Assembly: GCF_900637555.1 (NCBI RefSeq)
Contig: NZ_LR134378.1
Span: 258,001 to 322,000, forward strand
Length of the DNA: 64,000 nt
Source: Lautropia mirabilis
GTDB taxonomy: Bacteria; Pseudomonadota; Gammaproteobacteria; Burkholderiales; Burkholderiaceae_E
Direction of reading: 5' to 3'
Positions within the stretch are counted from its first letter, which is position 1. Each line of letters begins with the position of its first letter. The notes beneath the pieces are model-generated. The model worked only from the letters and a program-made list of their open reading frames with translations. It was not told where the DNA came from and did no database searches. Positions 1-64,000 of this stretch are shown piece by piece. The translations under genes were made by a program, and so were the position numbers.

Positions 1-463
1 CGTCGATCTTCAGGCCACGGGAGCGGGCCACGTCGCTGAGGTTGAGCGAGATGACCATCGGCAGGCCGAGGGTTTTCAGCTCCAGCATCATGCGCAGCGT
101 CATGCGCAGGTTGGTGGCGTCGGCCACGGCGATGATGCCGTCCGGACAGACCCCGTACTTGCCCAGCAGCACGTCACGAGCCACTGCCTCGTCGGGGCTG
201 GTGGTGCGCAGGCTGTAGGTGCCCGGCAGGTCGATGAGGCGCACCTCACGGTCGCTGATGAAACGGCCTTCGCGCCGGTCCACGGTGACGCCGGCATAGT
301 TGGCCACCTTGGCATGGGCGCCGGTCAGGCCATTGAAGAGGACGGTCTTGCCACAGTTGGGCGCCCCCAGCAGTGCAAAGGTGGCGGCCTTGCCGCGGCT
401 GGGCTGAGCAGCCGTGTCCAGATGGACGGGCTGCGCCAGGCTGGCGGAGGATACTTCGGCCAT
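1..463 (-). CDS. feoB: Ferrous iron transport protein B, N-terminal part (runs off window start)
   Basis: FeoB is the inner-membrane Fe(II) importer with an N-terminal G domain. Only the first 154 codons are here. The visible part has the G1 motif GAPNCGKT (residues 33-40), the switch sequence YAGVTVD, G3 DLPG (78-81) and NLSD at the G4 position. These fit the FeoB G domain, while the membrane domain lies outside the window. The start was chosen at 463 because its ATG follows the feoA stop by two bases (TGATCATG), so translation is probably coupled. An N-terminal tail of about 25 residues precedes the G domain. It should be co-transcribed with feoA from the Fur-like region at 938-972. Confidence 0.93.
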   Translation of the reverse strand, partial: MAEVSSASLAQPVHLDTAAQPSRGKAATFALLGAPNCGKTVLFNGLTGAHAKVANYAGVTVDRREGRFISDREVRLIDLPGTYSLRTTSPDEAVARDVLLGKYGVCPDGIIAVADATNLRMTLRMMLELKTLGLPMVISLNLSDVARSRGLKID

Positions 464-465
464 GA

Positions 466-783
466 TCAGCGGACCTCCCCGGCATGGGTTGAAGAAGAAA
501 GAGTGTGGCCATGCCCATGCGGCACGACCCGGCAGAGGATCTTGGCGGCCTCGGGTTCGCGCAGGGCAAACTGCGACTGGTTGCCCAGGCGCACGGCAAA
601 GGGGCCGCGCCCCAGCAGCCCGGTGGCAACGACCATCAGCGGGACGCCATCGGAAAATCCGAGGTCAGCCAGGCGGCGGCCCACCATGGGGTCCAGATCG
701 CCAAAAACCGGGTTGGGCGCGATGCGCTCGATATGCGCATGCGCCCCTTTGTGAAGCTTGGATAGAGGGAGCGTGGTCGTCAT
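466..783 (-). CDS. feoA: FeoA family protein
   Basis: Small SH3-like partner of FeoB (105 aa; the family is usually 75-95). The segment GRRLADLGFSDG followed by a VVATGLLGRGPFAVRLGNQSQFALR-like stretch is the FeoA core: an LGF turn, then a basic strand and a final beta strand with ALR. FeoA is thought to assist FeoB at the cytoplasmic face. It overlaps feoB at the stop/start junction and is first in the operon. The N-terminal 35 residues before the core are longer than usual. Function is inferred from family and context. Confidence 0.9.
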   Translation of the reverse strand: MTTTLPLSKLHKGAHAHIERIAPNPVFGDLDPMVGRRLADLGFSDGVPLMVVATGLLGRGPFAVRLGNQSQFALREPEAAKILCRVVPHGHGHTLSSSTHAGEVR

Positions 784-1061
784 GATCTGGATCCGTTGAG
801 CCGTTCTTGTTAACTGGCGCAGAAGGCTTCTCGTTTCCTCTTCTGGGAAAACACACTAATGCAAACAGGATCGAAAGCCGTTCAGTTCGAAATCGGCCTC
901 ACTTTACCCCACGAAAGCCGACCTTTCAAGCAAGACTGATAATGCCTATCAGATATTATCATGGAGATAATCACGCACCGTTTTGCATTGACATGGATCA
1001 AAAAACGGGAAGCCGTCGATTTTTCATGGCTTATTAACATGTAAATCACGGACCAGGGCAC
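784..1061. other. feoAB upstream region, no gene
   Basis: Non-coding, clearly AT-richer than its surroundings near 930-1050. It holds the feoAB leader (about 150 bases) and the Fur-like operator array. The plus-strand open frame in it has no family features and is not called. Confidence 0.6.
938..972 (-). promoter_or_regulatory. Probable Fur operator array upstream of feoAB
   Basis: Read on the minus strand the region contains GATAATATCTGATAGGCATT followed by ATC, with another GATTATC just upstream. Against the Fur consensus (GATAAT GATAAT C ATTATC) the core GATAGGCATTATC matches 11 of 13, and extra GATAAT-type hexamers lie at both sides. Several overlapping hexamers are typical of iron-repressed Fur operators. 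The position upstream of feoA fits iron control. Confidence 0.7.
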
Positions 1062-1086
1062 AAAAAAGCCCCGCCAGGCGGGGCTT
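1062..1086 (-). terminator. Rho-independent terminator of the AGCS symporter gene
   Basis: A strong GC stem (AAGCCCCGCC / GGCGGGGCTT) is followed on the minus strand by a run of six T. It lies 30 bases after the stop of the symporter gene. Confidence 0.85.
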
Positions 1087-1115
1087 GAGGGGCAGCGACG
1101 GCAGACGCTGCCGAG

Positions 1116-2465
1116 TCAGTGCAGCTCGCCGCTGCGGCGCTTCTGGATGAAGTCCCGGGTCTCGGACACGATGACATTGGACAGCAGCAGCAGCGCGATG
1201 AGGTTGGGCACCGCCATCAGGCCGTTGAACACGTCAGCCGCCGCCCAGACCAGGCCCAGATTGACACCGGCCCCCAGCAGCACCGTCACGACGTAGATGA
1301 CGCGGTAGATGGGCACCACTTTCTCGCCCCCCAGGTACGCGGCGCACTTCTCGCCGTAGTAGCACCAGCCCAGGATGGTGGAATAGGCGAAGAAGACCAG
1401 ACCGAAGGTGACGAGCCAGCCACCGGGCCCCGGGAGCAGGTCATTGAAGGTGTGGGAGGTGAGCGCCGCCCCCGTGTCGCCACTGGTGGCATAGAGGCCC
1501 CCGATGACCAGCACGATGCCGGTGATGCTGCAGACGACCAGGGTGTCGAGGAAGGTGCCCGTCATGGAGACCAGCGCCTGCCGGCAGGGGTGATCGGTCT
1601 TGGCCGCGGCAGCCGCAATGGGTGCCGAACCCATGCCGGACTCGTTGGAGAAGACGCCGCGCGCCACACCGTAGCGAATGGCGGTACCGATGGCGCCCCC
1701 CACCACGGCGTCCAGCCCGAAGGCCGAACGGCAGATGAGTTCGACAGCCGGAATGACCCTGTCGTAATGGAGGAAGATGATGGCGAGCCCGCCCAGCACG
1801 TAGACGATGGCCATGAACGGCACGATGAACGAGGTGGCCTTGGAGATGCTCTGGATGCCGCCCAGAACCACGACGGCAGTCAGGACCGTCAGCGCCGCAC
1901 CGGTGATCCAGGGATCGACGTGGAAGCTGGCCTGGATGGCCTGGGCCACCGAGTTGGCCTGCACCGAGCTGCCGATGCCGAAGGAAGCCAGCACGCCGAA
2001 CAGGGCAAACAGCACGGCCAGCCACTTGATGCCCAGGCCGCGCTCGATGTAGTACATGGGGCCGCCGCTCATCTCCCCCTTGTCGTTGGTGATGCGGTAC
2101 TTGACGGCCAGCACGGCCTCGCCGTACTTGGTGGCCATGCCGAAGAAGGCGGTGATCCACATCCAGAAGACGGCGCCAGGGCCACCGGAGACGATGGCCG
2201 TGGCCACGCCGGCGATGTTGCCGGTACCGATGGTGGCCGAGAGCGCCGTCATCAGCGCCCCGAAGTGGCTGATGTCGCCCTCGTGGTCCTTCTCGTGGTC
2301 CTTGGGAGGCGAGAAGGCCTGCTTCAGCGCCATGGGCAGCATGTGGACCTGCAGGAAGAGCAGGCGAAACGACAGGTAGATGGCGGTGCCGCCCAGCAGG
2401 ATGAGCAGGGGTGCCCCCCAGACGTAGCCGCCCAGCCATTCAAGGAAATTCTGCAGTGCCTCCAC
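1116..2465 (-). CDS. Alanine/glycine:cation symporter family protein (AGCS)
   Basis: Sodium- or proton-coupled amino acid symporter of the AGCS family (AlsT/DagA/GlyP type), inner membrane, 449 aa from the chosen GTG. The family signatures are clear: MSGGPMYYIERGLG in the first third and ESGMGSAPIAAAAAKTDHP in the middle, with about ten hydrophobic segments. I chose GTG at 2465 because AGGAG lies eight bases upstream and the protein then begins with VEALQNFLEWLGGYVWG, as AGCS proteins usually do. The longer open frame to 2555 adds an unlikely tail. Single gene, terminated by the hairpin at 1062-1086, with a MITE-like element upstream. Substrate is most likely alanine or glycine but cannot be fixed from sequence. 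Confidence 0.92.
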   Translation of the reverse strand: MEALQNFLEWLGGYVWGAPLLILLGGTAIYLSFRLLFLQVHMLPMALKQAFSPPKDHEKDHEGDISHFGALMTALSATIGTGNIAGVATAIVSGGPGAVFWMWITAFFGMATKYGEAVLAVKYRITNDKGEMSGGPMYYIERGLGIKWLAVLFALFGVLASFGIGSSVQANSVAQAIQASFHVDPWITGAALTVLTAVVVLGGIQSISKATSFIVPFMAIVYVLGGLAIIFLHYDRVIPAVELICRSAFGLDAVVGGAIGTAIRYGVARGVFSNESGMGSAPIAAAAAKTDHPCRQALVSMTGTFLDTLVVCSITGIVLVIGGLYATSGDTGAALTSHTFNDLLPGPGGWLVTFGLVFFAYSTILGWCYYGEKCAAYLGGEKVVPIYRVIYVVTVLLGAGVNLGLVWAAADVFNGLMAVPNLIALLLLSNVIVSETRDFIQKRRSGELH

Positions 2466-2626
2466 GGGTTGCGCTCCTGTGTGATGTGTTCTGTGAGGGT
2501 GCCTCCTGCCCTGCTCGGGAAACGCCCTGCCCTGAGGAATGATGCAAATTCGCACCAGGGCAAGAGTTTAGACAATTTTGCCGGGCGCTTGCTGCAGTAC
2601 GGTGACTGCCCGGATTGGTGATTGCC

Positions 2627-2794
2627 CTAGGGATCCTCTGAATAAGTCCCGCGAACCGGCGCGCCACGGAACGGGATGCAGGACAAGGCGACATTTGCTG
2701 TCAATAGCGCCGCTATTGACAGCAAATGGCAACGCAGTCATGCGCCCGTTACGGGGATGTGACGGCCGCGGGGAGTTGTTCAGAGGATCCCTAG
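2627..2794. mobile_element. MITE-like element with CTAG target duplication (160 bp)
   Basis: Body 2631-2790. The left end reads GGATCCTCTGAATAAGTCCC. The right end, read inward on the other strand, is GGATCCTCTGAACAACTCCC, giving 18 of 20 identical bases. Both ends are flanked by CTAG (2627-2630 and 2791-2794), a four-base duplication used by the IS5 group among others. There is no room for a transposase, so this is a non-autonomous element probably mobilised in trans. The right-hand CTAG contains the cyoD stop codon. Confidence 0.8.
2692..2728. repeat. Perfect 37-bp inverted repeat inside the MITE
   Basis: Two perfect 18-base arms beginning CATTTGCTGTCAATAGCG, separated by a single C. The arms are less GC-rich than the surrounding DNA. 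In RNA this would form a very stable hairpin on either strand and might stop cyo transcription, but there is no T tract. Confidence 0.85.
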
Positions 2795-3174
2795 GAACCC
2801 GGCACGACGTTGCCGTCAAGTGGGGGCATGCCCCACAGCGTTCCCACCAGCAGGATGGCAACCAGGAGCACGGTGACAATGAGCGCCGGGAGGGTCCAGC
2901 TTCCCTCGGCCCGGCAGTTCAGCTGCAGGAAGTAGACCATGTGCACGATGATCTGCACGACGCCCAGGCCCATGATGATCAGGGCGGCGGTGCCCGTGTC
3001 CTCGAAAGCGCCGGTCATCACCAGCCCGAAGGGGATGAGGGTGAGAATGACGGCCAGGAGGAAGCCGATGTTGCAGTCCGTCCCGCTGACGTGCGGAGGC
3101 TGCCCCATGGCGTCAGGACCAGATTGATGCCGACCTGCCGCAACTGGCGGGCCGGAATGCCGGGGGGCGCTCAT
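2791..3174 (-). CDS. cyoD: Cytochrome o ubiquinol oxidase subunit IV-like protein CyoD
   Basis: Small three-helix membrane subunit of the bo-type quinol oxidase (127 aa; E. coli CyoD is 109). Hydrophobic segments are at about residues 36-56, 64-85 and 98-117, with NIGFLLAVILTLIPFGLVMT and the MVYFLQLN stretch typical of CyoD. The start overlaps the cyoC stop (ATGA at 3171-3174), so the two are coupled. The stop codon TAG lies inside the CTAG target duplication of the MITE immediately downstream. cyoE, which follows cyoD in the classical operon, is not present. Confidence 0.88.
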   Translation of the reverse strand: MSAPRHSGPPVAAGRHQSGPDAMGQPPHVSGTDCNIGFLLAVILTLIPFGLVMTGAFEDTGTAALIIMGLGVVQIIVHMVYFLQLNCRAEGSWTLPALIVTVLLVAILLVGTLWGMPPLDGNVVPGS

Positions 3175-3803
3175 GACAGGGATCCGATGAGGTAGACGAG
3201 GGAGAACACGGCAACCCAGACCACGTCCAGGAAGTGCCAGAACAGGGTCAGACACCGGATGCGGCGCCGGTTGGCAGGGATGAGGCCGTGCTGACCGACC
3301 TGCACCAGCAGGGTGATCAACCAGACCAGGCCGAAAGCGACGTGCAGCCCATGGATGCCCACCAGCGCGAAGAACGCGGACAGGAAGGCGCTGCGCTGGG
3401 GCGTGGCCCCCATCCCGATCATGTGGTTGAACGCGTGGATCTCGATGCCCAGGAAGGTCAGACCGAACAGGCCGGTCAGGGCCAGCCAGCCGAGCGTGGC
3501 GTGCTTCTCGCTGTCCTGCATGGCCACGACGCCATGACCGCCGGAGAAGGACGCGCACAGCAGCAGGGCGGTGCTCAGCGCCACAAGCTTCAGGTCGAAG
3601 ATGTCCGCCCCGGAGAAGCCGGTTGCGTAGCTCCGCCCCAGGACGGCGTAGGCGGCAAAGAGGCAGGCGAAGAGGAGCAAATCACCGATCAGGAAGAGCC
3701 AGAAGCCAAGCATCGTCCCGTTCTCGGGGGGATGCGCTTCCGTCAGGTGGAACTGGCGGGTACCGGTTTCGGCCGGTCCCTGGCGGGACAGGGTTGCGCT
3801 CAT
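3171..3803 (-). CDS. cyoC: Cytochrome o ubiquinol oxidase subunit III CyoC
   Basis: Subunit III of a heme-copper quinol oxidase, 210 aa with five hydrophobic segments, close to E. coli CyoC (204 aa). Recognisable stretches are MLGFWLFLIGDLLLFACLF, RSAFLSAFFALVGIHGLHV and LFWHFLDVVWVAVFSLVYL, all highly typical of CyoC. No missing family feature was noted, in contrast to CyoB next to it. It lies 41 bases after cyoB and overlaps cyoD by four bases. Confidence 0.93.
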   Translation of the reverse strand: MSATLSRQGPAETGTRQFHLTEAHPPENGTMLGFWLFLIGDLLLFACLFAAYAVLGRSYATGFSGADIFDLKLVALSTALLLCASFSGGHGVVAMQDSEKHATLGWLALTGLFGLTFLGIEIHAFNHMIGMGATPQRSAFLSAFFALVGIHGLHVAFGLVWLITLLVQVGQHGLIPANRRRIRCLTLFWHFLDVVWVAVFSLVYLIGSLS

Positions 3804-3844
3804 GTCAGAGGGGGCGAATGCGGATCATGGACGGGAACGGATGC

Positions 3845-5848
3845 TCAGACGTGACGAGCCAGAAGCCGGGTCCGGCCCGCCTCGGTGCGCTCGACCTGGG
3901 CTGCCGTGATGGGAAAGCCTCGCCCATGGCTGAATGCATGGGCAATGATGGCCCCCAGCAGCACGATGAAGCTTGCACCGGCCAACAGCCATATCTGCCA
4001 GATCATGCAGAAGCCGAAGACCGCGCCGAGTGCGGCGATGGTGAAGCCGGCCGCCGTGTTCTTCGGCATGGGGATGGGAATGAACCCGCGTGTGGGCCGC
4101 ACATAGCCGTTGCGCTTCATGTCCCACCAGGCGTCGATCTCGTGCACCACCGGGGTGAACGCGAAGTTGTAGTCCGGCGGCGGCGATGCGGTGGACCATT
4201 CCAGCGTGCGGGCATCCCAGGGGTCGCCCGTCTCGTCGCGCAGCGCAGGGCGCCGGATGAAGCTGTGTACCAGCTGGGCGATGAGGGACAGGATGCCCAC
4301 CAGGATAAGGCCGGCACCGCTGGCAGCGATGAGGAACCCGACCTGCAGCGACGGATCGTCGACGTGGCTCATGCGGGGGGGAACGCCCATGAGGCCAAGC
4401 ATGTAGAGCGGCGTGATGGCGAGCCCGATGCCGAGGAACTCGCACCAGAACGAGAGCCTGCCCCAGAACGGGATGAGCTGATAGCCGAAGGCCTTCGGGA
4501 ACCAGTAGGCGATGCCGGCCATCAGGGCATGGACCACGCACCCCAGAATGACGTGGTGAAAGAAGGCCGTGACGAAGAGGCTGTCGTGCAGTACGGAATC
4601 GGCCGGCAGCACGGCCAGCTGTACCCCCGCCACGGCCCCGATGGCAACCATGATCAGAAAGCCGAGCACCCACATCATGGGCACCTCGAAGCGGATGGCC
4701 CCCCGGTACAGGGTGAAGACCCAGTTGAGGACCATGGCCCCGACGGGGATGGCGAAGATCAGCGTCGAGAGGCCAAGGAAGGTATCGGTGCGGGTTCCGG
4801 CACCCAGGGGCAGAAGGTGGAGCAGCCCCACCAGGACAGCCAGGAGGGTGACGCTGCAGGTGGCCCCCACCATGGCGGTGTAGCCGAAGAGGCGCTTGCC
4901 GCTGAAGGTGGTCGTGATCTCGGAGAAGATGCCGAACGCGGGCAGCATCAGCACGCAGACCTCGGGAAGGACCCAGGCCCGGATGAGGTTCACGTAGATC
5001 ATGGCGTTTCCGCCCAGATCGTTCGTGAAGAAGTGGGTGCCGGCGAAACGATCCAGCGCCAGCAGGAACAGCGCGGCCATGAACACCGGGAAGATGGCGA
5101 TGATCAGCACGTTGGCGCACAGGGCGCTCCAGGTGAAGAGCGGCATCTTCATGAGGCCCATGCCGGGGCAGCGCATCTTCACGAGAGTGACGATGAGGTT
5201 GATGGCCGACAGCGTGGCCCCGCCTCCGGCGATCAGCAGTGCCCATAAGTAATAGTCCATCCCCACGTCCGGGCTGAACTCGATACCCGAGAGCGGCGGA
5301 TACGCGAGCCATCCAACCTGGGAGAACCCGCCGACAAACAGCGAGAGCACCACCAGCACGGCGCCGAAGGCGCTCATCCAGAAGCCCAGGTTGCCCAGAA
5401 ACGGAAAGGCTGTGCCCCGGGCGCCGATCTGCAGCGGCACGAGGTAGTTCATGAAGCCCGTGATGAGCGGCATGGCCACGAAGAAGACCATGATCACGCC
5501 GTGGGCCGTAAGGATCTGGTCGTAATGATGCGGTGACAGGTAGCCCGGGCCGCCGCCGGCGGACCGGGCATGCTGCAGGAGCAGCATCAGCGCCCCGGCA
5601 AAGCCGGGCAGCAGCATGACCAGGCCCAGCACGATGTACATGAGGCCGACGCGCTTGTGATCGACGCTGGTGACCCAGTGGCGCCAGAAGCGTCCCCACA
5701 TCCCGAAATAGCTCATGCTGCCCACCCACACCAGACCGCCCAGGGCGACGGCGACGAAGAGGGCGAGCAGAACAGGCTCGTGGAAGGGAATGGCCTCCCA
5801 AGACAGGCGGCCCAGCAAGAGTTTGACGGTGTCGGCTTGCTCGAACAT
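3845..5848 (-). CDS. cyoB: CyoB-like quinol oxidase subunit I lacking most catalytic ligands
   Basis: By family this is the catalytic subunit of the bo3 ubiquinol oxidase (667 aa; E. coli 663). It aligns to E. coli CyoB without gaps through the catalytic helices, with residue numbers shifted by +10. Retained: the low-spin heme b ligands H116 and H431 (E. coli H106, H421), quinol-site H108 and Q111, E296, and the CuB ligand H344. Lost: CuB ligands H284 to L294 and H333 to L343, high-spin heme ligand H419 to F429, cross-linking Tyr288 to C298, K-channel K362 to M372, D-channel D135 to G145, and quinol-site R71 to P81 and D75 to G85. The text reads AWVLPEVCVLMLP where AWGHPEVY is expected, and FFHHV where HFHNV is expected. 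The frame is intact, with no stops or frameshifts. The E. coli residue roles are established; that this subunit cannot reduce oxygen is my inference. It may act as a heme-b-only electron carrier or structural paralogue. Confidence 0.9.
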   Translation of the reverse strand: MFEQADTVKLLLGRLSWEAIPFHEPVLLALFVAVALGGLVWVGSMSYFGMWGRFWRHWVTSVDHKRVGLMYIVLGLVMLLPGFAGALMLLLQHARSAGGGPGYLSPHHYDQILTAHGVIMVFFVAMPLITGFMNYLVPLQIGARGTAFPFLGNLGFWMSAFGAVLVVLSLFVGGFSQVGWLAYPPLSGIEFSPDVGMDYYLWALLIAGGGATLSAINLIVTLVKMRCPGMGLMKMPLFTWSALCANVLIIAIFPVFMAALFLLALDRFAGTHFFTNDLGGNAMIYVNLIRAWVLPEVCVLMLPAFGIFSEITTTFSGKRLFGYTAMVGATCSVTLLAVLVGLLHLLPLGAGTRTDTFLGLSTLIFAIPVGAMVLNWVFTLYRGAIRFEVPMMWVLGFLIMVAIGAVAGVQLAVLPADSVLHDSLFVTAFFHHVILGCVVHALMAGIAYWFPKAFGYQLIPFWGRLSFWCEFLGIGLAITPLYMLGLMGVPPRMSHVDDPSLQVGFLIAASGAGLILVGILSLIAQLVHSFIRRPALRDETGDPWDARTLEWSTASPPPDYNFAFTPVVHEIDAWWDMKRNGYVRPTRGFIPIPMPKNTAAGFTIAALGAVFGFCMIWQIWLLAGASFIVLLGAIIAHAFSHGRGFPITAAQVERTEAGRTRLLARHV

Positions 5849-5948
5849 CTCGATCTTTACCAGGTGGCCCGGGCGCCCGGCGACGCCTGGGAGGTCCAGA
5901 AAGCACGGTGACCGCCGAAACCGCCGGCGGCCAGGCAGAGTACCGCAG

Positions 5949-7079
5949 TTACGGGGCGGCAGGGGAAGCAGGGACTGCGGGTACAGCCGGCATGGCGGGC
6001 TTCGGCAGAGGCAGCGGACTGTGGGCCTGCATGTCGGTGGCGTGCATCATGGGCGTGCACAGTGCCTCGGACACGTAGGAGCGAAAGACCGTGATCTCGC
6101 CCCGGTGGGCGGGCTGGTTGATGGCCTCGCGGACCACACCATCGACGCCCAGGCGACCCAGACCGCCCTGCGCGTCGATGGCCAGGATCATGTCGGAACA
6201 CATCCGGTCTTCCTCGACGCAGCGCAGACGGATGCGCTGGTACAGGTCGGGTGCGACGCTGGCGTATTCACGCACGTTCTCGTTGACGCTGGGCCGGGCC
6301 AGCTTGAGGTAGTCGGCGCGGGTGAGCGGACCGGTACCGCTGCGACGCACGTTCTCGACCCAGGCGGTGTAGGCCTGGTCGTCCAGCCCCAGAAGCCGGA
6401 ACTGCATGCCCGCAAAGCCGGCGCCGGAATAGTGGCCCGAGCGGCCGACGTAGACACCGGGCCTGTTGATGACGGCATCAAGCTGACTCTCCGCACCCGG
6501 CAGGACGCGGACCCTGCTGGCCAGCACGGGAACGTGGAAGGTGTTCATCACCGACGAGGCCGTCAGCCTGAAGTGGATGGGGCGGCCAACCGGCACGGCC
6601 ATCTCGTTGACCGTGGCAATGCCTTCCCCGGGATAGATGAAGAGCCACTTCCAGTCGAGTGCCACCACCTGCACCTCCAGCGGCTCGACGCCGGCGTGAG
6701 CGGCATGGTGCGCGTGGGTCTTCACGAGCGGGCGGACAGGATCGGGCGTGGGCATGCTGCGGACAGCGACGGTGGCCAGCGCAACGACGATGATCAGCGG
6801 AACGGCCCACAGGGCGATCTGCGGCCAGGGGGCACGGCGGGCGTCGGGTGCACCAGTGGCCGAGACGTTGCCTGCCCGATAGCGCCAGGCAAAGAACAGC
6901 ACCAAGCCGATGACGGGCACGATGACCAGCAGCATCAGCCCCGTGACGGGCAGCAAGAGGTCCTTGCCGGGCTGGGCCACGCGGCCGGACGCATCAGGCG
7001 CGAGCAAGTTGCAGCCGGCGGCCAGGCCTGCAATGGCCAGCAGGGGCAGCAACGTGGGCAGGCGGTGAGCAGTTTTCAT
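5949..7079 (-). CDS. cyoA: Cytochrome o ubiquinol oxidase subunit II CyoA
   Basis: Subunit II of the bo-type oxidase, 376 aa. The start at 7079 gives a lipoprotein signal with lipobox LAAG-C (Cys23), as in E. coli CyoA, followed by two transmembrane helices and a periplasmic cupredoxin domain. The stretch LDWKWLFIYPGEGIATVNE and SVMNTFHVPVL match CyoA closely. The CuA copper ligands of cytochrome c oxidases are absent, as expected for a quinol oxidase. The C-terminal 30 residues are rich in Pro and Ala. First gene of cyoABCD, 100 bases before cyoB. Longer open frames exist upstream but would bury the signal peptide. Confidence 0.92.
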   Translation of the reverse strand: MKTAHRLPTLLPLLAIAGLAAGCNLLAPDASGRVAQPGKDLLLPVTGLMLLVIVPVIGLVLFFAWRYRAGNVSATGAPDARRAPWPQIALWAVPLIIVVALATVAVRSMPTPDPVRPLVKTHAHHAAHAGVEPLEVQVVALDWKWLFIYPGEGIATVNEMAVPVGRPIHFRLTASSVMNTFHVPVLASRVRVLPGAESQLDAVINRPGVYVGRSGHYSGAGFAGMQFRLLGLDDQAYTAWVENVRRSGTGPLTRADYLKLARPSVNENVREYASVAPDLYQRIRLRCVEEDRMCSDMILAIDAQGGLGRLGVDGVVREAINQPAHRGEITVFRSYVSEALCTPMMHATDMQAHSPLPLPKPAMPAVPAVPASPAAP

Positions 7080-7429
7080 GCCGGGAATGGTTTCTGAAGC
7101 GCCAGCAGAAGGCCAGAGCCCTTCATCGACGCGACTCTGGCCCCTCCCCCGCAGGGGCGGCGAACGGATGAAACGACACCGCATGCGACAGCACGGGCTT
7201 CCTGCCCGGCGACAACGCCGGCAACGTCACGAACATGCAGCCCGGCAGCAAGAGGCGACTACGTAAAATGCCGGCGAAAAGACCGCCGCCGATGACGGCG
7301 GCGCGGGAATGTATCAGGCCTTCCCCATGCTCCGGCGTGAACCGGATACCATGGCGCAATGATAGCGATTCCGCCGACATCGCTCAAACAGACGCCGCCC
7401 CTCTCCGGGATACCGAGGACACGCCCGCC
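7080..7429. other. Divergent intergenic region between cyoA and the corA-like gene
   Basis: About 350 bases with no supported gene. It contains a GC hairpin (CGCCGCC / GGCGGCG) near 7284-7303 and must carry both divergent promoters. I see no clear FNR, ArcA or Fur site. Confidence 0.5.
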
Positions 7430-8401
7430 ATGATGATCAACTGTGCCGTCTACGCCGACGGCAAGCGCCAGGCCGACATCGCCATCGACGAACTGCCCCA
7501 CGTGCTGGCCAACAGCGAGGGATTCGCCTGGATTGCGCTGAAGGACCCGGTACCGACCGAGATCCTGATGCTGCAGGAGATCCTGGACCTGCCCGAGCTG
7601 GCGGTGGAGGACACGCTGCACGGCGGCCAGCGCTCCAAGGTCGAGGAATACGACCGGATGCTGTTCGTCACGATGAAGGTGGCCGAGCAGTACGACGGCG
7701 AGATCCATTACGGCGATCTTTACATCTTCGTCAATTCGCGCTTCGTGCTCTCCATCCGCAACAACGTCCGGCGCGGTTTCTCGGATGTGCGGGCCCGGGC
7801 CGAACGCGAGGTGGAGCTGCTGCAGCAGGGGCCGATCTTCGTGCTGTATGCGCTGACTGACGCCGTGGTGGACCGCTTCATCCCCATCGTGGACGACCTG
7901 GAAGAACAGCTGGAATCGGTCGAGACCGAGATCTTCCGCGAGCAGCCCACGCGCGAGATGATGCTGCGGCTGCATTCGATGAAGCAGGACGTGACGGAGC
8001 TTCGGCACGCGGTGCCGGCCGTGCGCGACGAGCTGTTCCTGCGGCTGTGCACCAGCCGCGACACCCCGGCGAACGGCGGGGGGCTTCAGGACTACTTCCG
8101 CGACGTGCACGACCACCTGCAGCGCATCACGCTGTCGCTGGACGGGGTGCGCGACGGCATCCTGATGGCCATGCAGGTGAACATGTCGCTGATCGGCCTG
8201 GAGCAGAGCGAGGTGAGCAAGAAGCTGGCGGCCTGGGCAGCCATCTTCGCGATGATGACCACGCTGGCCGGCATCTGGGGCATGAACTTCGAGTTCATGC
8301 CCGAGCTGAAGTGGAAGATGGGCTATCCGGTGGCGCTGCTGCTGATGGCGGCCATCGGGCTGATCCTGTATCGCCGCTTCCGCAAGGTCGGCTGGCTGTA
8401 G
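7430..8401 (+). CDS. CorA-like divalent cation (magnesium/cobalt) transporter
   Basis: Pentameric Mg2+ channel family, inner membrane, 323 aa. The C-terminus has two hydrophobic helices. The first ends in the selectivity motif GMN (IWGMNFEF, 41 residues from the end), and the last is followed by a basic tail (RRFRKVGWL). The long N-terminal part is charged and helical, as in the CorA funnel. The start was taken at the first of two adjacent ATG codons, with GAGGA about ten bases upstream. The open frame extends upstream to 7235 but that part has no family similarity. It is a stand-alone gene convergent with the MetQ-like gene. Confidence 0.88.
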   Translation: MMINCAVYADGKRQADIAIDELPHVLANSEGFAWIALKDPVPTEILMLQEILDLPELAVEDTLHGGQRSKVEEYDRMLFVTMKVAEQYDGEIHYGDLYIFVNSRFVLSIRNNVRRGFSDVRARAEREVELLQQGPIFVLYALTDAVVDRFIPIVDDLEEQLESVETEIFREQPTREMMLRLHSMKQDVTELRHAVPAVRDELFLRLCTSRDTPANGGGLQDYFRDVHDHLQRITLSLDGVRDGILMAMQVNMSLIGLEQSEVSKKLAAWAAIFAMMTTLAGIWGMNFEFMPELKWKMGYPVALLLMAAIGLILYRRFRKVGWL

Positions 8402-8481
8402 GTGCCAGCCGTCCTGTGCACTGGCCTGGGCCAGCGCCGCCCCGCGGCCCTGACGGGCCGACGGGGCAAGATCCTGGCGGA

Positions 8482-9276
8482 TCAGAACGCCGGGATGATG
8501 GCGCCCTTGTACTTCTCTTCGATGAACTTCTTGGTCTCGGGCGAGCGCAGCGCTTTCATCAGCTTGGCGATGGCCGGCGACTCGGCGTTGTCCGGACGTG
8601 CCGTGACGATGTTGGCGTAGGGGGAATCGGCCCCTTCCAGCAGCAGGGCGTCACGGGTGGGCTGCAGGCCAGCGGCCAGCGCGTAGTTGGTGTTGATCAG
8701 CGCCAGGTCGGCGTCATCCAGTGCGCGCGGCAGGAAGGCAGCGTCCAGTTCGCGGAACTTCAGCTTGTGGGGGTTCTCGGCCAGGTCACGCGAGGTGGAC
8801 AGGATGTTGGTCGGATCCTTCAGCTTGATGATGCCGGCCTTCTGCAGCAGCAGCAGCGCACGGCCGCCGTTGGACGGATCGTTGGGCAGCACGACGGTGG
8901 CGCTGTCCTGCAGATCGTTCAGGCTCTTGATCTTGCGCGAGTACAGACCGAAGGGCTCGACGTGCACGGCGGCTTCGGGCACGGGCACGATGTTGGTCTT
9001 GTGTTCCTTGTTGAAGGAATCCAGGTACGGGCGATGCAGGAAGAAGTTGGCGTCAACCGCCTTGTCGACCGTGGCCTGGATGGGCTGCACGTAGTCGTTG
9101 AAGACGCGAACCCGAAGCTCCACGCCTTCGGCCTTCAGCTTGGGTTTGACGAATTCCAGCAGCTCGGCGTGCGGAACCGGGGTGGCGGCCACACTGAGGG
9201 TCTCGGCCTGGACGCCGGCAACGGCCAGGGAAAGCACGGCAACTGCGGTCAAGCGGCGGGCAAGTTTCTTGATCAT
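8482..9276 (-). CDS. MetQ/NlpA family ABC transporter substrate-binding protein
   Basis: Periplasmic binding protein of the D-/L-methionine type, 264 aa. The N-terminus is a signal peptide ending GVQA, then ETLSVAATPVPHAELLEFVKP, the usual start of mature MetQ proteins. FNDYVQPIQATVDKAVDANFF and TRDALLLEGADSPYANIV are further family stretches. Unlike E. coli MetQ there is no lipobox cysteine, so it is probably a soluble periplasmic protein. No ATPase or permease gene is adjacent, so it must share a transporter encoded elsewhere. It is divergent from a LysR gene 150 bases away, a possible regulator. Confidence 0.9.
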   Translation of the reverse strand: MIKKLARRLTAVAVLSLAVAGVQAETLSVAATPVPHAELLEFVKPKLKAEGVELRVRVFNDYVQPIQATVDKAVDANFFLHRPYLDSFNKEHKTNIVPVPEAAVHVEPFGLYSRKIKSLNDLQDSATVVLPNDPSNGGRALLLLQKAGIIKLKDPTNILSTSRDLAENPHKLKFRELDAAFLPRALDDADLALINTNYALAAGLQPTRDALLLEGADSPYANIVTARPDNAESPAIAKLMKALRSPETKKFIEEKYKGAIIPAF

Positions 9277-9426
9277 CGGGTTCCAGTAGGTAGATTGGAG
9301 ATATGGACGGGCCCCATACTGGCATCGTTGTGCGGTTTTGTGCAAGTCTCTTCCATCCTGATGACGGTTTGTTACGTCACATTTCGCATATGATCATGCA
9401 TCACGTGTACAAATGATTCAGGGCGG

Positions 9427-10365
9427 ATGGACAAGATTCAGGCGATGTCCACTTTCGTGGCCGTGGTGGAAGCCGGCAGCTTCGTGAAGGCGATGTCGGT
9501 GCTGGGCATCTCGAAGGCGGCGGTCTCGCGGCATGTGGCCGAGCTGGAGCAGCACCTGGAAACGCGTCTGCTGCAGCGCACCACGCGGCGCCTTTCACTC
9601 ACGGCCGAGGGCCAGCGCTACTTCGAGCGCTGCAAGGAAGTGCTGGCGGCGGTGCAGGAGGCCGAGTCCGAGATCCGCTCGCGCAGCGGCGAGGCCTATG
9701 GCCGGCTGCGGATCTGCGTGCCGTACTCGTTCGGCATCCTGCATCTGGCGCCGCTGTGGTCCACCTTCCTGTCCGAGAACCCGCAGGTGCAGCTGGACAT
9801 CGTGCTGTCGGACCGGATGGTGGATCTGGTGGAGGAAGGCTACGACATGGCGGTGCGGATCGGCGTCCTGACCGATTCCGCGCTCATCAGCCGGCGGCTG
9901 GCCACCACCCGGCTCATCCTGTGCGCCACCCCTACCTATCTGGAACGGCACGGCACCCCGAAGGTGCTGAAGGATCTGGCCCACCATCAGGCCATTGTCT
10001 ACAGCTATTCGGCCCGTGCCGGGGAATGGAGCTTCGAGGGGCCCGACGGGCGCGAGACCGTTCAGAGCGAAACCCGATTGTTCGCCAACAACGGCGACAC
10101 CTGCCTGCGTGTGGCGCTGGATCATCAGGGCATCGCACTGCAGCCGGAATTCATGATCCACGAGCACCTGCGGCGGGGCGAGCTGGTGCAGCTCCTGCCG
10201 CAATACAACACGGGCGAGCGCAACATCTATGCGCTCTACCCCACCCGCAAGCTGCTGCCCATCAAGGTGCGCCGGCTGGTGGACTTCCTGGCCCGCGCGC
10301 TGGAGCGGCCGGTGTGGCAGCAGTCCGGTGGCGACGAGCCGACACGGCCAGCGACCGCCCCCTGA
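9427..10365 (+). CDS. LysR family transcriptional regulator
   Basis: LysR-type regulator, 312 aa. Residues 1-60 form the winged helix-turn-helix (MSTFVAVVEAGSF, then SKAAVSRHVAELEQHLETRLL and QRTTRRLSLTAEG). The rest is a periplasmic-binding-like co-inducer domain (YGRLRICVPYSFGILHLAPL, MVDLVEEGYDMAVRIG). The wording of the effector domain is closest to the DmlR/CrgA subgroup. An AGGG-type ribosome site lies just before the ATG. It is divergent from the MetQ-like gene, which is the natural candidate target; LysR proteins commonly control the divergent neighbour and themselves. Confidence 0.92.
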   Translation: MDKIQAMSTFVAVVEAGSFVKAMSVLGISKAAVSRHVAELEQHLETRLLQRTTRRLSLTAEGQRYFERCKEVLAAVQEAESEIRSRSGEAYGRLRICVPYSFGILHLAPLWSTFLSENPQVQLDIVLSDRMVDLVEEGYDMAVRIGVLTDSALISRRLATTRLILCATPTYLERHGTPKVLKDLAHHQAIVYSYSARAGEWSFEGPDGRETVQSETRLFANNGDTCLRVALDHQGIALQPEFMIHEHLRRGELVQLLPQYNTGERNIYALYPTRKLLPIKVRRLVDFLARALERPVWQQSGGDEPTRPATAP

Positions 10366-10479
10366 CCCTCAGCCCTCCGACATCCCGCGCCTGCCTGCCC
10401 TCCCGTTCCGCACGATGGCTCGACGGCCGGGCTGTCGGGCTGCCGGGCTGTCAGCCCTGCACAACAGGATGTGCCTGAT

Positions 10480-11364
10480 TCATGACTGGGCCCCGGCCCC
10501 GGTTGGCAGCTTGCCCAGCACGTAGGCGTCCATCGACAGGAAGTCGTCGTCCACCCCGCCGTCCAGGATCTCCAGCCCTTCTTCCAGGCGGCCGGCGCCC
10601 AGCGCAAAGGGCAGACCCACAAAGTGCTCCTCGGTGGGATGGGCCCGGGCTGCATCGGGTGCCCGGCGGCGATAGTCCAGGATGGCCTCGACATCGCCCG
10701 CCTGCAGCTGCTGGCGGATCCAGCCTCTGAACGTGTCGACATAACCGGCATCCCCCACCCCGGCGTGTCCCCTCATGCTGCCGAAGACATCGCGCAGGTT
10801 GTGGGTGAGGCTGCCGGAGCCCACCAGCAGTACCCCTTCGGCCGCCAGCGGCGCCAGGGTCTGGCCCAGCGCGAAAGCGCCGGCCGGGTTGGCCCAGGAC
10901 GGCATGGAGATCTGCACCACGGGCACCTTGGCCTCGGGCAGCAGGTGCATGAGGGGCACCCAGGCGCCGTGGTCCAGCCCCTGTTCCGTGTTCAGGCGCA
11001 CGGGCACCCCGGCACTCGCCAGGATCTCGGCGGCCAGGCGCGCCACTTCCGGTGCGCCAGGCGCCGGATAACGCAGGCGGTAAAGCTCGTCGGGGAACCC
11101 GCCGAAGTCATGAATGGTCTCGGGTTGCGGGCCAGCCGTGATCTCGACCTCGAAATCCGTCGACCAGTGGGGCGATAGCACGAGCACGGCCAGCAGCGGC
11201 GGCAGACGGCGTCCCAGCTCGGTCAGCAGCGGACCTGCCTTGCTGGGGCGCACGGCAAACATCGGGGATCCGTGCGAAACGAACAGGCCGGGCAGTGGCG
11301 TTTTGGGCACGGGGGGCACTTCCGACGTCCGGTGTGCCTCTGCGGTATGGGAAGAAGCGTCCAT
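10480..11364 (-). CDS. DODA-type extradiol dioxygenase (LigB/YgiD family)
   Basis: Member of the LigB-like extradiol dioxygenases related to plant DOPA dioxygenase and E. coli YgiD, 294 aa, cytoplasmic. Metal and active-site histidines are visible in FVSHGSP (H31), SPHW, SGSLTHNLRDVFG and HPTEEHFVGLPFALGA. YgiD opens the ring of L-DOPA in vitro; the physiological substrate of most members is unknown. The N-terminus is about 24 residues longer than in E. coli. The gene ends next to the NCS2 permease gene start side on the same strand, with only a few bases between the two coding regions. Confidence 0.88.
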   Translation of the reverse strand: MDASSHTAEAHRTSEVPPVPKTPLPGLFVSHGSPMFAVRPSKAGPLLTELGRRLPPLLAVLVLSPHWSTDFEVEITAGPQPETIHDFGGFPDELYRLRYPAPGAPEVARLAAEILASAGVPVRLNTEQGLDHGAWVPLMHLLPEAKVPVVQISMPSWANPAGAFALGQTLAPLAAEGVLLVGSGSLTHNLRDVFGSMRGHAGVGDAGYVDTFRGWIRQQLQAGDVEAILDYRRRAPDAARAHPTEEHFVGLPFALGAGRLEEGLEILDGGVDDDFLSMDAYVLGKLPTGAGAQS

Positions 11365-11369
11365 GGTTG

Positions 11370-12686
11370 TCAGTGGCCGGTCAGCCAGGCAAAGCGCACG
11401 AGGAACAGCAGCGCGATGATCCAGGTCAGCGGGTGAACGTCGCGCCAGCGGCCCGTGAGGGTCTTGAGCGCCACATAGGAGATGAAGCCGAAGGCCAGAC
11501 CGTTGGCCACCGAGTAGGTGAACGGCATGGCGAGCGTGGTGATGACGGCCGGCACCGTTTCGGTGCTGTCACGCCAGTCCAGATCGGCCAGGTCGCGCAC
11601 CATCAGGCAGGCCACGAACATCAGCGCGGGGGCTGTGGCATAGGGCGGCACCACGGCAGCCAGCGGCGAGAAGAAGAGCGCGAGCAGGAATAGTGCGGCC
11701 ACGGTGAGCGCGGTCAGGCCCGTGCGGCCGCCGGCCTGCACGCCGGCAGCGCTTTCCACGTAGGCGGTGGCACTGGAGGTACCCAGCACCGAGCCGGCCA
11801 CGATGGCCGTACTGTCGGCCATCAGCGCACGGCGCAGGCGACGGTCCTGGTCCGGCGTGGGGGTACCCACATACAGGCCGGCGCGACGGGCCACGCCCAT
11901 CAGCGTGCCGGTGGCGTCGAACAGCTCGACCAGGAACAGCACCAGCACCACGTTGACGAGACCACCGGCCAGCGCGCCCTTGATGTCGAGCGCCAGGAAC
12001 GTGGGCGCGATGGAGCTGGGAATGGACACGACACCCTCGAAGTGGTTGCCGCCCACCAGGAAGGACAGCGCGCTGACCACGAGAATGCCGATGAGCACCG
12101 AGCCCGTCACTTTCAGGTAATCAAGCGCCACGATGAGGAAGAAGCCCAACCAGGCCAGCAGCACGGGAATGGAGTGCATGTCGCCCAGCGTGACCAGGGT
12201 CTTGGGCGAAGCCACCACGATGCCGGCGTTGCTCAGGCCGATGATGGCCAAAAAGAGCCCGATGCCCGCCGAGGTGCCAGCCCGCAAGGTCTGCGGAATG
12301 CCGGTGATGAGCAGCGAGCGCAGCCCCAGCGCGGAGATGAGCAGGAACAGGCAGCCCGACAGGAACACGGCGCCCAGCGCCGCCTGCCAGCTGTAGCCCA
12401 TGGAGCCCACCACGGTGTAGGCGAAGTAGGCGTTGAGGCCCATGCCCGGGGCGACCGCGATGGGATAGTTGGCGTAGAGCGCCATGACGATCGTGCCCAG
12501 CGCCGACACCACACAGGTGGCCACGAACACCGCATCCTTGGGCATGCCAGTGCTGCTCAGGATGGTCGGGTTGACGAACAGGATGTAGGCCATCGTCAGG
12601 AAGGTGGTGACGCCGGCCAGGATCTCGGTCTTGACCGAGGTGCCGTGTTCGTTCAGCTTGAAGGTTCTGTCTAGAAGAGTGGGCAT
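11370..12686 (-). CDS. NCS2 family purine permease (AzgA/PbuG type)
   Basis: Proton-coupled hypoxanthine/guanine/adenine permease, inner membrane, 438 aa from the chosen ATG. The N-terminus MPTLLDRTFKLNEHGTSVKT followed by EILAGVTTFLTMAYILFVNP is diagnostic for the AzgA branch of NCS2. About 12-14 hydrophobic segments follow, with GLNAYFAYTVV and FVELFDATGTLMGVA-like stretches. The start at 12686 has GGAG five bases upstream. The open frame continues to 13001 but that part is low-complexity, so I exclude it. It lies directly upstream of the dioxygenase gene and may be co-transcribed with it. No purine riboswitch was recognised upstream. Confidence 0.92.
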   Translation of the reverse strand: MPTLLDRTFKLNEHGTSVKTEILAGVTTFLTMAYILFVNPTILSSTGMPKDAVFVATCVVSALGTIVMALYANYPIAVAPGMGLNAYFAYTVVGSMGYSWQAALGAVFLSGCLFLLISALGLRSLLITGIPQTLRAGTSAGIGLFLAIIGLSNAGIVVASPKTLVTLGDMHSIPVLLAWLGFFLIVALDYLKVTGSVLIGILVVSALSFLVGGNHFEGVVSIPSSIAPTFLALDIKGALAGGLVNVVLVLFLVELFDATGTLMGVARRAGLYVGTPTPDQDRRLRRALMADSTAIVAGSVLGTSSATAYVESAAGVQAGGRTGLTALTVAALFLLALFFSPLAAVVPPYATAPALMFVACLMVRDLADLDWRDSTETVPAVITTLAMPFTYSVANGLAFGFISYVALKTLTGRWRDVHPLTWIIALLFLVRFAWLTGH

Positions 12687-13015
12687 GGGGGCTCCATCGC
12701 GGACGATGGCCTGAACGGCGCATGCCGGCTGGCCCGAACGCTGCGGATCGATGACCCGACAGCGGTCCCTGGCGCTTGCCGGCAGGCAGAAGGTAAAGGA
12801 CGGGAAGGAGGAAGGCGCAGGCCACGCAGCGCAGCCCGCAGCAGCCGGAAAGATAGCCGAAAAAACCACGTTCGTGGCGGCAGTCCCCGGACGCACGCAG
12901 GCCGGCACAAAGCCGGCCTGGTCTGGCGCGCTCGCGCTGCGCGCACGCCGCGCCCTACCGGCAGCCGCCCCGAAGCGGAAAGCCAGCAGGGGCGGCAGCA
13001 ACGGTCAGCTGTCGA
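12687..13015. other. Intergenic region upstream of the purine permease
   Basis: 329 bases without a supported gene. An inverted repeat CAGGCCGGC / GCCGGCCTG with a five-base loop lies near 12898-12920. It has no T tract and could end transcription of the minus-strand gene upstream or be a simple hairpin. Confidence 0.5.
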
Positions 13016-14233
13016 TCACTCCGGCTTCGGCACGGCCAGCGGCGTTTCGCGCACCGTGGTCTTGCGACCGTCCTGGATGGTCTCGACGCGCTTGAGCGCT
13101 GCGTCCACCTTGGCCTTGCTGTCGAGCAGCGTGTAGGTGATCTGGAACTCGCGGCTTTCCTTCGGCCCGATGGTGGGCACCAGCTTCAGGTCACGCTGGT
13201 ACTTGCGGTTGTACGAGAAACTGGTTCCCGGTTCCAGCCCCGTCACATAGCCCTGCTTCTCGGTATCGGTGTTCTTCCAGAGCGAGAACGCGGGCAGCTG
13301 GTTGACGTTGAAGGCCAGGCTCACGCCCAGCTGGCCGGCGGCGTTGTGCAGCACGGCCAGCGTGTTGCCGTCGGCATCGCCATACGGGAAGACGTTGTAG
13401 ACGGTCTCGTCATAGCCGCTGGTGGGGCCGCGATAGGTCTGCCAGGTGGCCAGATCCTGCTTGGCATAGTCGTTGAAGGGCGAGACCTCGCGCACCGGCG
13501 CGGCAAACTTCGCATCCTTTTCCAGCAGCGGCGCACCGAAGTTGCTGTGATAGAGCGCCTGGTATTCCTTCGGATAGTCGCCCTGGTTGGTGAGCTTGTC
13601 ATGCACGGTGAAGGCGGTGGCGCCCGGCACGGTGTTCAGCTCGGTCTCGATCACGTAATCGACCTTCTTGAAGGCCTGCTCGCGCAGCAGACCCTTCAGG
13701 CGGATGGTGTAGGGCGGCTTCTCGTCGACGCTCAGCACCACCTTCGAGGCCGGGATGTTGGCGGCCAGGCCATGCAGCGTCAGCAGCGTGCCGTCGGTGT
13801 CCTTGCCCGGGTGACCCACCCATTCATAACCGCAGCGGGTGACCAGCTCGTTGAAGCCCTCCAGCCAGCCCAGGCCATTGCGGCCCGTCAGCTCGATGAA
13901 GGACGGGTTGACCACTTCCTTCACCGGAGAATGCCAGCCCAGCCGCACGTCACCGGCCACGGCCTGCAGCACGTTCATGCCGCGGGTGGGCACGACGGTG
14001 ATCTTCATGGCGCCGGTGTCGATCTCGACCAGCATGACACCTTCCTGCCGTCCGCCATGCAGCGTCTTCGTGGTGACGGTGAAGGGCGTGGCGCTCTTCA
14101 CCCCCAGCGACTTGCTGGTGATGGTCTGATTGGCAGGCGCCTTGCCGGCATCCAGCAGGACATGATCCCGGGCAAGAGCAGGGCTTGCGGCCAGCATGGC
14201 GCCCGCACCCAGAGCGATGGCAGAGATCTTCAT
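13016..14233 (-). CDS. Periplasmic DUF4432 / aldose 1-epimerase-like protein
   Basis: 405 aa with a clear signal peptide (MKISAIALGAGAMLAASPALA), so exported. The mature part belongs to the DUF4432 group of galactose-mutarotase-fold proteins: MKITVVPTRGMNVLQ, GWHSPVKEVVNPSF, GYEWVGHPGKDTDGTLL and LYHSNFGAPLLE are typical. Family members bind or epimerise sugars, but DUF4432 proteins I know are mostly cytoplasmic, so an exported form is less usual. The start has AGGAG nine bases upstream. No sugar transporter or glycosidase is next to it. Substrate unknown. Confidence 0.82.
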   Translation of the reverse strand: MKISAIALGAGAMLAASPALARDHVLLDAGKAPANQTITSKSLGVKSATPFTVTTKTLHGGRQEGVMLVEIDTGAMKITVVPTRGMNVLQAVAGDVRLGWHSPVKEVVNPSFIELTGRNGLGWLEGFNELVTRCGYEWVGHPGKDTDGTLLTLHGLAANIPASKVVLSVDEKPPYTIRLKGLLREQAFKKVDYVIETELNTVPGATAFTVHDKLTNQGDYPKEYQALYHSNFGAPLLEKDAKFAAPVREVSPFNDYAKQDLATWQTYRGPTSGYDETVYNVFPYGDADGNTLAVLHNAAGQLGVSLAFNVNQLPAFSLWKNTDTEKQGYVTGLEPGTSFSYNRKYQRDLKLVPTIGPKESREFQITYTLLDSKAKVDAALKRVETIQDGRKTTVRETPLAVPKPE

Positions 14234-14339
14234 AGAGCATGACTCCTCGATCGACACAGGAACCGGCCCGAACACGCCAAGCCGGACAGAAACTGTTACT
14301 TTAGTTTAATTTCCGTCCTGGTGCCGCGGAAAGCCGACC

Positions 14340-14948
14340 CTACGCCTCGTCTGCCTTCTCCGGCTCGAACCACTGCACGCGGCCATGGCCGGCATCGTCC
14401 AGCCAGGTGCGGAACGCCTCGACCTGCGGTTCGGGCAGCTGCAGCTGCACGCTGACATCGGCCGCGTGCGCCACGTCCAGCAGCACGCCCTCGCGGGCGG
14501 CAAGTTCGCGCCGCAGGGCCCCTTCCAGTTCATAGCCCACCCGGCAGCCCAGCACCACCTGACGAATGATGGGCACCCGCTCGGCCTGCTGAAGCGCCGT
14601 GGCCACCGTGTCGGTGTAGGCCCGCACCAACCCTCCAGCTCCCAGCTTGATGCCGCCAAAGTAGCGCACCACGGTGGCCAGCACGCCTTCCAGCTGCTGG
14701 TGACGCAGCACGTCCAGCATGGGGCGGCCGGCGGTGCCGCTGGGCTCGCCGTCATCGACCGCCGCCGACTGCCCGCCCGCCAGCAGGGCCCAGCAGACAT
14801 GGACGGCCCCGGGATGCAGCGCCTTCAGGCGTGCCACTTCCGCATAGGCCTCGGCCCGCCCGCTCACCGGCATCACCCGCCCCAGGAAACGGCTTTTCTT
14901 GATCAGCAGTTCCGATTCCACCGGCCCGGCCAGCGTTGCCCACTCCAT
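14340..14948 (-). CDS. YigZ family protein (IMPACT/UPF0029)
   Basis: 202 aa protein of the YigZ/IMPACT family. ESELLIKKSRFLGRVMPV is followed by HVCWALL, DDGEPSGTAGRPMLDVLRHQ and VVRYFGGIKLGAGGLVRAY. These contain the family core, whose bacterial members are of uncertain role (IMPACT in eukaryotes links to translation control). A second alpha/beta domain follows (QVVLGCRVGYELEG). The start was chosen at 14948, preceded by GAAGGGA. Cytoplasmic, stand-alone gene. Confidence 0.9.
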   Translation of the reverse strand: MEWATLAGPVESELLIKKSRFLGRVMPVSGRAEAYAEVARLKALHPGAVHVCWALLAGGQSAAVDDGEPSGTAGRPMLDVLRHQQLEGVLATVVRYFGGIKLGAGGLVRAYTDTVATALQQAERVPIIRQVVLGCRVGYELEGALRRELAAREGVLLDVAHAADVSVQLQLPEPQVEAFRTWLDDAGHGRVQWFEPEKADEA

Positions 14949-15105
14949 CGTCCCTTCCCCCGGAACCCTGTCCGACAAGTTTACGCATTCATACAAATAG
15001 CAACCAACACGCCCCATTCGCAAAAGAACATCCATGCTTTGCCGTCATTGATCGGTCAGGACACGCTACGATTGCCGGATCCGTCATCCTACACTGGACA
15101 TACCC

Positions 15106-15696
15106 ATGCGCCTTCTGACCCCGCTTGCTCTTGCCCTGTCGATGGCCGGCCTGCTGGCCGGCTGTGCCAGCACCGGCATCGACTCCGACGACCCCCACGC
15201 ACCGATGCACGAGGGCCGCAGTCCCGCCCAGATGTCCGGCGCAACGAGCAGCACGGAGATGGACGCCGCCCCCGGCAAGTCGGAAACCGTGCGTGGTGAC
15301 GGCAAGCCTGACTGGGCTGCCGTCTACGAGACGCCTCCCGGCACCCGCTACCGCGAGCAGCAGCTGATCTATGTGGATCGCCGCAGCCTGCGCGAGCACA
15401 AGCTGGACAAGCTCACCTACTTCACGGCCACCACCCGCGAGGTGCGGCCTGCCTTCAGCGGCGCCCGCATCCAGGAGCTGGCCGTGCTGTGCGAAGGCGC
15501 CCCCATCGCCCCCGCCACCTCGCTGCGTGGCGAGGGCAGCGAGAACAGTGACGGCAGCTACCGCATCAAGCGCGCCAAGGACCCCATCAGCTCGCTGTCG
15601 CAGTTCTCCACCCAGCGCATTCCCATCGACGCCCGGGTGCCCAGCACCTTCGTGGTGAGGGCCATCTGCATGCTGGGCACCGACCCGCACCGCTGA
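15106..15696 (+). CDS. Putative lipoprotein of unknown function
   Basis: 196 aa. MRLLTPLALALSMAGLLAGC is a lipoprotein signal with lipobox LLAG-C (Cys20), followed by a disordered linker rich in Asp, Pro and Ser to about residue 60. A compact domain follows (WAAVYETPPGTRYREQQLIY, YFTATTREVRPAFSGARIQE, LAVLCEGAPI). Two further cysteines (in LCEG and ICMLG) could form a disulfide in the periplasm. The layout recalls CNP1-like betaproteobacterial lipoproteins, but I cannot claim membership. The gene is single, with its own upstream region. Confidence 0.75.
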   Translation: MRLLTPLALALSMAGLLAGCASTGIDSDDPHAPMHEGRSPAQMSGATSSTEMDAAPGKSETVRGDGKPDWAAVYETPPGTRYREQQLIYVDRRSLREHKLDKLTYFTATTREVRPAFSGARIQELAVLCEGAPIAPATSLRGEGSENSDGSYRIKRAKDPISSLSQFSTQRIPIDARVPSTFVVRAICMLGTDPHR

Positions 15697-15855
15697 CCCC
15701 TTTCCCGAGCTGGGCCTGCACGGCAGAGGACACGCCCTGCCGTGCATCGGCGCATGTCGTGCACGTGATCCGGAAGCACCCGACACGCTCTATACTTCCG
15801 GCGGCGTCCGGTACGCTCCGTGCCTGGCGCCCGCCCCCGCATTCATGGAGACATC

Positions 15856-17256
15856 ATGCCCAACTCGGCTGCTGAAGCCCCGCTGAACAACCCGTCCCTG
15901 TTCCCGCAGGGCACCCACAAGTCGCTGCTCACCGTGGTCGCGGCTGCCGTCATCTCGTGGGTGGTGTACTCGGTGCTTCCCTACGACATCCCCGCCAACA
16001 AGGGTCTGGCCATCCTGCTGTTCGTGGCCATCCTGTGGTTCACCGAGGCCCTGCACATCACGGTCACCGCACTCATCGTGCCGGTGCTGGCCGCCGTCAG
16101 CGGCGTGCCGGGCATGGGAACCAAACAGGCCCTGGCCGGCTTCGCCGACCCGATCATCTACATCTTCTTCGGCGGCTTCGCCCTGGCCACCGCACTGCAC
16201 GTCCAGAAGCTCGACCGCAAGATCGCCCTGTGGCTGATCTCGCTGTCACGCGGCAACATGCTGGTGTCTGTGCTGGCACTCTTTGCCGTCACCGCCTTCC
16301 TGTCGATGTGGATCAGCAACACCGCCACCACGGCCATGATGCTGCCGCTGGCCATGGGCATGATGTCGCACCTGGACCCCGAAAAGGACCGCAAGACCTT
16401 CGTCTTCGTGCTGCTGGGCATTGCCTACGCGTCCAGCGTGGGCGGCCTGGGTTCGCTGGTGGGCTCGCCTCCCAACGCCATCGCCGCCAAGGCTCTCGGC
16501 CTGGATTTCCGCGGCTGGATGAACTACGGCCTGCCCATGATGCTGGCCCTGATGCCGCTCGTGCTCTTCTCGATGTACGTGGTGCTGCGCCCCGACTTCA
16601 GCCGCAAGGTGGATATCGGTGACAGCGAACCGATTCCCTGGAACCTGCCGCGTCTGCTCACGCTGCTGGTGTTCATCGTCACGGCCATTGCCTGGATCCT
16701 GGGCGCCCAGATCAAGACCACCTTCGGCATCGACAGCCCCGACACCGTGGTGGCACTGGCCGCTGCCGTCACCGTGGTGGTGCTGGGTCTGGTCACCTGG
16801 CGTGATGTGGCCGCCAACACCGACTGGGGTGTGCTGCTGCTGTTCGGCGGCGGCATCGCGCTCAGCAGCCTGCTCGACAAGTCCGGCGCCTCGCTGGCCC
16901 TGGGTCAGGCGCTGGCCTCGCAGTTCGTCACCACGCACCCGTTCATCGTCATCCTGGCGGTGGCCGCGTTCATCATCATGCTGACCGAGTTCACCAGCAA
17001 CACGGCCTCGGCCGCCCTGCTGGTGCCCGTGTTCGCCAGCATTGCCACCCAGCTCAACCTGCCCAAGGAAGCGCTGGTCATGGTGATCGGCATCGGCGCC
17101 TCCTGCGCCTTCATGCTGCCGGTGGCCACGCCGCCCAACGCCATCGTGTTCGGCACGGGCCTCATCAAGCAGCGCGAGATGATGCAGGTGGGCATGCTGC
17201 TCAACGTGCTGTGCATCATCCTGGTCACGCTGTGGGCGTACTTCTTCCTGGTCTGA
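15856..17256 (+). CDS. SLC13/DASS family anion:sodium symporter
   Basis: 466 aa inner-membrane transporter of the divalent anion:Na+ symporter family (CitT/SdcS/VcINDY relatives), with about 11 hydrophobic segments. The two SNT-type hairpin motifs are present: FLSMWISNTATTAMMLPLAMG and MLTEFTSNTASAALLVPVF, plus the paired SPPNAIA and TPPNAIVFG motifs that contact Na+ and the carboxylate. The start at 15856 has GGAG six bases upstream. Likely substrates are dicarboxylates such as succinate, tartrate or citrate, or sulfate. Single gene followed by a strong terminator. Confidence 0.93.
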   Translation: MPNSAAEAPLNNPSLFPQGTHKSLLTVVAAAVISWVVYSVLPYDIPANKGLAILLFVAILWFTEALHITVTALIVPVLAAVSGVPGMGTKQALAGFADPIIYIFFGGFALATALHVQKLDRKIALWLISLSRGNMLVSVLALFAVTAFLSMWISNTATTAMMLPLAMGMMSHLDPEKDRKTFVFVLLGIAYASSVGGLGSLVGSPPNAIAAKALGLDFRGWMNYGLPMMLALMPLVLFSMYVVLRPDFSRKVDIGDSEPIPWNLPRLLTLLVFIVTAIAWILGAQIKTTFGIDSPDTVVALAAAVTVVVLGLVTWRDVAANTDWGVLLLFGGGIALSSLLDKSGASLALGQALASQFVTTHPFIVILAVAAFIIMLTEFTSNTASAALLVPVFASIATQLNLPKEALVMVIGIGASCAFMLPVATPPNAIVFGTGLIKQREMMQVGMLLNVLCIILVTLWAYFFLV

Positions 17257-17348
17257 GGTCCTGAAGGGCGCCCGGTCGTCCGGCCGGCGCCCGAACCGGC
17301 GGCAGCTGCACACGCCGCCGGCCACGACGGACACCGTCCAGAAAAGCC

Positions 17349-17386
17349 AAAGGGCTGTTGCAACCGAAATTGCAACAGCCCTTTTT
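17349..17386 (+). terminator. Rho-independent terminator after the DASS transporter
   Basis: Long near-perfect stem (AAGGGCTGTTGCAA / TTGCAACAGCCCTT) with a short loop CCGAAA and a T tract on the plus strand. It is about 90 bases after the stop. Confidence 0.92.
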
Positions 17387-17523
17387 CATGGGGTCAGCGG
17401 TTCAGGGCCGACACTCAGGGCCGAGCCCTCACCGTATCCGTCTGAACCGCCCCGGATGTCCGCCGCCAGGTTGTGCATGCCCTGCGCGCCCAAGGGGGCC
17501 GTCAGCCCTCTTGCCTGAAACGC

Positions 17524-17973
17524 TCAGTGATGACGCGGCCGCGGCACCACGTCCACGACCTCATCATCGTCGTCCTCGTCATCGGCCTCTTCATCGTCGT
17601 CGATGCCGGCCAGCGCTGCCTCGGCTTCATCCAGTGCCGTGAAGCTCACCGTGCCCTCTTCCGGACGCGACTCGGCCAGCGCCTCCACCCGCGCCACGAA
17701 TTCCTGCTGGTCGATGTCCCCATCGATGTACAGCTCACGCAGCGACCGGTATTCGGGGTCGGCCAGCAGGTCCACGCCCTGCCGCTCCATCTCGGCCTCG
17801 GCCTCCAGAAAGGCCTGAAGCTCCTTCAGGTAGCGGGCATCCATGCCACCGGCCGACCGTGCGGCCCGGCTGCGTCCCTTCCCGGTGCCGGTCTCGGCCC
17901 CCGTGGCCTGATCGGCTTCGTGTGCGTCGTCATCGGCCGGTGCTGCGTCGTTCATGTCGCTCATCTTCGTCAT
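17524..17973 (-). CDS. Acidic protein of unknown function coupled to ppx
   Basis: 149 aa, no family recognised. The N-terminal 40 residues are charged and low-complexity. A central segment (ARYLKELQAFLEAEAEMERQ to about residue 105) is helical. The C-terminus has a long run of Asp and Glu (IDDDEEADDEDDDDE), then VVDVVPRPRHH. Its ATG overlaps the ppx stop (ATGA at 17970-17973), so translation is coupled to ppx. The acidic tail may bind metal or basic proteins. That it is real rather than chance rests on the coupling and the coherent helical middle. Confidence 0.65.
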   Translation of the reverse strand: MTKMSDMNDAAPADDDAHEADQATGAETGTGKGRSRAARSAGGMDARYLKELQAFLEAEAEMERQGVDLLADPEYRSLRELYIDGDIDQQEFVARVEALAESRPEEGTVSFTALDEAEAALAGIDDDEEADDEDDDDEVVDVVPRPRHH

Positions 17974-19613
17974 TCCCCGGGTTGTTCACCATCCAGCAGC
18001 ACATAGCTCACATCACGGAAGACGCCCACGCGCCCCCATTCCTCGATCTCCTGACGCAGCGACTGGTCGGTAAGCGGATGCTGCTCGGCCCAGGCGGCCG
18101 GCAACGCGATCACCCAGCCCGCCTCGGGCCCGCCTGGCAGCGCACGAATGGTGATGGGCGTTTCCCGACCGTCGCGCCGGCGCTGCAGGATGACGGCCAG
18201 CCGCAGACACAGGATCTGCTGCCATTGCGTCATGGTGGGCTCCAGCGCACGCACCTTCTTGAGCCCGCCGCTCTGGGCCAGCACGAACAGCGACAGCTCC
18301 TGCTGCTCCATGGCCGAGAAACCCGGCAGGTCCGCATTGGCCAGGATGTAGGCCCCGTGCCGATGCGCGTTGTCGTGGGCGATGAAGGAACCGATCTCGC
18401 GGATGCGGGCCGCCCAGATCAGGCTCTCGGGCTTGCATCCCGACGGGGTGGGTCGTCCGTAGCCCGGCACGCCAGCCTCCTGTCCGGAAGAGGCCGCGTC
18501 CGACCCGGCCTGCGCCGCGACGGTCTGCCCCGCATCCGGGGCCGCCCCGTCCTGCCGCGAAGCCTTCAGCTCGCGCAGCAGCTGGCAGGCCACGTCGGCC
18601 ACCTGGCGGCCGTGCTGATCGTCCATCCGGTAGCGTTCCACCAGATGGCTGATGGTGATCTCGCGCTGGTCGGCGCCCAGCTCGCGGCCCAGCAGGTCGT
18701 AGAGGATGCCCTCACGCAGGGCCGAGTCGCAGTAGCCCATCGCCTCAATGCCGAACTCGTCGAACACCGACTGCATGGCGGCCAGGCCGCCGGCGATGAC
18801 CGGCTGCCGGTCGACGCGCAGACCCGGCAGATCGGCCAGTGCATCCACATGGCCGGCTGCCACGCACAGGTCCTCCAGCAGCGAGAGCCCTTCGCGGGTG
18901 ATGGCCGTATGGCCGAAATTGGCGCTGACCAGCGCCAGCAGCGCCTTGGCCGTGCCGGACGTGCCCACCGCGTACTGCCAGCCCAGCCGCTTGAAGCCGT
19001 GCACATGCGCCGCCAGCTGCTCGCCGCAGTGCAGCCGTGCCTTGCGCATGGCCGCCCGGGTGAGCTTGCCACTGCTGAAGAACTGCTGCGTGAGGGCCAC
19101 GCAGCCAATCTGCAGCGACTCGCGCCGCCGGGGCTGCTCGTCCACCCCGATGATGCACTCGGTGGAACCGCCGCCGATGTCCACCACCAGCCGCAGCTGA
19201 TGGTCGAGCGGCAGGCTGTGGGCGGCCCCCAGGTAGATGAGGCGTGCTTCCTCGCGCCCGGCCACCACCTCGATGGGGCGCCCCAGCACCGCGCTGGCTT
19301 CCTTCAGGAAGGCGCCGATGTTGTGCGCCACCCGGAAGGTGTTGGTGGCCACCGCCCGGAAGGCTTCCAGCTCCAGGCCCTCCAGCCGCTCGGCAAAGCG
19401 TCCCAGCGCCTGCAGTGCCCGCTGGCGCGCCTCTTCGGACAGCTCGAACTGCCGGTCCAGGCCGGCGCCCAGCCGGACCGCTTCCTTGATCTGGTCGAGG
19501 ATGCGCAGCTGGGGACCGGCCGAGGACTGGTCGATTTCGGCCAGCAGCAGCCGGAAACTGTTGGAACCCAGGTCAACGGCAGCCAGGGGCCGTCGCGGCA
19601 GGGAATCGCTCAT
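17970..19613 (-). CDS. ppx: Exopolyphosphatase, Ppx/GppA family
   Basis: 547 aa from the chosen ATG. It hydrolyses polyphosphate or pppGpp, cytoplasmic. The acetate/sugar-kinase fold is visible: AAVDLGSNSFRLLLAEI (phosphate 1), the TNTFRVAHNIGAFLKEA region, GREEARLIYLGAAHSLPL, then VVDIGGGSTECIIG (phosphate 2), and later AVGTSGTAKALL. A C-terminal HD-like helical region follows (GSFIAHDNAHRHGAYI). An insertion of about 45 residues around 380-425, rich in Ala, Gly and Asp, is unusual. It is divergent from ppk, a common pairing for synthesis and breakdown of polyphosphate. The upstream part of the frame to 19688 is excluded because MSDSLPRRPLAAVDLG is the natural start. Confidence 0.94.
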   Translation of the reverse strand: MSDSLPRRPLAAVDLGSNSFRLLLAEIDQSSAGPQLRILDQIKEAVRLGAGLDRQFELSEEARQRALQALGRFAERLEGLELEAFRAVATNTFRVAHNIGAFLKEASAVLGRPIEVVAGREEARLIYLGAAHSLPLDHQLRLVVDIGGGSTECIIGVDEQPRRRESLQIGCVALTQQFFSSGKLTRAAMRKARLHCGEQLAAHVHGFKRLGWQYAVGTSGTAKALLALVSANFGHTAITREGLSLLEDLCVAAGHVDALADLPGLRVDRQPVIAGGLAAMQSVFDEFGIEAMGYCDSALREGILYDLLGRELGADQREITISHLVERYRMDDQHGRQVADVACQLLRELKASRQDGAAPDAGQTVAAQAGSDAASSGQEAGVPGYGRPTPSGCKPESLIWAARIREIGSFIAHDNAHRHGAYILANADLPGFSAMEQQELSLFVLAQSGGLKKVRALEPTMTQWQQILCLRLAVILQRRRDGRETPITIRALPGGPEAGWVIALPAAWAEQHPLTDQSLRQEIEEWGRVGVFRDVSYVLLDGEQPGE

Positions 19614-19811
19614 CGAATCATCTCTTGATTGGATCGATCGGCATTCTGCAACAAAACGGCTACACAGGACACCCAAGCCCGACATCATCCTGATGTTTCC
19701 CTGCCCGACGCAACAGACTGAAAAGGCGGCCTCCAGACCACAGCCCGAAGTCAGCCTCCGCCAAGCCGGCAGGCGGCTGGGCTAAACTGGCGGCAATCCC
19801 GAGGATCCCGC

Positions 19812-21875
19812 GTGAACGACACCGCCACTCCCCCCCTGCCCCCGCCGCTGGACCGCGAGCAGGGCATCATCGCCTTCAACCGCCGCGTGCTGGCGCTGGC
19901 CGAATCCCCCAACGCCCCCCTGCTGGAGCGGCTGCGCTACATCACCATCGTTTCCAGCAACCTCGACGAGCTGTTCGAGATCCGCGTGGCCGAGCTGAAG
20001 GAAATCGCCCGAAGCAACACCCCGCTGGCGGCCACGGCACGCGCCAGCATCGCCACGCTGGCCGTCAGCGCCCGCGAGCTGGTCGAGCGCCAGTACCAGG
20101 TGCTGCGCGGCGACATCCTGCCTGCGCTGGAAGCCGAAGGCGTGAAGGTCTTCTTTCCCGCCCAGTGGGACGACGCCCTGCGCAACTGGGCCTACCAGGT
20201 CTTCATGAGCGAGATCGAGCCGCTGCTCACCCCCATCGCCCTGGACCCGGCCCATCCGTTCCCGCGCATCTCCAGCAAGACGCTCAACTTCGCCGTGGAG
20301 CTGGACGGCCGCGACGCCTTCGGCCGCCGCCCGGGCCTGGCCATCGTGCAGGCGCCGCGCGTGCTGCCCATCGCCTTCAAGGTGCCTCCCGAAGTGGCGG
20401 GCGTGCCGCACGGCATCGTGCTGCTGTCGTCCATCATCAAGGGCTTCATGAGCGAGCTGTTCCCCGGGCTCACCGTCTGCACGCAGTGCTCGTTCCGCCT
20501 CACCCGCAACAGCGACCTGTTCGTGGACGAGGAAGAAATGACCAACCTGCGCAGCGCCCTCAGCGACGAGCTGGGTCAGCGCCCCTGGGGCCATGGCGTG
20601 CGGCTGGAAATGACCGCCGACATCAGCCCCGAAGTGGCCGAGCGCCTGCGCAAGGAATTCGACCTGAACGAAGAGGACTGCTACCGGGTCCACGGCTCGG
20701 TCAACCTGGGGCGCTATGCCAAGATCATCGAGCTGGTCGAGCGCCCTGACCTGCTCTTCCCGCCGTTCACGCCCAGCCAGCCCGCCGCCCTGCAGAAGGA
20801 CGACCTGTTCAGCGTCATCGCCGCCGGCGACGTGCTGCTGCACCACCCCTACGAATCCTTCAATCCGGTGAAGGACTTCCTGCGCAGCGCCGCACGCGAT
20901 CCGCAGGTGGTGTCCATCAAGCAGACCATCTACCGCACCGGCGCCGATTCGGTGCTGATGGAATCGCTGATGGAAGCCGCCCGCGCCGGCAAGGAAGTCA
21001 CCGTCGTGCTGGAACTGATGGCCCGCTTCGACGAAGAGACCAACATCAACTGGGCCGCCAAGCTGGAAGAAGTGGGCGTGCACGTGGTCTATGGCGTGGT
21101 GGGTCACAAGACCCACGCCAAGCTGGCCCTGGTGCTGCGACGCGAGGCCGAAGGGCTGCGACGCTATGCCCACCTGGGCACCGGCAACTACCACCCGCGC
21201 ACGGCGCGCCTGTATGAGGACTTCGGACTCTTCACCGCCGACGAGGAGATCTGCGCCGACGTTCACGAGGTCTTTCGCCGCCTGACCGGCCTGGGTACCG
21301 CCGGCGGCCTGAAGGCGCTGCTGCAGGCGCCCTTCCGGCTGCACGGCACCCTGCTGCAGGCCATCCAGCGCGAGACCGAAGCCGCCCAGGCCGGCCGCAA
21401 GGCACGCATCATCGCCAAGCTGAATGCGCTGCTGGAAGAGCGCATCATCGAGGCCCTGTATGAAGCCAGCTGCGCCGGCGTGCAGATCGACCTGATCGTG
21501 CGCGGCGTCTGCGCATTGCGCCCCGGCATCCCCGGGCTGTCCGAGAACATCCGCGTCACTTCGGTGGTGGGGCGCTTCCTGGAGCACAGCCGCATCTACT
21601 ACTTCTGGGCAGACGGCAAGGAGAAACTCTGGCTAGCCTCGGCCGACTGGATGGAACGCAACTTCTTCCGCCGCGTCGAAGTGGCCTTCCCGCTGAAGGA
21701 CGCCACCCTCAAGCGCCGCGTCATCGAGGAAGGACTGCTGAACTACCTGCAGCCCGACACGGCCGCCTGGAAGATGGACAGCAACGGCGACTACCACGTG
21801 GGGGGCGAGCTGCTCTCGCCCGAGCACGACGCCCAGCAGCGGCTGCTGCGAAAGCTCACCGCCCAGGGAAGCTGA
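19812..21875 (+). CDS. ppk: Polyphosphate kinase 1
   Basis: Synthesises polyphosphate from ATP, membrane-associated. 687 aa, equal to E. coli Ppk in length. N-terminal domain FNRRVLALAESPNAPLLERL; the catalytic autophosphorylated histidine is in GHKTHAKLALVLRRE, and the second histidine in RFLEHSRIYYFWADG. LFSVIAAGDVLLHHPYESF and KQTIYRTGADSVLMESL are further signatures. It is divergent from ppx across about 200 bases. The stop is followed by a GC hairpin without a T tract. Confidence 0.96.
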   Translation: MNDTATPPLPPPLDREQGIIAFNRRVLALAESPNAPLLERLRYITIVSSNLDELFEIRVAELKEIARSNTPLAATARASIATLAVSARELVERQYQVLRGDILPALEAEGVKVFFPAQWDDALRNWAYQVFMSEIEPLLTPIALDPAHPFPRISSKTLNFAVELDGRDAFGRRPGLAIVQAPRVLPIAFKVPPEVAGVPHGIVLLSSIIKGFMSELFPGLTVCTQCSFRLTRNSDLFVDEEEMTNLRSALSDELGQRPWGHGVRLEMTADISPEVAERLRKEFDLNEEDCYRVHGSVNLGRYAKIIELVERPDLLFPPFTPSQPAALQKDDLFSVIAAGDVLLHHPYESFNPVKDFLRSAARDPQVVSIKQTIYRTGADSVLMESLMEAARAGKEVTVVLELMARFDEETNINWAAKLEEVGVHVVYGVVGHKTHAKLALVLRREAEGLRRYAHLGTGNYHPRTARLYEDFGLFTADEEICADVHEVFRRLTGLGTAGGLKALLQAPFRLHGTLLQAIQRETEAAQAGRKARIIAKLNALLEERIIEALYEASCAGVQIDLIVRGVCALRPGIPGLSENIRVTSVVGRFLEHSRIYYFWADGKEKLWLASADWMERNFFRRVEVAFPLKDATLKRRVIEEGLLNYLQPDTAAWKMDSNGDYHVGGELLSPEHDAQQRLLRKLTAQGS

Positions 21876-21900
21876 AGGCCTCCGATCGGAAAGCGCCCAT

Positions 21901-21924
21901 CCCGTCGGGCACAGTCCCGACGGG
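21901..21924. other. GC hairpin after ppk
   Basis: CCCGTCGGG and CCCGACGGG are separated by six bases. It is a possible transcription stop or RNA end for ppk, but it lacks a T tract. Confidence 0.5.
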
Positions 21925-21943
21925 CGCAGGGCATCCCGGCAGG

Positions 21944-22023
21944 TGTCTCCCACCCCAACGACCCGCGGCAGACGGCGCCCTGCTGTCTCCCAGCCCCATG
22001 ACCAGCGGCAGCCGGCGCCCTCC
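21944..22023. repeat. Imperfect 40-bp tandem duplication (two copies)
   Basis: Two adjacent units with a period of exactly 40 bases, both starting TGTCTCCCA and ending CGGCGCCCT, with about 80 percent identity. It is non-coding, between ppk and the aldehyde dehydrogenase gene. Confidence 0.7.
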
Positions 22024-22120
22024 TCCGGGTCTTCCCCAGTGAAGGGGGCGTCCCGGATATTGGATAGCATAGAAGGCTGCCCCATCGTTCGCTGAACGGA
22101 CGAACACCCCAGGAGACACC

Positions 22121-23578
22121 ATGAAGCTCAAGGACCCGAGCCTGCTGCAGACCCGCTGCCTGATCGATGGTCAGTGGCTGGATGCCGACAGCGGCAAGAC
22201 CATCGCCGTCACCAACCCGGCCACTGGCGAGACCATCGCCCACGTGCCCGACATGGGCGCCGCCGAGACGCACCGCGCCATCGACGCCGCCGAGGCCGCC
22301 CGCGCCGCCTGGCAGAAGAAGACCGCCAAGCAGCGTGCCGCCATCCTGCGCCGCTGGTTCGAGCTGATCACCGAGCACACCGACGACCTGGCCGTCATCC
22401 TCAGTACCGAACAGGGCAAGCCGCTGGCCGAGGCCCGCGGCGAGATCGCCTACGGCGCCAGCTATTTCGAGTGGTATGCCGAAGAGGCCAAGCGCATCTA
22501 CGGCGACATCATTCCCTCCAACAACAACAGCCAGCGTGTGCTGGTGATGAAACAGCCCATCGGCGTGTGTGCCGCCATCACGCCCTGGAACTTCCCGAAC
22601 GCGATGATCACCCGCAAGGCCGCGCCCGCCCTGGCCGCCGGCTGCACCTTCGTCATCCGTCCGGCCTCACAGACCCCGCTGTCGGCACTGGCCATTGGTG
22701 AGCTGGCCCAGCGCGCCGGCGTTCCGCCCGGCGTCTTCAACGTGCTCACCGGCAGCTCGCGCGCCATCGGCGGCGAACTCACCGGCAACGACACGGTGAA
22801 GAAATTCTCCTTCACCGGCTCCACCGAAGTGGGCCGCCTGCTGCTGGCCCAGTGCGCCGGCACCGTCAAGAAGGTGTCCATGGAACTGGGCGGCAACGCG
22901 CCCTTCATCGTCTTCGACGACGCCGACCTGGATGCGGCCGTCACCGGCGCCCTCATCTCCAAGTTCCGCAACGCCGGCCAGACCTGCGTCTGCGCCAACC
23001 GGCTGTACGTGCAGGCCGGCATCCATGACCGCTTCGTCGAGAAGTTCACCGCCGCCCTGGCCGAACTGAAGGTGGGCAACGGCCTGGATGCCGGCGTCAC
23101 CTTCGGGCCACTGATCGACGAGAACGCCATCGCCAAGGTGCAGGAACACATCGCCGACGCCGTGGAAAAAGGCGGCAAGGTGGTGACTGGCGGCAAGCCC
23201 CATGCCCTGGGCGGTCTGTTCTTCGAGCCCACCATCGTCAGCCACGTCACCCAGCAGGCCCGCGTGGCCCGCGAAGAGACCTTCGGTCCGCTGGCGCCCG
23301 TCTTCCGCTTCGAGACCGAAGAAGAAGTGGTGCGCTGGGCCAATGACACCGAATTCGGTCTGGCCGCCTACTTCTACACCCGCGACCTGGGCCGCAGCAT
23401 CCGCGTGGCCGAGGCGCTGGACTACGGCATGGTGGCCGTCAACTCCGGCATCCTGTCCAACGAGGCCGCCCCCTTCGGCGGCGTCAAGCAGTCCGGCCTG
23501 GGCCGTGAGGGTTCCAAGTACGGCATCGAGGACTATGTGGAAGTGAAATACGTGCTGCTGGGCGGCATCGACGGCTGA
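22121..23578 (+). CDS. gabD: Succinate-semialdehyde dehydrogenase family (NAD(P)+ aldehyde dehydrogenase)
   Basis: 485 aa aldehyde dehydrogenase of the GabD type. The catalytic Glu is in MELGGNAPFIVFDDADLD and the Cys in GQTCVCANRLYV. NAD(P)-binding FSFTGSTEVGRLL and the C-terminal GLGREGSKYGIEDYVEVKY are typical of GabD. GabD oxidises succinate semialdehyde to succinate. With the next two genes, which act on amino acids, it could instead serve another semialdehyde such as 2-ketoglutarate semialdehyde. One family residue differs: VIRPASQTPLSA has Arg where Lys is common (VLKPASQTP). This Lys contacts the cofactor in many relatives, so cofactor preference is worth testing. Confidence 0.92.
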   Translation: MKLKDPSLLQTRCLIDGQWLDADSGKTIAVTNPATGETIAHVPDMGAAETHRAIDAAEAARAAWQKKTAKQRAAILRRWFELITEHTDDLAVILSTEQGKPLAEARGEIAYGASYFEWYAEEAKRIYGDIIPSNNNSQRVLVMKQPIGVCAAITPWNFPNAMITRKAAPALAAGCTFVIRPASQTPLSALAIGELAQRAGVPPGVFNVLTGSSRAIGGELTGNDTVKKFSFTGSTEVGRLLLAQCAGTVKKVSMELGGNAPFIVFDDADLDAAVTGALISKFRNAGQTCVCANRLYVQAGIHDRFVEKFTAALAELKVGNGLDAGVTFGPLIDENAIAKVQEHIADAVEKGGKVVTGGKPHALGGLFFEPTIVSHVTQQARVAREETFGPLAPVFRFETEEEVVRWANDTEFGLAAYFYTRDLGRSIRVAEALDYGMVAVNSGILSNEAAPFGGVKQSGLGREGSKYGIEDYVEVKYVLLGGIDG

Positions 23579-23645
23579 CGCCCCGGCCGCTTCCGGAGGG
23601 CAGGCCCCCTGGCCGAAGCCTGAAGCATCAGGGATATCCCCTATC

Positions 23646-23674
23646 CGCCTCGGTCCAGGCACGTGACCGAGGCG
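23646..23674. other. Hairpin between the aldehyde dehydrogenase and FAD oxidoreductase genes
   Basis: Perfect ten-base arms CGCCTCGGTC / GACCGAGGCG with a nine-base loop and no T tract. It may attenuate read-through. Confidence 0.45.
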
Positions 23675-23747
23675 GCGGAATGAAAGTCGGGCTAGACTGC
23701 ATGAGCCCGGGCGGCATCGCCTGCCCCGAACTCATCCCAACCCCATC

Positions 23748-25025
23748 ATGATCACCCCTTCATCCCACCACAACGTCGATGTCATCGTCCTGGGTGCCGG
23801 CATCGTCGGCGTCAGCGCGGCTCTGGCCCTTCAGGCACAGGGCAAGCGGGTCTGCCTGGTGGACCGACAGGAACCCGGCCATGGCACTAGCTTCGGCAAC
23901 GCCGGGCTCATCGAGCGCGCCAGCCTGGTGCCCTACGCCTTCCCGCGCCAGCCCGGCGAACTGCTGCGCCACGCCAGCAACCGTCACAGCGCGCTGCGCC
24001 TGCAATGGGGGGCACTGCCCTGGTACGCCAGCTGGCTGTGGCGCTACTGGCGGGAATCCTCCCCCGCCCGGCTGGCGCAGGCCACCGAGGACATGCGCCC
24101 GCTCATCGAACTGTGCGTGGCCGAGCACCAGCCGCTCATCAGCGCCGCCAACCTGCACGACATCGTCCGCGACGGCGGCTGGATCGAGCTGGTGCGCGGC
24201 CAGAAAGCCTTTGCCGAACTGTCGCGCCAGGCGCAGGACGACGCCCACCGCTGGGGCCTGAACATCGAAGTGCTGCCCGACAACGCCCTGCGCGCCTGCC
24301 TGCCCGGCCTGCGTCCGGAAGGCGGCATCACCGGCGGCATCCACTGGCAGGATCCCTGGACCGTGCAGTCGCCCGTGCGGCTGGTGGAAGGCTACGCGGG
24401 GCTCTTCCGCTCGCGCGGCGGCCAGTTCATCCACGCCGATGCCATGGCGCTGCAGCAGACCGAGCAGGGCTGGCGGCTGCCGCTGCCCGACAGCACCGAA
24501 CTGCATGCCAGCGACGTCGTGCTGGCGCTGGGCGCCGACACGGGCACCCTGGCCGAACGCTTCGGCTACCGGCTGCCGCTGCGCCCCAAGCGCGGCTACC
24601 ACCTGCATTTCCGCATCGACGACGCGCACCCGGCCCCGTCCTTCCCCGTCTGCGACCGGGACTCGGGCTTCGTGCTGGCCGAGATGAACGACGGCGTGCG
24701 CCTGACCACCGGTGTGGAACTGGCCCTGCCCGACGCGCCGCCCAACGACAGCCAGGCCCGTCAGGCCACCCGCATCGCCCGCCAGTTCTGGCCCCTGGGC
24801 GAGGAAGTGGAAAGCCAGCCCTGGATGGGACGGCGCCCCTGCACGCCCGACATGCGCCCCATCATCGGCCCGGCACCGCACCACCGCGGCCTGTGGTTCG
24901 ATGTGGGCCATGCCCACCACGGCCTCACGCTGGGGCCCGTCAGCGGCCGCCTGCTGGCCGAGCTGATGACCGGCCAGCAACCGTTCACCGATCCGTCGCC
25001 CTATTCGGTGCAGCGCTTCCTCTGA
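23748..25025 (+). CDS. FAD-dependent D-amino acid oxidoreductase (DadA-like)
   Basis: 425 aa flavoprotein of the DAO/DadA superfamily. The Rossmann motif is VIVLGAGIVGVSAALALQAQ (residues 13-32), followed by the acidic end of the second strand (LVDRQEPGHGTSFGNAGLIE), a signature of the DadA subgroup. The C-terminal flavin contact is GLWFDVGHAHHGLTLGPVSG. Such enzymes oxidise D-amino acids, sarcosine-like amines or hydroxyproline to imino acids. The next gene, an ornithine-cyclodeaminase homologue, is of the type that reduces cyclic imino acids, which supports a cyclic or D-amino acid route. No signal peptide. Confidence 0.9.
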   Translation: MITPSSHHNVDVIVLGAGIVGVSAALALQAQGKRVCLVDRQEPGHGTSFGNAGLIERASLVPYAFPRQPGELLRHASNRHSALRLQWGALPWYASWLWRYWRESSPARLAQATEDMRPLIELCVAEHQPLISAANLHDIVRDGGWIELVRGQKAFAELSRQAQDDAHRWGLNIEVLPDNALRACLPGLRPEGGITGGIHWQDPWTVQSPVRLVEGYAGLFRSRGGQFIHADAMALQQTEQGWRLPLPDSTELHASDVVLALGADTGTLAERFGYRLPLRPKRGYHLHFRIDDAHPAPSFPVCDRDSGFVLAEMNDGVRLTTGVELALPDAPPNDSQARQATRIARQFWPLGEEVESQPWMGRRPCTPDMRPIIGPAPHHRGLWFDVGHAHHGLTLGPVSGRLLAELMTGQQPFTDPSPYSVQRFL

Positions 25026-25129
25026 ATCCTTCCTGCGCCCGCCGGGGACCCTGGGCCGCGACCGCCTCCGTGCACCAGGGTCGGGCACGATGCCCCGGCT
25101 GATCCGATCCACATCCCATTACCACCACC

Positions 25130-26074
25130 ATGAAACAGTTCGACGCCGAACAATGCCGGGCTGCCCTGCCTTTTCGCACGCTGATCCCCGCACTGCGCGA
25201 GGCCTTTGCCCAGGGCGCCACCGTGCCGCTGCGCCACACCCACGCCATCGAAAGCCAGGGCGTGCAGGGCACCACGCTCATCATGCCCGCCTGGAACGAA
25301 CAGGGCTTCTTCGGTGTGAAGACCATCAACATCTTCCCCGGGAACGGTGCCCAGGGACTGCCCGGCCTGCACGCCACCTACGTGCTGTACAGCGCCACCA
25401 CCGGCGTGCCGCTGGCCCTCATCGACGGTGACGCCATCACCGCACGCCGCACCGCCGGCGCCGCTGCCCTGGGCGCCGACTTCCTGGCACGCAAGGATGC
25501 CAGGCGACTGCTCGTGGTGGGCGCAGGCCGCATCGCGGCACTGCTGCCTGCGGCCATGCGCGCCGTACGCGACATCGAGCACATCGACATCTGGAACCCC
25601 CGTCCGGTGCGCGCTGCCGTGCTGGCCGAGACCCTGCGCAAGCAGGGCGTGCCCAACGTCCATCCGCTGGACGGCACCCCGGCATCGCTGGAAGCGGCCG
25701 CCCGCCAGGCCGACATCATCAGCTGCGCCACACTCTCGGAAGAGCCTCTCATCCAGGGCAGCTGGCTGCGCCCCGGCACCCACCTGGACCTGGTGGGCAG
25801 CTTCAAGCCCAACATGGTCGAGGCCGCTGCCGACTGCTTCATCGGCAATGAGGTCTTCGTGGATACCGACGAAGCCCCCACCAAGTCCGGCGACCTGCTC
25901 AAGGCCTTCGACACCGGCCGCTTCAGCGCCAGCGACATCCGCGCCGACCTGCAGGCCCTGTGCCGCGGCCAGCACCCGGGGCGCAGCAGCGACCAGGCCA
26001 TCACCGTCTTCAAGGCCGTGGGCAGCGCCCTGGAAGACCTGACCGCCGCCGTGCTGGTCTACAAGGCCGGCTGA
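25130..26074 (+). CDS. Ornithine cyclodeaminase / mu-crystallin family protein
   Basis: 314 aa NAD(P)-dependent protein of the OCD/mu-crystallin family. It has FFGVKTINIFPGNGAQGLPG (substrate and ring-binding part), LIDGDAITARRTAGAAALGAD and the nucleotide-binding loop LLVVGAGRIAALL. The usual GxGxQA loop reads GAGRIA, so the common Gln is Ile here. Family reactions include ornithine to proline, ketimine reduction and reduction of pyrroline-2-carboxylate. With the upstream FAD oxidase and aldehyde dehydrogenase it forms a small amino-acid catabolic run on one strand. The exact substrate is not readable. Confidence 0.88.
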   Translation: MKQFDAEQCRAALPFRTLIPALREAFAQGATVPLRHTHAIESQGVQGTTLIMPAWNEQGFFGVKTINIFPGNGAQGLPGLHATYVLYSATTGVPLALIDGDAITARRTAGAAALGADFLARKDARRLLVVGAGRIAALLPAAMRAVRDIEHIDIWNPRPVRAAVLAETLRKQGVPNVHPLDGTPASLEAAARQADIISCATLSEEPLIQGSWLRPGTHLDLVGSFKPNMVEAAADCFIGNEVFVDTDEAPTKSGDLLKAFDTGRFSASDIRADLQALCRGQHPGRSSDQAITVFKAVGSALEDLTAAVLVYKAG

Positions 26075-26273
26075 ATCCGATCCAGGGGTCTGCCGGAGGT
26101 CCCTGGTCGGATGTCTCTCCCGGGTGGCCTTTGCCCGCCCGGCCTCCCTGCGGGCCAATTCGTTAAAATGGTTTGCTGTCTCTGACATTCCCCGGGAAGG
26201 TCTGGCCGGAACGCCCATGCCGGATGGCTGCCTCCCCGATGCTGCCTTTCGGGCCCCTTTCGGAACCCATGCC

Positions 26274-27914
26274 ATGAAACTGCACCGCCTTCCTGCCCTG
26301 CTGCCGCTGCTGGCCAGCAGTCTTTCTGCCGGCAGCCTGCTCTGGGCCGCCAGCGCCCAGGCTGCCACCGAGCCCGCCGACGATGCCGCCGACGCCCAGA
26401 GCCGCTGCAGCGACCTGAAGGAAGTGGAACTGCCCGATGTGGTCATCCAGCGCGTGAAGTGGGTGCAGCGCGGCGGTCTGGCACAGGATCCCAACTCGGC
26501 CTTCACCGGCGCCTCGGGCCAGACGCTGCAGGCCGAGGAACACTGCGTGGTGCGCGGCGAAATCGAACCCCGCACCGGCGCCGATGGTCGCCACTACGGC
26601 ACCCAGTTCGAGCTGCGCCTGCCTGCCCGCTGGAACCACAAGTTCCTGTTCCAGGGCGGTGGCGGCACCAATGGCTTCGTGGCCGACGCCCTGGGCCGCA
26701 TCCCCACCCGCGGCAGCTCGGCCCAGCCGGCGCTGCTGCGCGGCTATGCCGTGGTGAGCATGGACGGCGGCCACCAGGGCCGTGACACCCTCTTCGGCAA
26801 GGACCAGCAGGCCCGGCTGGATCTGGCCTACGCCTCCACCGGCAAGGTAGCCACGGCCGCCCGCCAGCTCATCCAGGCCATGTACCACAGCACCCCGAAG
26901 CGCAGCTACTTCATGGGCTGCTCCAACGGCGGACGCGAGGCCATGATGGCCGCCATGCGCTACCCGCTGCAGTTCGACGGCGTGGTGGCCGGCAACCCGG
27001 GCTTCCGGCTCTCGCGCGCTGCCATCGCCCAGTCATGGGACAACCAGCAGTTCCTGAAGGCCGCCCCCGTCAACGAACAGGGCGAGCGGATCTTTGCCAA
27101 TGCCCTCACCCAGAAGGACATGGATGCCGTAGTGGCCGGCGTGCTGGAACGCTGCGACGCCCTGGACGGCCTGAAGGACGGCCTGGTCAACGCCTGGGAA
27201 CGCTGCGACTTCAAGCCCCGGATGGTGGAAAAGGACATCGGCAAGGAGAAGGTGGCCCTGCTGGAAGCCGTCTTTGGCGGTGCACGCACCAGCAAGGGTG
27301 AGCCCCTCTATGCCAGCTGGCCGTGGGATGCCGGCATCAACAGCGGCAACTGGCGCGGCTGGAAACTGGGTGACTCCCAGACCGCCACCCCCAACGCCCG
27401 CAACATCGTGCTGGGCGCCATGTCGCTGCCGCACTACTTCATGACGCCCTACCAGGCCGAGTTCGACACCTTCAAGGTGAACTTCGACACCATCCTGCCG
27501 CTCACCCTGCAGACCGGCGCCCTCAACGACGCCGTGGCCACCGACCTGACCACCTTCAAGGCGCGCGGCGGCAAGATGATCATCTTCGAGGGTGTCTCCG
27601 ACCCCGTCTTCTCGGCCAACGACCTGCGTGACTGGTACCGGCAGCTGCAGCACGACACCCCGGGCACCCAGGACTTCGCCCGCCTCTTCATGGTGCCCGG
27701 CATGACCCACTGCGGCGAGGGCAATGCCCTGGACGACTTCGACCCCCTCACCGCCCTGGAGAACTGGGCCGAGAAGGGCGAGGCCCCGGCCAGCATCATC
27801 GCGCAGGGTCGCGCCTTCCCCGGCAAGACCCAGCCGCTATGCCCGTACCCGCAAGTGGCCACCTATCGCGGTGAAGGCGACGAGAACAGCGCCGAGAGCT
27901 TCAGCTGCCAGTGA
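26274..27914 (+). CDS. Secreted tannase/feruloyl esterase family hydrolase
   Basis: 546 aa. The signal peptide is at residues 1-33 (ending SAQAAT). The catalytic Ser is in the family motif GCSNGGREAMMAAMRYP, the Asp in GVSDPVFSANDL and the His in PGMTHCGEG. The cysteines next to Ser and His (GCS and HCG) form the bridge that defines the tannase/feruloyl esterase fold. FEGV, PHYFMTPYQAEFD and ALENWAEKGEAP are also typical. It splits esters of gallate, ferulate or related phenolics outside the cytoplasm. The start gives the signal peptide directly; the frame upstream to 26124 is not supported. A polyphenol or plant-ester diet is implied but not proven. Confidence 0.9.
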   Translation: MKLHRLPALLPLLASSLSAGSLLWAASAQAATEPADDAADAQSRCSDLKEVELPDVVIQRVKWVQRGGLAQDPNSAFTGASGQTLQAEEHCVVRGEIEPRTGADGRHYGTQFELRLPARWNHKFLFQGGGGTNGFVADALGRIPTRGSSAQPALLRGYAVVSMDGGHQGRDTLFGKDQQARLDLAYASTGKVATAARQLIQAMYHSTPKRSYFMGCSNGGREAMMAAMRYPLQFDGVVAGNPGFRLSRAAIAQSWDNQQFLKAAPVNEQGERIFANALTQKDMDAVVAGVLERCDALDGLKDGLVNAWERCDFKPRMVEKDIGKEKVALLEAVFGGARTSKGEPLYASWPWDAGINSGNWRGWKLGDSQTATPNARNIVLGAMSLPHYFMTPYQAEFDTFKVNFDTILPLTLQTGALNDAVATDLTTFKARGGKMIIFEGVSDPVFSANDLRDWYRQLQHDTPGTQDFARLFMVPGMTHCGEGNALDDFDPLTALENWAEKGEAPASIIAQGRAFPGKTQPLCPYPQVATYRGEGDENSAESFSCQ

Positions 27915-28035
27915 TCAGAATGGCGGCCGGGCGGAAATAGTTCCGCCTCCGCCCCTCGCAGCCATGTCGCACGGCTGCTGCTGCGGCGAGACGGCCGCTA
28001 GAATCCATTGATCCTTATCCACGAGGACCTCGCCC

Positions 28036-28710
28036 ATGCACGCCGACGCCAATCCCTTTGCCGCCGCCGAGTTCGCTGACAACCCCGAGCCGCGCTGCCC
28101 CTGCCTGCTGCTGCTGGATGTCTCCGGCTCCATGGCGGGCGGCAAGATCGAGGAACTCAACGCCGGCCTGCAGGCCTTCGAGGAAGAGCTGAAGTCCGAC
28201 AGTCTCAGCGCCAAGCGCGTGGAAGTGGCCATCGTCACCTTCGGACCCGTGCTGGTCGCGCAGGACTTCACCAGCGCCAGCCAGTTCCAGGCCCCCCAGC
28301 TGCAGGCACAGGGCCTCACTCCCATGGGTCAGGCCATCGAGGAAGGCATCGAGCTACTGCGCCAGCGCAAGGCGCTGTACCGCCAGAGCGGCATCACCTA
28401 CTACCGTCCGTGGATCTTCCTCATCACCGACGGTGCCCCCACCGACAGCTGGCGGCAGGCTGCGCAGGCCATTGCCAGCGGCGAAGCACGCAAGGAATTC
28501 GCCTTCTACGCCGTGGGCGTAGACGACGCCGACATGGACCAGCTGCGCCAGCTGGCCGTGCGTGATCCCCTGAAACTGAAAGGCCTGGCCTTCCGCGAGC
28601 TGTTTGCCTGGCTGTCCAGCTCGCTGAGTTCCGTCTCGCGCTCCAACCCCGGCGACGCCGTGCCGCTGGAAAACCCCACCGGCCCAAAAGGCTGGGGCAG
28701 CATCGCCTGA
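28036..28710 (+). CDS. VWA domain protein (TerY/YegL-like)
   Basis: 224 aa, nearly all a von Willebrand A domain. The MIDAS metal site is complete: DVSGSM near residue 35, Thr in [15 protein letters not shown] and Asp in ITDGAPTD. The same gene order (VWA, PP2C phosphatase, kinase) is known as the TerY-P triad and as E. coli yegL-yegK-yegI, where it is linked to stress or chemical-damage signalling. No signal peptide, so cytoplasmic; it is presumably the protein-binding adaptor of the triad. The stop is 36 bases before the phosphatase start. Confidence 0.9.
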
Positions 28711-28746
28711 CCCACCCGATTGCCCAGCCTCCCGCACGCCAGCCCG

Positions 28747-29601
28747 ATGACCATGAAACACTGGTCCTGGATAGCGGCCTCCAGCACAGGTACTTCACAC
28801 CTGAAGCATAACCTGCCACTGCAGGACGCCCAGGCCTGCGCCGTTGTTCCCGTCAACAGCGACAGCCAGACCTGCGACGCAGAATGGTTCGTGGCCGTTA
28901 CATGTGATGGCGCCGGCAGTGCCAGCCACGGACGGCAGGGGGCCCTCATCACCTGCCGCACGATTCGCCAGGCCGCGCGCCGCCACCTGGCGGCGGCATC
29001 AACACCCACCGCATCATCCCTGCAACAACCCCGGCTGACCGCATCCGCCCTGCCCTCGGCAGAAACCGTGCGGACATGGGTCGACGAAGCACGCCAGCGC
29101 ATTCGTGCGGCCGCAGAAAGACGCGGGCTTTCTGCACGCGACTTTGCCTGCACGCTGGTTCTGGCCCTGTCCAACGGACAGGAAACGCTGGTGGCCCATA
29201 TTGGTGATGGCGGCATCGTGGCACGCCTGGCCGACGGTGGAACCTGGCAGGCGCTTTCCTGGCCGGACCACGGTGAATACGCGTCCACCACGCGCTTTAT
29301 AACCGACGAACCACCCACGCCCCTGCGCACGAACATCACCCGACAGCCCATCGACGCGCTGGCGCTTTTTTCCGATGGCATAGAACGCATGGTGCTGGAC
29401 ATGGCCACGCAGACCCCGTTTGCACGGTTCTTCTCCACCATGGCCGCCCCGCTGCCCAAAGAACCCGGCAAGGCGCACACCCTGTCTGGCCAGCTGAAAG
29501 CCTACCTGGACAGCGAGGCCGTCAACAGCCGCACGGACGATGACAAGACGCTAGTCATGGCCGTACTGCATTCACCCCCATCTACCCCATCCAGAACATA
29601 A
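28747..29601 (+). CDS. PP2C family serine/threonine phosphatase (YegK-like)
   Basis: 284 aa. The Mn/Mg-binding residues of PP2C are all visible: VTCDGAGSASHGRQGA, LVAHIGDGGIVARL, LFSDGIERMVLDMA and the final NSRTDDDKTLVM. It should remove phosphate from the kinase encoded next to it or its targets. Two ATG codons lie close together (28747 and 28753) and neither has a strong ribosome site. Middle gene of the VWA-phosphatase-kinase triad. Confidence 0.9.
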   Translation: MTMKHWSWIAASSTGTSHLKHNLPLQDAQACAVVPVNSDSQTCDAEWFVAVTCDGAGSASHGRQGALITCRTIRQAARRHLAAASTPTASSLQQPRLTASALPSAETVRTWVDEARQRIRAAAERRGLSARDFACTLVLALSNGQETLVAHIGDGGIVARLADGGTWQALSWPDHGEYASTTRFITDEPPTPLRTNITRQPIDALALFSDGIERMVLDMATQTPFARFFSTMAAPLPKEPGKAHTLSGQLKAYLDSEAVNSRTDDDKTLVMAVLHSPPSTPSRT

Positions 29602-29723
29602 GCCAACGAATCAGACTGACGCCACCAGGAAACCGCCTTGCCGACAGCACCCGGTCCTGAAGCCTTGCCAGATGCTCTTTCCCGGCACAGAACACCACCC
29701 CTCCCAGAGACACCCCACCGCCC

Positions 29724-31403
29724 ATGACCTCCCGTGCCGATCGCGAGAAAGACCCTGCCTACGGCCTGAAACTGCGTCTGGGCAGTGGGCGTCGACTGAA
29801 GCTGGGTGAACGGCTGGGCCGCGGCGGCGAAGGCAGCGTGTACGCTGCCGCCAACCGGCGCAACCATGCGGTAAAACTCTACAAGGCACCTGACAAGCCC
29901 CAACTGGCCAGCAAGATTGCTGCCATGGTGGATGCCGGCCTGGCCAGGCAGTCGCCCTTTGCAGCCTTTCCCGTGGACGTGGTGCGCGGCGAAGACGGCG
30001 CTTTTGCCGGCTTTCTGATGAAAGCCGTGCGCGACCGTCGCCCCCTGCATGACCTGTACGCCCCCGGCGCGCGCAAGCAGCATTTTCCGGACATCGACTA
30101 TCGCTTTCTGGCGCGCACCGCCACCAACATTGCGCGTGCTGTCGCCTCCATCCACCACACCGGCTGCGTCATCGGTGACATCAACCCCTCCGGCATGCTG
30201 GTGGCAGACGACGCCACCGTCGCCCTGGTGGATGCCGACAGCTTCCAGTTCAGCCATGGCGGACAGCAGTTCCTGTGCGCCGTGGGTGTACCGGACTACA
30301 CCCCACCCGAACTGCAGGGCCACTCCTTTCACGGCGTGGTGCGCACCCAGCAGCACGACGCCTTTGGCCTGGCCGTCATCCTCTTCCAGGTGCTGATGAT
30401 GGGGCGCCACCCCTTTGACGGCGTCCCCGACACCGGCGAAGCCCCGCCCATGGGCGAGCGCATCCAGAGACGCCTCTACCCGCACATTCCGGAACGCCCC
30501 ACCGGCATGCAGCCCCCGCCTGGCCTGCCCGCCCTGACGGAATTTTCAGGCACACTGGCCGACCTGTTTGCCCGCGCCTTCACCGCCCAGGACAACACCC
30601 CACGCCCCGACGCCCTGCAATGGGTGACGGCGCTGGAACACTTCGAGAAAAACCTGCGTCGCTGCCGCGCAGATCGTCGCCATCACTACCCCCGCGAATC
30701 CACCTCCTGCCCCTGGTGCCAGATGGAAGAACGACTGGGCAACCAACTGTTTCCGCGTCCGGGCCAAGCCAGCCCCACCACCCACACCGCCCCTGTACCG
30801 GTCAACCTGGCCCAGCGGCGCTTCCGGAGCAAACGCCCCCGGCGCCTCATCATGGGACTGGCGATCACCGCCGCCGTGGCGCTGGGCGTCTACCACCTTG
30901 TCGCCAGCTACCTGGCCAGCCTGTCACCCACCCAGATACTGGCCAACCAGGCCAAACAGCACCTCCCCGCCTGGGTGACCGGCACCCACCAGAAACTGCA
31001 ACCCACCCTGGACGCCGCGCGCCAGCAAGGCCAGCACTGGGTCGACAGCGCCAAGGAAGCCCTGCCGGACCTGTCCACAACCGGCAAGTGGATCAAGGGA
31101 CTCTGGCAGTCAGAGACCCCGGACGACAGCCAGCCCCCAGCACGCGCAACACGCAAGCAGCAAGACAAAACCGATGACACCGCCCCTGCCCACAACCGGG
31201 GCCCCGCACTGACCATCACCGACAAGGTCATGGAAATGCAGCGCGTACTGCGCCGCCAGGGCTACCCCGTACCCCTGAATGGCAGCTTCGACGCCGCCAC
31301 CCGACGCTACGCCGCCGACTACCTGACCAGCATCAGCGGCGAGCCCACGCCGGAGAACCTGAGCGTGCGGGAGTTTTATTTGAGGTTTGAGGGGGGGAGG
31401 TAG
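29724..31403 (+). CDS. Protein kinase with zinc ribbon, membrane helix and C-terminal peptidoglycan-binding-like domain (YegI-like)
   Basis: 559 aa. The kinase domain is at about 20-310: glycine loop LGRGGEGSVY (31-40), Lys51 in AVKLY, catalytic D152 in GDINPSGML, and D170 in VDADSFQF at the DFG position. A Cys/His cluster (CRADRRHHY ... SCPWC, about 312-335) looks like the zinc ribbon of TerY-P kinases. A single hydrophobic helix follows at about 374-395, then a helical region. The last 65 residues (VMEMQRVLRRQGYPVPLNGS then FDAATRRYA) resemble a peptidoglycan-binding domain. So the kinase would face the cytoplasm and the tail the periplasm. The metal-binding Asn five residues after D152 is Gly157, and DFG is DAD, so activity may be altered or the family may differ. 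Confidence 0.87.
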   Translation: MTSRADREKDPAYGLKLRLGSGRRLKLGERLGRGGEGSVYAAANRRNHAVKLYKAPDKPQLASKIAAMVDAGLARQSPFAAFPVDVVRGEDGAFAGFLMKAVRDRRPLHDLYAPGARKQHFPDIDYRFLARTATNIARAVASIHHTGCVIGDINPSGMLVADDATVALVDADSFQFSHGGQQFLCAVGVPDYTPPELQGHSFHGVVRTQQHDAFGLAVILFQVLMMGRHPFDGVPDTGEAPPMGERIQRRLYPHIPERPTGMQPPPGLPALTEFSGTLADLFARAFTAQDNTPRPDALQWVTALEHFEKNLRRCRADRRHHYPRESTSCPWCQMEERLGNQLFPRPGQASPTTHTAPVPVNLAQRRFRSKRPRRLIMGLAITAAVALGVYHLVASYLASLSPTQILANQAKQHLPAWVTGTHQKLQPTLDAARQQGQHWVDSAKEALPDLSTTGKWIKGLWQSETPDDSQPPARATRKQQDKTDDTAPAHNRGPALTITDKVMEMQRVLRRQGYPVPLNGSFDAATRRYAADYLTSISGEPTPENLSVREFYLRFEGGR

Positions 31404-31511
31404 GTCGCTCTCGTGCGTGCGCTATTGGGTTCTGGAAGGGATGCGTAGCAAGGTTGGGGACTCTTGAGCCATGGTGGGAGCCCCAGCGCACCGACTCCCC
31501 TACCTTCACCA

Positions 31512-33433
31512 CGGGTCATCCCCGCATATGCGGGGAACGCAGCCAACACCCGGCCAACGGTGAGCCCGACGCCGGTTCATCCCCGCATGCGCGGGGAACG
31601 CACCGTGGCGGTGATGATCCGATCCGCCCCGTACGGTTCATCCCCACATGCGCGGGGAACGCTCTTGTACCTGGGCAATTCGCTGGCCGAGTATCGGGGC
31701 ATCCCCGCATGCACGGGGAACGCATCGCCAACGGCCGGAACAAGCTGGACAAGTTCGGTTCATCCTCGCATACGCGGGGAACGCGGTTACTGGCGCATCA
31801 GCGCAGAAAAGTCGGGCGGTTCATCCCCGCATATGCGGGGAACGCCTGGGCACGCCCCAGTCCATGGACTCCATCTACGGTTCATCCCCGCATGCGCGGG
31901 GGACGTACCCCATTCTTACCCTATTCCAGCCCCAGCAGCGGTTCATCCCCGCATGCGCGGGGAACGCTGCCTATTGACGGAGCAGTTCACCCAGACAAAC
32001 GGTTCATCCCCGCATGCGCGGGGAACGCAAAGGGTTTGCCGAGGGCATCATGTCCCCGGTCGGTTCATCCCCGCATGTGCGGGGAACGCGTCAATGGACC
32101 GAACAAACTGGCCCGTATCCCCGGTTCATCCCCGCATGTGCGGGGAACGCACGTATGGGGTGAGCTTGATGGCTGCCCGGAACGGTTCATCCCCGCATGT
32201 GCGGGGAACGCTCAGCAGACTGCCAGAAGAAACCGATGAGGGTCGGTTCATCCCCGCATGTGCGGGGAACGCCAGACGGGCTTGTGGGCGGGCTTGGCCA
32301 CAGGCGGTTCATCCCCGCATGTGCGGGGAACGCTTCTGCGCGCGTGAATTGAGCGCCCTTAATACCGGTTCATCCCCGCATGTGCGGGGAACGCCCATGG
32401 CCATCGTGGTCGGCGCCGAATTCTCTGCGGTTCATCCCCGCATGTGCGGGGAACGCCTCTGGATATCGAAGTCACTACCCTTCTTTTTCGGTTCATCCCC
32501 GCATGTGCGGGGAACGCTGCTTAAGCGCCAGCCGCGCCCCCATCCTATGCGGTTCATCCCCGCATGTGCGGGGAACGCAGGACGGCTACCGGCTCTGGGG
32601 CAATCGCACGCGGTTCATCCCCGCATGTGCGGGGAACGCGTGGTGCCTGGCGGGAACCACGACATGTTATCCGGTTCATCCCCGCATGTGCGGGGAACGC
32701 TGCTTAAGCGCCAGCCGCGCCCCCATCCGGTGCGGTTCATCCCCGCATGTGCGGGGAACGCGGCTTGGGTGCAGTGTTCCCCTTCAGGCACATCGGTTCA
32801 TCCCCGCATGTGCGGGGAACGCGTAGAACTTGCTGACACAGAACCTGTCAAAGTCGGTTCATCCCCGCATGTGCGGGGAACGCCTCTCGCAGCCAATAGA
32901 CAAGCCGGATCAATTCGGTTCATCCCCGCATGCGCGGGGAACGCGAGGTGGCGGCATTCTCTGGCGTCGCGGCCGTCGGTTCATCCCCGCATGCGCGGGG
33001 AACGCGCCGCCCCTTGCCCCTGCCGCAGCTCTCGTGCCGGTTCATCCCCGCATGCGCGGGGAACGCACGGCCGTGTGCTCGTTTCCGATCCGCAGCGTCG
33101 GTTCATCCCCGCATGCGCGGGGAACGCGGAAATACATACCTAAACGTTGAATACGTAGACGGTTCATCCCCGCATGCGCGGGGAACGCTGTTGATCTCGC
33201 ATGGACCATGCCTCGATACACGGTTCATCCCCGCATGCGCGGGGAACGCTGCTCATCGAGTTTATCAACCTCTTCATGAAACGGTTCATCCCCGCATGCG
33301 CGGGGAACGCCATCGATTGCATCGCGTAGATAGCCAGGGAAGCGGTTCATCCCCGCATGCGCGGGGAACGCCGCCCAGGTACTCCGTACGCCCATCCCCC
33401 CATACGGTTCATCCCCGCATGCGCGGGGAACGC
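31512..33433 (-). CRISPR. Type I-E CRISPR array, 32 repeats and 31 spacers
   Basis: 29-base repeats at a period of 61 (spacers 32 bases; two of 33, at 32395-32427 and 33372-33404). On the plus strand repeats begin CGGTTCATCCCCGCATG and end CGGGGAACGC. In crRNA sense they end ATGAACCG, the I-E 5-prime handle, so the array is transcribed on the minus strand from the leader next to cas2. Repeats 1 to 7 (31512-31906) carry changes (for instance GGGGCAT, CCTCGC, GGGGGACGT), as expected at the leader-distal end. Repeats 10-23 have GCATGTGC, repeats 24-32 have GCATGCGC. Spacers at 32518-32549 and 32701-32732 are near copies. Confidence 0.98.
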
Positions 33434-33501
33434 GCTTCCAATAAGTTATTGATCTACCGAAGGAAAAGTGAGCCCTCAGATTCTACCAAACATTCTGCTT
33501 G
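33434..33501 (-). promoter_or_regulatory. CRISPR leader
   Basis: AT-richer stretch between the first (newest) repeat and the cas2 stop. On the minus strand a TAGAAT (33480-33485) could be the -10 of the pre-crRNA promoter, about 47 bases before the first repeat. An IHF-like site lies next to the repeat. Confidence 0.75.
33442..33454 (-). promoter_or_regulatory. IHF-like site in the CRISPR leader
   Basis: GATCAATAACTTA on the minus strand matches the IHF consensus WATCAANNNNTTR at every fixed position except the first (G for A/T). It begins nine bases from the first repeat, about where E. coli type I-E leaders bind IHF for spacer integration. Confidence 0.6.
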
Positions 33502-33807
<306 letters not shown>

Positions 33808-33835
33808 TCATTCCTCGCGTTCATCACTACAGTCT

Positions 33836-34765
33836 TCAGGACGAACGATGTCCTGCATCCCCTATGGATACCGGATTGGGAATTGCGGGCGGGATGGATT
33901 CCGGCGGCGCTTCAGGTGGAGAGATCTCGCCGGCGGCCAGAACCTCTTCGATGGTGGGAATGATCTTGCCAAGAAGCTTGTCGCTACGAAAAAGGTCACG
34001 ACACGCCAGCCGGACCTGCCTTTCAGGATTTCCGGGAGACTGCGCTGCAATTCTGAAAGCTATGGGAACGACTGTATCGAACTTGAACAGGTCCGCAATG
34101 TCATAGACAAAGGACAGTGGTTTTCCTGTGTGGATGAATCCGACTGCGGGCGCATAGCCAGCTGCCAGCACTGCTGCCTCGGTGATGCCGTACAGGCAGG
34201 AGGTGGCCGCTGATAGGCATCTGTTGGGTATGTCGGCCGCATCCCAGGTTTTCTGATCGTAGTTCCTGGATTTCCAGTCAACGCCGTACTGCTGTGCCAG
34301 AAGCTTGTAGGTTTCCCTGACCCTGGCGCCTTCGATGCCTCTCAGCTGCTCGACGCTACGCCGCTTTGGGGAAGGCTCTCCAAAGCGGACCTCGTACATC
34401 TTCCGGACCACCTTGAGACGGAGATCATCATCCAACGCAAGCTTGGCCTGATAGAGCAGTCGATCGGCACGAGCGCCACCGGGTTGACCACTGGCGTACA
34501 AGCGAACACCAGATTCACCGACCCACACCAGCAGGGTTCCCGCAGTAGACGCCAAGTGTACGGCCGCATGAGATATCCGGGTACCAGGCTCCAGCATGAT
34601 GCACGCGATGGAGCCCACAGGAATATGCATGCGGACGCCATTCTGATCAATGACGACGAACGCTCCGTCCTGCACATCGATCTGTCCGTACTGGACAAAG
34701 ATCATCGATACACGATCTTTCATGGGAAGCGGCCTGATGGGCGGAAGCAGCGTTGACGTACCCAT
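33836..34765 (-). CDS. cas1: CRISPR-associated endonuclease Cas1 (type I-E)
   Basis: 309 aa integrase subunit that inserts spacers. It is very close to E. coli Cas1 along the whole length (KDRVSMIFVQYGQIDVQDGA, LRGIEGARVRETYKLLAQQY and GFIHTGKPLSFVYDIADLFK). The metal ligands equivalent to E141, H208 and D221 are present in EGARVRE, FIHTG and VYDIAD. The C-terminus ends GDAGHRSS as in E. coli. It starts three bases after the cas6e stop. Confidence 0.97.
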   Translation of the reverse strand: MGTSTLLPPIRPLPMKDRVSMIFVQYGQIDVQDGAFVVIDQNGVRMHIPVGSIACIMLEPGTRISHAAVHLASTAGTLLVWVGESGVRLYASGQPGGARADRLLYQAKLALDDDLRLKVVRKMYEVRFGEPSPKRRSVEQLRGIEGARVRETYKLLAQQYGVDWKSRNYDQKTWDAADIPNRCLSAATSCLYGITEAAVLAAGYAPAVGFIHTGKPLSFVYDIADLFKFDTVVPIAFRIAAQSPGNPERQVRLACRDLFRSDKLLGKIIPTIEEVLAAGEISPPEAPPESIPPAIPNPVSIGDAGHRSS

Positions 34766-34768
34766 GAA

Positions 34769-35458
34769 TCAGCAAAGCGGACGAACCAGCAAGAGGCCGC
34801 AGCCAAAGCTTTTGGCGTGACCCACTCCCTCAAACAGTGCTTTCCTCAAGGCTTCTGGGTCTACCACCTCTGCTACACCTTGATAATCAAGACTGGAGAA
34901 CTGAATGGCCTTGTGCTTCTCGCCAGTCTCTCTCCATCTCCCAGGCCTGAGCGCATGTTGGCAGTACCCTTTCTGAAGGACACTGCGCTCATCGACCCGA
35001 AGCCCCCAGTGAGCAGCGCGCTCCAGTATCCACTTGAGCCCTGCCTCATCCATGGCAACGGCTGCATCATGCCCCAGCTGACGCGCCTCTTTCTTGGCAT
35101 TCATCAGCATGTCATGTCGCCGGGACTTTCCTCCTTCAGCAGCACGGCGGCTGACCACGGGATTGGCCCTCAAGTCAAAACGTAGGGTATTCCCCACGTC
35201 GAAGGACGGATCGTAAGCCTTACTCTGAATGTCGAACCGGCCATCTTCATCATGCGGAGGTCGCTCGGAGACAACATAGTAGGTTCGCATGTCATCCAGA
35301 CGCCTGAAGATGAAATCACGCTTACCGCCATCGGAGGCAAACAATCTCCAGATGATCTGATGATCCCGATACGCATCCCCCTGCGACTCATTCCTGATAA
35401 GCCAGGGATCCCGGCTTCGCATGGCCCTCAGGCGCACTTTTGAAAAATAATGGCTCAT
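34769..35458 (-). CDS. cas6e: CRISPR RNA endonuclease Cas6e
   Basis: 229 aa (E. coli CasE is 199). It cuts pre-crRNA at the repeat hairpin and stays on the Cascade complex. N-terminal MSHYFSKVRL and DHQIIWRLF (candidate catalytic His33) match Cas6e, and the C-terminal glycine-rich RNA-binding loop is GVGHAKSFGCGLLLVRP. The start overlaps the cas5e stop by four bases. Confidence 0.95.
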   Translation of the reverse strand: MSHYFSKVRLRAMRSRDPWLIRNESQGDAYRDHQIIWRLFASDGGKRDFIFRRLDDMRTYYVVSERPPHDEDGRFDIQSKAYDPSFDVGNTLRFDLRANPVVSRRAAEGGKSRRHDMLMNAKKEARQLGHDAAVAMDEAGLKWILERAAHWGLRVDERSVLQKGYCQHALRPGRWRETGEKHKAIQFSSLDYQGVAEVVDPEALRKALFEGVGHAKSFGCGLLLVRPLC

Positions 35459-36219
35459 CCCTGCCTCTCCTCAAGTGCCACCCACTCCTTTCTACGCTCG
35501 AACTGCCACCTGCTCCTGGACACCGGCTGGTCTGTCCGCATTGCTTCAAAGCTGGCCGCCATGCCAGGCTCCATGCCTTCTTCCCAGTAGTAGCGAACCT
35601 GACCAAGCCTGAACATCCATTGGTCGCCCTTGGAAGGCCATGGCTTGTCGAACTCATGCCTGCGGCTCATCTCGGCCAAAGAGGGAAACTGGACGCTCTG
35701 AAACGCATTCAGAAGTCCATTGGCCTGAACCACTTTGGGATCGACGGGCAAGGCCAGCGGGCAGGACTTCCTTCCCAGGTAGAGAGGATAGACCGGTCGA
35801 CGCAGCGCTTCAGCCAGACGCTTCAGCTCTTCGCCTGACTGATCAACTCTCTCCACGGCAACGATAGCCAAGCTGTCGCACCGATAGTCACGCGATGAAA
35901 GTATGGGGTCATCCTTGTCTGACATCAGCTCCTGACGCCTGGACCGAAACGTGATCTTGCGAGAAGGTCTACAAATCTCTGTAGTGTGAAAGTCACGCAG
36001 CGGCGTTCCCGCCGCCTCAAGCTTCACACCAAAACGATAGGCACCCGACAAGCTCTGCTGTTTGCTCTCATCATTACGGTCGACCCCCAAGGCGGCACCC
36101 AGTAAACCAAGCAATGCCGAGCGAGAGGGCTGTACGGAAGATCGTCTTGTCTTACCCACGGCAATCTCCCCCCAGCTGGCCATGGGGCCGTAGAGCCTCA
36201 TCATCAAGTATTCAGCCAT
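35455..36219 (-). CDS. cas5e: Cascade subunit Cas5e
   Basis: 254 aa (E. coli CasD is 224). It binds the 5-prime handle of crRNA. MAEYLMMRLYGPMASWGEIA followed by VGKTRRSSVQPSRSALLGLLGAALG is the Cas5 signature. FRLGQVRYYWEEG is also typical. It begins six bases after the cas7e stop and overlaps cas6e. Confidence 0.95.
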   Translation of the reverse strand: MAEYLMMRLYGPMASWGEIAVGKTRRSSVQPSRSALLGLLGAALGVDRNDESKQQSLSGAYRFGVKLEAAGTPLRDFHTTEICRPSRKITFRSRRQELMSDKDDPILSSRDYRCDSLAIVAVERVDQSGEELKRLAEALRRPVYPLYLGRKSCPLALPVDPKVVQANGLLNAFQSVQFPSLAEMSRRHEFDKPWPSKGDQWMFRLGQVRYYWEEGMEPGMAASFEAMRTDQPVSRSRWQFERRKEWVALEERQG

Positions 36220-36225
36220 GACGGC

Positions 36226-37260
36226 TTACTCCTTGGCAGCAAACTGCAGAAGCACCTCAAGCGAGCCCTGGCCCGTCAGAACATTGAATTCCTCATGCGC
36301 ATCCGAGCACGCGCCATACACCGTATCCATGTTCTTGCGTACCGTGGACAGTGCCGTAATGGCTTCCTGTGCATAGTCTTCACCATTGACCGGCCTGACG
36401 AAAGCCAGCGACAGAGAGCGCGGCTGCTGCGTGCCTCTCTCGACCAAGGCGTAATGAGCATAGGCACGGCTGGCAAAGCTGTTCTGCTTGCCCGTAGGTC
36501 CGACCGTCAGTGCGGTCTTGACCAATGCCTTGATGGCTTTCTCGGTCAACGCTTCATCATTGCCAAGATTCTTCTTGAGCAAATCCCTATCGATACAGAC
36601 GTACTGATAGAACACCGCAGCCGCAAAGCCGGCCTCACCAATGTGCGCTGCCCCCGGCTCATTCCGGTTCAGATCGTCCACGGCAGTGAAGTAGTCATCT
36701 TCCACAGCCGAGGCATGGACACCAATGGCATGCGCTACCTGGACGGCAGCCTCCCCGTTGAACTCCGTCTTGGATGCCAGCATCCTGCCAAACATGGCGA
36801 TGTCCACCGCCGTATGATCATGCAGCAGCGAGTCAAGCTCTTCCTTGGAGGGGGCACGCTTCTCCTCGACCAGCTTACTGATCAGCTCGTCAAGCGTCTT
36901 GAGCTCTTCAGGTGCAACATGAACCAACTGCTGAATCTCAAGTGACTTTTTATCTTTCAACTCACCATAAACACCCGCAATGGCTCTTGCCCATTCCTTA
37001 GACTCCCCCTCTGACACACCCATTGCCTTCAGTGCCTCGAACACCTCGACCCCCAGCCTCTTCGTGCGGGTTCCGATGCTGCCGGCCAATTCCTGCTGGA
37101 AGGTCTCTGAGGTTCGCCACGCACGCTTGAGACTCTGCGAGGATACTCGAAGACGCTCCACCCCCCCCAGACGCGCTGTCTTGGGGTTACCCAGATCATC
37201 CCTGTTCAGATTGGCGGGCGGGTAGGAGGTGAGGAAGTGCAGTTGGATGAATTGAGTCAT
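36226..37260 (-). CDS. cas7e: Cascade backbone subunit Cas7e (Cse4/CasC)
   Basis: 344 aa (E. coli CasC is 363). It forms the six-copy backbone along the crRNA spacer. FIQLHFLTSYPPANLNRDDL followed by GNPKTARLGGVERLRVSSQ is diagnostic, as are TVGPTGKQNSFASRAYAHY and AAGFAAAVFYQYVCIDRDLL-like text. The start overlaps the cse2 stop (ATGA). Confidence 0.96.
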   Translation of the reverse strand: MTQFIQLHFLTSYPPANLNRDDLGNPKTARLGGVERLRVSSQSLKRAWRTSETFQQELAGSIGTRTKRLGVEVFEALKAMGVSEGESKEWARAIAGVYGELKDKKSLEIQQLVHVAPEELKTLDELISKLVEEKRAPSKEELDSLLHDHTAVDIAMFGRMLASKTEFNGEAAVQVAHAIGVHASAVEDDYFTAVDDLNRNEPGAAHIGEAGFAAAVFYQYVCIDRDLLKKNLGNDEALTEKAIKALVKTALTVGPTGKQNSFASRAYAHYALVERGTQQPRSLSLAFVRPVNGEDYAQEAITALSTVRKNMDTVYGACSDAHEEFNVLTGQGSLEVLLQFAAKE

Positions 37261-37898
37261 TTCAGATTCTCCTTTATCGATTCCGGTTCATCGGCATCGG
37301 CCTGTTGGCCAGCGCTCAGGTAGTAGTCATAAGCCCAGTGAAACTTGACGCCACTGCCGGCACGTGATGCCAAATTACCTTGTTCCAGCTGCCAAGCAAA
37401 CAGATCATCGGCAAGCTGTGCAACGTCGGTTTTCTTCCCTGCCAATTGAATGGCACGGCGTATCTTCAGAAAAAAGTCCTCAGGTATGGAAGCGGCTTGC
37501 AAGGACCTGAATCTAAGCTCGCTCATCGCAGGACGCTCCCCGTCAGAGCCTTTCCCGAGACGTGATGCCAATGTCTTGCCGTCGACAAGATCTTCTTTGA
37601 CATGAGCCAACGCCCCTGCAACCCAAGCAAGCTGTTCGTAAATCCTTGACTCGTCAGAGAACAACTTATTTCCCGCACCCAAGACAATGAGGCGTCTGGC
37701 AAAAAGTAGCGTCGCACTGTTGGACAGCAACTCTTCCGCGGTCATGCAACGCCGCAAACGGGCACCATCTGCCTGACCCTGGCCACGAAGTTCACCAATC
37801 AGGGCGTCCTTGTCCTGATCCCTGCGGTGCAGAGACCTCCACCAGTCTCGAACCCATTGACGCTGCTTCTCGCTCATTCTGAACTTTCTAGGTGTCAT
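37257..37898 (-). CDS. cse2: Cascade small subunit Cse2 (CasB)
   Basis: 213 aa (E. coli CasB is 160). The two-copy small subunit stabilises the R-loop. RRCMTAEELLSNSATLLFAR and the C-terminal WQLEQGNLASRAGSGVKFHWAYDYY are family stretches. I chose ATG at 37898 because it overlaps the cse1 stop by four bases; the frame to 37958 reads into cse1. It is longer than the E. coli protein by about 50 residues. Confidence 0.9.
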   Translation of the reverse strand: MTPRKFRMSEKQRQWVRDWWRSLHRRDQDKDALIGELRGQGQADGARLRRCMTAEELLSNSATLLFARRLIVLGAGNKLFSDESRIYEQLAWVAGALAHVKEDLVDGKTLASRLGKGSDGERPAMSELRFRSLQAASIPEDFFLKIRRAIQLAGKKTDVAQLADDLFAWQLEQGNLASRAGSGVKFHWAYDYYLSAGQQADADEPESIKENLK

Positions 37899-39556
37899 GA
37901 TTTCGATTTCCCTCTCGCCTCGGCTTTCTTGCCCCGATTCGGATCCACGATGTCCCACAACGGCTTCAACTTCTCATCACTATTCAAGTACCTTCCAAGA
38001 GTCGCTCGAGCTTGGACAACTCTCCTCATGTTCTGTTCCTCGATGGGGGCACTGAGAACCCATTGATCGAACAGGCGAAAGACCATGCACCTTGTTTCTC
38101 TGAGCCAAACCTTATACACGTCTATAAGCGCACTTATCTCTTCTTTCTCATCCTTGGCTTCACCGGTTTGTTCTGGTGAACTCCTGTGAAGAACCGACAG
38201 ACCGTTCAGCACCTCGTAGAACAAATGTTCGGTTGCCTCCCAGAAGCTATCTGTTACGGCAGGCTCATCAACTCTCCCCGGCTTGCTGAACCATGCCGAC
38301 TGGACTTGCTCATGTAGCATCCTAACCATCCCATCAGCCGAGTCCAGAACTTCCTTCACCCGACCAATGAAAACTGCCCTCTTGCTGAGATCAACCTCAT
38401 GAATCGGCAATGTACTTTCACACCAGCACATGGCATCCATGTTCGACATCTCATAACCGAAGCACCATAGCCGACAGCCCTTCCGCCTTTCCTTTCTTGC
38501 ACGGTTTTCATTGAAGTAACGGACCACCCTTGCAGCATCCGGCTGATGATCATCATTCCCCAGCACCAGCCCAAGCCAATCACGATAACCCTTTCCGGCC
38601 TGCCTACCCTTAGACGAGATGGGTGGTTTCTGCCCTTCAGGATCAAGACTGTATGGCGTCAGGGGATGCAACCAGTTCCCGGTATAGTTCGTCCCACCAT
38701 GTCGGGTCAGATAGTGACGGATCGTTCGGACACCCTTTGCCGCGCAGATGGAGCAGCTCCCGTGGTCGTCAATGGTCGATTTGTCGATACGGATACGACG
38801 GGGCATGCTCCAGTAAGCCTGAAGCGGATGGACCGATTCCGGTGTCGTCTCTACGCCATCACTACCATCACTGGTCCGGGTAGCAACCATCCATGGCAAT
38901 ACGTCGCCGATCCTCTTGATATCAGAATAGCTGTCATTCAGAGCGTTCTTTGGCAACACATTGAGCCATAGCTTCTGCCACAGCGTGGACGGCTTTTCAG
39001 GATTGTCATCGACAGGAACAACTAAGGTAGTTAGAGGCCCACCACCTCGGAGTGATGTTCTCGTTCCCCTCCCCCCCGTCGGCGAATTTATTTGCAACGT
39101 GAACAGTGCTTTAGCAAGGCAGCTTTCGCATAGCACGAAGTCTTCCTGGTGAACGCTGAAGTACAAGTTACTTCTGGACCCCGCATCGATCAGAAGACTG
39201 CGTACCGAGTTCTGGTTCAGCTTCAGACCGGCTGTCTTCAGAAGCAGAAGGTCCTGCATGAAAGCAGGACCTTCTGCCTCCAGATCGAAAGCGCTCTGAT
39301 ACGTGCAGAACGCCTCGGCAAGGTCATCTCGACTTGGAGGATCTTGGTAAAGCTCCTTCCACTCATCCTCGTCTTCAGGCGCTATGGAAAGCTGCAGAAG
39401 CCCAATCAGGAATTGGTATATCGCCCCACGAAAGTCCGGACGTGGTTCAGCGATATCAATCCAATTACCCGTGATATCCAGAGGCGATATGGTTTCACGA
39501 CCCCCCTTGCTCGAAACCCCTTTTAGCCAGCCTTCTGTAATCAGATTCATATTCAC
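37895..39556 (-). CDS. cse1: Cascade large subunit Cse1 (CasA)
   Basis: 553 aa (E. coli CasA is 502). It recognises the PAM and recruits Cas3. N-terminal MNLITEGWLKGV, then DIAEPRPDFRGAIYQFLIGLLQL, NSPTGGRGTRTSLRGGGPLTTLV and RHGGTNYTGNWLHPLTPY are typical. Four cysteines (CESC about residue 140 and CSIC about 270) could bind zinc as in some CasA proteins. The coding DNA is clearly poorer in GC than genes outside the locus. Confidence 0.95.
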   Translation of the reverse strand: MNMNLITEGWLKGVSSKGGRETISPLDITGNWIDIAEPRPDFRGAIYQFLIGLLQLSIAPEDEDEWKELYQDPPSRDDLAEAFCTYQSAFDLEAEGPAFMQDLLLLKTAGLKLNQNSVRSLLIDAGSRSNLYFSVHQEDFVLCESCLAKALFTLQINSPTGGRGTRTSLRGGGPLTTLVVPVDDNPEKPSTLWQKLWLNVLPKNALNDSYSDIKRIGDVLPWMVATRTSDGSDGVETTPESVHPLQAYWSMPRRIRIDKSTIDDHGSCSICAAKGVRTIRHYLTRHGGTNYTGNWLHPLTPYSLDPEGQKPPISSKGRQAGKGYRDWLGLVLGNDDHQPDAARVVRYFNENRARKERRKGCRLWCFGYEMSNMDAMCWCESTLPIHEVDLSKRAVFIGRVKEVLDSADGMVRMLHEQVQSAWFSKPGRVDEPAVTDSFWEATEHLFYEVLNGLSVLHRSSPEQTGEAKDEKEEISALIDVYKVWLRETRCMVFRLFDQWVLSAPIEEQNMRRVVQARATLGRYLNSDEKLKPLWDIVDPNRGKKAEARGKSKS

Positions 39557-39674
39557 TTCGCCTCCTCCCCATCAATCATTTCAGCACAAAGTGATTGGAG
39601 AAAGAAGAAATTTTCAACCACATGCCCTTTCCAGAACAGCATTACCTTGTTCACTCATGTACGCATGACCATTA

Positions 39675-42410
39675 CTACCAGGCCATACCGGACTCAGCGC
39701 TGTATTTCATGATCAGCTCTTTCCCCCTTTCATCGACCACCCTGCCAACAAGCTCTTCGCGCTCAGAAACCAAGGGAAGGATGAACGAATGATCCCGTAG
39801 CAACGAGGTCTTCTCCCTCAATGTCTCGATGGCGCTGGCAAATCTTGTCTGCCAGGAATCAGCAAGCCTTTGGGCAACGCTTGCCCGAACGCGGACGGCG
39901 GACTGTTCCCAGGGGTTGTCGTCTTCAGCGCGCAGGGGGCGCAGCACACCGTCCTGCCATACTGCCAGGTAGATGTTCAGGGTCTCGTCGCCGAATCGGG
40001 TCGGCACCTGGTCGTCCTCGTACCAGCGGGCGCTGCTTCCCATGCAGTAGCCCTTCCCGATTTCCAGGGCATTGAAGTTGGCCTGGCTCTGCATGGCCAT
40101 GTACTGACCGATCTGTTTCAGGCTCAACGCTCGCAGTTCGTCCGGAATACGGTCCAGATCGGCACCATAGACCGCCTCCACCAGATGGCGCACAGCACCG
40201 GGCTCACCTTGCTCACCCGGTGTAGTGATGCTTCCGGCTTCCTTCAGCGCATTCGCCCCCAGCCAAAGCTTGCCGGCATCGGGATACACATAGGCCGCCG
40301 TCGGGAAGAGCGTTTTGTACCAGGAGGCATCCGGACTTCCCTCCAGTGAAGGGGAGAGAATGATCAGCTCGGGCTCTGATCTGCCTTCCCGGCCGTCCAG
40401 GGAGAGATCCCCATTTGCCTGGCGGAGGTGGCGATGCAGACGGCCAGCCCGCTGGATGATCAGATCGATGGGCGCCAGATCGGAGATCATCAGATCGACA
40501 TCGAAGTCCAGACTCTGCTCCAGCACCTGCGTACCTACCAGCACCCAGCCTGCGCGATCCTGGCTGCCTGATCGCTTTCCAAACCTGTCCAGCACACGCT
40601 CTTCGATCTCCAGCCGGTCGCCCATGGCATAGCGGCTATGGAACAGCATGAGCTTCTGGTCGGGCGACGCATCCTGAAGGAGGCTGTACGCCTTGCGCGC
40701 ATCAGCCACCGTGTTTCTTATCCAGGCGACACATCCACCCTTTTGGGTAACTTCCGAGATCCTTGCCAGTACGGCGTTCTCGTCATGAACCATGCTGACC
40801 TGCACGCGACGCTTCAACTGTGGACGCGTCTCGCACGCATGGACCCGAATCTCCTTGCCGATCTGCGTTGCCAGGGGATACCTGTTGTCATCCAGTTCAC
40901 AGTCTTCGTCGATTCCCAAGCCGCGCCGATAGGCGTCGATGAGCCTCTCCCGTGTCTCCAGCGGAAGGGTGGCAGACAGCAGGATGACACTGCCGCCCTG
41001 ACTGGCATGGGCCATCAGCAACTTCCGCAGCAACGACATCATGTAGTCGTCGTAGGCATGCACCTCGTCCACCAACAGCACTTTGCCGCTCAGGCCTATA
41101 AGGCGCAACGACTGGTGACGAGCAGGCAGAACAGCCAATAAGGCCTGGTCCAGCGTACCGACGCCCACCTCTGCCAGCAGCGCTTTCTTGCGATTGTCCG
41201 CCAACCAGGCGTTGCATTGCGCACTGGCGCTGCTTTCATCCGGCTGGTAGCTACGGTCGCCGGGTTGATCCTCGGATTGCAGTACGCTTTCCTTGAACTC
41301 CTTGACCAGCTGCCGGGCACCGTGAGAGAGCACCAGCGATGGATTGCTGCCTTCCCTGTAGAGACGCCGATAGACCTCTCCCACCCGCCTGTACATCTGG
41401 TTGGAGGTTGCCATGCTGGGCAAGGCAAAGTACAGGCCCTGCGCGAGACCGGCCTGCATCAGCCGCTGGGTCAGAATCAACGCTGCTTCGGTCTTGCCCG
41501 CACCGGTCACGTCTTCAAGCAGGAAGAGCTGTGGCCCGTCCTCCAGTTCGACGGTTGCAGCGTAGTTCTGCAAGGGCGTGGGTGACTTCAGATAGTCGAA
41601 CAGCTTGGTGGGATCATCCCAATTCTTGACTGGACTCCAGGCCAGGCCCGTACTGGCAACTGCCTTGTCTGCAAACTCAAGCGCCTTTGGCCAGTACTCG
41701 GACAGTACCAGGGGCTGACTGCGATAAGGGAAGAAGCTCTGGTTGGAGCCCAGCCAGTCTGCCAGAACGCCCAGACCGGCCAGGCGCCACGAGTGCTTCT
41801 TCAGTATCTTTGTATGCGAACTGCCGGGTTTCGGCAGGGGAAGGACATCTTGCAGGATCAGGTCCTTCACATCCGACATGAAGCGCCGTGCAGCCTCCAG
41901 GTCTTCGGCCATGAAGGCTTTTTCCACATTCGCTCCGACAATCCCTCCCCCCTCACTGTCCAGCGGCGGCCTGCCGTGGTGCCCAGCTGTTGCCCGCATC
42001 CAGATCTCCCAGAAACCATGGTCTGGCGACGGTATTCCCTCAGGGACAGCCTCCGTATCGACAAGCTCCATCCACAGCCACCACCCGAGCGTGTCATGGC
42101 ATGGCTCGTAGCTTTTGGCGGAATTGGGAGGAACCAGTCCCGGGATGGGCTCAGGCAGCACCCCTTGAAAGGCACGGGCGAACTTTCCCTGATCATGCAG
42201 GGCCATGAAAAAGACGAACAGGGCTTCGACCTGCCGCTGAGGCCAGCCCAGTTCTTCTGCAAGCAGACGCAGAGAAAAATGAGGGAGGTCCAGAAGCTTT
42301 CTGGCGCATGCCGCCACGTCCAGAGCGTGGAATGGCAGCAGGTGATAGGCGTCTTCCCCCTTGTCCTGAGAAGAGGCTTTACCCCAGTAGAAAAAGTACG
42401 ATTCAGCCAT
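39675..42410 (-). CDS. cas3: CRISPR-associated helicase/nuclease Cas3 (type I-E, HD-helicase)
   Basis: 911 aa from the chosen ATG (E. coli Cas3 is 888). Cas3 degrades the DNA targeted by Cascade. HD nuclease: H in LLPFHALDVAACARKLL, HD in FMALHDQGKFARAFQG, H in GHHGRPPL. Helicase: Walker A DVTGAGKTEAALIL, DEVH box LLVDEVHAYDDYMMSLL, motif III LLSATLP, motif VI QRAGRLHRHLRQ. The C-terminal domain is present. I chose 42410 because MAESYFFYWGKASSQDKGED matches the usual Cas3 start; the open frame continues to 42602. A gap of 118 bases to cse1 suggests cse1 may have its own promoter. Confidence 0.94.
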   Translation of the reverse strand: MAESYFFYWGKASSQDKGEDAYHLLPFHALDVAACARKLLDLPHFSLRLLAEELGWPQRQVEALFVFFMALHDQGKFARAFQGVLPEPIPGLVPPNSAKSYEPCHDTLGWWLWMELVDTEAVPEGIPSPDHGFWEIWMRATAGHHGRPPLDSEGGGIVGANVEKAFMAEDLEAARRFMSDVKDLILQDVLPLPKPGSSHTKILKKHSWRLAGLGVLADWLGSNQSFFPYRSQPLVLSEYWPKALEFADKAVASTGLAWSPVKNWDDPTKLFDYLKSPTPLQNYAATVELEDGPQLFLLEDVTGAGKTEAALILTQRLMQAGLAQGLYFALPSMATSNQMYRRVGEVYRRLYREGSNPSLVLSHGARQLVKEFKESVLQSEDQPGDRSYQPDESSASAQCNAWLADNRKKALLAEVGVGTLDQALLAVLPARHQSLRLIGLSGKVLLVDEVHAYDDYMMSLLRKLLMAHASQGGSVILLSATLPLETRERLIDAYRRGLGIDEDCELDDNRYPLATQIGKEIRVHACETRPQLKRRVQVSMVHDENAVLARISEVTQKGGCVAWIRNTVADARKAYSLLQDASPDQKLMLFHSRYAMGDRLEIEERVLDRFGKRSGSQDRAGWVLVGTQVLEQSLDFDVDLMISDLAPIDLIIQRAGRLHRHLRQANGDLSLDGREGRSEPELIILSPSLEGSPDASWYKTLFPTAAYVYPDAGKLWLGANALKEAGSITTPGEQGEPGAVRHLVEAVYGADLDRIPDELRALSLKQIGQYMAMQSQANFNALEIGKGYCMGSSARWYEDDQVPTRFGDETLNIYLAVWQDGVLRPLRAEDDNPWEQSAVRVRASVAQRLADSWQTRFASAIETLREKTSLLRDHSFILPLVSEREELVGRVVDERGKELIMKYSAESGMAW

Positions 42411-42723
42411 TCCGAGCCCTTTTTTTGGCGCATATGAACAGCCCTCTGCGTCAGCCCCCTCCTCCAACGACTCTGCCTTGGATGCCTTGTCTCCTGCGAT
42501 GGCTGCCAAGGTATTCAACCCGCCAACTGGACGAGAGAAGTCTACATTCAGGTGCAGATGGACACTGCCACTGCGATACGAAACGCAATATTGTGTGTCC
42601 ACCGCTGCCTGGATATTGCTGTTTTATCCCGACAAACGGCTCTCGCCTCTCCGACAGGCGGTCGATTTCAGGTCATGCGCGGCAGCTTTCCCTTCTTGTA
42701 CGGCAGTCTCCCCACCCACACCC
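42411..42723. other. Region between hipA and cas3
   Basis: About 313 bases that should hold the cas3 promoter. The cas3 frame stays open to 42602, so a longer Cas3 N-terminus cannot be excluded. No clear promoter or hairpin could be fixed. Confidence 0.45.
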
Positions 42724-43986
42724 CTATTCCGCCACAAACGCCCCCTCAAACCCCCGCAACTCCTTCTGCGTCAATCCCACCTCTGGTGACAGTGCCACCT
42801 CACGCCACCCGGCTACTGCTGCGCGCACTTCATCCAGTACCTTCTGCGCAGCCTCCGGCGTCAGCGCGAATTCCCGGGAGCGAGCCAGCAACATGCGGGT
42901 GTTGGTGATGGGGCCGTCCTCTTCCGAAAGCCACACTTTGGATTCTCTGTCCTTGTCAGGAAAGGGGTTGATGTCGAATGCCGGCGAGAGACGCCAATGG
43001 CCGTTCGTGGCATGCAGAAAGCCGTGGTTCTGCAGGTGGTCATCCACATTGGTGATGAGCAGATTGAAGATGAGGCGTCGCCACAGTTGCTGCAGGTCGG
43101 CGGTGGGGTCAAGCGCATGGCGGCGAATGACTTCGGCGATTTCCAGATAGCTTCTTTCATCATCCCGCGATGCCTGCAGCATGGTGGCAGCCGACTGGTA
43201 GGGAATGCGCCCGCCATCCGGCTGTCTGTCGAAGCGGTAGATGAGGGCGACGGGAATGTCTGCCAGCTGCACGACTCTCGATTCGGCGACCTGGATGCCG
43301 GCACGTTGGGCGAGCTTCAAGGCCAGCACTTCGCCACGTGTGACGCTGCGGGTGTCGCCAATGCTGGGAAACTTGCCGATGGCCAGGCGGCCGCTCTCGT
43401 CCACCAGGGTGCATTTGGGGCGCATGCCGCCCAGGGAGGTACCCCTGCCCTGCAGGTAGCGCAGGTCTTCGTCGGTCTCGTCTCCGCGCTCGATGGCATG
43501 GCTGGCCCGGAAGGCGCGCTCCAGGGCGATGAGGGGCGGCGTGGTCCGGCGGCCGGGCTCAACGGAACGGTGCCACTGGCCATCCGCACCTTTCAGCCTC
43601 AGCGCACCAACACGGGCGCTGTCGTCCACGGCCAGCAGGTAGTCCAGTTCGGTCAGTGCGCCCAGGGTCGAGTCTTTCTGGCGGCGCTTGGCATGGTCCC
43701 GCGCGATGACTCTTCTTCCCCAGGCGTCCGGTGCCGTGTCGGCCAGTGCGCCATGAAAGGGCGAGTCATGCGAGGTGGCGGCCTTGTGAGGCTGGTGGCC
43801 GGATGTCCACTGCAGGTCGGCTGAAACATTGAAGCCATCCGGGCTGGCCAGCCAGCTGGCGTCGTAGGCAAAGGCCGTGCTTTCGCGTCTTCCCTGGCGG
43901 GTGTAGATGAGCGATCCGATGGGGGTGCCTTTCTGCCCCACGCACACCTGCACGTGCTGGCGAAGGGTGTTCGATGGTGCAGCCAT
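42724..43986 (-). CDS. hipA: HipA family toxin kinase
   Basis: 420 aa (E. coli HipA is 440). HipA toxins phosphorylate GltX or related targets and cause growth arrest. Family motifs: TSLGGMRPKCTLVDESG (nucleotide loop), YRFDRQPDGGRIPYQSAATM, catalytic NLLITNVDDHLQNHGFL (Asp and Asn present) and LSPAFDINPFP (the DFN-like metal Asp). The frame begins at ATG 43986, overlapping the hipB stop as TGATG. The kinase appears intact. It lies directly upstream of cas3 on the same strand, and its GC content resembles the chromosome more than the cas genes. Confidence 0.93.
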   Translation of the reverse strand: MAAPSNTLRQHVQVCVGQKGTPIGSLIYTRQGRRESTAFAYDASWLASPDGFNVSADLQWTSGHQPHKAATSHDSPFHGALADTAPDAWGRRVIARDHAKRRQKDSTLGALTELDYLLAVDDSARVGALRLKGADGQWHRSVEPGRRTTPPLIALERAFRASHAIERGDETDEDLRYLQGRGTSLGGMRPKCTLVDESGRLAIGKFPSIGDTRSVTRGEVLALKLAQRAGIQVAESRVVQLADIPVALIYRFDRQPDGGRIPYQSAATMLQASRDDERSYLEIAEVIRRHALDPTADLQQLWRRLIFNLLITNVDDHLQNHGFLHATNGHWRLSPAFDINPFPDKDRESKVWLSEEDGPITNTRMLLARSREFALTPEAAQKVLDEVRAAVAGWREVALSPEVGLTQKELRGFEGAFVAE

Positions 43987-44309
43987 CACAACCCTCCCGA
44001 CACGTTCCTGGGCATCCGTACCCGCTTGGGCAGCTGCTCATCCATCAGCAACAGGCCTATGTCGTCGTTGGCGGTATCCATGAGGTTTTCCAGGGCCTTC
44101 AGGTCACCCAGGATCATCATCGCCCGGGCAATGAAGTGGATGGGGATGCGTGGGTCGCCTTTTTCGATGCGGCGCACGGTGGAGACGGATGCCCCCATGC
44201 GCTGGGCCATGGAGTCCTGCGAGATGCGGCGGCGGCGGCGGGCCAGCGACAGGTCGTGGCCCAGCTTGCGAACGGCGCGCTCGACCGGGAGGGGCATGAA
44301 GTCTGACAT
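43986..44309 (-). CDS. hipB: HipB family antitoxin (helix-turn-helix)
   Basis: 107 aa XRE-type DNA-binding protein. Helix-turn-helix at about residues 12-65: LGHDLSLARRRRRISQDSMA, QRMGASVSTVRRIEKGDPRIP. It binds its own operator and neutralises HipA. The stop overlaps the hipA start. The promoter at 44345-44373 lies 35 bases upstream and includes an inverted repeat likely to be its operator. Confidence 0.9.
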   Translation of the reverse strand: MSDFMPLPVERAVRKLGHDLSLARRRRRISQDSMAQRMGASVSTVRRIEKGDPRIPIHFIARAMMILGDLKALENLMDTANDDIGLLLMDEQLPKRVRMPRNVSGGL

Positions 44310-44344
44310 GAATTAGCAGCCTGTTGGAGATGCTTATAACGCTC

Positions 44345-44373
44345 AATATATCCATTCAGGATGTTAAATTCAA
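44345..44373 (-). promoter_or_regulatory. hipBA promoter with probable HipB operator
   Basis: On the minus strand TTGAAT, 17 bases, TATATT: a good sigma-70 promoter. The spacer holds an inverted repeat ATCC-N5-GGAT (44350-44362). This recalls the TATCC-N8-GGATA operator of E. coli HipB with shorter spacing, and its place between -35 and -10 fits autorepression. Confidence 0.7.
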
Positions 44374-44771
44374 TGACCAGCAAGACTGATGCCTGACATG
44401 GGCTCCCATACGGAGCAACTACCTTTAGCACTCCAAACAGAGTGCTTATCTTATTGTATAGACCTCATGAGATCTTTAATTGCATGGCTCTCAGATAGGC
44501 ATGCAAGGCTCGCCCCTCCCCAAGCCTCACCCTCACGATACCCGGACAAGACAGGCTGGCCCGGCAGGCCCACACCCCACCACCAGCCCCTGCTGCCCGT
44601 TGCTTTTTACCCTTCTCAGGCGCCCTCCCCACGCCCCGGTCTGCCACCAGCCCCCTTCCGTGCTATGTTCCCAGTCACCCCGGCCCATTCGGCCGCCAGG
44701 ATGGATCCAGAGCCCGGCGGCAGGCGCCGCAACGGTTTCTGGCCTCTGTTCCTCCCTTCGCAGAAAGCACC
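44374..44771. other. Region between hipBA promoter and arginase
   Basis: About 400 bases without a supported gene. The stretch 44600-44770 is pyrimidine-rich on the plus strand. It contains the possible in-frame GTG start of the arginase gene at 44660. Confidence 0.45.
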
Positions 44772-45742
44772 ATGCCCACGCCCCTCCCCCCACCACGGAC
44801 TCCTCCCTCACCCCTCAAACCCCCCACCGGGTCGCGCTCATCGGCGCGCCCACGGACGTGGGGGCCAGCCGCCTGGGGGCGGCGATGGGGCCCGATGCGT
44901 TGCGGGTGGCGCAGCTGCCGGCGGCGCTGCGGGCGCTGGGGGTGGATGTGGTGGATACGGGCAATCTGGCGGGGCCGGTGAATCCGCGTGGCGGGCGTGA
45001 TCCGAAGGCGGCAGGGCTGCGCAATCTGCCGGAGGCGGTTTTCTGGACGCAGGCGGTGCACGATGCGGTGCTGGCGCAGCTGCAGGAAGGGCGCACGCCG
45101 ATCATGCTGGGGGGTGATCACCATCTGGCGGCGGGTTCGCTCAGTGCGGTGGCGCGTCATTGCCGCGAGTCGGGGCGCAAGCTGCGGGTGCTGTGGCTGG
45201 ATGCGCATTCGGACTGCAATACGCCGGATATTTCTCCCAGTGGCAATATTCACGGGATTCCGGTGGCCAATCTGCTGGGTCTGGGGCCGCAGCCGCTGAT
45301 CGGGCTTTCGGGGCAGACGCCGGCGCTGTCAGCGGAGCATTTCTGTCAGGTGGGGCTGCGCTCGGTGGATGAGCACGAGAAGCGGATGATCCGTCAGCTG
45401 GGGCTGCGGGCGTTCGACATGCGTGCGATCGATGAGCTGGGGATGCGCGAGGTGATGCACCGTGCGCTGGCGGATGTGGATGCGGACACGCATCTGCACG
45501 TGAGTTTCGATGTGGATTTTCTGGATCCGGAGATTGCGCCGGGGACGGGGACGGCGGTGCGCGGCGGGCCGACGTACCGCGAGGCGCAGCTGTGCATGGA
45601 GATGATTGCGGACACGGGCCGGCTGGCGTCGCTGGATATCGTGGAGCTGAATCCGGCGCTGGATATCCGCAATCAGACGGCAGAGCTGGTGGTGGATCTG
45701 GTGGAGAGCCTGTTTGGCAAGAGCACGCTGATCAACCGCTGA
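44660..45742 (+). CDS. Arginase (ureohydrolase family), start unresolved
   Basis: Hydrolyses arginine to ornithine and urea with two Mn ions. Metal motifs are complete: MLGGDHHLAAGSLSAVAR, LWLDAHSDCNTPDISPSGNIHG and VSFDVDFLDPEIAPGTGTAV. The family part begins HRVALIGAPTDVGASRLGAA at 44826 and runs to the stop. No in-frame ATG stands just before it. The only nearby ATG (44772) is one base out of frame and would join if either of two C6 tracts (44785-44791 and 44820-44825) gained one C. An in-frame GTG at 44660 is given here as start, without a good ribosome site. A sequencing error, a recent indel or slippage are all possible. Confidence 0.8.
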   Translation: MLCSQSPRPIRPPGWIQSPAAGAATVSGLCSSLRRKHHAHAPPPTTDSSLTPQTPHRVALIGAPTDVGASRLGAAMGPDALRVAQLPAALRALGVDVVDTGNLAGPVNPRGGRDPKAAGLRNLPEAVFWTQAVHDAVLAQLQEGRTPIMLGGDHHLAAGSLSAVARHCRESGRKLRVLWLDAHSDCNTPDISPSGNIHGIPVANLLGLGPQPLIGLSGQTPALSAEHFCQVGLRSVDEHEKRMIRQLGLRAFDMRAIDELGMREVMHRALADVDADTHLHVSFDVDFLDPEIAPGTGTAVRGGPTYREAQLCMEMIADTGRLASLDIVELNPALDIRNQTAELVVDLVESLFGKSTLINR

Positions 45743-46061
45743 CCGGGTTGTCGGCAGGCATCCGTCCGGGCTGGCCATCGGCGCCGGTCAGGACGGCGCC
45801 TTTGAGTGCCTCTTTTTCTTCCTGCAGGCGCAGGTATTTGGCGTGGAGCTGTTCGCGGCTCTCGTTGAGGTCGAAATTGATGGGGATGCACTCGACGGGG
45901 CAGATCTGGGCGCACTGGGGTTCATCGAAGTGGCCGACGCATTCTGTGCAGCGGTTGGGGTCGATGATGTAGTACTCGGGCCCCATGGAGATGGCTTCGT
46001 TGGGGCATTCGGGTTCGCAGCAGTCGCAGTTGATGCACTCGTCGGTGATGATGAGGGCCAT
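45732..46061 (-). CDS. Ferredoxin, YfhL-like, with two 4Fe-4S clusters
   Basis: 109 aa. Two cluster motifs are seen: CINCDCCEPECP (residues 9-20) and CTECVGHFDEPQCAQICP, with the insert between cysteines typical of the YfhL/Allochromatium-type ferredoxins. A C-terminal helix (LNESREQLHAKYLRLQEEKEA) follows. Electron carrier of the cytoplasm, low potential expected. It starts one base after the coaD stop (TGACATG), and its end overlaps the convergent arginase gene by 11 bases. The order rsmD-coaD-ferredoxin is common in proteobacteria. Confidence 0.92.
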   Translation of the reverse strand: MALIITDECINCDCCEPECPNEAISMGPEYYIIDPNRCTECVGHFDEPQCAQICPVECIPINFDLNESREQLHAKYLRLQEEKEALKGAVLTGADGQPGRMPADNPVSG

Positions 46062-46062
46062 G

Positions 46063-46569
46063 TCAGCGGCTCTCCTTGCGCGGTTCCTGCTGGCGCTTGA
46101 GGTATTTTTCCTGCAGGGCGGCAAGCACCACAGGGTTGACGAAGGCGCGCACGTCGCCGCCCATCATGGCGATTTCCCGCACCAGGGTTCCGGTGATGGA
46201 CTGGTAGCGGTCGTCGGGGATGATGAAGTGGGTGTCGATGGTGGGCTGCAGGATGCGGTTGAGGCTGGCCATGCGGCGCTCGTAGTCGAAGTCGCTGGCG
46301 TCACGCAGGCCGCGCACGATGAGGTTGGCGCCGATGTCGCGGGCGAAGTCGGTGACAAGCCCGGAGAAGGACATGACGCGCACGTTGGGCAGCCCCACCA
46401 GGATGGCCTTGGCCATGTCGACGCGTTCGGCCATGGTGAACAGGGTGTTGGTGCGGCTGTCGGAGATGGCGACGACGACGGATTCGTGATGGGCAGCGAC
46501 GCGGTTCACGACGTCCTGGTGGCCCAGGGTCAGCGGGTCGAAGGTTCCGGGGTAGACGACGAGGGACAT
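46063..46569 (-). CDS. coaD: Pantetheine-phosphate adenylyltransferase
   Basis: 168 aa, the usual CoaD length. It makes dephospho-CoA from phosphopantetheine and ATP. Nucleotidyltransferase motif VYPGTFDPLTLGHQDVVNRV (TxGH as TLGH), then NLIVRGLRDASDFDYERRMA and the C-terminal ISS-like ITGTLVREIAMMGGDVRAFV. The start at 46569 lies inside the end of rsmD (40-base overlap). Confidence 0.96.
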   Translation of the reverse strand: MSLVVYPGTFDPLTLGHQDVVNRVAAHHESVVVAISDSRTNTLFTMAERVDMAKAILVGLPNVRVMSFSGLVTDFARDIGANLIVRGLRDASDFDYERRMASLNRILQPTIDTHFIIPDDRYQSITGTLVREIAMMGGDVRAFVNPVVLAALQEKYLKRQQEPRKESR

Positions 46570-47132
46570 GGTTCGGAAGTAAGCAGCTGATAATGGACCT
46601 GTCCGGCCTTGCCGGCGCGGATGACGGCCAGGCTGTTGCAGCCCTGCTGGGCCAGCCAGTCGTCGGTGATGGCGTGATCGGCCTCGACGTAGACAAGGCC
46701 GTGGGGCGCCAGCCAAGGCAGGACGGCGGGCAGGATGCGCGGCAGCCAGCCGGCCCGGAAGGGGGGGTCCAGCAGGATCAAATCCTGCAGCATGGGCGGG
46801 CGCTGGTCAAGCCAGCGGGCGGCGTCGGCGCGGATGACCTCGATGCAGCCCCCTGCCCCGAGCTGCTGGACGCTGGCATTCAGGCCACGGGCGATGGCAG
46901 GGTTCTGTTCGACCATCAGAACGCGGGCGGCCCCGCGCGAGGCGGCCTCGAAGCCCAGGGCCCCTGAGCCGGCGAAGAGATCCAGGCAATGCCAGCCGGA
47001 AAGATCCTGGCCCAGCCAGTTGAACAGGGTCTCGCGCACGCGGTCGGGGGTGGGCCGCAGGCCCGGCGAGTCGGGCACGGGCAGCAGGCGGCGCTTCCAT
47101 TGGCCGCCGATGATGCGAATGCGGGAGGACAT
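46530..47132 (-). CDS. rsmD: 16S rRNA (guanine(966)-N2)-methyltransferase RsmD
   Basis: 200 aa. Start MSSRIRIIGGQWKRRLLPVP, SAM-binding LDLFAGSGALGFEAASRGA and catalytic motif LLDPPF. It methylates G966 of 16S rRNA. It overlaps coaD and is divergent from ftsY, a conserved order in beta- and gammaproteobacteria. The C-terminal tail (SEPCPSSSTPEPSTR) runs into coaD. Confidence 0.95.
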   Translation of the reverse strand: MSSRIRIIGGQWKRRLLPVPDSPGLRPTPDRVRETLFNWLGQDLSGWHCLDLFAGSGALGFEAASRGAARVLMVEQNPAIARGLNASVQQLGAGGCIEVIRADAARWLDQRPPMLQDLILLDPPFRAGWLPRILPAVLPWLAPHGLVYVEADHAITDDWLAQQGCNSLAVIRAGKAGQVHYQLLTSEPCPSSSTPEPSTR

Positions 47133-47286
47133 GGAGGGGTACTCGGAAGGAAGCCGTTAGTTTACCGGCTCTGCCCCATGGGCCCGCTTTGTCCCTGGGT
47201 GCCGATATCCGGCAGGCTGGCGGGTGCGGACAGGCTCTAGAATTGCAGCAACCCACACTGCAGCAGACTCATACAGGACGCACGAC

Positions 47287-48888
47287 ATGTTCGGTTTTTT
47301 CCGTCGCAAGAAGAAAGAGAAGGAAGATGCAGCCGCAGCCCAGGCCGCTGCGGCCGAGTTTGCGGCCAATGAAGAGGCTGCTGCCGAGCCGGCCGGGGAA
47401 TCGGCCGAAGGCGGTGAGCCAGCGGGCGGCACACAGGCCCCCGAAGCGCTGCAGCCGCGGGACGTTGCCCAGCCACAGCCCGAGGCCGGACAGGCTGTAG
47501 CGGCGGAAACATCTGGCGTTGGTACTGCCGGGGATGTCACCGTTGCGGAGCCAGCGGCGGCACCCGCCGAGGTTTCTTCGGCCTTGCCGCAAGCAGGTCC
47601 GAATGCCATGCCGACGCCGAGGGCCGAGGCGCCGCTGGCGGGTGTGCCGCATGTGCCATCGGCCGAGGTCTCCGAAGCACCACGGCCGCAGAGCACGCCG
47701 GTCGAGGCAGCCCCTGCTCTGAAGGAAACGGTTGCCGCGAAGGAAGCCGCTGCCCCGGTCGAGGCCGTGGCACCCCAGGTACCGGCCGAGCCGGTGGTGG
47801 AGGTACCCCCGCCTGAAGCGGTGGTGTCTGCACCGACGGTGGAGGCGCCCACACAGCAAGCGCCGTCCGTTCCGGCGGTGTCCGAGGATGCCAGCGCCCC
47901 GACTTCCGGCGAGGCCACAACTTATGGCGAAAGCGAGATCGTGCCGCCCACGCAAGCGATGCCGGAAGCGGTGCGGCCGGCGCGGGCTGGCTGGTTCGCG
48001 CGGCTGCGCGGGGGGCTGGCGCGCACGCGCTCGCAGCTGGGCAGCATCTTCAGCCGCAACCGGATCGACGAGACGCTGTACGAGGAGCTGGAGACGGCGC
48101 TGCTGGCCAGTGACACGGGCTATGGCACGACGACGTGGCTGCTGGATGAGCTGCGCGAGCGGGCCCAGCGCGACCGGATCAACGATGCGGCGACGCTGAA
48201 GACGGCGCTGATCGACATCCTGACGGAGCTTCTGTCGCCGCTGGAGAAGCCCATCGACGTGGACCGGGCCGATCCGCTGGTGATGATGATCACCGGGGTG
48301 AACGGGGCCGGCAAGACGACGTCGATCGGCAAGCTGGCGCGCCATCTGCACCAGATCGATCAGTCGGTGCTGCTGGCGGCGGGCGACACGTTCCGGGCGG
48401 CGGCACGCGAGCAGCTGGCGCGCTGGGGCGAGCGCAACCAGGTGCACGTGATTGCCAACGAGGGAGGCGATCCGGCCGCGGTGGCTTTCGATGCGATCAA
48501 GGCCGGGCAGGCGCGCAAGGTGGACGTGGTGATGGTGGACACGGCCGGCCGGCTGCCCACGCAGCGTCACCTGATGGACGAGCTGAAGAAGATCCGTCGG
48601 GTGATCGGCAAGGCGATGGACGGTGCGCCGCACGAGGTGCTGCTGGTGCTGGACGGCAATACCGGCCAGAACATGCTGGCGCAGGTGCAGGCCTTCGACG
48701 AGGCGGTGCAGCTGACGGGTCTGGTGGTGACGAAGCTGGACGGGACGGCCAAGGGCGGCGCCATTGCGGCCCTGGCGCACACGCGGCGTGACAACCCGCT
48801 GCCGGTGTACTTCATCGGCGTGGGCGAAGGCGTGGAAGACCTGCAGGCATTCAGCGCGCGCGAATTTGCCACGGCACTTCTGGACTGA
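47287..48888 (+). CDS. ftsY: Signal recognition particle receptor FtsY
   Basis: 533 aa. It starts MFGFFRRKKKEKEDAAA, a basic membrane-targeting stretch, followed by about 220 residues rich in Ala, Glu, Pro and Val (the variable A domain). The NG GTPase begins at about 240: helical N part RLRGGLARTRSQLGSIFSRN, G1 GVNGAGKTTSIGKLA, DTFRAAAREQL, G3 DTAGRLPTQ, G4 TKLDGTAKGG, and the C-terminal YFIGVGEGVEDLQAF. It guides ribosomes with SRP to the translocon. Divergent from rsmD. Confidence 0.96.
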   Translation: MFGFFRRKKKEKEDAAAAQAAAAEFAANEEAAAEPAGESAEGGEPAGGTQAPEALQPRDVAQPQPEAGQAVAAETSGVGTAGDVTVAEPAAAPAEVSSALPQAGPNAMPTPRAEAPLAGVPHVPSAEVSEAPRPQSTPVEAAPALKETVAAKEAAAPVEAVAPQVPAEPVVEVPPPEAVVSAPTVEAPTQQAPSVPAVSEDASAPTSGEATTYGESEIVPPTQAMPEAVRPARAGWFARLRGGLARTRSQLGSIFSRNRIDETLYEELETALLASDTGYGTTTWLLDELRERAQRDRINDAATLKTALIDILTELLSPLEKPIDVDRADPLVMMITGVNGAGKTTSIGKLARHLHQIDQSVLLAAGDTFRAAAREQLARWGERNQVHVIANEGGDPAAVAFDAIKAGQARKVDVVMVDTAGRLPTQRHLMDELKKIRRVIGKAMDGAPHEVLLVLDGNTGQNMLAQVQAFDEAVQLTGLVVTKLDGTAKGGAIAALAHTRRDNPLPVYFIGVGEGVEDLQAFSAREFATALLD

Positions 48889-49006
48889 GTACGCATTTCA
48901 TCGCTTCCTGGCTGCATTCCGGCGGAAGTGTGTCGCTTTTGGTTGACGCCCTTTCAGTGTCGGGCGACCATGTCATTTGCATCGACAAACGAGGACTACG
49001 CTCACC

Positions 49007-49780
49007 ATGCAAGCGGTCATTCTTGCCGGCGGCTTCGGCACCCGGATCAGCGAAGAAAGCGCGGTACGCCCCAAGCCGATGGTCGAGATCGGCGGGCAGC
49101 CCATTCTCTGGCACATCATGAAGATCTATGCCTCGCACGGCATCAATGACTTCGTGATCTGCTGCGGCTACAAGAGCCACATCATCAAGCAGTACTTCCA
49201 CGAATACGCCATCTCGCGTGCGGACGTGACGTTCAACCTGGGCACGAACGAGATGCAGATCCACCGCAACGAGTCCGAACCGTGGTCGGTGACGCTGGTC
49301 GAGACGGGCCAGGATTCGATGACGGGAGGCCGCATCAAGCGGGCTGCCAAGTATGTGAAGGGTGACACCTTCCTTTGCACGTATGGTGATGGCGTGAGCA
49401 ACGTCGACATCACCGCCTCCATCGAGTTCCACCGCAAGCACGGCAAGGAAGCGACGGTGACGGCCGTTCAGCCCCCGGGCCGCTTCGGGGCGTTCAGTCT
49501 GCAGGCCGACCAGACGCTGGTCGATTCGTTCATGGAGAAACCGCAGGGCGACGGCGCCTGGATCAACGGCGGCTTCTTCGTGCTGGATCGCAAGGTGCTG
49601 GACCGCATCCACGGTGATGATTCGGTGTTCGAGCAGGAGCCGATGCGTTCGCTGTCGGCCGATGGCCAGCTGGAGGCCTGGCGCCATACCGGCTTCTGGC
49701 AGCCGATGGACACGCTGCGCGACAAGCACGTGCTGGAAGAGCTGTGGGCTTCGGGCAAGGCGCCCTGGAAGTCCTGGTAA
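49007..49780 (+). CDS. rfbF: Glucose-1-phosphate cytidylyltransferase
   Basis: 257 aa, exactly the RfbF length. It makes CDP-glucose from CTP and glucose-1-phosphate. Signature [20 protein letters not shown] followed by [29 protein letters not shown] and [14 protein letters not shown] are typical. CDP-glucose leads to CDP-3,6-dideoxyhexoses or branched sugars in O-antigens. The usual partner rfbG (CDP-glucose 4,6-dehydratase) is not in this window. Followed by a terminator. Confidence 0.95.
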
Positions 49781-49806
49781 TCTGCCGGACAACCATTGCG
49801 TGAGTG

Positions 49807-49836
49807 AAAGGGGCGGGCATACCGCCCCTTTTTCTT
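49807..49836 (+). terminator. Rho-independent terminator after rfbF
   Basis: Stem AAAGGGGCGG / CCGCCCCTTT with T tract, about 25 bases after the stop. Confidence 0.88.
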
Positions 49837-50074
49837 GGCAGGTCCCCTGCCCTGAAAAAGGTTTCCGGCTTGATACCCGTTTTCGCCTACGGGCATAGAC
49901 CGACCCTGCTTGCGCAAGACAAGCAGCCGGAATAGACGCTTTTTCTTCAACAGGTTAACGGAAGATATTCAAGTACTGCCTTGCCCTTGATGACGCTGTA
50001 CATGGCGTAACAATAAACACCGAAGACCTCACTCATAGAATTTGGGCATCGCGTGAATTGCAACAACATGCCCC

Positions 50075-50962
50075 ATGACCACTGTCTACTTTGACCGGAA
50101 GATCGACGACGACAGCCGCCGCAGGATGATCTACGACGGCGACCTGTTCGTGTATTCCGCCAATGAGCATTCGCTGGCGCTGATCGAGCTGGCCCGCAAG
50201 CTGATTGTCGAGGCCTTCCCCGGTCTGGATCCGCGCACGGCGCAGGATCACTACCCGGTCGAGAAATTCGCCGAGATTCTCTCGAAGCTCAAGCCGGCCT
50301 TCATCCATCATCCGGAATGCAAGCGCATCATCCCGAAGATGATGGAGTACATCGGCTGTGATCTGGAAGAGACCTATTTCGACGTGCCGCGCATGCGCAC
50401 GTCCACCAGCCACAATTACCTCACCAGCGGCATCGCCTATGCCTTCCATGCGCACCGCGACACCTGGTATTCGGCGCCGATGTGCCAGATCAACTGGTGG
50501 ATTCCGATCTTCGAGGTGAACGGCGGCAACGCCATGACCTTCCATCCGGAGTGGTTCGCGCGCGAGACGCCGAACAATTCCGAGATTTACAACTACCAGG
50601 AATGGAATGCCAAGCAGCGCTTCAATGCGGTCACGCACGTGAACAAGGACACGCGCCCGCAGCCCAAGCTGCAGGAAGACATCAAGCTGGAGCCGAACGT
50701 GACGGTGGTGACACCGCCGGGCGGCATGCTGCTGTTTGCCGCCGCACACCTGCATTCGTCCATTCCGAACCAGACGGGCGAGACGCGCTTCTCGATCGAT
50801 TTCCGGGTGGTGAACCGCAAGGACCTGCGTGCGCGTGACGGTGCACCCAACATGGATTCGCGCTGCACGGGCTCGCCGATCAATGACTATCTGCAGGGCA
50901 CCACGCTGGAGCATCTGCCGCCGGACATCCAGAAGATGTATCTGGAGCCGGTCACGGCCTGA
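50075..50962 (+). CDS. Putative non-heme Fe(II)/2-oxoglutarate-type oxygenase
   Basis: 295 aa. No exact family was recognised. A likely metal triad is visible: His and Asp in AFHAHRDTWY (HxD, near residues 126-128), a distal His in LLFAAAHLHSSIPN, and a downstream Arg in ETRFSIDFRVVNRK that could hold 2-oxoglutarate. This spacing is that of the phytanoyl-CoA-dioxygenase-like group. The protein also has FEVNGGNAMTFHPEWF. It stands between rfbF and a convergent aminotransferase, so it may hydroxylate a sugar or amino sugar precursor. Function is inference only. Confidence 0.65.
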   Translation: MTTVYFDRKIDDDSRRRMIYDGDLFVYSANEHSLALIELARKLIVEAFPGLDPRTAQDHYPVEKFAEILSKLKPAFIHHPECKRIIPKMMEYIGCDLEETYFDVPRMRTSTSHNYLTSGIAYAFHAHRDTWYSAPMCQINWWIPIFEVNGGNAMTFHPEWFARETPNNSEIYNYQEWNAKQRFNAVTHVNKDTRPQPKLQEDIKLEPNVTVVTPPGGMLLFAAAHLHSSIPNQTGETRFSIDFRVVNRKDLRARDGAPNMDSRCTGSPINDYLQGTTLEHLPPDIQKMYLEPVTA

Positions 50963-50981
50963 CAGCTCCCCCCTTGAAACG

Positions 50982-51015
50982 AAAGGCCCGGCACTGCATG
51001 GCAGGCCGGGCCTTT
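50982..51015. terminator. Bidirectional terminator between convergent genes
   Basis: Stem AAAGGCCCGG / CCGGGCCTTTT with T and A tracts on either side. It serves the oxygenase-like gene (+) and the aminotransferase gene (-). Confidence 0.85.
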
Positions 51016-51058
51016 TGTGTGGTTCATGCGTCATCGGGATGACGCATGGGCACGGACA

Positions 51059-52414
51059 TCAGTTGTAGCGGCGGTAGACCACCTTGGTGGGTGCGCCGAT
51101 GAGCAGGCCATCGGTGCTGCCGGCTTCCAGGGCCTTCTTGTAGACCTTGGCGGCCCGGCTGAAGGCCTCGATGGTGTAGTCGATGTCCGCCTCGCTGTGC
51201 GAGTAGCTGACGATGAAGCTGGGCGCCAGCACGCCCCAGCGGATGAGTTCCTGCATGAACAGGGTGCGGAACGGCTGCGAAGGCTTGTGCTCGTGGTCGT
51301 GCGTGGAATAGAGCAGGTTGCATCCCCGGCCGGCCACCGACAGGTATTCGCTGACGCCCAGGTCTGCCGTGACCTGCTCGATGCCGGCGCGCAGGCGCTC
51401 GCCCACGTGGTAGAGGTGCTCGATGACCGGCTCATCACGGTAGATGCGCATGGTCTCGATGGCAGCCGCCAAGCTGGGGCCTTCGGCACCGTGGGTGGTG
51501 GACAGCAGGAAGACGCGCTCCTTGTCGTGGAAGAGGCCGCCCAGTTCCATCACTTCGCGCTTGCCGGTAAGTGCCGACAGCGAGAAGCCGTTGGCCAGCG
51601 CCTTGCCGAAGCACGACATGTCGGGCGTGACGCCATACAGCGTCTGGGCCCCGCCCTGATGGAAGCGGAAGCCGCTGATGGTCTCGTCCAGCGTGACCAG
51701 GGCGCCATTGCGGTGGGCCAGGTCGATGACCTTCTGCAGGAAGCCGTCCTTGGGCTCTTCGGTACGAGCCGGCTCCAGCAGCACCATGGCGATGCGGTTC
51801 GGGTATTGCTCGAAGAGCTTCTGCAGGCTGTCGATGTCGTTGTAGTTGAACTTGACGGTGAGTTCGACTTCAACGCGCGAGACGCCGCCGTCCATGGCAG
51901 TGGTGCCGATGAACCAGTCGTTGTACGAGAAGAAGGGGCTGTTGCTGCAGATGGCCACCAGGTCACGGCCGGTGTAGGCGCGAGCCAGCTTCAGCGCGGC
52001 GGTCAGCACCGTGGAGCCGTCCTTGGCAAACTTGACCATCTCGGCGCTGGACACCAGCGACTGCAGCATCTGGGCGCATTCCAGCTCGATGGGGGCCGGG
52101 CGGTTGAAGTTGTTGCCCAGCTGCATCTGCCGGTAGGCCGCCTCGATGACGGACGGATAGGCGTGGCCGAGGGTGACGGCGCGCAGGCCCATGCCGTATT
52201 CGATGAATTCGTTGCCGTCCACGTCCCAGATGTGGCAGCCCTTGCCGCGCTCGATGAAACCGGGCGAGCGCTCGGGATACTGGTCATCGCCCTTGGCGTA
52301 GGTGTGTGCGCCACCCGGAATGGTGTCGTGAACCTTCTTGCGCAGGGCTGCGGACTTGTCGAAGCAGGTGCGTTCCACCATGCCGGAAACGTTCGGCTTC
52401 TGGTTGCTGTTCAT
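51059..52414 (-). CDS. Class III PLP-dependent aminotransferase (glutamate-1-semialdehyde-aminomutase-like)
   Basis: 451 aa. Fold-type I PLP enzyme: AKGDDQYPERSPGFIERGKG, GMGLRAVTLGHAYPSVIEAA, LVTLDETISGFRFHQGGAQ (Asp of the pyridine contact) and the PLP lysine in MSCFGKALANGFSLSALTGK. It resembles glutamate-1-semialdehyde 2,1-aminomutase, but this genome region suggests a surface-sugar role, as such paralogues occur in polysaccharide clusters. The start at 52414 gives MNSNQKPNVSGMVERTCFDK. First on its strand after the DUF4910 gene, 87 bases apart. Confidence 0.88.
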   Translation of the reverse strand: MNSNQKPNVSGMVERTCFDKSAALRKKVHDTIPGGAHTYAKGDDQYPERSPGFIERGKGCHIWDVDGNEFIEYGMGLRAVTLGHAYPSVIEAAYRQMQLGNNFNRPAPIELECAQMLQSLVSSAEMVKFAKDGSTVLTAALKLARAYTGRDLVAICSNSPFFSYNDWFIGTTAMDGGVSRVEVELTVKFNYNDIDSLQKLFEQYPNRIAMVLLEPARTEEPKDGFLQKVIDLAHRNGALVTLDETISGFRFHQGGAQTLYGVTPDMSCFGKALANGFSLSALTGKREVMELGGLFHDKERVFLLSTTHGAEGPSLAAAIETMRIYRDEPVIEHLYHVGERLRAGIEQVTADLGVSEYLSVAGRGCNLLYSTHDHEHKPSQPFRTLFMQELIRWGVLAPSFIVSYSHSEADIDYTIEAFSRAAKVYKKALEAGSTDGLLIGAPTKVVYRRYN

Positions 52415-52501
52415 GGGATGTCGACCGGCGAGGAGATAGGGAAGTCGGAGCGTATTCTGAACATTACGGCATCGACTGCAACGAAACAACGAGATCTGAG
52501 G

Positions 52502-53836
52502 CTACCTTACAACGACTTCCAGCAGCTGGTTGTGCAGAAGCGCTTCGGCGGCCTGATGGACCAGATCGAAGGGCAGTCCGGCCATCTCGGCGATGTCCAG
52601 AAGGCTCTTGCTGCCATCGGACTGGTTCAGCACCCACAGAAGCGCCAGCTGCAGTTTCTGCCCTTCATTGTGGCCGCCGATGAGCGAGTACAGGCCACGT
52701 CGACCCAGCTGGGGCTCACCGAAGGGGCTGAGGTTGTTGAAGCTGAGGTTGCGCTCGACGATGCCGAACGCCGCCAGCAGCAGGCCCAGCGATCGCTCCA
52801 GGTGCTCGGGGCGGATGAAGTCCAGGTTGTCGGCCGAGGTGTGGTACTGCGGGTAGCTGCCGTAGGTGGAACGCGAGAAGCACCCCATGGGCAGGTTGAA
52901 GCCAGGCGAGCAGAACTGCCGCTCGTCATAGCCGTAGGGCATGAAGGGCAGCAGGTGGTGCTTTTCGCGGCTTTCGGCCAGCACCAGCGCCATGATGCGG
53001 TCGATCTCGGCATCGCCCCGGCGGCTGCGCTTGTAGTGGTAGTCGCCGGCATCGCCCACGCCGGAGATGACCACGCCATGCGCCACGTGCTTCGTCACGT
53101 CCTGCCGCTGCGACAGCCAGGCAATGGCGCCGATGGTGGCCGGAATGAACACGAAGCGATAGGTGTAGCGGCGCTTGGGCAGTGCGGCCAGCGTCTTCGC
53201 CAGCCAGGTGGCGGTCGAGATGCCCGACAGGTTGTCGTTGGCCAGCGAGGGGTGACAGACGTGGGTGGAGACGAGCACTTCCTCGGCGCTCTCGCCGGGC
53301 AGCACGCATTCACCGAAGGTGAGCGAGCCCTGCACCAGGTCAGTGTCCACGCACACTTCGTAGTTGCCCGGCGGGAGCGACTGCAGCTGGCGATCGGTCA
53401 GGCAGAAGCCCCAGTCCCGCTTGAAGTACTGCGTGCGGTAGGGGATCCAGTCCGGCCGGTCGGGCAGCGAGAAGAGGTGCGGGCGCAGCTCTTCCAGCGA
53501 CAGCGTGCCCCGGAACGGGGCGCTGTAGTTGACCAGGTGCAGGTTGTGCTCGGCGATGTCGACGATCTTCTTCCCGTCCGGCCCCTTGATCCAGGCGCCC
53601 CGCACCTGCCACTCGGCCGGCACTTCCCAGTCGAAGATCTTCGTGCCGGTGGGCACTTCGGTCACGGTGAGCGGGATGTGCTGCGCGATGGCGGCCAGCG
53701 TGTCACGCACGCCCTGCCCGGTGATGCTGCGCAGCATGGGGTAGAGCTGCGTGCAGAAGGCGTGCATGGCAGCGCCCTGCCCTTCGGCCTGGCGGGCCAG
53801 GGCAGCGGCCGATTCGACGACGATGGCTTGGGTCAT
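52502..53836 (-). CDS. DUF4910 / DUF2172 aminopeptidase-like protein
   Basis: 444 aa. M28-peptidase-like domain of the DUF4910 group, with the typical LVSTHVCHPSLANDNLSGI (His and Asp metal ligands), FVFIPATIGAIAWLSQ, YDERQFCSPGFNLPMG and YHTSADNLDFI. A C-terminal winged-helix part follows (LLDIAEMAGLPFDLVHQAAE). These proteins are frequent in polysaccharide clusters next to aminotransferases and methyltransferases. No activity is established that I know. The start at 53836 was chosen over 53899 because it begins the conserved part. It is 82 bases from the methyltransferase stop. Confidence 0.85.
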   Translation of the reverse strand: MTQAIVVESAAALARQAEGQGAAMHAFCTQLYPMLRSITGQGVRDTLAAIAQHIPLTVTEVPTGTKIFDWEVPAEWQVRGAWIKGPDGKKIVDIAEHNLHLVNYSAPFRGTLSLEELRPHLFSLPDRPDWIPYRTQYFKRDWGFCLTDRQLQSLPPGNYEVCVDTDLVQGSLTFGECVLPGESAEEVLVSTHVCHPSLANDNLSGISTATWLAKTLAALPKRRYTYRFVFIPATIGAIAWLSQRQDVTKHVAHGVVISGVGDAGDYHYKRSRRGDAEIDRIMALVLAESREKHHLLPFMPYGYDERQFCSPGFNLPMGCFSRSTYGSYPQYHTSADNLDFIRPEHLERSLGLLLAAFGIVERNLSFNNLSPFGEPQLGRRGLYSLIGGHNEGQKLQLALLWVLNQSDGSKSLLDIAEMAGLPFDLVHQAAEALLHNQLLEVVVR

Positions 53837-53917
53837 GGTGACGGGGATGGCAATCTGGGAAGGGGACGGGATGCCCGGGTGGCGGGCAGGCCTTTGCATG
53901 GCCTGCCCTGCCGACGG

Positions 53918-55210
53918 TCAGTCGTAGATCTGGACTTCGGGCACCAGGATGACGAAGCGGCCGCCCCATTCGCGGATGGCGCTCATCTGCTTCATCACCT
54001 CGTCCTTCAGGTTCCAGGCCAGGATGACCAGGTAGTCGGGCTTGGTCTCAAGGATGCGCTCGGGGCCGTAGATGGGGATCTGCGTGCCCGGCAGGAAGTG
54101 GTTCTGCTTGTGCGGGTTGCGGTCGACCGTGTACTCGATGTAGTCGGAACGCACACCGGCATAGTTGAGCAGCGTGGCGGCCTTGGCGGGTGCACCGTAG
54201 GCGGCAATGCGCTTGCCCTGCTGGTGGGCATCCAGCACGAAGCGCAGCAGACTGCGCTTGCTGGCGCGGATGCGCTCTTCCAGGGCCAGGTACGGCTCCA
54301 GCGTGTCCAGGCCGGCGGCACGCTCGCGGGCCTCCATCTCGGCCACGCGCGGGCTGACGGGCTGGTTGCCGGTCTTGGCAGGCTGGCAGTACACCCGCAG
54401 CGAGCCACCGTGGTTGGGGATCTCTTCCACATCGAAGACCGACAGGCCGTGGTGGGCCAGGATGCGGCTGAAGGTGAGGAAGGAGTGGTAGCAGAAGTGC
54501 TCGTGGTAGATGTTGTCGAACTGGTTCTTCTGCAGCAGGTTCAGCACGTGGTGGAACTCGAACGTGGCCACGCCCTGCGGCTTGAGCAGGATGGAGAAGC
54601 CCGCCACGAAGTCGTTCAGGTCGGGCACGTGGGCCACCACGTTGTTGGCGGCCATCAGGTCGGCGGCATGGCCCATGTCGCGCAGCTTGCGGGCGCTTTC
54701 ACGACCAAAGAACATCACCTCCATGGGGATGCCCAGCTTGCGGCCTTCCTCGGCCACGTTGGCGGCAGGCTCCACGCCCAGCACGGGCACGCCCTTGGGC
54801 AGGAACCAGCGCAGCAGGTAGCCGTCGTTGGCGGCGATCTCGACCACCTTGCTGTGGGCGCCCAGCTTGAAGCGCTCGGTCATGTCGTCGGCGTAGCGCT
54901 TGCCGTGGTCCAGCATGGCCTGCACATAGGACGAGAAGTAGGCGTAGTCCGAGAAGATGGCTTCACCGCTCTGGAACTCCTCCAGCTGCACCAGGAAGCA
55001 GTTGCTGCAGACATAGGCATGCAGCGGGAAGAACGGCTCCATCTTGTTGAGGTCTTCCGGCTTGCGGATGGCATTGGCCATGGGCGACATGCCCAGGTTG
55101 GCCACGGTGTGACGCAGCTGGGTACCGCAGAAACGGCACTTGGCGTGGGTGGCGGCCAGAGCGGCCAGATCCTTGCGATCGGCAACGGAAGAGGTTTGGG
55201 TTGCAGACAT
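53918..55210 (-). CDS. NDP-sugar C-methyltransferase family protein
   Basis: 430 aa, three-part sugar C-methyltransferase (TylC3/NovU type). N-terminal zinc domain with CRFCG (about 25-29) and CSNC (about 67-70). SAM domain with VVEIAANDGYLLRWFLPKGV and the catalytic YHEHFCYHS stretch. C-terminal Rossmann-like domain with GKRIAAYGAPAKAATLLNY. Such enzymes add a methyl group to C3 of a 4-keto sugar, giving branched sugars. Together with rfbF it points to a CDP-linked branched 6-deoxysugar. First gene of the minus-strand block. Confidence 0.9.
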   Translation of the reverse strand: MSATQTSSVADRKDLAALAATHAKCRFCGTQLRHTVANLGMSPMANAIRKPEDLNKMEPFFPLHAYVCSNCFLVQLEEFQSGEAIFSDYAYFSSYVQAMLDHGKRYADDMTERFKLGAHSKVVEIAANDGYLLRWFLPKGVPVLGVEPAANVAEEGRKLGIPMEVMFFGRESARKLRDMGHAADLMAANNVVAHVPDLNDFVAGFSILLKPQGVATFEFHHVLNLLQKNQFDNIYHEHFCYHSFLTFSRILAHHGLSVFDVEEIPNHGGSLRVYCQPAKTGNQPVSPRVAEMEARERAAGLDTLEPYLALEERIRASKRSLLRFVLDAHQQGKRIAAYGAPAKAATLLNYAGVRSDYIEYTVDRNPHKQNHFLPGTQIPIYGPERILETKPDYLVILAWNLKDEVMKQMSAIREWGGRFVILVPEVQIYD

Positions 55211-55583
55211 GGTGATGAAGGAGAGGAGAAAGACCGGCGAAGGTCACGACCACACGCGGTGGCTTCCAGGGTGAGCGGCGACCAGGCCCGGCGGGCCCTG
55301 ATCACGATGCCTGCAACGTACCACACTGCCGGGAGAGCCGTCGACGACAGACTTGGCATTTGGCTTCTTCCGGGGGACGAAAGACGCCATTCGTCGGGAA
55401 AACACGGCAAATGTTCGGGTTCTGGCGATGTGAGGACTGCCCGGTTCCCGCGATGCGAACGTGGAAAGGCGCGGAAATGGGAAGGTGGCAGCCCGCACAC
55501 AAAAGAAAACGGCGCCCGAAGGCGCCGTTTCCAGGATGCCGACCAGCGTGGCCGGCATCGTGAGGGATCGGACCGAAGGCCGA
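55211..55583. other. Intergenic region between methyltransferase and export gene
   Basis: 373 bases. Holds the promoter side of the minus-strand sugar block and, at 55501-55530, the terminator of the export gene. I see no coding evidence. Confidence 0.5.
55501..55530 (-). terminator. Rho-independent terminator of the polysaccharide export gene
   Basis: AAACGGCGCC and GGCGCCGTTT around a CGAA loop (TTCG on the minus strand), followed on the minus strand by TTTTCTTTT. Confidence 0.9.
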
Positions 55584-56405
55584 TCAGAAGATGCTTTCGC
55601 GCACGAAGATCAGGTCGTCCGGACGGATCGGATCGTCGAGCTTGGGCTCCAGCACCTGGATGTTGCGGTCACCCACGCGACGGTGCAGGCGGATGCCACG
55701 GTCGGTACCACGCAGGGTCAGACCACCACCCTTGGCCACGGCCTGGGCCACGGTCATGCCGCGGTCAAGCACGTACTGGCCCGGACGCTGGACCTGGCCA
55801 TAGACGTAGTAGTTGGGGGCCTTGTTGACGAAGATGGTGTCGCCGGCCTGCAGGACCACGTCCTTGCTCAGGTCGCCGGTGCTGAACATCTCGACCAGGT
55901 CGATTTCCAGACGCTGCGGACGGCCATTGCGGGTGGTCATGAGCAGCACGTTGTTGGAGCCGGTCTCATTGACGCCGCCCGCCACCGAGAGGATCTCGGA
56001 CAGGCGCATGCCGGTGGTCTCCAGCGGGTAGCGGCCGGGGTTGGCCACGTTGCCCAGCACCGAGACCTGCTGGCTGCGGAACTGCAGCACGTTCAGGGTG
56101 ACCTGCGGGTTCTGCAGGAAGCGGCCCTCACGCAGGCGGGTGGCGATGAGGTTCTCGGCCTGCTGCGGCGACAGGCCGGCCAGCTTGACCACGCCCAGCA
56201 GCGGGTAGGAGATGACGCCGCTTTCGGAGATACGTGCCTCGACGGTCAGATCCTGGGACTGGAAGACCTGGATGCGCAGCACGTCGCCCGGCCCGAGCAG
56301 GTAGTCACTGCGGGCGGTCTGGGCCACGGCCTGGGACGATGCCAGACCGATGGTGGCCAGGGCCATCAGCCCCAGCACGAACTTCTTGAAGCGAGAAAGA
56401 AACAT
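55584..56405 (-). CDS. Polysaccharide biosynthesis/export protein (Wza/EpsE-like)
   Basis: 273 aa. Signal peptide to about residue 29 (ASSQAVAQ), then the Poly_export domain RSDYLLGPGDVLRIQVFQSQ and two SLBB domains (SVLGNVANPGRYPL and YVYGQVQRPGQYVL). The outer-membrane exit channel or its periplasmic part for exopolysaccharide. There is no lipobox cysteine, and the C-terminal amphipathic helix of E. coli Wza is missing, as in EpsE-type short versions. The start at 56405 gives the signal peptide; the longer frame does not. Confidence 0.92.
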   Translation of the reverse strand: MFLSRFKKFVLGLMALATIGLASSQAVAQTARSDYLLGPGDVLRIQVFQSQDLTVEARISESGVISYPLLGVVKLAGLSPQQAENLIATRLREGRFLQNPQVTLNVLQFRSQQVSVLGNVANPGRYPLETTGMRLSEILSVAGGVNETGSNNVLLMTTRNGRPQRLEIDLVEMFSTGDLSKDVVLQAGDTIFVNKAPNYYVYGQVQRPGQYVLDRGMTVAQAVAKGGGLTLRGTDRGIRLHRRVGDRNIQVLEPKLDDPIRPDDLIFVRESIF

Positions 56406-56708
56406 GGATGCCGTCCTATGAAGGGAGATCAGCTTGCCCGAAGGGCTGCGAACGGAAAGGGGAGTTGCCCCGCGCAAGAATCAAACGCCCGGGCACGCCA
56501 AGCGGCCGACAGGCCGTGAACGCCGATTCTAGACCGGCCTTTGTGGCGCCAGCGTGAATGATATCCCTTGCTTTCGTAAGATTGTCCAGCAAAGGCGAGC
56601 TGACAGCAGGTGCAATGGGAAGGAGTGCCTGAAACGACCAGGCCCCGGGGGAAACCGGGGCCTGGTGACGTGGCCCGGGTCAGGCCCGGGCCGAAAGGCA
56701 GGGAAGGG
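56406..56708. other. Intergenic region between EpsL-like and export genes
   Basis: About 300 bases, with the EpsL-like gene terminator at its right side and the export gene promoter at its left. No gene is seen. Confidence 0.5.
56637..56666 (-). terminator. Probable terminator after the EpsL-like gene
   Basis: Strong stem CCAGGCCCCGG / CCGGGGCCTGG with only a short T-containing tail (TCGTTTC) on the minus strand. A second GGCCCGGG hairpin sits at 56672-56692. Confidence 0.6.
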
Positions 56709-58043
56709 TCAGAACTGAACCTTCAGGCCGACGCCGAAGACGTTGGCCTTGTAGTCGAGGTTGGCACGGTTGGAGTCGCGCTGCTCACGGGAGATGCTGG
56801 CCATCAGGAACATGTTGCGACGGAACTCGTAGTCAGCCTCGGCACCGACCATGTAGATCTTGTCCTTGCGCTCGACCTGGCCGGCAGCCAGCTGGTCACC
56901 CTTGTAGCGACGGTCGTAGAAGCGCAGGTACGGCTCGACGGTGATCTTGCCGGTGGCCTGGATGGTCGGGCTGAAGTTCAGCGACCAGGTGTCGGCGTAG
57001 GAGCCGGTCACGGCGTCGTCATCCGGCTCGATGGAGCGACCCAGCGAGGCGCGCATCTGCACTGCACCGCTGACGGCCCACTCGGTGTCGAAGCCGGCGG
57101 TCAGGCCACGGAAGTGGCGGTTGCCCTGGTCGTAGTCACGACGGGTGTAGCCGACGAAGCCGCCCAGGCTGCTGTCCTCGCTGGGACGATACTGGACGCG
57201 GGCCTGCAGCGAGTCCTCGTCGTAGTCGTTCTTGCGGCAGTTGTTGTTGCACAGCAGGGCGGAGCCGTCGTCACCATAGCGCTGGGCCGACTTGTACTCG
57301 CCGCTGGTGGCACGGTAGACCAGGTCGACCTCGATGCCGGTGCCCGGGGCATAGCGCACGCCGCCTTCGCCCGACTTCAGGTCATAGTCGGTGTCCTTGT
57401 AGACTTCCAGCGAGTTGCGGCTGCGGACGTAGTCGACGCCACCGATGACCGACCAGGCCGGCGTGAAGCGGAAGCCGGCGTTGAAGAACAGGTTCTGGGT
57501 GCTGATGTTGTTGCGGTCACCCGAGACGTTGGTGGTCTGGTTGTAGATACGGTCCTGCACCGTGGGCTGGCGGCGGTCCAGCTTGATGCCGGCACGGCCG
57601 AACAGCGGACGGCCCACGACCCAGTCCAGCGTGGAGCCGACGTTGTAGCCCACGTGGTCGAAATCGTCGTATTCCTTGTACTTGAAGCCCTCGACCTCGG
57701 CGTTGGCGCGCAGCCGCTGCTGGCTGATCAGGCGGTCGAACTCAATGCCCATGGCGCCCGTGAGGTAGGTGTCGCCTGCTTTCTTGTTGCTGTAGATGCC
57801 AGCCTGGGACTGGTTGTTCAGACGCAACATATTGCTATCGTGCGTAACACCGACGCGGCCGGTGAGCTTGATGACGTCAGCCTCGGCGTTGGGGGTCCAG
57901 TCCTGATCAGGCACTTCCAGCTGAGCCTGTGCCTGGGCAGCGCTGGCCGCCAGGCCACAGAAGATGGCTGCCACGGCAGCACTGGCTGCGCGCAGTGCCG
58001 GGCGCCGTGCGGCTTTTTTTTGTGTTCCGATGATTTCTTTCAT
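56709..58043 (-). CDS. EpsL-like outer membrane beta-barrel protein
   Basis: 444 aa. Signal peptide MKEIIGTQKKAARRPALRAA to about residue 40 (AQAQA), then alternating strands and a final Phe (GVGLKVQF), as in outer membrane barrels. The start of the mature part (LTGRVGVTHDSNMLRLN) and GRPLFGRAGIKLDRRQ fit EpsL-type proteins linked to exopolysaccharide loci of betaproteobacteria. Likely an export or adhesion barrel. The loop SALLCNNNCRKNDYDED has two cysteines. Divergent from the sugar transferase. Confidence 0.82.
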   Translation of the reverse strand: MKEIIGTQKKAARRPALRAASAAVAAIFCGLAASAAQAQAQLEVPDQDWTPNAEADVIKLTGRVGVTHDSNMLRLNNQSQAGIYSNKKAGDTYLTGAMGIEFDRLISQQRLRANAEVEGFKYKEYDDFDHVGYNVGSTLDWVVGRPLFGRAGIKLDRRQPTVQDRIYNQTTNVSGDRNNISTQNLFFNAGFRFTPAWSVIGGVDYVRSRNSLEVYKDTDYDLKSGEGGVRYAPGTGIEVDLVYRATSGEYKSAQRYGDDGSALLCNNNCRKNDYDEDSLQARVQYRPSEDSSLGGFVGYTRRDYDQGNRHFRGLTAGFDTEWAVSGAVQMRASLGRSIEPDDDAVTGSYADTWSLNFSPTIQATGKITVEPYLRFYDRRYKGDQLAAGQVERKDKIYMVGAEADYEFRRNMFLMASISREQRDSNRANLDYKANVFGVGLKVQF

Positions 58044-58364
58044 GACTACCCTGTCTTAAAAAGCTCAGAATGGGGCATGGTACCGCCACCGACGGTCCTG
58101 CTCTGCTTCCACACTAATGCATTGAGCCGAACATGCCAAGCCCCCGACCCTTGCCGTGTGAACACTGCCCGGATTCCCAAAGCTGTTGCCTCTGTCGACG
58201 TCCCGATCCCGCCGGTTCCCGAGCCCTCGTTCGTGAACCCTGACACAGAAGCGCCAAACCGATTACCATCGGACGGCTGCCCCCAGCCGGCCGGTGTTGT
58301 ATAAATAACCCCCAGCAGACTCCTGATCCGGGCTCGCCACATTCCCGGCGCCCCGGCAAGCGGT
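58044..58364. other. Divergent promoter region of EpsL-like and sugar transferase genes
   Basis: 321 bases without a gene. A TATAAA near 58300 could be the -10 of the sugar transferase promoter. Confidence 0.5.
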
Positions 58365-59762
58365 ATGAACAGCCCCACCTTCGCTTCTTCCATCGTTCCC
58401 ATCCGGACCGGCAATCGCAGCATCCTGTCGCTGGTCAAGTCAGTCATCGATCCCATCCTGGCCGTGGCCTGCCTGCTGGTGGTCACCGTGGCCGCCGGGC
58501 ACCCCCTGCGCGCCCAGGAAATGGTGCTGGCCGTCCTCACCTTCGTGCTGAGCTACCCTGGCAGCGTCCCCTTCCGGGTCTACCAGGCCGGCTACCTGCG
58601 TCACCTGCTGGGCAGCTGGGGCCTGGTGGTGGGCCTGCTGCTGGTCTTCGGCCTGATGATCGACGCACTGCGACAGTTCGACCAGAACGTGCTGGCCACC
58701 TGGGTCATCGCCACCCCGGTCGTGCAGGCCGTCAGCCACTGGCTCTCGCCCATGCTGCTGCACAAGGTCATCTCCATGCGTCCCGAGCAGACCGCCATCG
58801 TGGTGGCGGCCAACAGCCTGGGCCGCACGCTGGCCCGGTCCATCCAGGACGACCCGCTGTCGCAGACGCGCATCATGGCCTTCTTCGACGACCGCACCCC
58901 GGACCGTCTGGGCGAGGTGACGGAAGCGCCGGTGGCCGGCGGCTTCAGCGCGGTGGCGCAGTTCGTGCGCGCCAACAAGATCGACCAGATCTTCATCGCC
59001 CTGCCCATGGCCTCGCAGCCGCGCATCCTGAAGCTGCTGGAAGACCTGCGTGACACCACGGCCTCCATCTACTTCGTGCCCGACATCTTCATGTTCGACC
59101 TGATCCAGGCACGGGTGGATTCGGTGGGCGGCCTGCCGGTGGTGGCCGTGTGCGAGACGCCGTTCTACGGCACCACGGGCGTGCTCAAGCGCCTGTCGGA
59201 CATCGTCATCGCCTCCATCGCGCTGATCATCACGCTGCCCATCACGCTGACCATCGCGCTGGCCATCCGCCTCACGTCCAAGGGCCCCATCATCTTCAAG
59301 CAGCGCCGCTACGGCCTGGACGGCTCGGAGATCAACGTCTACAAGTTCCGCTCCATGCGGGTGCAGGAAAACGGCCCCGAAGTGCGCCAGGCCACCAAGA
59401 ACGACGACCGCATCACGCCGGTGGGCCGCTTCCTGCGCAAGACCTCGCTGGACGAGCTGCCGCAGTTCTTCAACGTGCTGCAGGGCCGCATGAGCGTGGT
59501 CGGTCCCCGCCCCCACGCGGTGGCCCACAACGAGACCTACCGCAAGCTGATCAAGGGCTACATGATCCGCCACAAGGTCAAGCCCGGCATCACCGGCCTG
59601 GCCCAGGTCAACGGGGCGCGCGGCGAGACCGACACCATCGAGAAGATGGAGCTGCGCATCCGCTACGACCTGGAGTACCTGCGGCACTGGTCGCTGCGGC
59701 TGGACCTGAAGATCATCCTGAAGACCATCCTGGTGTCGTTCCGCGACCCGAACGCCTACTGA
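58365..59762 (+). CDS. Undecaprenyl-phosphate sugar phosphotransferase (WcaJ/EpsB type)
   Basis: 465 aa. Four N-terminal hydrophobic helices (to about 135), a CoA-binding-like Rossmann domain (IVVAANSLGRTLARSIQDDP), a fifth helix (IASIALIITLPITLTIAL) and the bacterial sugar transferase domain (KGPIIFKQRRYGLDGSEINV, TSLDELPQFFNVLQGRMSVV, GPRPHAVAHNE, KPGITGLAQVNGARGET). It starts exopolysaccharide synthesis by moving glucose- or galactose-1-phosphate to the lipid carrier. Followed by a hairpin terminator. Confidence 0.94.
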   Translation: MNSPTFASSIVPIRTGNRSILSLVKSVIDPILAVACLLVVTVAAGHPLRAQEMVLAVLTFVLSYPGSVPFRVYQAGYLRHLLGSWGLVVGLLLVFGLMIDALRQFDQNVLATWVIATPVVQAVSHWLSPMLLHKVISMRPEQTAIVVAANSLGRTLARSIQDDPLSQTRIMAFFDDRTPDRLGEVTEAPVAGGFSAVAQFVRANKIDQIFIALPMASQPRILKLLEDLRDTTASIYFVPDIFMFDLIQARVDSVGGLPVVAVCETPFYGTTGVLKRLSDIVIASIALIITLPITLTIALAIRLTSKGPIIFKQRRYGLDGSEINVYKFRSMRVQENGPEVRQATKNDDRITPVGRFLRKTSLDELPQFFNVLQGRMSVVGPRPHAVAHNETYRKLIKGYMIRHKVKPGITGLAQVNGARGETDTIEKMELRIRYDLEYLRHWSLRLDLKIILKTILVSFRDPNAY

Positions 59763-59784
59763 GACCGCGCAGGCATCACCCCCG

Positions 59785-59818
59785 AAGGCCCCGTCAGCTC
59801 CGGCTGTCGGGGCCTTTC
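59785..59818 (+). terminator. Hairpin terminator after the sugar transferase
   Basis: AAGGCCCCG / CGGGGCCTT with a 14-base loop and a short T stretch. Confidence 0.75.
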
Positions 59819-59920
59819 CACAGAAGGCCGCGCATCCTGTCATCGAAACCCCGCCCTCCCGCGTTTTCTGCAGGAGCCGCAGGGGCTTGACAACCCACGA
59901 CATTTTTGAAACAAAAAAAG

Positions 59921-59947
59921 CTGGCACTCCCCACGGTGAAGTGCTAG
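59921..59947 (+). promoter_or_regulatory. Degenerate CIRCE operator upstream of rpoH
   Basis: CTGGCACTC, nine bases, AAGTGCTAG: 7 of 9 matches in each arm to the CIRCE consensus TTAGCACTC-N9-GAGTGCTAA, with the correct nine-base spacer. HrcA binding here would give heat-controlled rpoH expression, as proposed for betaproteobacteria. It lies 40 bases before the start codon. Confidence 0.75.
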
Positions 59948-59987
59948 TATCTAACCCGCTAGTCATTTACAGGAAACAACTGCCACG

Positions 59988-60884
59988 ATGACGACTCACT
60001 CCGTTGCACTTGCCACTCGCCAGACCGGTGTCGTTGCGCCTGCCGTTCCGTCACTGGGCAACCTGGACGCCTACATCTCTGCGGTCAATCGCATGCCCAT
60101 GCTGTCCGCCGAGGAGGAGTCCAGCCTTGCGCGGCGTTTCAAGGAGCATCAGGACGTCGACGCTGCCCGCACGCTGGTGACTTCCCACCTGCGGCTGGTC
60201 GTGTCGGTGGCTCGCCAGTACCTGGGCTACGGTCTGCCGCATGCCGACCTCATCCAGGAAGGCAACATCGGCCTGATGAAAGCGGTCAAGCGTTTCGACC
60301 CCGATCGCTCGGTGCGTCTGGTGTCATTCGCGCTGCACTGGATCAAGGCCGAGATCCACGAGTACATCCTGAAGAACTGGCGGCTGGTGAAGGTGGCCAC
60401 CACCAAGGCCCAGCGCAAGCTGTTCTTCAACCTGCGCTCGATGAAGAAGGACCTGGACACGCTGACGCCCGAGGCCGTGACCGACATCGCCGAACAGCTC
60501 AACGTCCGCGAGAAGGACGTGACCGAGATGGAAACGCGGATGACCGGCCACGAGATCGCGCTGGAGCCGCAGGGTGACGACGAGGAAGGCGCGGGCTTCG
60601 GTCCGGCCGCCTACCTGGCCGCCCCCGGCAGCGAGCCCACCGAGATCATCGAGGATCGGCAGCGCGACTGGCTGCAGACCGAAGGCCTGTCCAACGCGCT
60701 GGCCACGCTCGACGAGCGCAGCCGCAACATTGTGCAGTCGCGCTGGCTGCGTGATGAGGACGAAGGCGGGTCGCGCACGCTGCAGGACCTGGCCAACGAG
60801 TATGGCGTGTCGGCCGAGCGCATCCGCCAGATCGAGGCGCAGGCCATGAAGAAGATGAAGGCGGCGCTGGCCAGCTACGCCTGA
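59988..60884 (+). CDS. rpoH: RNA polymerase heat-shock sigma factor RpoH (sigma-32)
   Basis: 298 aa. Region 1.2/2: LGNLDAYISAVNRMPMLSAEEE, ADLIQEGNIGLMKAVKRFDP; the RpoH box QRKLFFNLR is present, which separates it from other sigma-70 factors. Region 4 ends with LQDLANEYGVSAERIRQIEA. It directs heat-shock gene transcription. Next to a CIRCE-like site. A GC palindrome (GCCGGGGCC-CCG-GGCCCCGGC) follows the stop. Confidence 0.96.
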   Translation: MTTHSVALATRQTGVVAPAVPSLGNLDAYISAVNRMPMLSAEEESSLARRFKEHQDVDAARTLVTSHLRLVVSVARQYLGYGLPHADLIQEGNIGLMKAVKRFDPDRSVRLVSFALHWIKAEIHEYILKNWRLVKVATTKAQRKLFFNLRSMKKDLDTLTPEAVTDIAEQLNVREKDVTEMETRMTGHEIALEPQGDDEEGAGFGPAAYLAAPGSEPTEIIEDRQRDWLQTEGLSNALATLDERSRNIVQSRWLRDEDEGGSRTLQDLANEYGVSAERIRQIEAQAMKKMKAALASYA

Positions 60885-61052
60885 CGCGCCCTCGCCGGGG
60901 CCCCGGGCCCCGGCACGCACGCCGGGATTGATGGGTGTGCCGACAGTGGCGCGTCAGCCACAGCGCGGCGATAATAAGACAGTCCCAGTCTGGCAACGTC
61001 GGCCCGACGGACGCTCTGTCATCGCCGCTGAACGGCGCATACCGCATATCCC

Positions 61053-63215
61053 ATGGCTCTCGTCATCGAAACCCGTTCCTCGCACGGGTCCGTCTCGCGC
61101 ACCCATCTCCGGGCTGGCACCACCCGCGTCGTCGTGCGGCCGGGCGACACTTTCCGGCTCTATGACGAGGACACCGGCAAGGCGCCTGCCAAGGCCGTGG
61201 TCAAGCAGCTGGACAACAGCATTCTCGTCGACAACCTGGCCGACGGCGCCCAGGGGGCCGATCAACCGCAGGCCGTGGAACTGCTGGGCTTCTACAGCTC
61301 GTGCAGCGTCAGCTCGCCCTGCCATCTGGAACTTCCCGAAACGACGTCCGGCACGGTGGACATCACCCCGGCCACGGGCGCCATTGGCGCACTGTCGGAC
61401 GGCTCGTTCGTGCTGGTGGATCTGGCCCAGACCAGCGGTGCGGCCGCAGGCGCAGCCGCCACGAAGGGGCTGGAGGGTGCCACCCCCGCAGTCGCAGCGG
61501 GCGCAGATCATGCCGCCGAATCCGGCCCCCTGCTGTCCGAATCTGCCCGCCCGGTGATCTATGGCCTGGGCGGCGCAGCCGTGCTGGGCCTGGCACTGGC
61601 TGGCGGGGGCGGCGGTGGTGGCGGGGGCGGTGAAGCCCCGGTTGCCAATACGACTGCGACCCCTGCCCTGCCGCCCACCACACCCGCAACACCCGCCGCC
61701 CCTGCGGCACCCACCACGCCGACGGTACCGCCGTCGGTCACGGACCCCAGCTTCACGGTGACGCATTCGTCGGTGGCCAAGGGCAAGGTGCCCACGCTGA
61801 CGGGCACGGGCACCGCCGGCGGCACGGTGAAGATCGACGTGCATGCCGGCGGCGGCGCAGCGGTGGACGCCAGCTATACCGTGCCGGTAGGGGCTGACGG
61901 CAAGTGGTCGGCCAACCTGGCCACGCTGAAGCCCACCACGGGCGCCCTGCCCGCGGGCGGGCTGAGCACGGCCACCAGCCTGTCGCTGACCGAGACGGTG
62001 AACGGCAAGACGGCCACGATGCCCGATTTCAAGCTGACGGCCGACGACACGCCCCCGACGGCCCCCACGATCTCGCCGGTCGGTACGGATGGCCTGCTGG
62101 GCGCCGCTGCTGTCGGCAAGCCGCTGGCGGTCTCGGGCCACGGTGAGGCCAACAGCCTGATCAAGCTGACGCTGGGCGCGCAGAGCCTGGAAACGGTGGT
62201 GGGCGCGGACGGCACCTGGGCGGTGACGCTGCCGGCCAATGCCCTGCCCGCCACGGGCAACGCCACCCTGTCAGTCACGGCCAGCGACCTGGCCGGCAAC
62301 GTCTCCACCGCCACCACGCAGACGCTGACCGTCGACACCACGCCGCCCCCGGCACCGACGATCCAGTTCACCGGCGGCACCGACAACTATGTGAACGCCG
62401 CCGAGAAGGCTGCCGGCGTGACGCTGGCCGGCACGGCCGAAGCCGACAGCACGGTGAAGGTGACGGTCGGCACCGTATCGCATGACGCCAAGGCCGGCGC
62501 CGACGGCAAGTGGAGCGTGGCCTTTGCCGGTGCCGAACTGCCGGCTGACGGCACCCATCTGGTGACGGCCGTGGCCACCGACAAGGCAGGCAACGCCTCC
62601 GCACCCAGCGCCGGAACGCCCATGGTGGTGGACACCAAGCCCCCGGTGCTGACCGACACGCACGCCGGCGGCACGGATCGCGTGCTGAGCGGGGTCCCCT
62701 TCCTGATCACGGGCAAGACCGAAGCTGGTGCCTCGGTGCAGGTGGAGTTCACGCTGGCCGACGGCAGCAAGCAGGTCCAGACGGCCGTGGTGACCGACAC
62801 CGGCCCGGACTCGGCCAACTGGACCCTGCCGACACCGATCGTGGCGCAGGGCAACCCCATCGGCGCCAAGCAGACCACGATCCACATCACGGCCACCGAC
62901 AAGGCCGGCAACGTCTCTGCCGTGGATCACACCTTCGCGATCATGTCGCAGAGCTTCCCGTTCGGAACGGCTCCAGCGGGCAGCAACACGCTGTCCCTGA
63001 AGGCACTGACGACCGGATCGGAAGGCGACGCCATCCAGAAGGCCCAGGCCTCGACCGGTGATGCGCTCTCGTTACCACTGGCACAGACCGAGCCCTCTTC
63101 GACGCCGCTGCCGGCCACCGCCAGTGCTGCATCGTCAATCGCGCCCAGCAGCGCGCAGCAGCTCTCCTTGCTGCTTTCGCAGGACGAGCTGCAGCAGGGG
63201 CTAGCGCACCTCTGA
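61053..63215 (+). CDS. Surface or secreted protein with N-terminal Cys-pair domain, poly-Gly segment and Ig-like repeats
   Basis: 720 aa. Residues 1-140: unknown domain with two cysteines (SSCSVSSPCHLELPE) and the motif IGALSDGSFVLVD, shared with the next gene. Then a hydrophobic stretch and a run of glycines (VIYGLGGAAVLGLALAGGGG), like the membrane-retention part of large type I adhesins. Then a Pro/Ala/Thr linker. From about 240 on, four or so Ig-like repeats (each GADGKWSVNL- or GADGTWAVTL-like, ending SVTASDLAGNVSTAT or AVATDKAGNASAPS), as in bacterial Ig adhesins. The C-terminus is short, without RTX repeats, so it is either a small member or secreted differently. No Sec signal peptide. 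Confidence 0.78.
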   Translation: MALVIETRSSHGSVSRTHLRAGTTRVVVRPGDTFRLYDEDTGKAPAKAVVKQLDNSILVDNLADGAQGADQPQAVELLGFYSSCSVSSPCHLELPETTSGTVDITPATGAIGALSDGSFVLVDLAQTSGAAAGAAATKGLEGATPAVAAGADHAAESGPLLSESARPVIYGLGGAAVLGLALAGGGGGGGGGGEAPVANTTATPALPPTTPATPAAPAAPTTPTVPPSVTDPSFTVTHSSVAKGKVPTLTGTGTAGGTVKIDVHAGGGAAVDASYTVPVGADGKWSANLATLKPTTGALPAGGLSTATSLSLTETVNGKTATMPDFKLTADDTPPTAPTISPVGTDGLLGAAAVGKPLAVSGHGEANSLIKLTLGAQSLETVVGADGTWAVTLPANALPATGNATLSVTASDLAGNVSTATTQTLTVDTTPPPAPTIQFTGGTDNYVNAAEKAAGVTLAGTAEADSTVKVTVGTVSHDAKAGADGKWSVAFAGAELPADGTHLVTAVATDKAGNASAPSAGTPMVVDTKPPVLTDTHAGGTDRVLSGVPFLITGKTEAGASVQVEFTLADGSKQVQTAVVTDTGPDSANWTLPTPIVAQGNPIGAKQTTIHITATDKAGNVSAVDHTFAIMSQSFPFGTAPAGSNTLSLKALTTGSEGDAIQKAQASTGDALSLPLAQTEPSSTPLPATASAASSIAPSSAQQLSLLLSQDELQQGLAHL

Positions 63216-63569
63216 ACCCTGATGCCCGGCGGTTTCTTCCGCCGGGCGGTGGGGCACATGGCGGGACGTAAAAGGAGACCGTGGTCCGGCCCGCAGGTGC
63301 GCACACGTAACAAGCCGTCACGAGACGCACACAAAAAATGCGGTTTGTGCATGCCACAATGACCTGTTTCAATACACCTTTTTTTGACGAATGGTCGAAT
63401 CCGGCCGCCGGACTGCATCCGATGTCTCATTGAAGCGTCGGTTTGCATGACACTCGGCGACACCGGGCCATGTATTCGCCCCCTGGGCACCTCATGAACG
63501 GGTGCCAGGCGGCCATGTCGGAACCGCCCGGCCCGGCCTTCGTCAGACCACAGGACGGAAGACAGGATC
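63216..63569. other. Region between the two tandem surface-protein genes
   Basis: 354 bases. A hairpin GCCCGGCGG / CCGCCGGGC lies at 63224-63247. The rest is AT-richer around 63330-63390, a probable promoter for the next gene. Confidence 0.5.
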
Positions 63570-64000
63570 ATGGCAGCAAGACTGAACATCCAGCGCACGG
63601 GTGACGGCGGGGTCGAGCAGCTCCAGCTCAAGCCCGGCAACAACAAGCTCAGGGTCGTGCCCGGGCGCACCTTCAACCTGCAGGATCCGGACGGCCAGCC
63701 GATTGATCCGTCCCAGCTTCGCGTGCTGCAGGTGGACAACGACCTGATCATCGAGAACATCCCGGTGGAAGGCAGCACCGAAACGGCCTCGGTGACACTG
63801 GAAGGCTACTACCAGGTGTGCAGCGCCACTGACCGTTGCACGGTCAGCGTGGGCGGTGAAGACGCCGCCGTCGCCCAGGGTGCCGAAGGCCAGGAGAATC
63901 TGGGCACCACCGAGAACAGCCAGGCCACGGTGCTGGCAGACGTGAGCACCAAGCCCCTGGGCGCGCTCTCGGACGGCACCTTCGTGCTGTACGACACCGG
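63570..64000 (+). CDS. Paralogue of the upstream surface protein, N-terminal part (runs off window end)
   Basis: At least 143 codons. It begins MAARLNIQRTGDGGVEQLQL and repeats the plan of the preceding protein: GNNKLRVVPGRTFNLQDPDG, a Cys pair at the same place (YYQVCSATDRCTVSVG) and LGALSDGTFVLYD. This shows that the N-terminal domain is conserved between two adjacent genes. The rest lies outside the window. The start was chosen by the GGA just before ATG and by alignment to its neighbour. Confidence 0.75.
   Translation, partial: MAARLNIQRTGDGGVEQLQLKPGNNKLRVVPGRTFNLQDPDGQPIDPSQLRVLQVDNDLIIENIPVEGSTETASVTLEGYYQVCSATDRCTVSVGGEDAAVAQGAEGQENLGTTENSQATVLADVSTKPLGALSDGTFVLYDT

Follow-up and report, generated by a model that had tools for sequence, protein, structure and literature searches.

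What becomes of a terminal oxidase that no longer has the site at which oxygen is reduced? Few enzymes are as highly conserved as the heme-copper oxidases, and pseudoenzymes are familiar from other families. The question is raised by a gene of Lautropia mirabilis, which we take to be a commensal of the mouth, that codes for a full-length subunit I of the bo3 quinol oxidase type (CyoB) in which the oxygen-reducing site is absent. Here we use comparative genomics to ask what the losses comprise, how far they extend beyond this gene and this genome, and what the pattern of change says about the fate of the complex.

The window, that is, the whole stretch of DNA analyzed here, spans 64,000 nucleotides (positions 258001-322000 of NZ_LR134378.1; assembly GCF_900637555.1), and all coordinates refer to it; its genome of origin (G000) is a single contig of 3.17 Mb that is 99.87% complete. 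The cyoB-like gene lies on the minus strand at 3845-5848 and, as a preliminary description of the locus had stated, is an intact frame of 667 codons from ATG to stop. On the same strand it is accompanied by the genes for subunit II (cyoA; 5949-7184, 411 residues), subunit III (cyoC; 3171-3803, 210 residues) and subunit IV (cyoD; 2791-3174, 127 residues, with the start picked by frame reading), all four frames being open and in the order cyoA-B-C-D. The CyoB product shows clear homology to the COX1 domain (PF00115, 365.4 bits against a cut-off of 34.8), and its alignment to E. coli CyoB takes in residues 12-656 of the query (763.7 bits, 53% identity) at a constant offset of +10. It also covers the complete CyoB equivalog profile TIGR02843 (positions 1-646 of 646) with a score of 861.7 bits, which is below the curated cut-off of 1020.35. 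Its nearest CyoB loci in the public genome set belong to a Lautropia bin and to Lautropia dentalis, at 70% identity each.

Residue numbers below are those of E. coli CyoB, the L. mirabilis codon number being ten higher, and all codons lie on the minus strand. The alignment bore out the losses listed in the preliminary description (H284, H333, H419, Tyr288, K362, D135, R71 and D75) as well as the retention of H106, H421, H98 and Q101. In full, the substitutions are R71P, D75G, R80L, D135G, N142G, W280R, G283V, H284L, Y288C, H333L, T359V, K362M, H419F and R481P, and the residues retained are H98, Q101, H106, N124, E286, H334, H421 and R482. The histidine sextet is thus incomplete, with three of the six gone: we take H284 and H333 to be CuB ligands, which are replaced by leucine (CTT in codon 294, 4967-4969; CTC in codon 343, 4820-4822, with the neighboring H334 retained), and H419 to be the ligand of the high-spin heme, which is replaced by phenylalanine (TTC in codon 429, 4562-4564). 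H106 (codon 116, 5501-5503) and H421 (codon 431, 4556-4558), presumably the ligands of the low-spin heme b, are both in place. If D135, N142 and E286 are assigned to the D channel, and K362, T359 and Y288 together with E89 of subunit II, presumably at the channel entrance, to the K channel, then only E286 of this set is unchanged; K362 has become methionine (ATG in codon 372, 4733-4735), D135 glycine (GGC in codon 145, 5414-5416) and CyoA E89 glutamine. The quinol site, which we take to consist of R71, D75, H98 and Q101, is half retained (H98 and Q101), with proline and glycine in place of R71 and D75 (codons 81-85, 5594-5608); R80, presumably in the same helix as R71 and D75, is lost as well. 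Three new residues of the L. mirabilis protein, Cys298, His432 and Arg290, lie at or adjoining former active-site positions. By descent the protein belongs to the heme-copper superfamily; from these features it is predicted not to be an oxygen reductase.

To place these losses against the background of the family we compared CyoB with 92 other rows (80 named loci, 11 further loci and E. coli, with three genomes counted twice). L. mirabilis differs at 41 of the 195 columns that are invariant in those rows, and each of nine relatives treated in the same way, by leaving it out, differs at 0-1; the divergence at invariant columns is far beyond chance. Among the invariant residues, losses affect 12 of the 22 on a list of functional residues drawn up after the losses were known, versus 29 of the 173 others (Fisher p=2e-4). 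The remaining subunits are not spared. The preliminary description had considered CyoA and CyoC to look normal, which did not hold: their frames are open, but positions conserved in at least 98% of sequences are changed in CyoA (8/39, E89Q among them), CyoC (6/48) and CyoD (2/15), versus none in three relatives. CyoA and CyoD further show in-frame length differences from the sister genomes, and cyoB and cyoC have no indels relative to the two closest relatives (G001 and G002). We also considered the retention of glycine and proline (4/49 lost) as a mark of preserved structure, and dropped it because GC pressure alone would spare such codons.

The losses are not common to related genomes. Among nine Lautropia genomes compared, L. 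mirabilis included, six congeneric full-length CyoB proteins have normal motifs throughout; G003 has no CyoB match, and G005 has only other oxidases, at 33-40% identity. Wider surveys with TIGR02843 covered 399 genomes of Burkholderiales, 369 of the class and 398 of the phylum, three overlapping sets in which at most three candidates were scored for many genomes. We read 33 other CyoB loci with scores below the cut-off of 1020 (about 620-1010 bits; three partial) and found no ligand-lacking sister among them, the six histidines, K362 and Y288 being present wherever covered. This negative holds among the matches listed, down to about 485-515 bits, under which a badly worn CyoB would merge with ordinary cytochrome c oxidases. 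For a plasmid copy with the same loss, matches were compared by identity only, and the top rows among the best 8 of 909 records are 60-61% identical. So far as surveyed, then, the loss of CyoB ligands is confined to one genome. The same survey brought up a second group of sub-cut-off CyoBs, mostly with longer frames, in which glutamate replaces D75 of the quinol site (16 of the 33 loci: L181-L183, L190, L198, L201 and L203-L212); Q101 is replaced by glutamate in four of the 33 (L187, L201, L205 and L210).

The cofactor supply of L. mirabilis shows a matching gap. Eight of the nine Lautropia genomes have a heme O synthase scoring above the cut-off of TIGR01473, and eight have a heme A synthase (PF02628), L. 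mirabilis being the exception in both cases; its single TIGR01473 match, of 82 bits, is like the 73-83-bit match found in every other Lautropia. The heme A synthase gene, ctaA, is split in two in G001 and G003 and partial in G005. In G001, G002, G006 and G008 the gene order is methyltransferase-ctaA-cyoE-sco, the methyltransferase gene being presumably bioC-like. In L. mirabilis the methyltransferase and sco genes are 198 bp apart (about 332,616-332,814 of its contig G000:C1, outside the window), and the 10 kb surrounding this junction contain no cyoE or ctaA match that exceeds 40 bits. The simplest reading is that cyoE and ctaA were apparently removed by one clean deletion. A family search recovered cydA of the bd oxidase in L. 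mirabilis, and frame reading identified ccoNOP (cbb3 oxidase) and a quinol-dependent nitric oxide reductase (qNOR), with their histidine motifs in place. We looked for a second oxidase in need of heme O or heme A and saw none, the two other PF00115 genes reading as CcoN and qNOR. L. mirabilis thus appears to have neither of the known enzymes of heme O and heme A synthesis, and its respiration would have other exits. Taken with the residues described above (three of six histidine ligands and those of both proton channels), the missing synthases support the loss of O2 reduction that the preliminary description had proposed, as a prediction from sequence. CydA is patchy in Lautropia, being found in four of the nine genomes with L. 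mirabilis counted in (L161; G003, G005 and G008), and its presence may explain how Cyo became dispensable in L. mirabilis.

Some further observations concern the relatives. The heme A synthase gene adjoins that of heme O synthase in G001, G002, G006 and G008 and at L166:9209-11417, and each of those four Lautropia genomes has three PF00115 genes, which by length and score appear to be CyoB, CcoN and qNOR. The Cyo complex of the ctaA-bearing Lautropia may therefore be a quinol oxidase of the ba3 type, with heme A. Between ctaA and the methyltransferase gene lies a small frame (L166:11414-11866), weakly conserved in G001 and G006, which has no Pfam match and no counterpart at the L. mirabilis junction.

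An enzyme with a mutated O2-reducing site and missing heme genes has either been retired from its old task and retained for a different one, or is on a slow course to disappearance. The latter reading, under which cyoABCD lost its function together with heme O and heme A synthesis, and is now decaying, finds support in the rates of evolution. In protein trees the L. mirabilis branch is long for every subunit: 0.46 for cyoB (versus 0.06 for G002 and 0.08 for G001), 0.40 for cyoC (versus 0.11 and 0.08), 0.60 for cyoA (versus 0.16 and 0.11) and 1.17 for cyoD, the longest of the four (versus 0.07 and 0.21). For seven neighboring or control genes the L. mirabilis branch is ordinary. We also estimated omega with a purpose-written codon model on a tree fixed by hand; given this tree and the saturation of dS, the following values are only rough. 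Foreground and background omegas are 0.179 and 0.048 for cyoB (7 genomes, 667 codons; 2dlnL 43.9 against a single omega and 63.0 against 1), 0.187 and 0.071 for cyoA (7 genomes, 362 codons; 12.0 and 31.8), 0.316 and 0.096 for cyoC (7 genomes, 154 codons; 8.9 and 6.0), and 0.15 and 0.022 for cyoD (6 genomes, 122 codons; 5.2 and 6.0), and no shift is seen in six control genes (2dlnL at most 3.8). All four cyo genes are accelerated in the lineage to L. mirabilis.

The distribution of these changes also favors a dying operon. In L. mirabilis CyoB 42 of the 199 sites invariant outside Lautropia are changed (21%), close to the 17-28% of the other conservation classes, unlike the steep gradient across these classes in the sister CyoBs; in CyoA and CyoD, too, change is almost flat over the classes, and in CyoC less so. 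The residues gained in CyoB track GC pressure, with a net +32 for GARP and -46 for FYMINK among 147 changes, and throughout cyoA-D the GC-driven drift extends to the encoded proteins. At the nucleotide level, the first- and second-position GC of cyoA-D exceeds that in G001, G002, G006 and G008 (in cyoA, 0.61 versus 0.51-0.54), and the third-position GC is ordinary for the L. mirabilis genome. Moreover, quinol-site, D-channel, K-channel and active-site residues are gone with nothing evident in their place.

Against decay stand, in the first instance, the open frames. All 1,415 codons can be read without meeting a stop or a frame break. Had the excess changes been neutral, the four genes together should contain 7.4-12.8 stops, or 5-14 according to simulations, depending on base composition. 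Taken alone, the stop count does not decide the matter: for cyoB by itself 2.7-7.3 stops are expected and none is seen in 0-5.5% of runs, the upper figure coming from the most GC-biased simulation. The nature of the new residues points the same way, in that CyoB has gained seven charged residues versus 22-23 expected (0/200 runs as extreme at each of three base compositions); avoidance of charge is weaker in CyoC (1-3/200) and CyoD (3-10/200) and not clear in CyoA (14-21/200). All changes are taken to be neutral in these simulations, whereas a part of them will have arisen while constraint was normal; the CyoBs of the sister genomes carry 29 and 30 unique changes.

The most telling sign of upkeep is that the loss of constraint in CyoB is regional. 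For this comparison we defined a catalytic core of L. mirabilis residues 71-100, 146-170 and 286-450, which we take to be the catalytic helices, with the border set after the losses were seen. Within this core 75 of 220 sites are changed, no conservation class being spared (35/94 invariant and 19/53 variable sites). Outside it the figure is 75 of 447, and there invariant sites are changed far less often than variable ones (7/105 versus 44/188; p=2e-4). In neutral simulation about 53 changes fall within the core, where 75 are observed, and 25-27 hit invariant sites in the rest of the protein, where seven are observed (0/300 runs in either case, at each of three compositions). A border-free test over 16 bins, with edges chosen by us, is likewise significant (chi2 43.1, p=1.5e-4). 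Omega in the core is 0.315 against a background of 0.033, still below 1 (2dlnL 12.9 versus 1), and outside the core 0.147 against 0.057 (2dlnL 16.0), so that the rest of the protein is also relaxed, less than the core. Judged from these patterns, CyoB outside the catalytic core appears to be under constraint still, within an operon that has relaxed as a whole.

Plain neutral decay of cyoABCD is accordingly rejected. The preliminary description had held that this is not simply decay: this stands in so far as pure neutral drift is excluded, and has to be qualified in that relaxation is broad across the operon, a verdict that comes from the genome of a single strain. The combination it had set against its own reading, namely normal homologues beside a lone relaxed copy, was found in its first half, and in its second only in part, the relaxation not being whole. 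Slow death of the operon nevertheless remains a strong rival, and one that we consider quite possible if short of probable; under it the open frames would mean that selection faded gradually, or that the harm done by misfolded membrane proteins still weeds out the worst changes. To the reading that the L. mirabilis CyoABCD is a pseudo-oxidase that retains its fold and serves a non-catalytic role we give slightly better than an even chance.

According to the pseudo-oxidase reading, the lineage to L. mirabilis has lost, as the sequences show, its heme O and heme A synthase genes, its high-spin heme/CuB site, and residues of the quinol site and of the two proton channels. With cbb3 and bd oxidases available, the enzyme would have become dispensable. 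CyoABCD may nonetheless still fold and assemble, with at most a single low-spin heme b, and might be retained, for example, to scaffold or otherwise assist a different respiratory complex. We infer assembly from the four subunits being open, membrane-compatible frames. No new motif or partner in support of such a role was found. The best of five AlphaFold models of CyoB (pLDDT 74, versus 51-65 for the others; pTM 0.84) superimposes on E. coli bo3 with a TM score of 0.91-0.93 and an rmsd of 2.9 Å for the top three matches, a resemblance that proves little because the model was built from aligned homologues that are themselves normal.

The preliminary description had favored another role, in which a complex with heme b only would pass on electrons from quinol or act as a quinol sensor. 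The retention of H106, H421, H98 and Q101 and the missing heme O and heme A enzymes are in keeping with it. However, R71 and D75 of the quinol site, as well as R80 and R481, are lost, and CyoA has no further domain in a Pfam search. Moreover, the relaxed core still has 59 of its 94 invariant sites unchanged, so that H421 would be kept by chance with a frequency of about 63%; we therefore rejected the retention of heme b ligands as proof of function, it being statistically empty. With quinol residues lost and ligand retention within chance, this proposal is weak and in our estimate improbable.

It is still harder to believe that the protein remains an oxidase with a new mode of metal and O2 binding in the old cavity: H334 and E286 are kept, and Cys298, His432 and Arg290 are new at or next to its former positions, but the losses include two CuB ligands, the high-spin heme ligand, Tyr288 and residues in each of the proton channels, and they are enriched at the listed functional residues. 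A sequencing or assembly error, to which the single assembly behind the finding might point, is equally hard to credit in a single-contig, nearly complete genome where 8 of the 15 listed key codons differ at two bases, the frame is intact, cyoB is free of indels and the absence of cyoE-ctaA elsewhere in the genome matches.

A search of open-licence PMC papers brought up no ligand-lacking CyoB, no heme-copper oxidase pseudoenzyme and no paper combining Lautropia with cyoB. If the L. mirabilis complex has indeed outlived its chemistry, it would be a natural test of the roles of Cyo subunits beyond O2 reduction, and would tell residues that serve the fold from those needed for catalysis. Should the complex be dying, it would provide a clean snapshot of the retirement of a terminal oxidase, with cofactor synthesis lost and the core relaxed most.

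Comparison with known systems brings out how far this complex has departed from its relatives. It resembles the E. coli bo3 oxidase CyoABCD (PDB: 1fft, 7cub) in gene order, in the near end-to-end alignment of subunit I and in predicted fold, and differs from it in being without three of the six histidine ligands, R71 and D75, residues of both proton channels and a gene for heme O synthase. With the Cyo system of Lautropia dentalis (G001/L038) it shares orthology, the same gene neighbors and 70% identity, whereas the other Lautropia Cyo systems keep every catalytic residue together with ctaA-cyoE. The syntheses of heme O and heme A have been described, as has a ba3 oxidase made from E. coli cyoABCD in Paracoccus (PMC9145763). 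The histidine sextet, with two ligands for the low-spin heme, one for the high-spin heme and three for CuB or FeB, has been called a signature of heme-copper oxidases (PMC3413370), and the closest parallel to its breach lies in the putative NO dismutases, which that paper describes as divergent qNORs with one active-site histidine changed to asparagine and the proper quinol site lost, their fold being thought kept and the proteins thought still catalytic. L. mirabilis CyoB is like them in its lost quinol site and changed active-site histidine, and unlike them in that they keep all histidines but one, whereas it has lost three of six, the ligand of the high-spin heme included.
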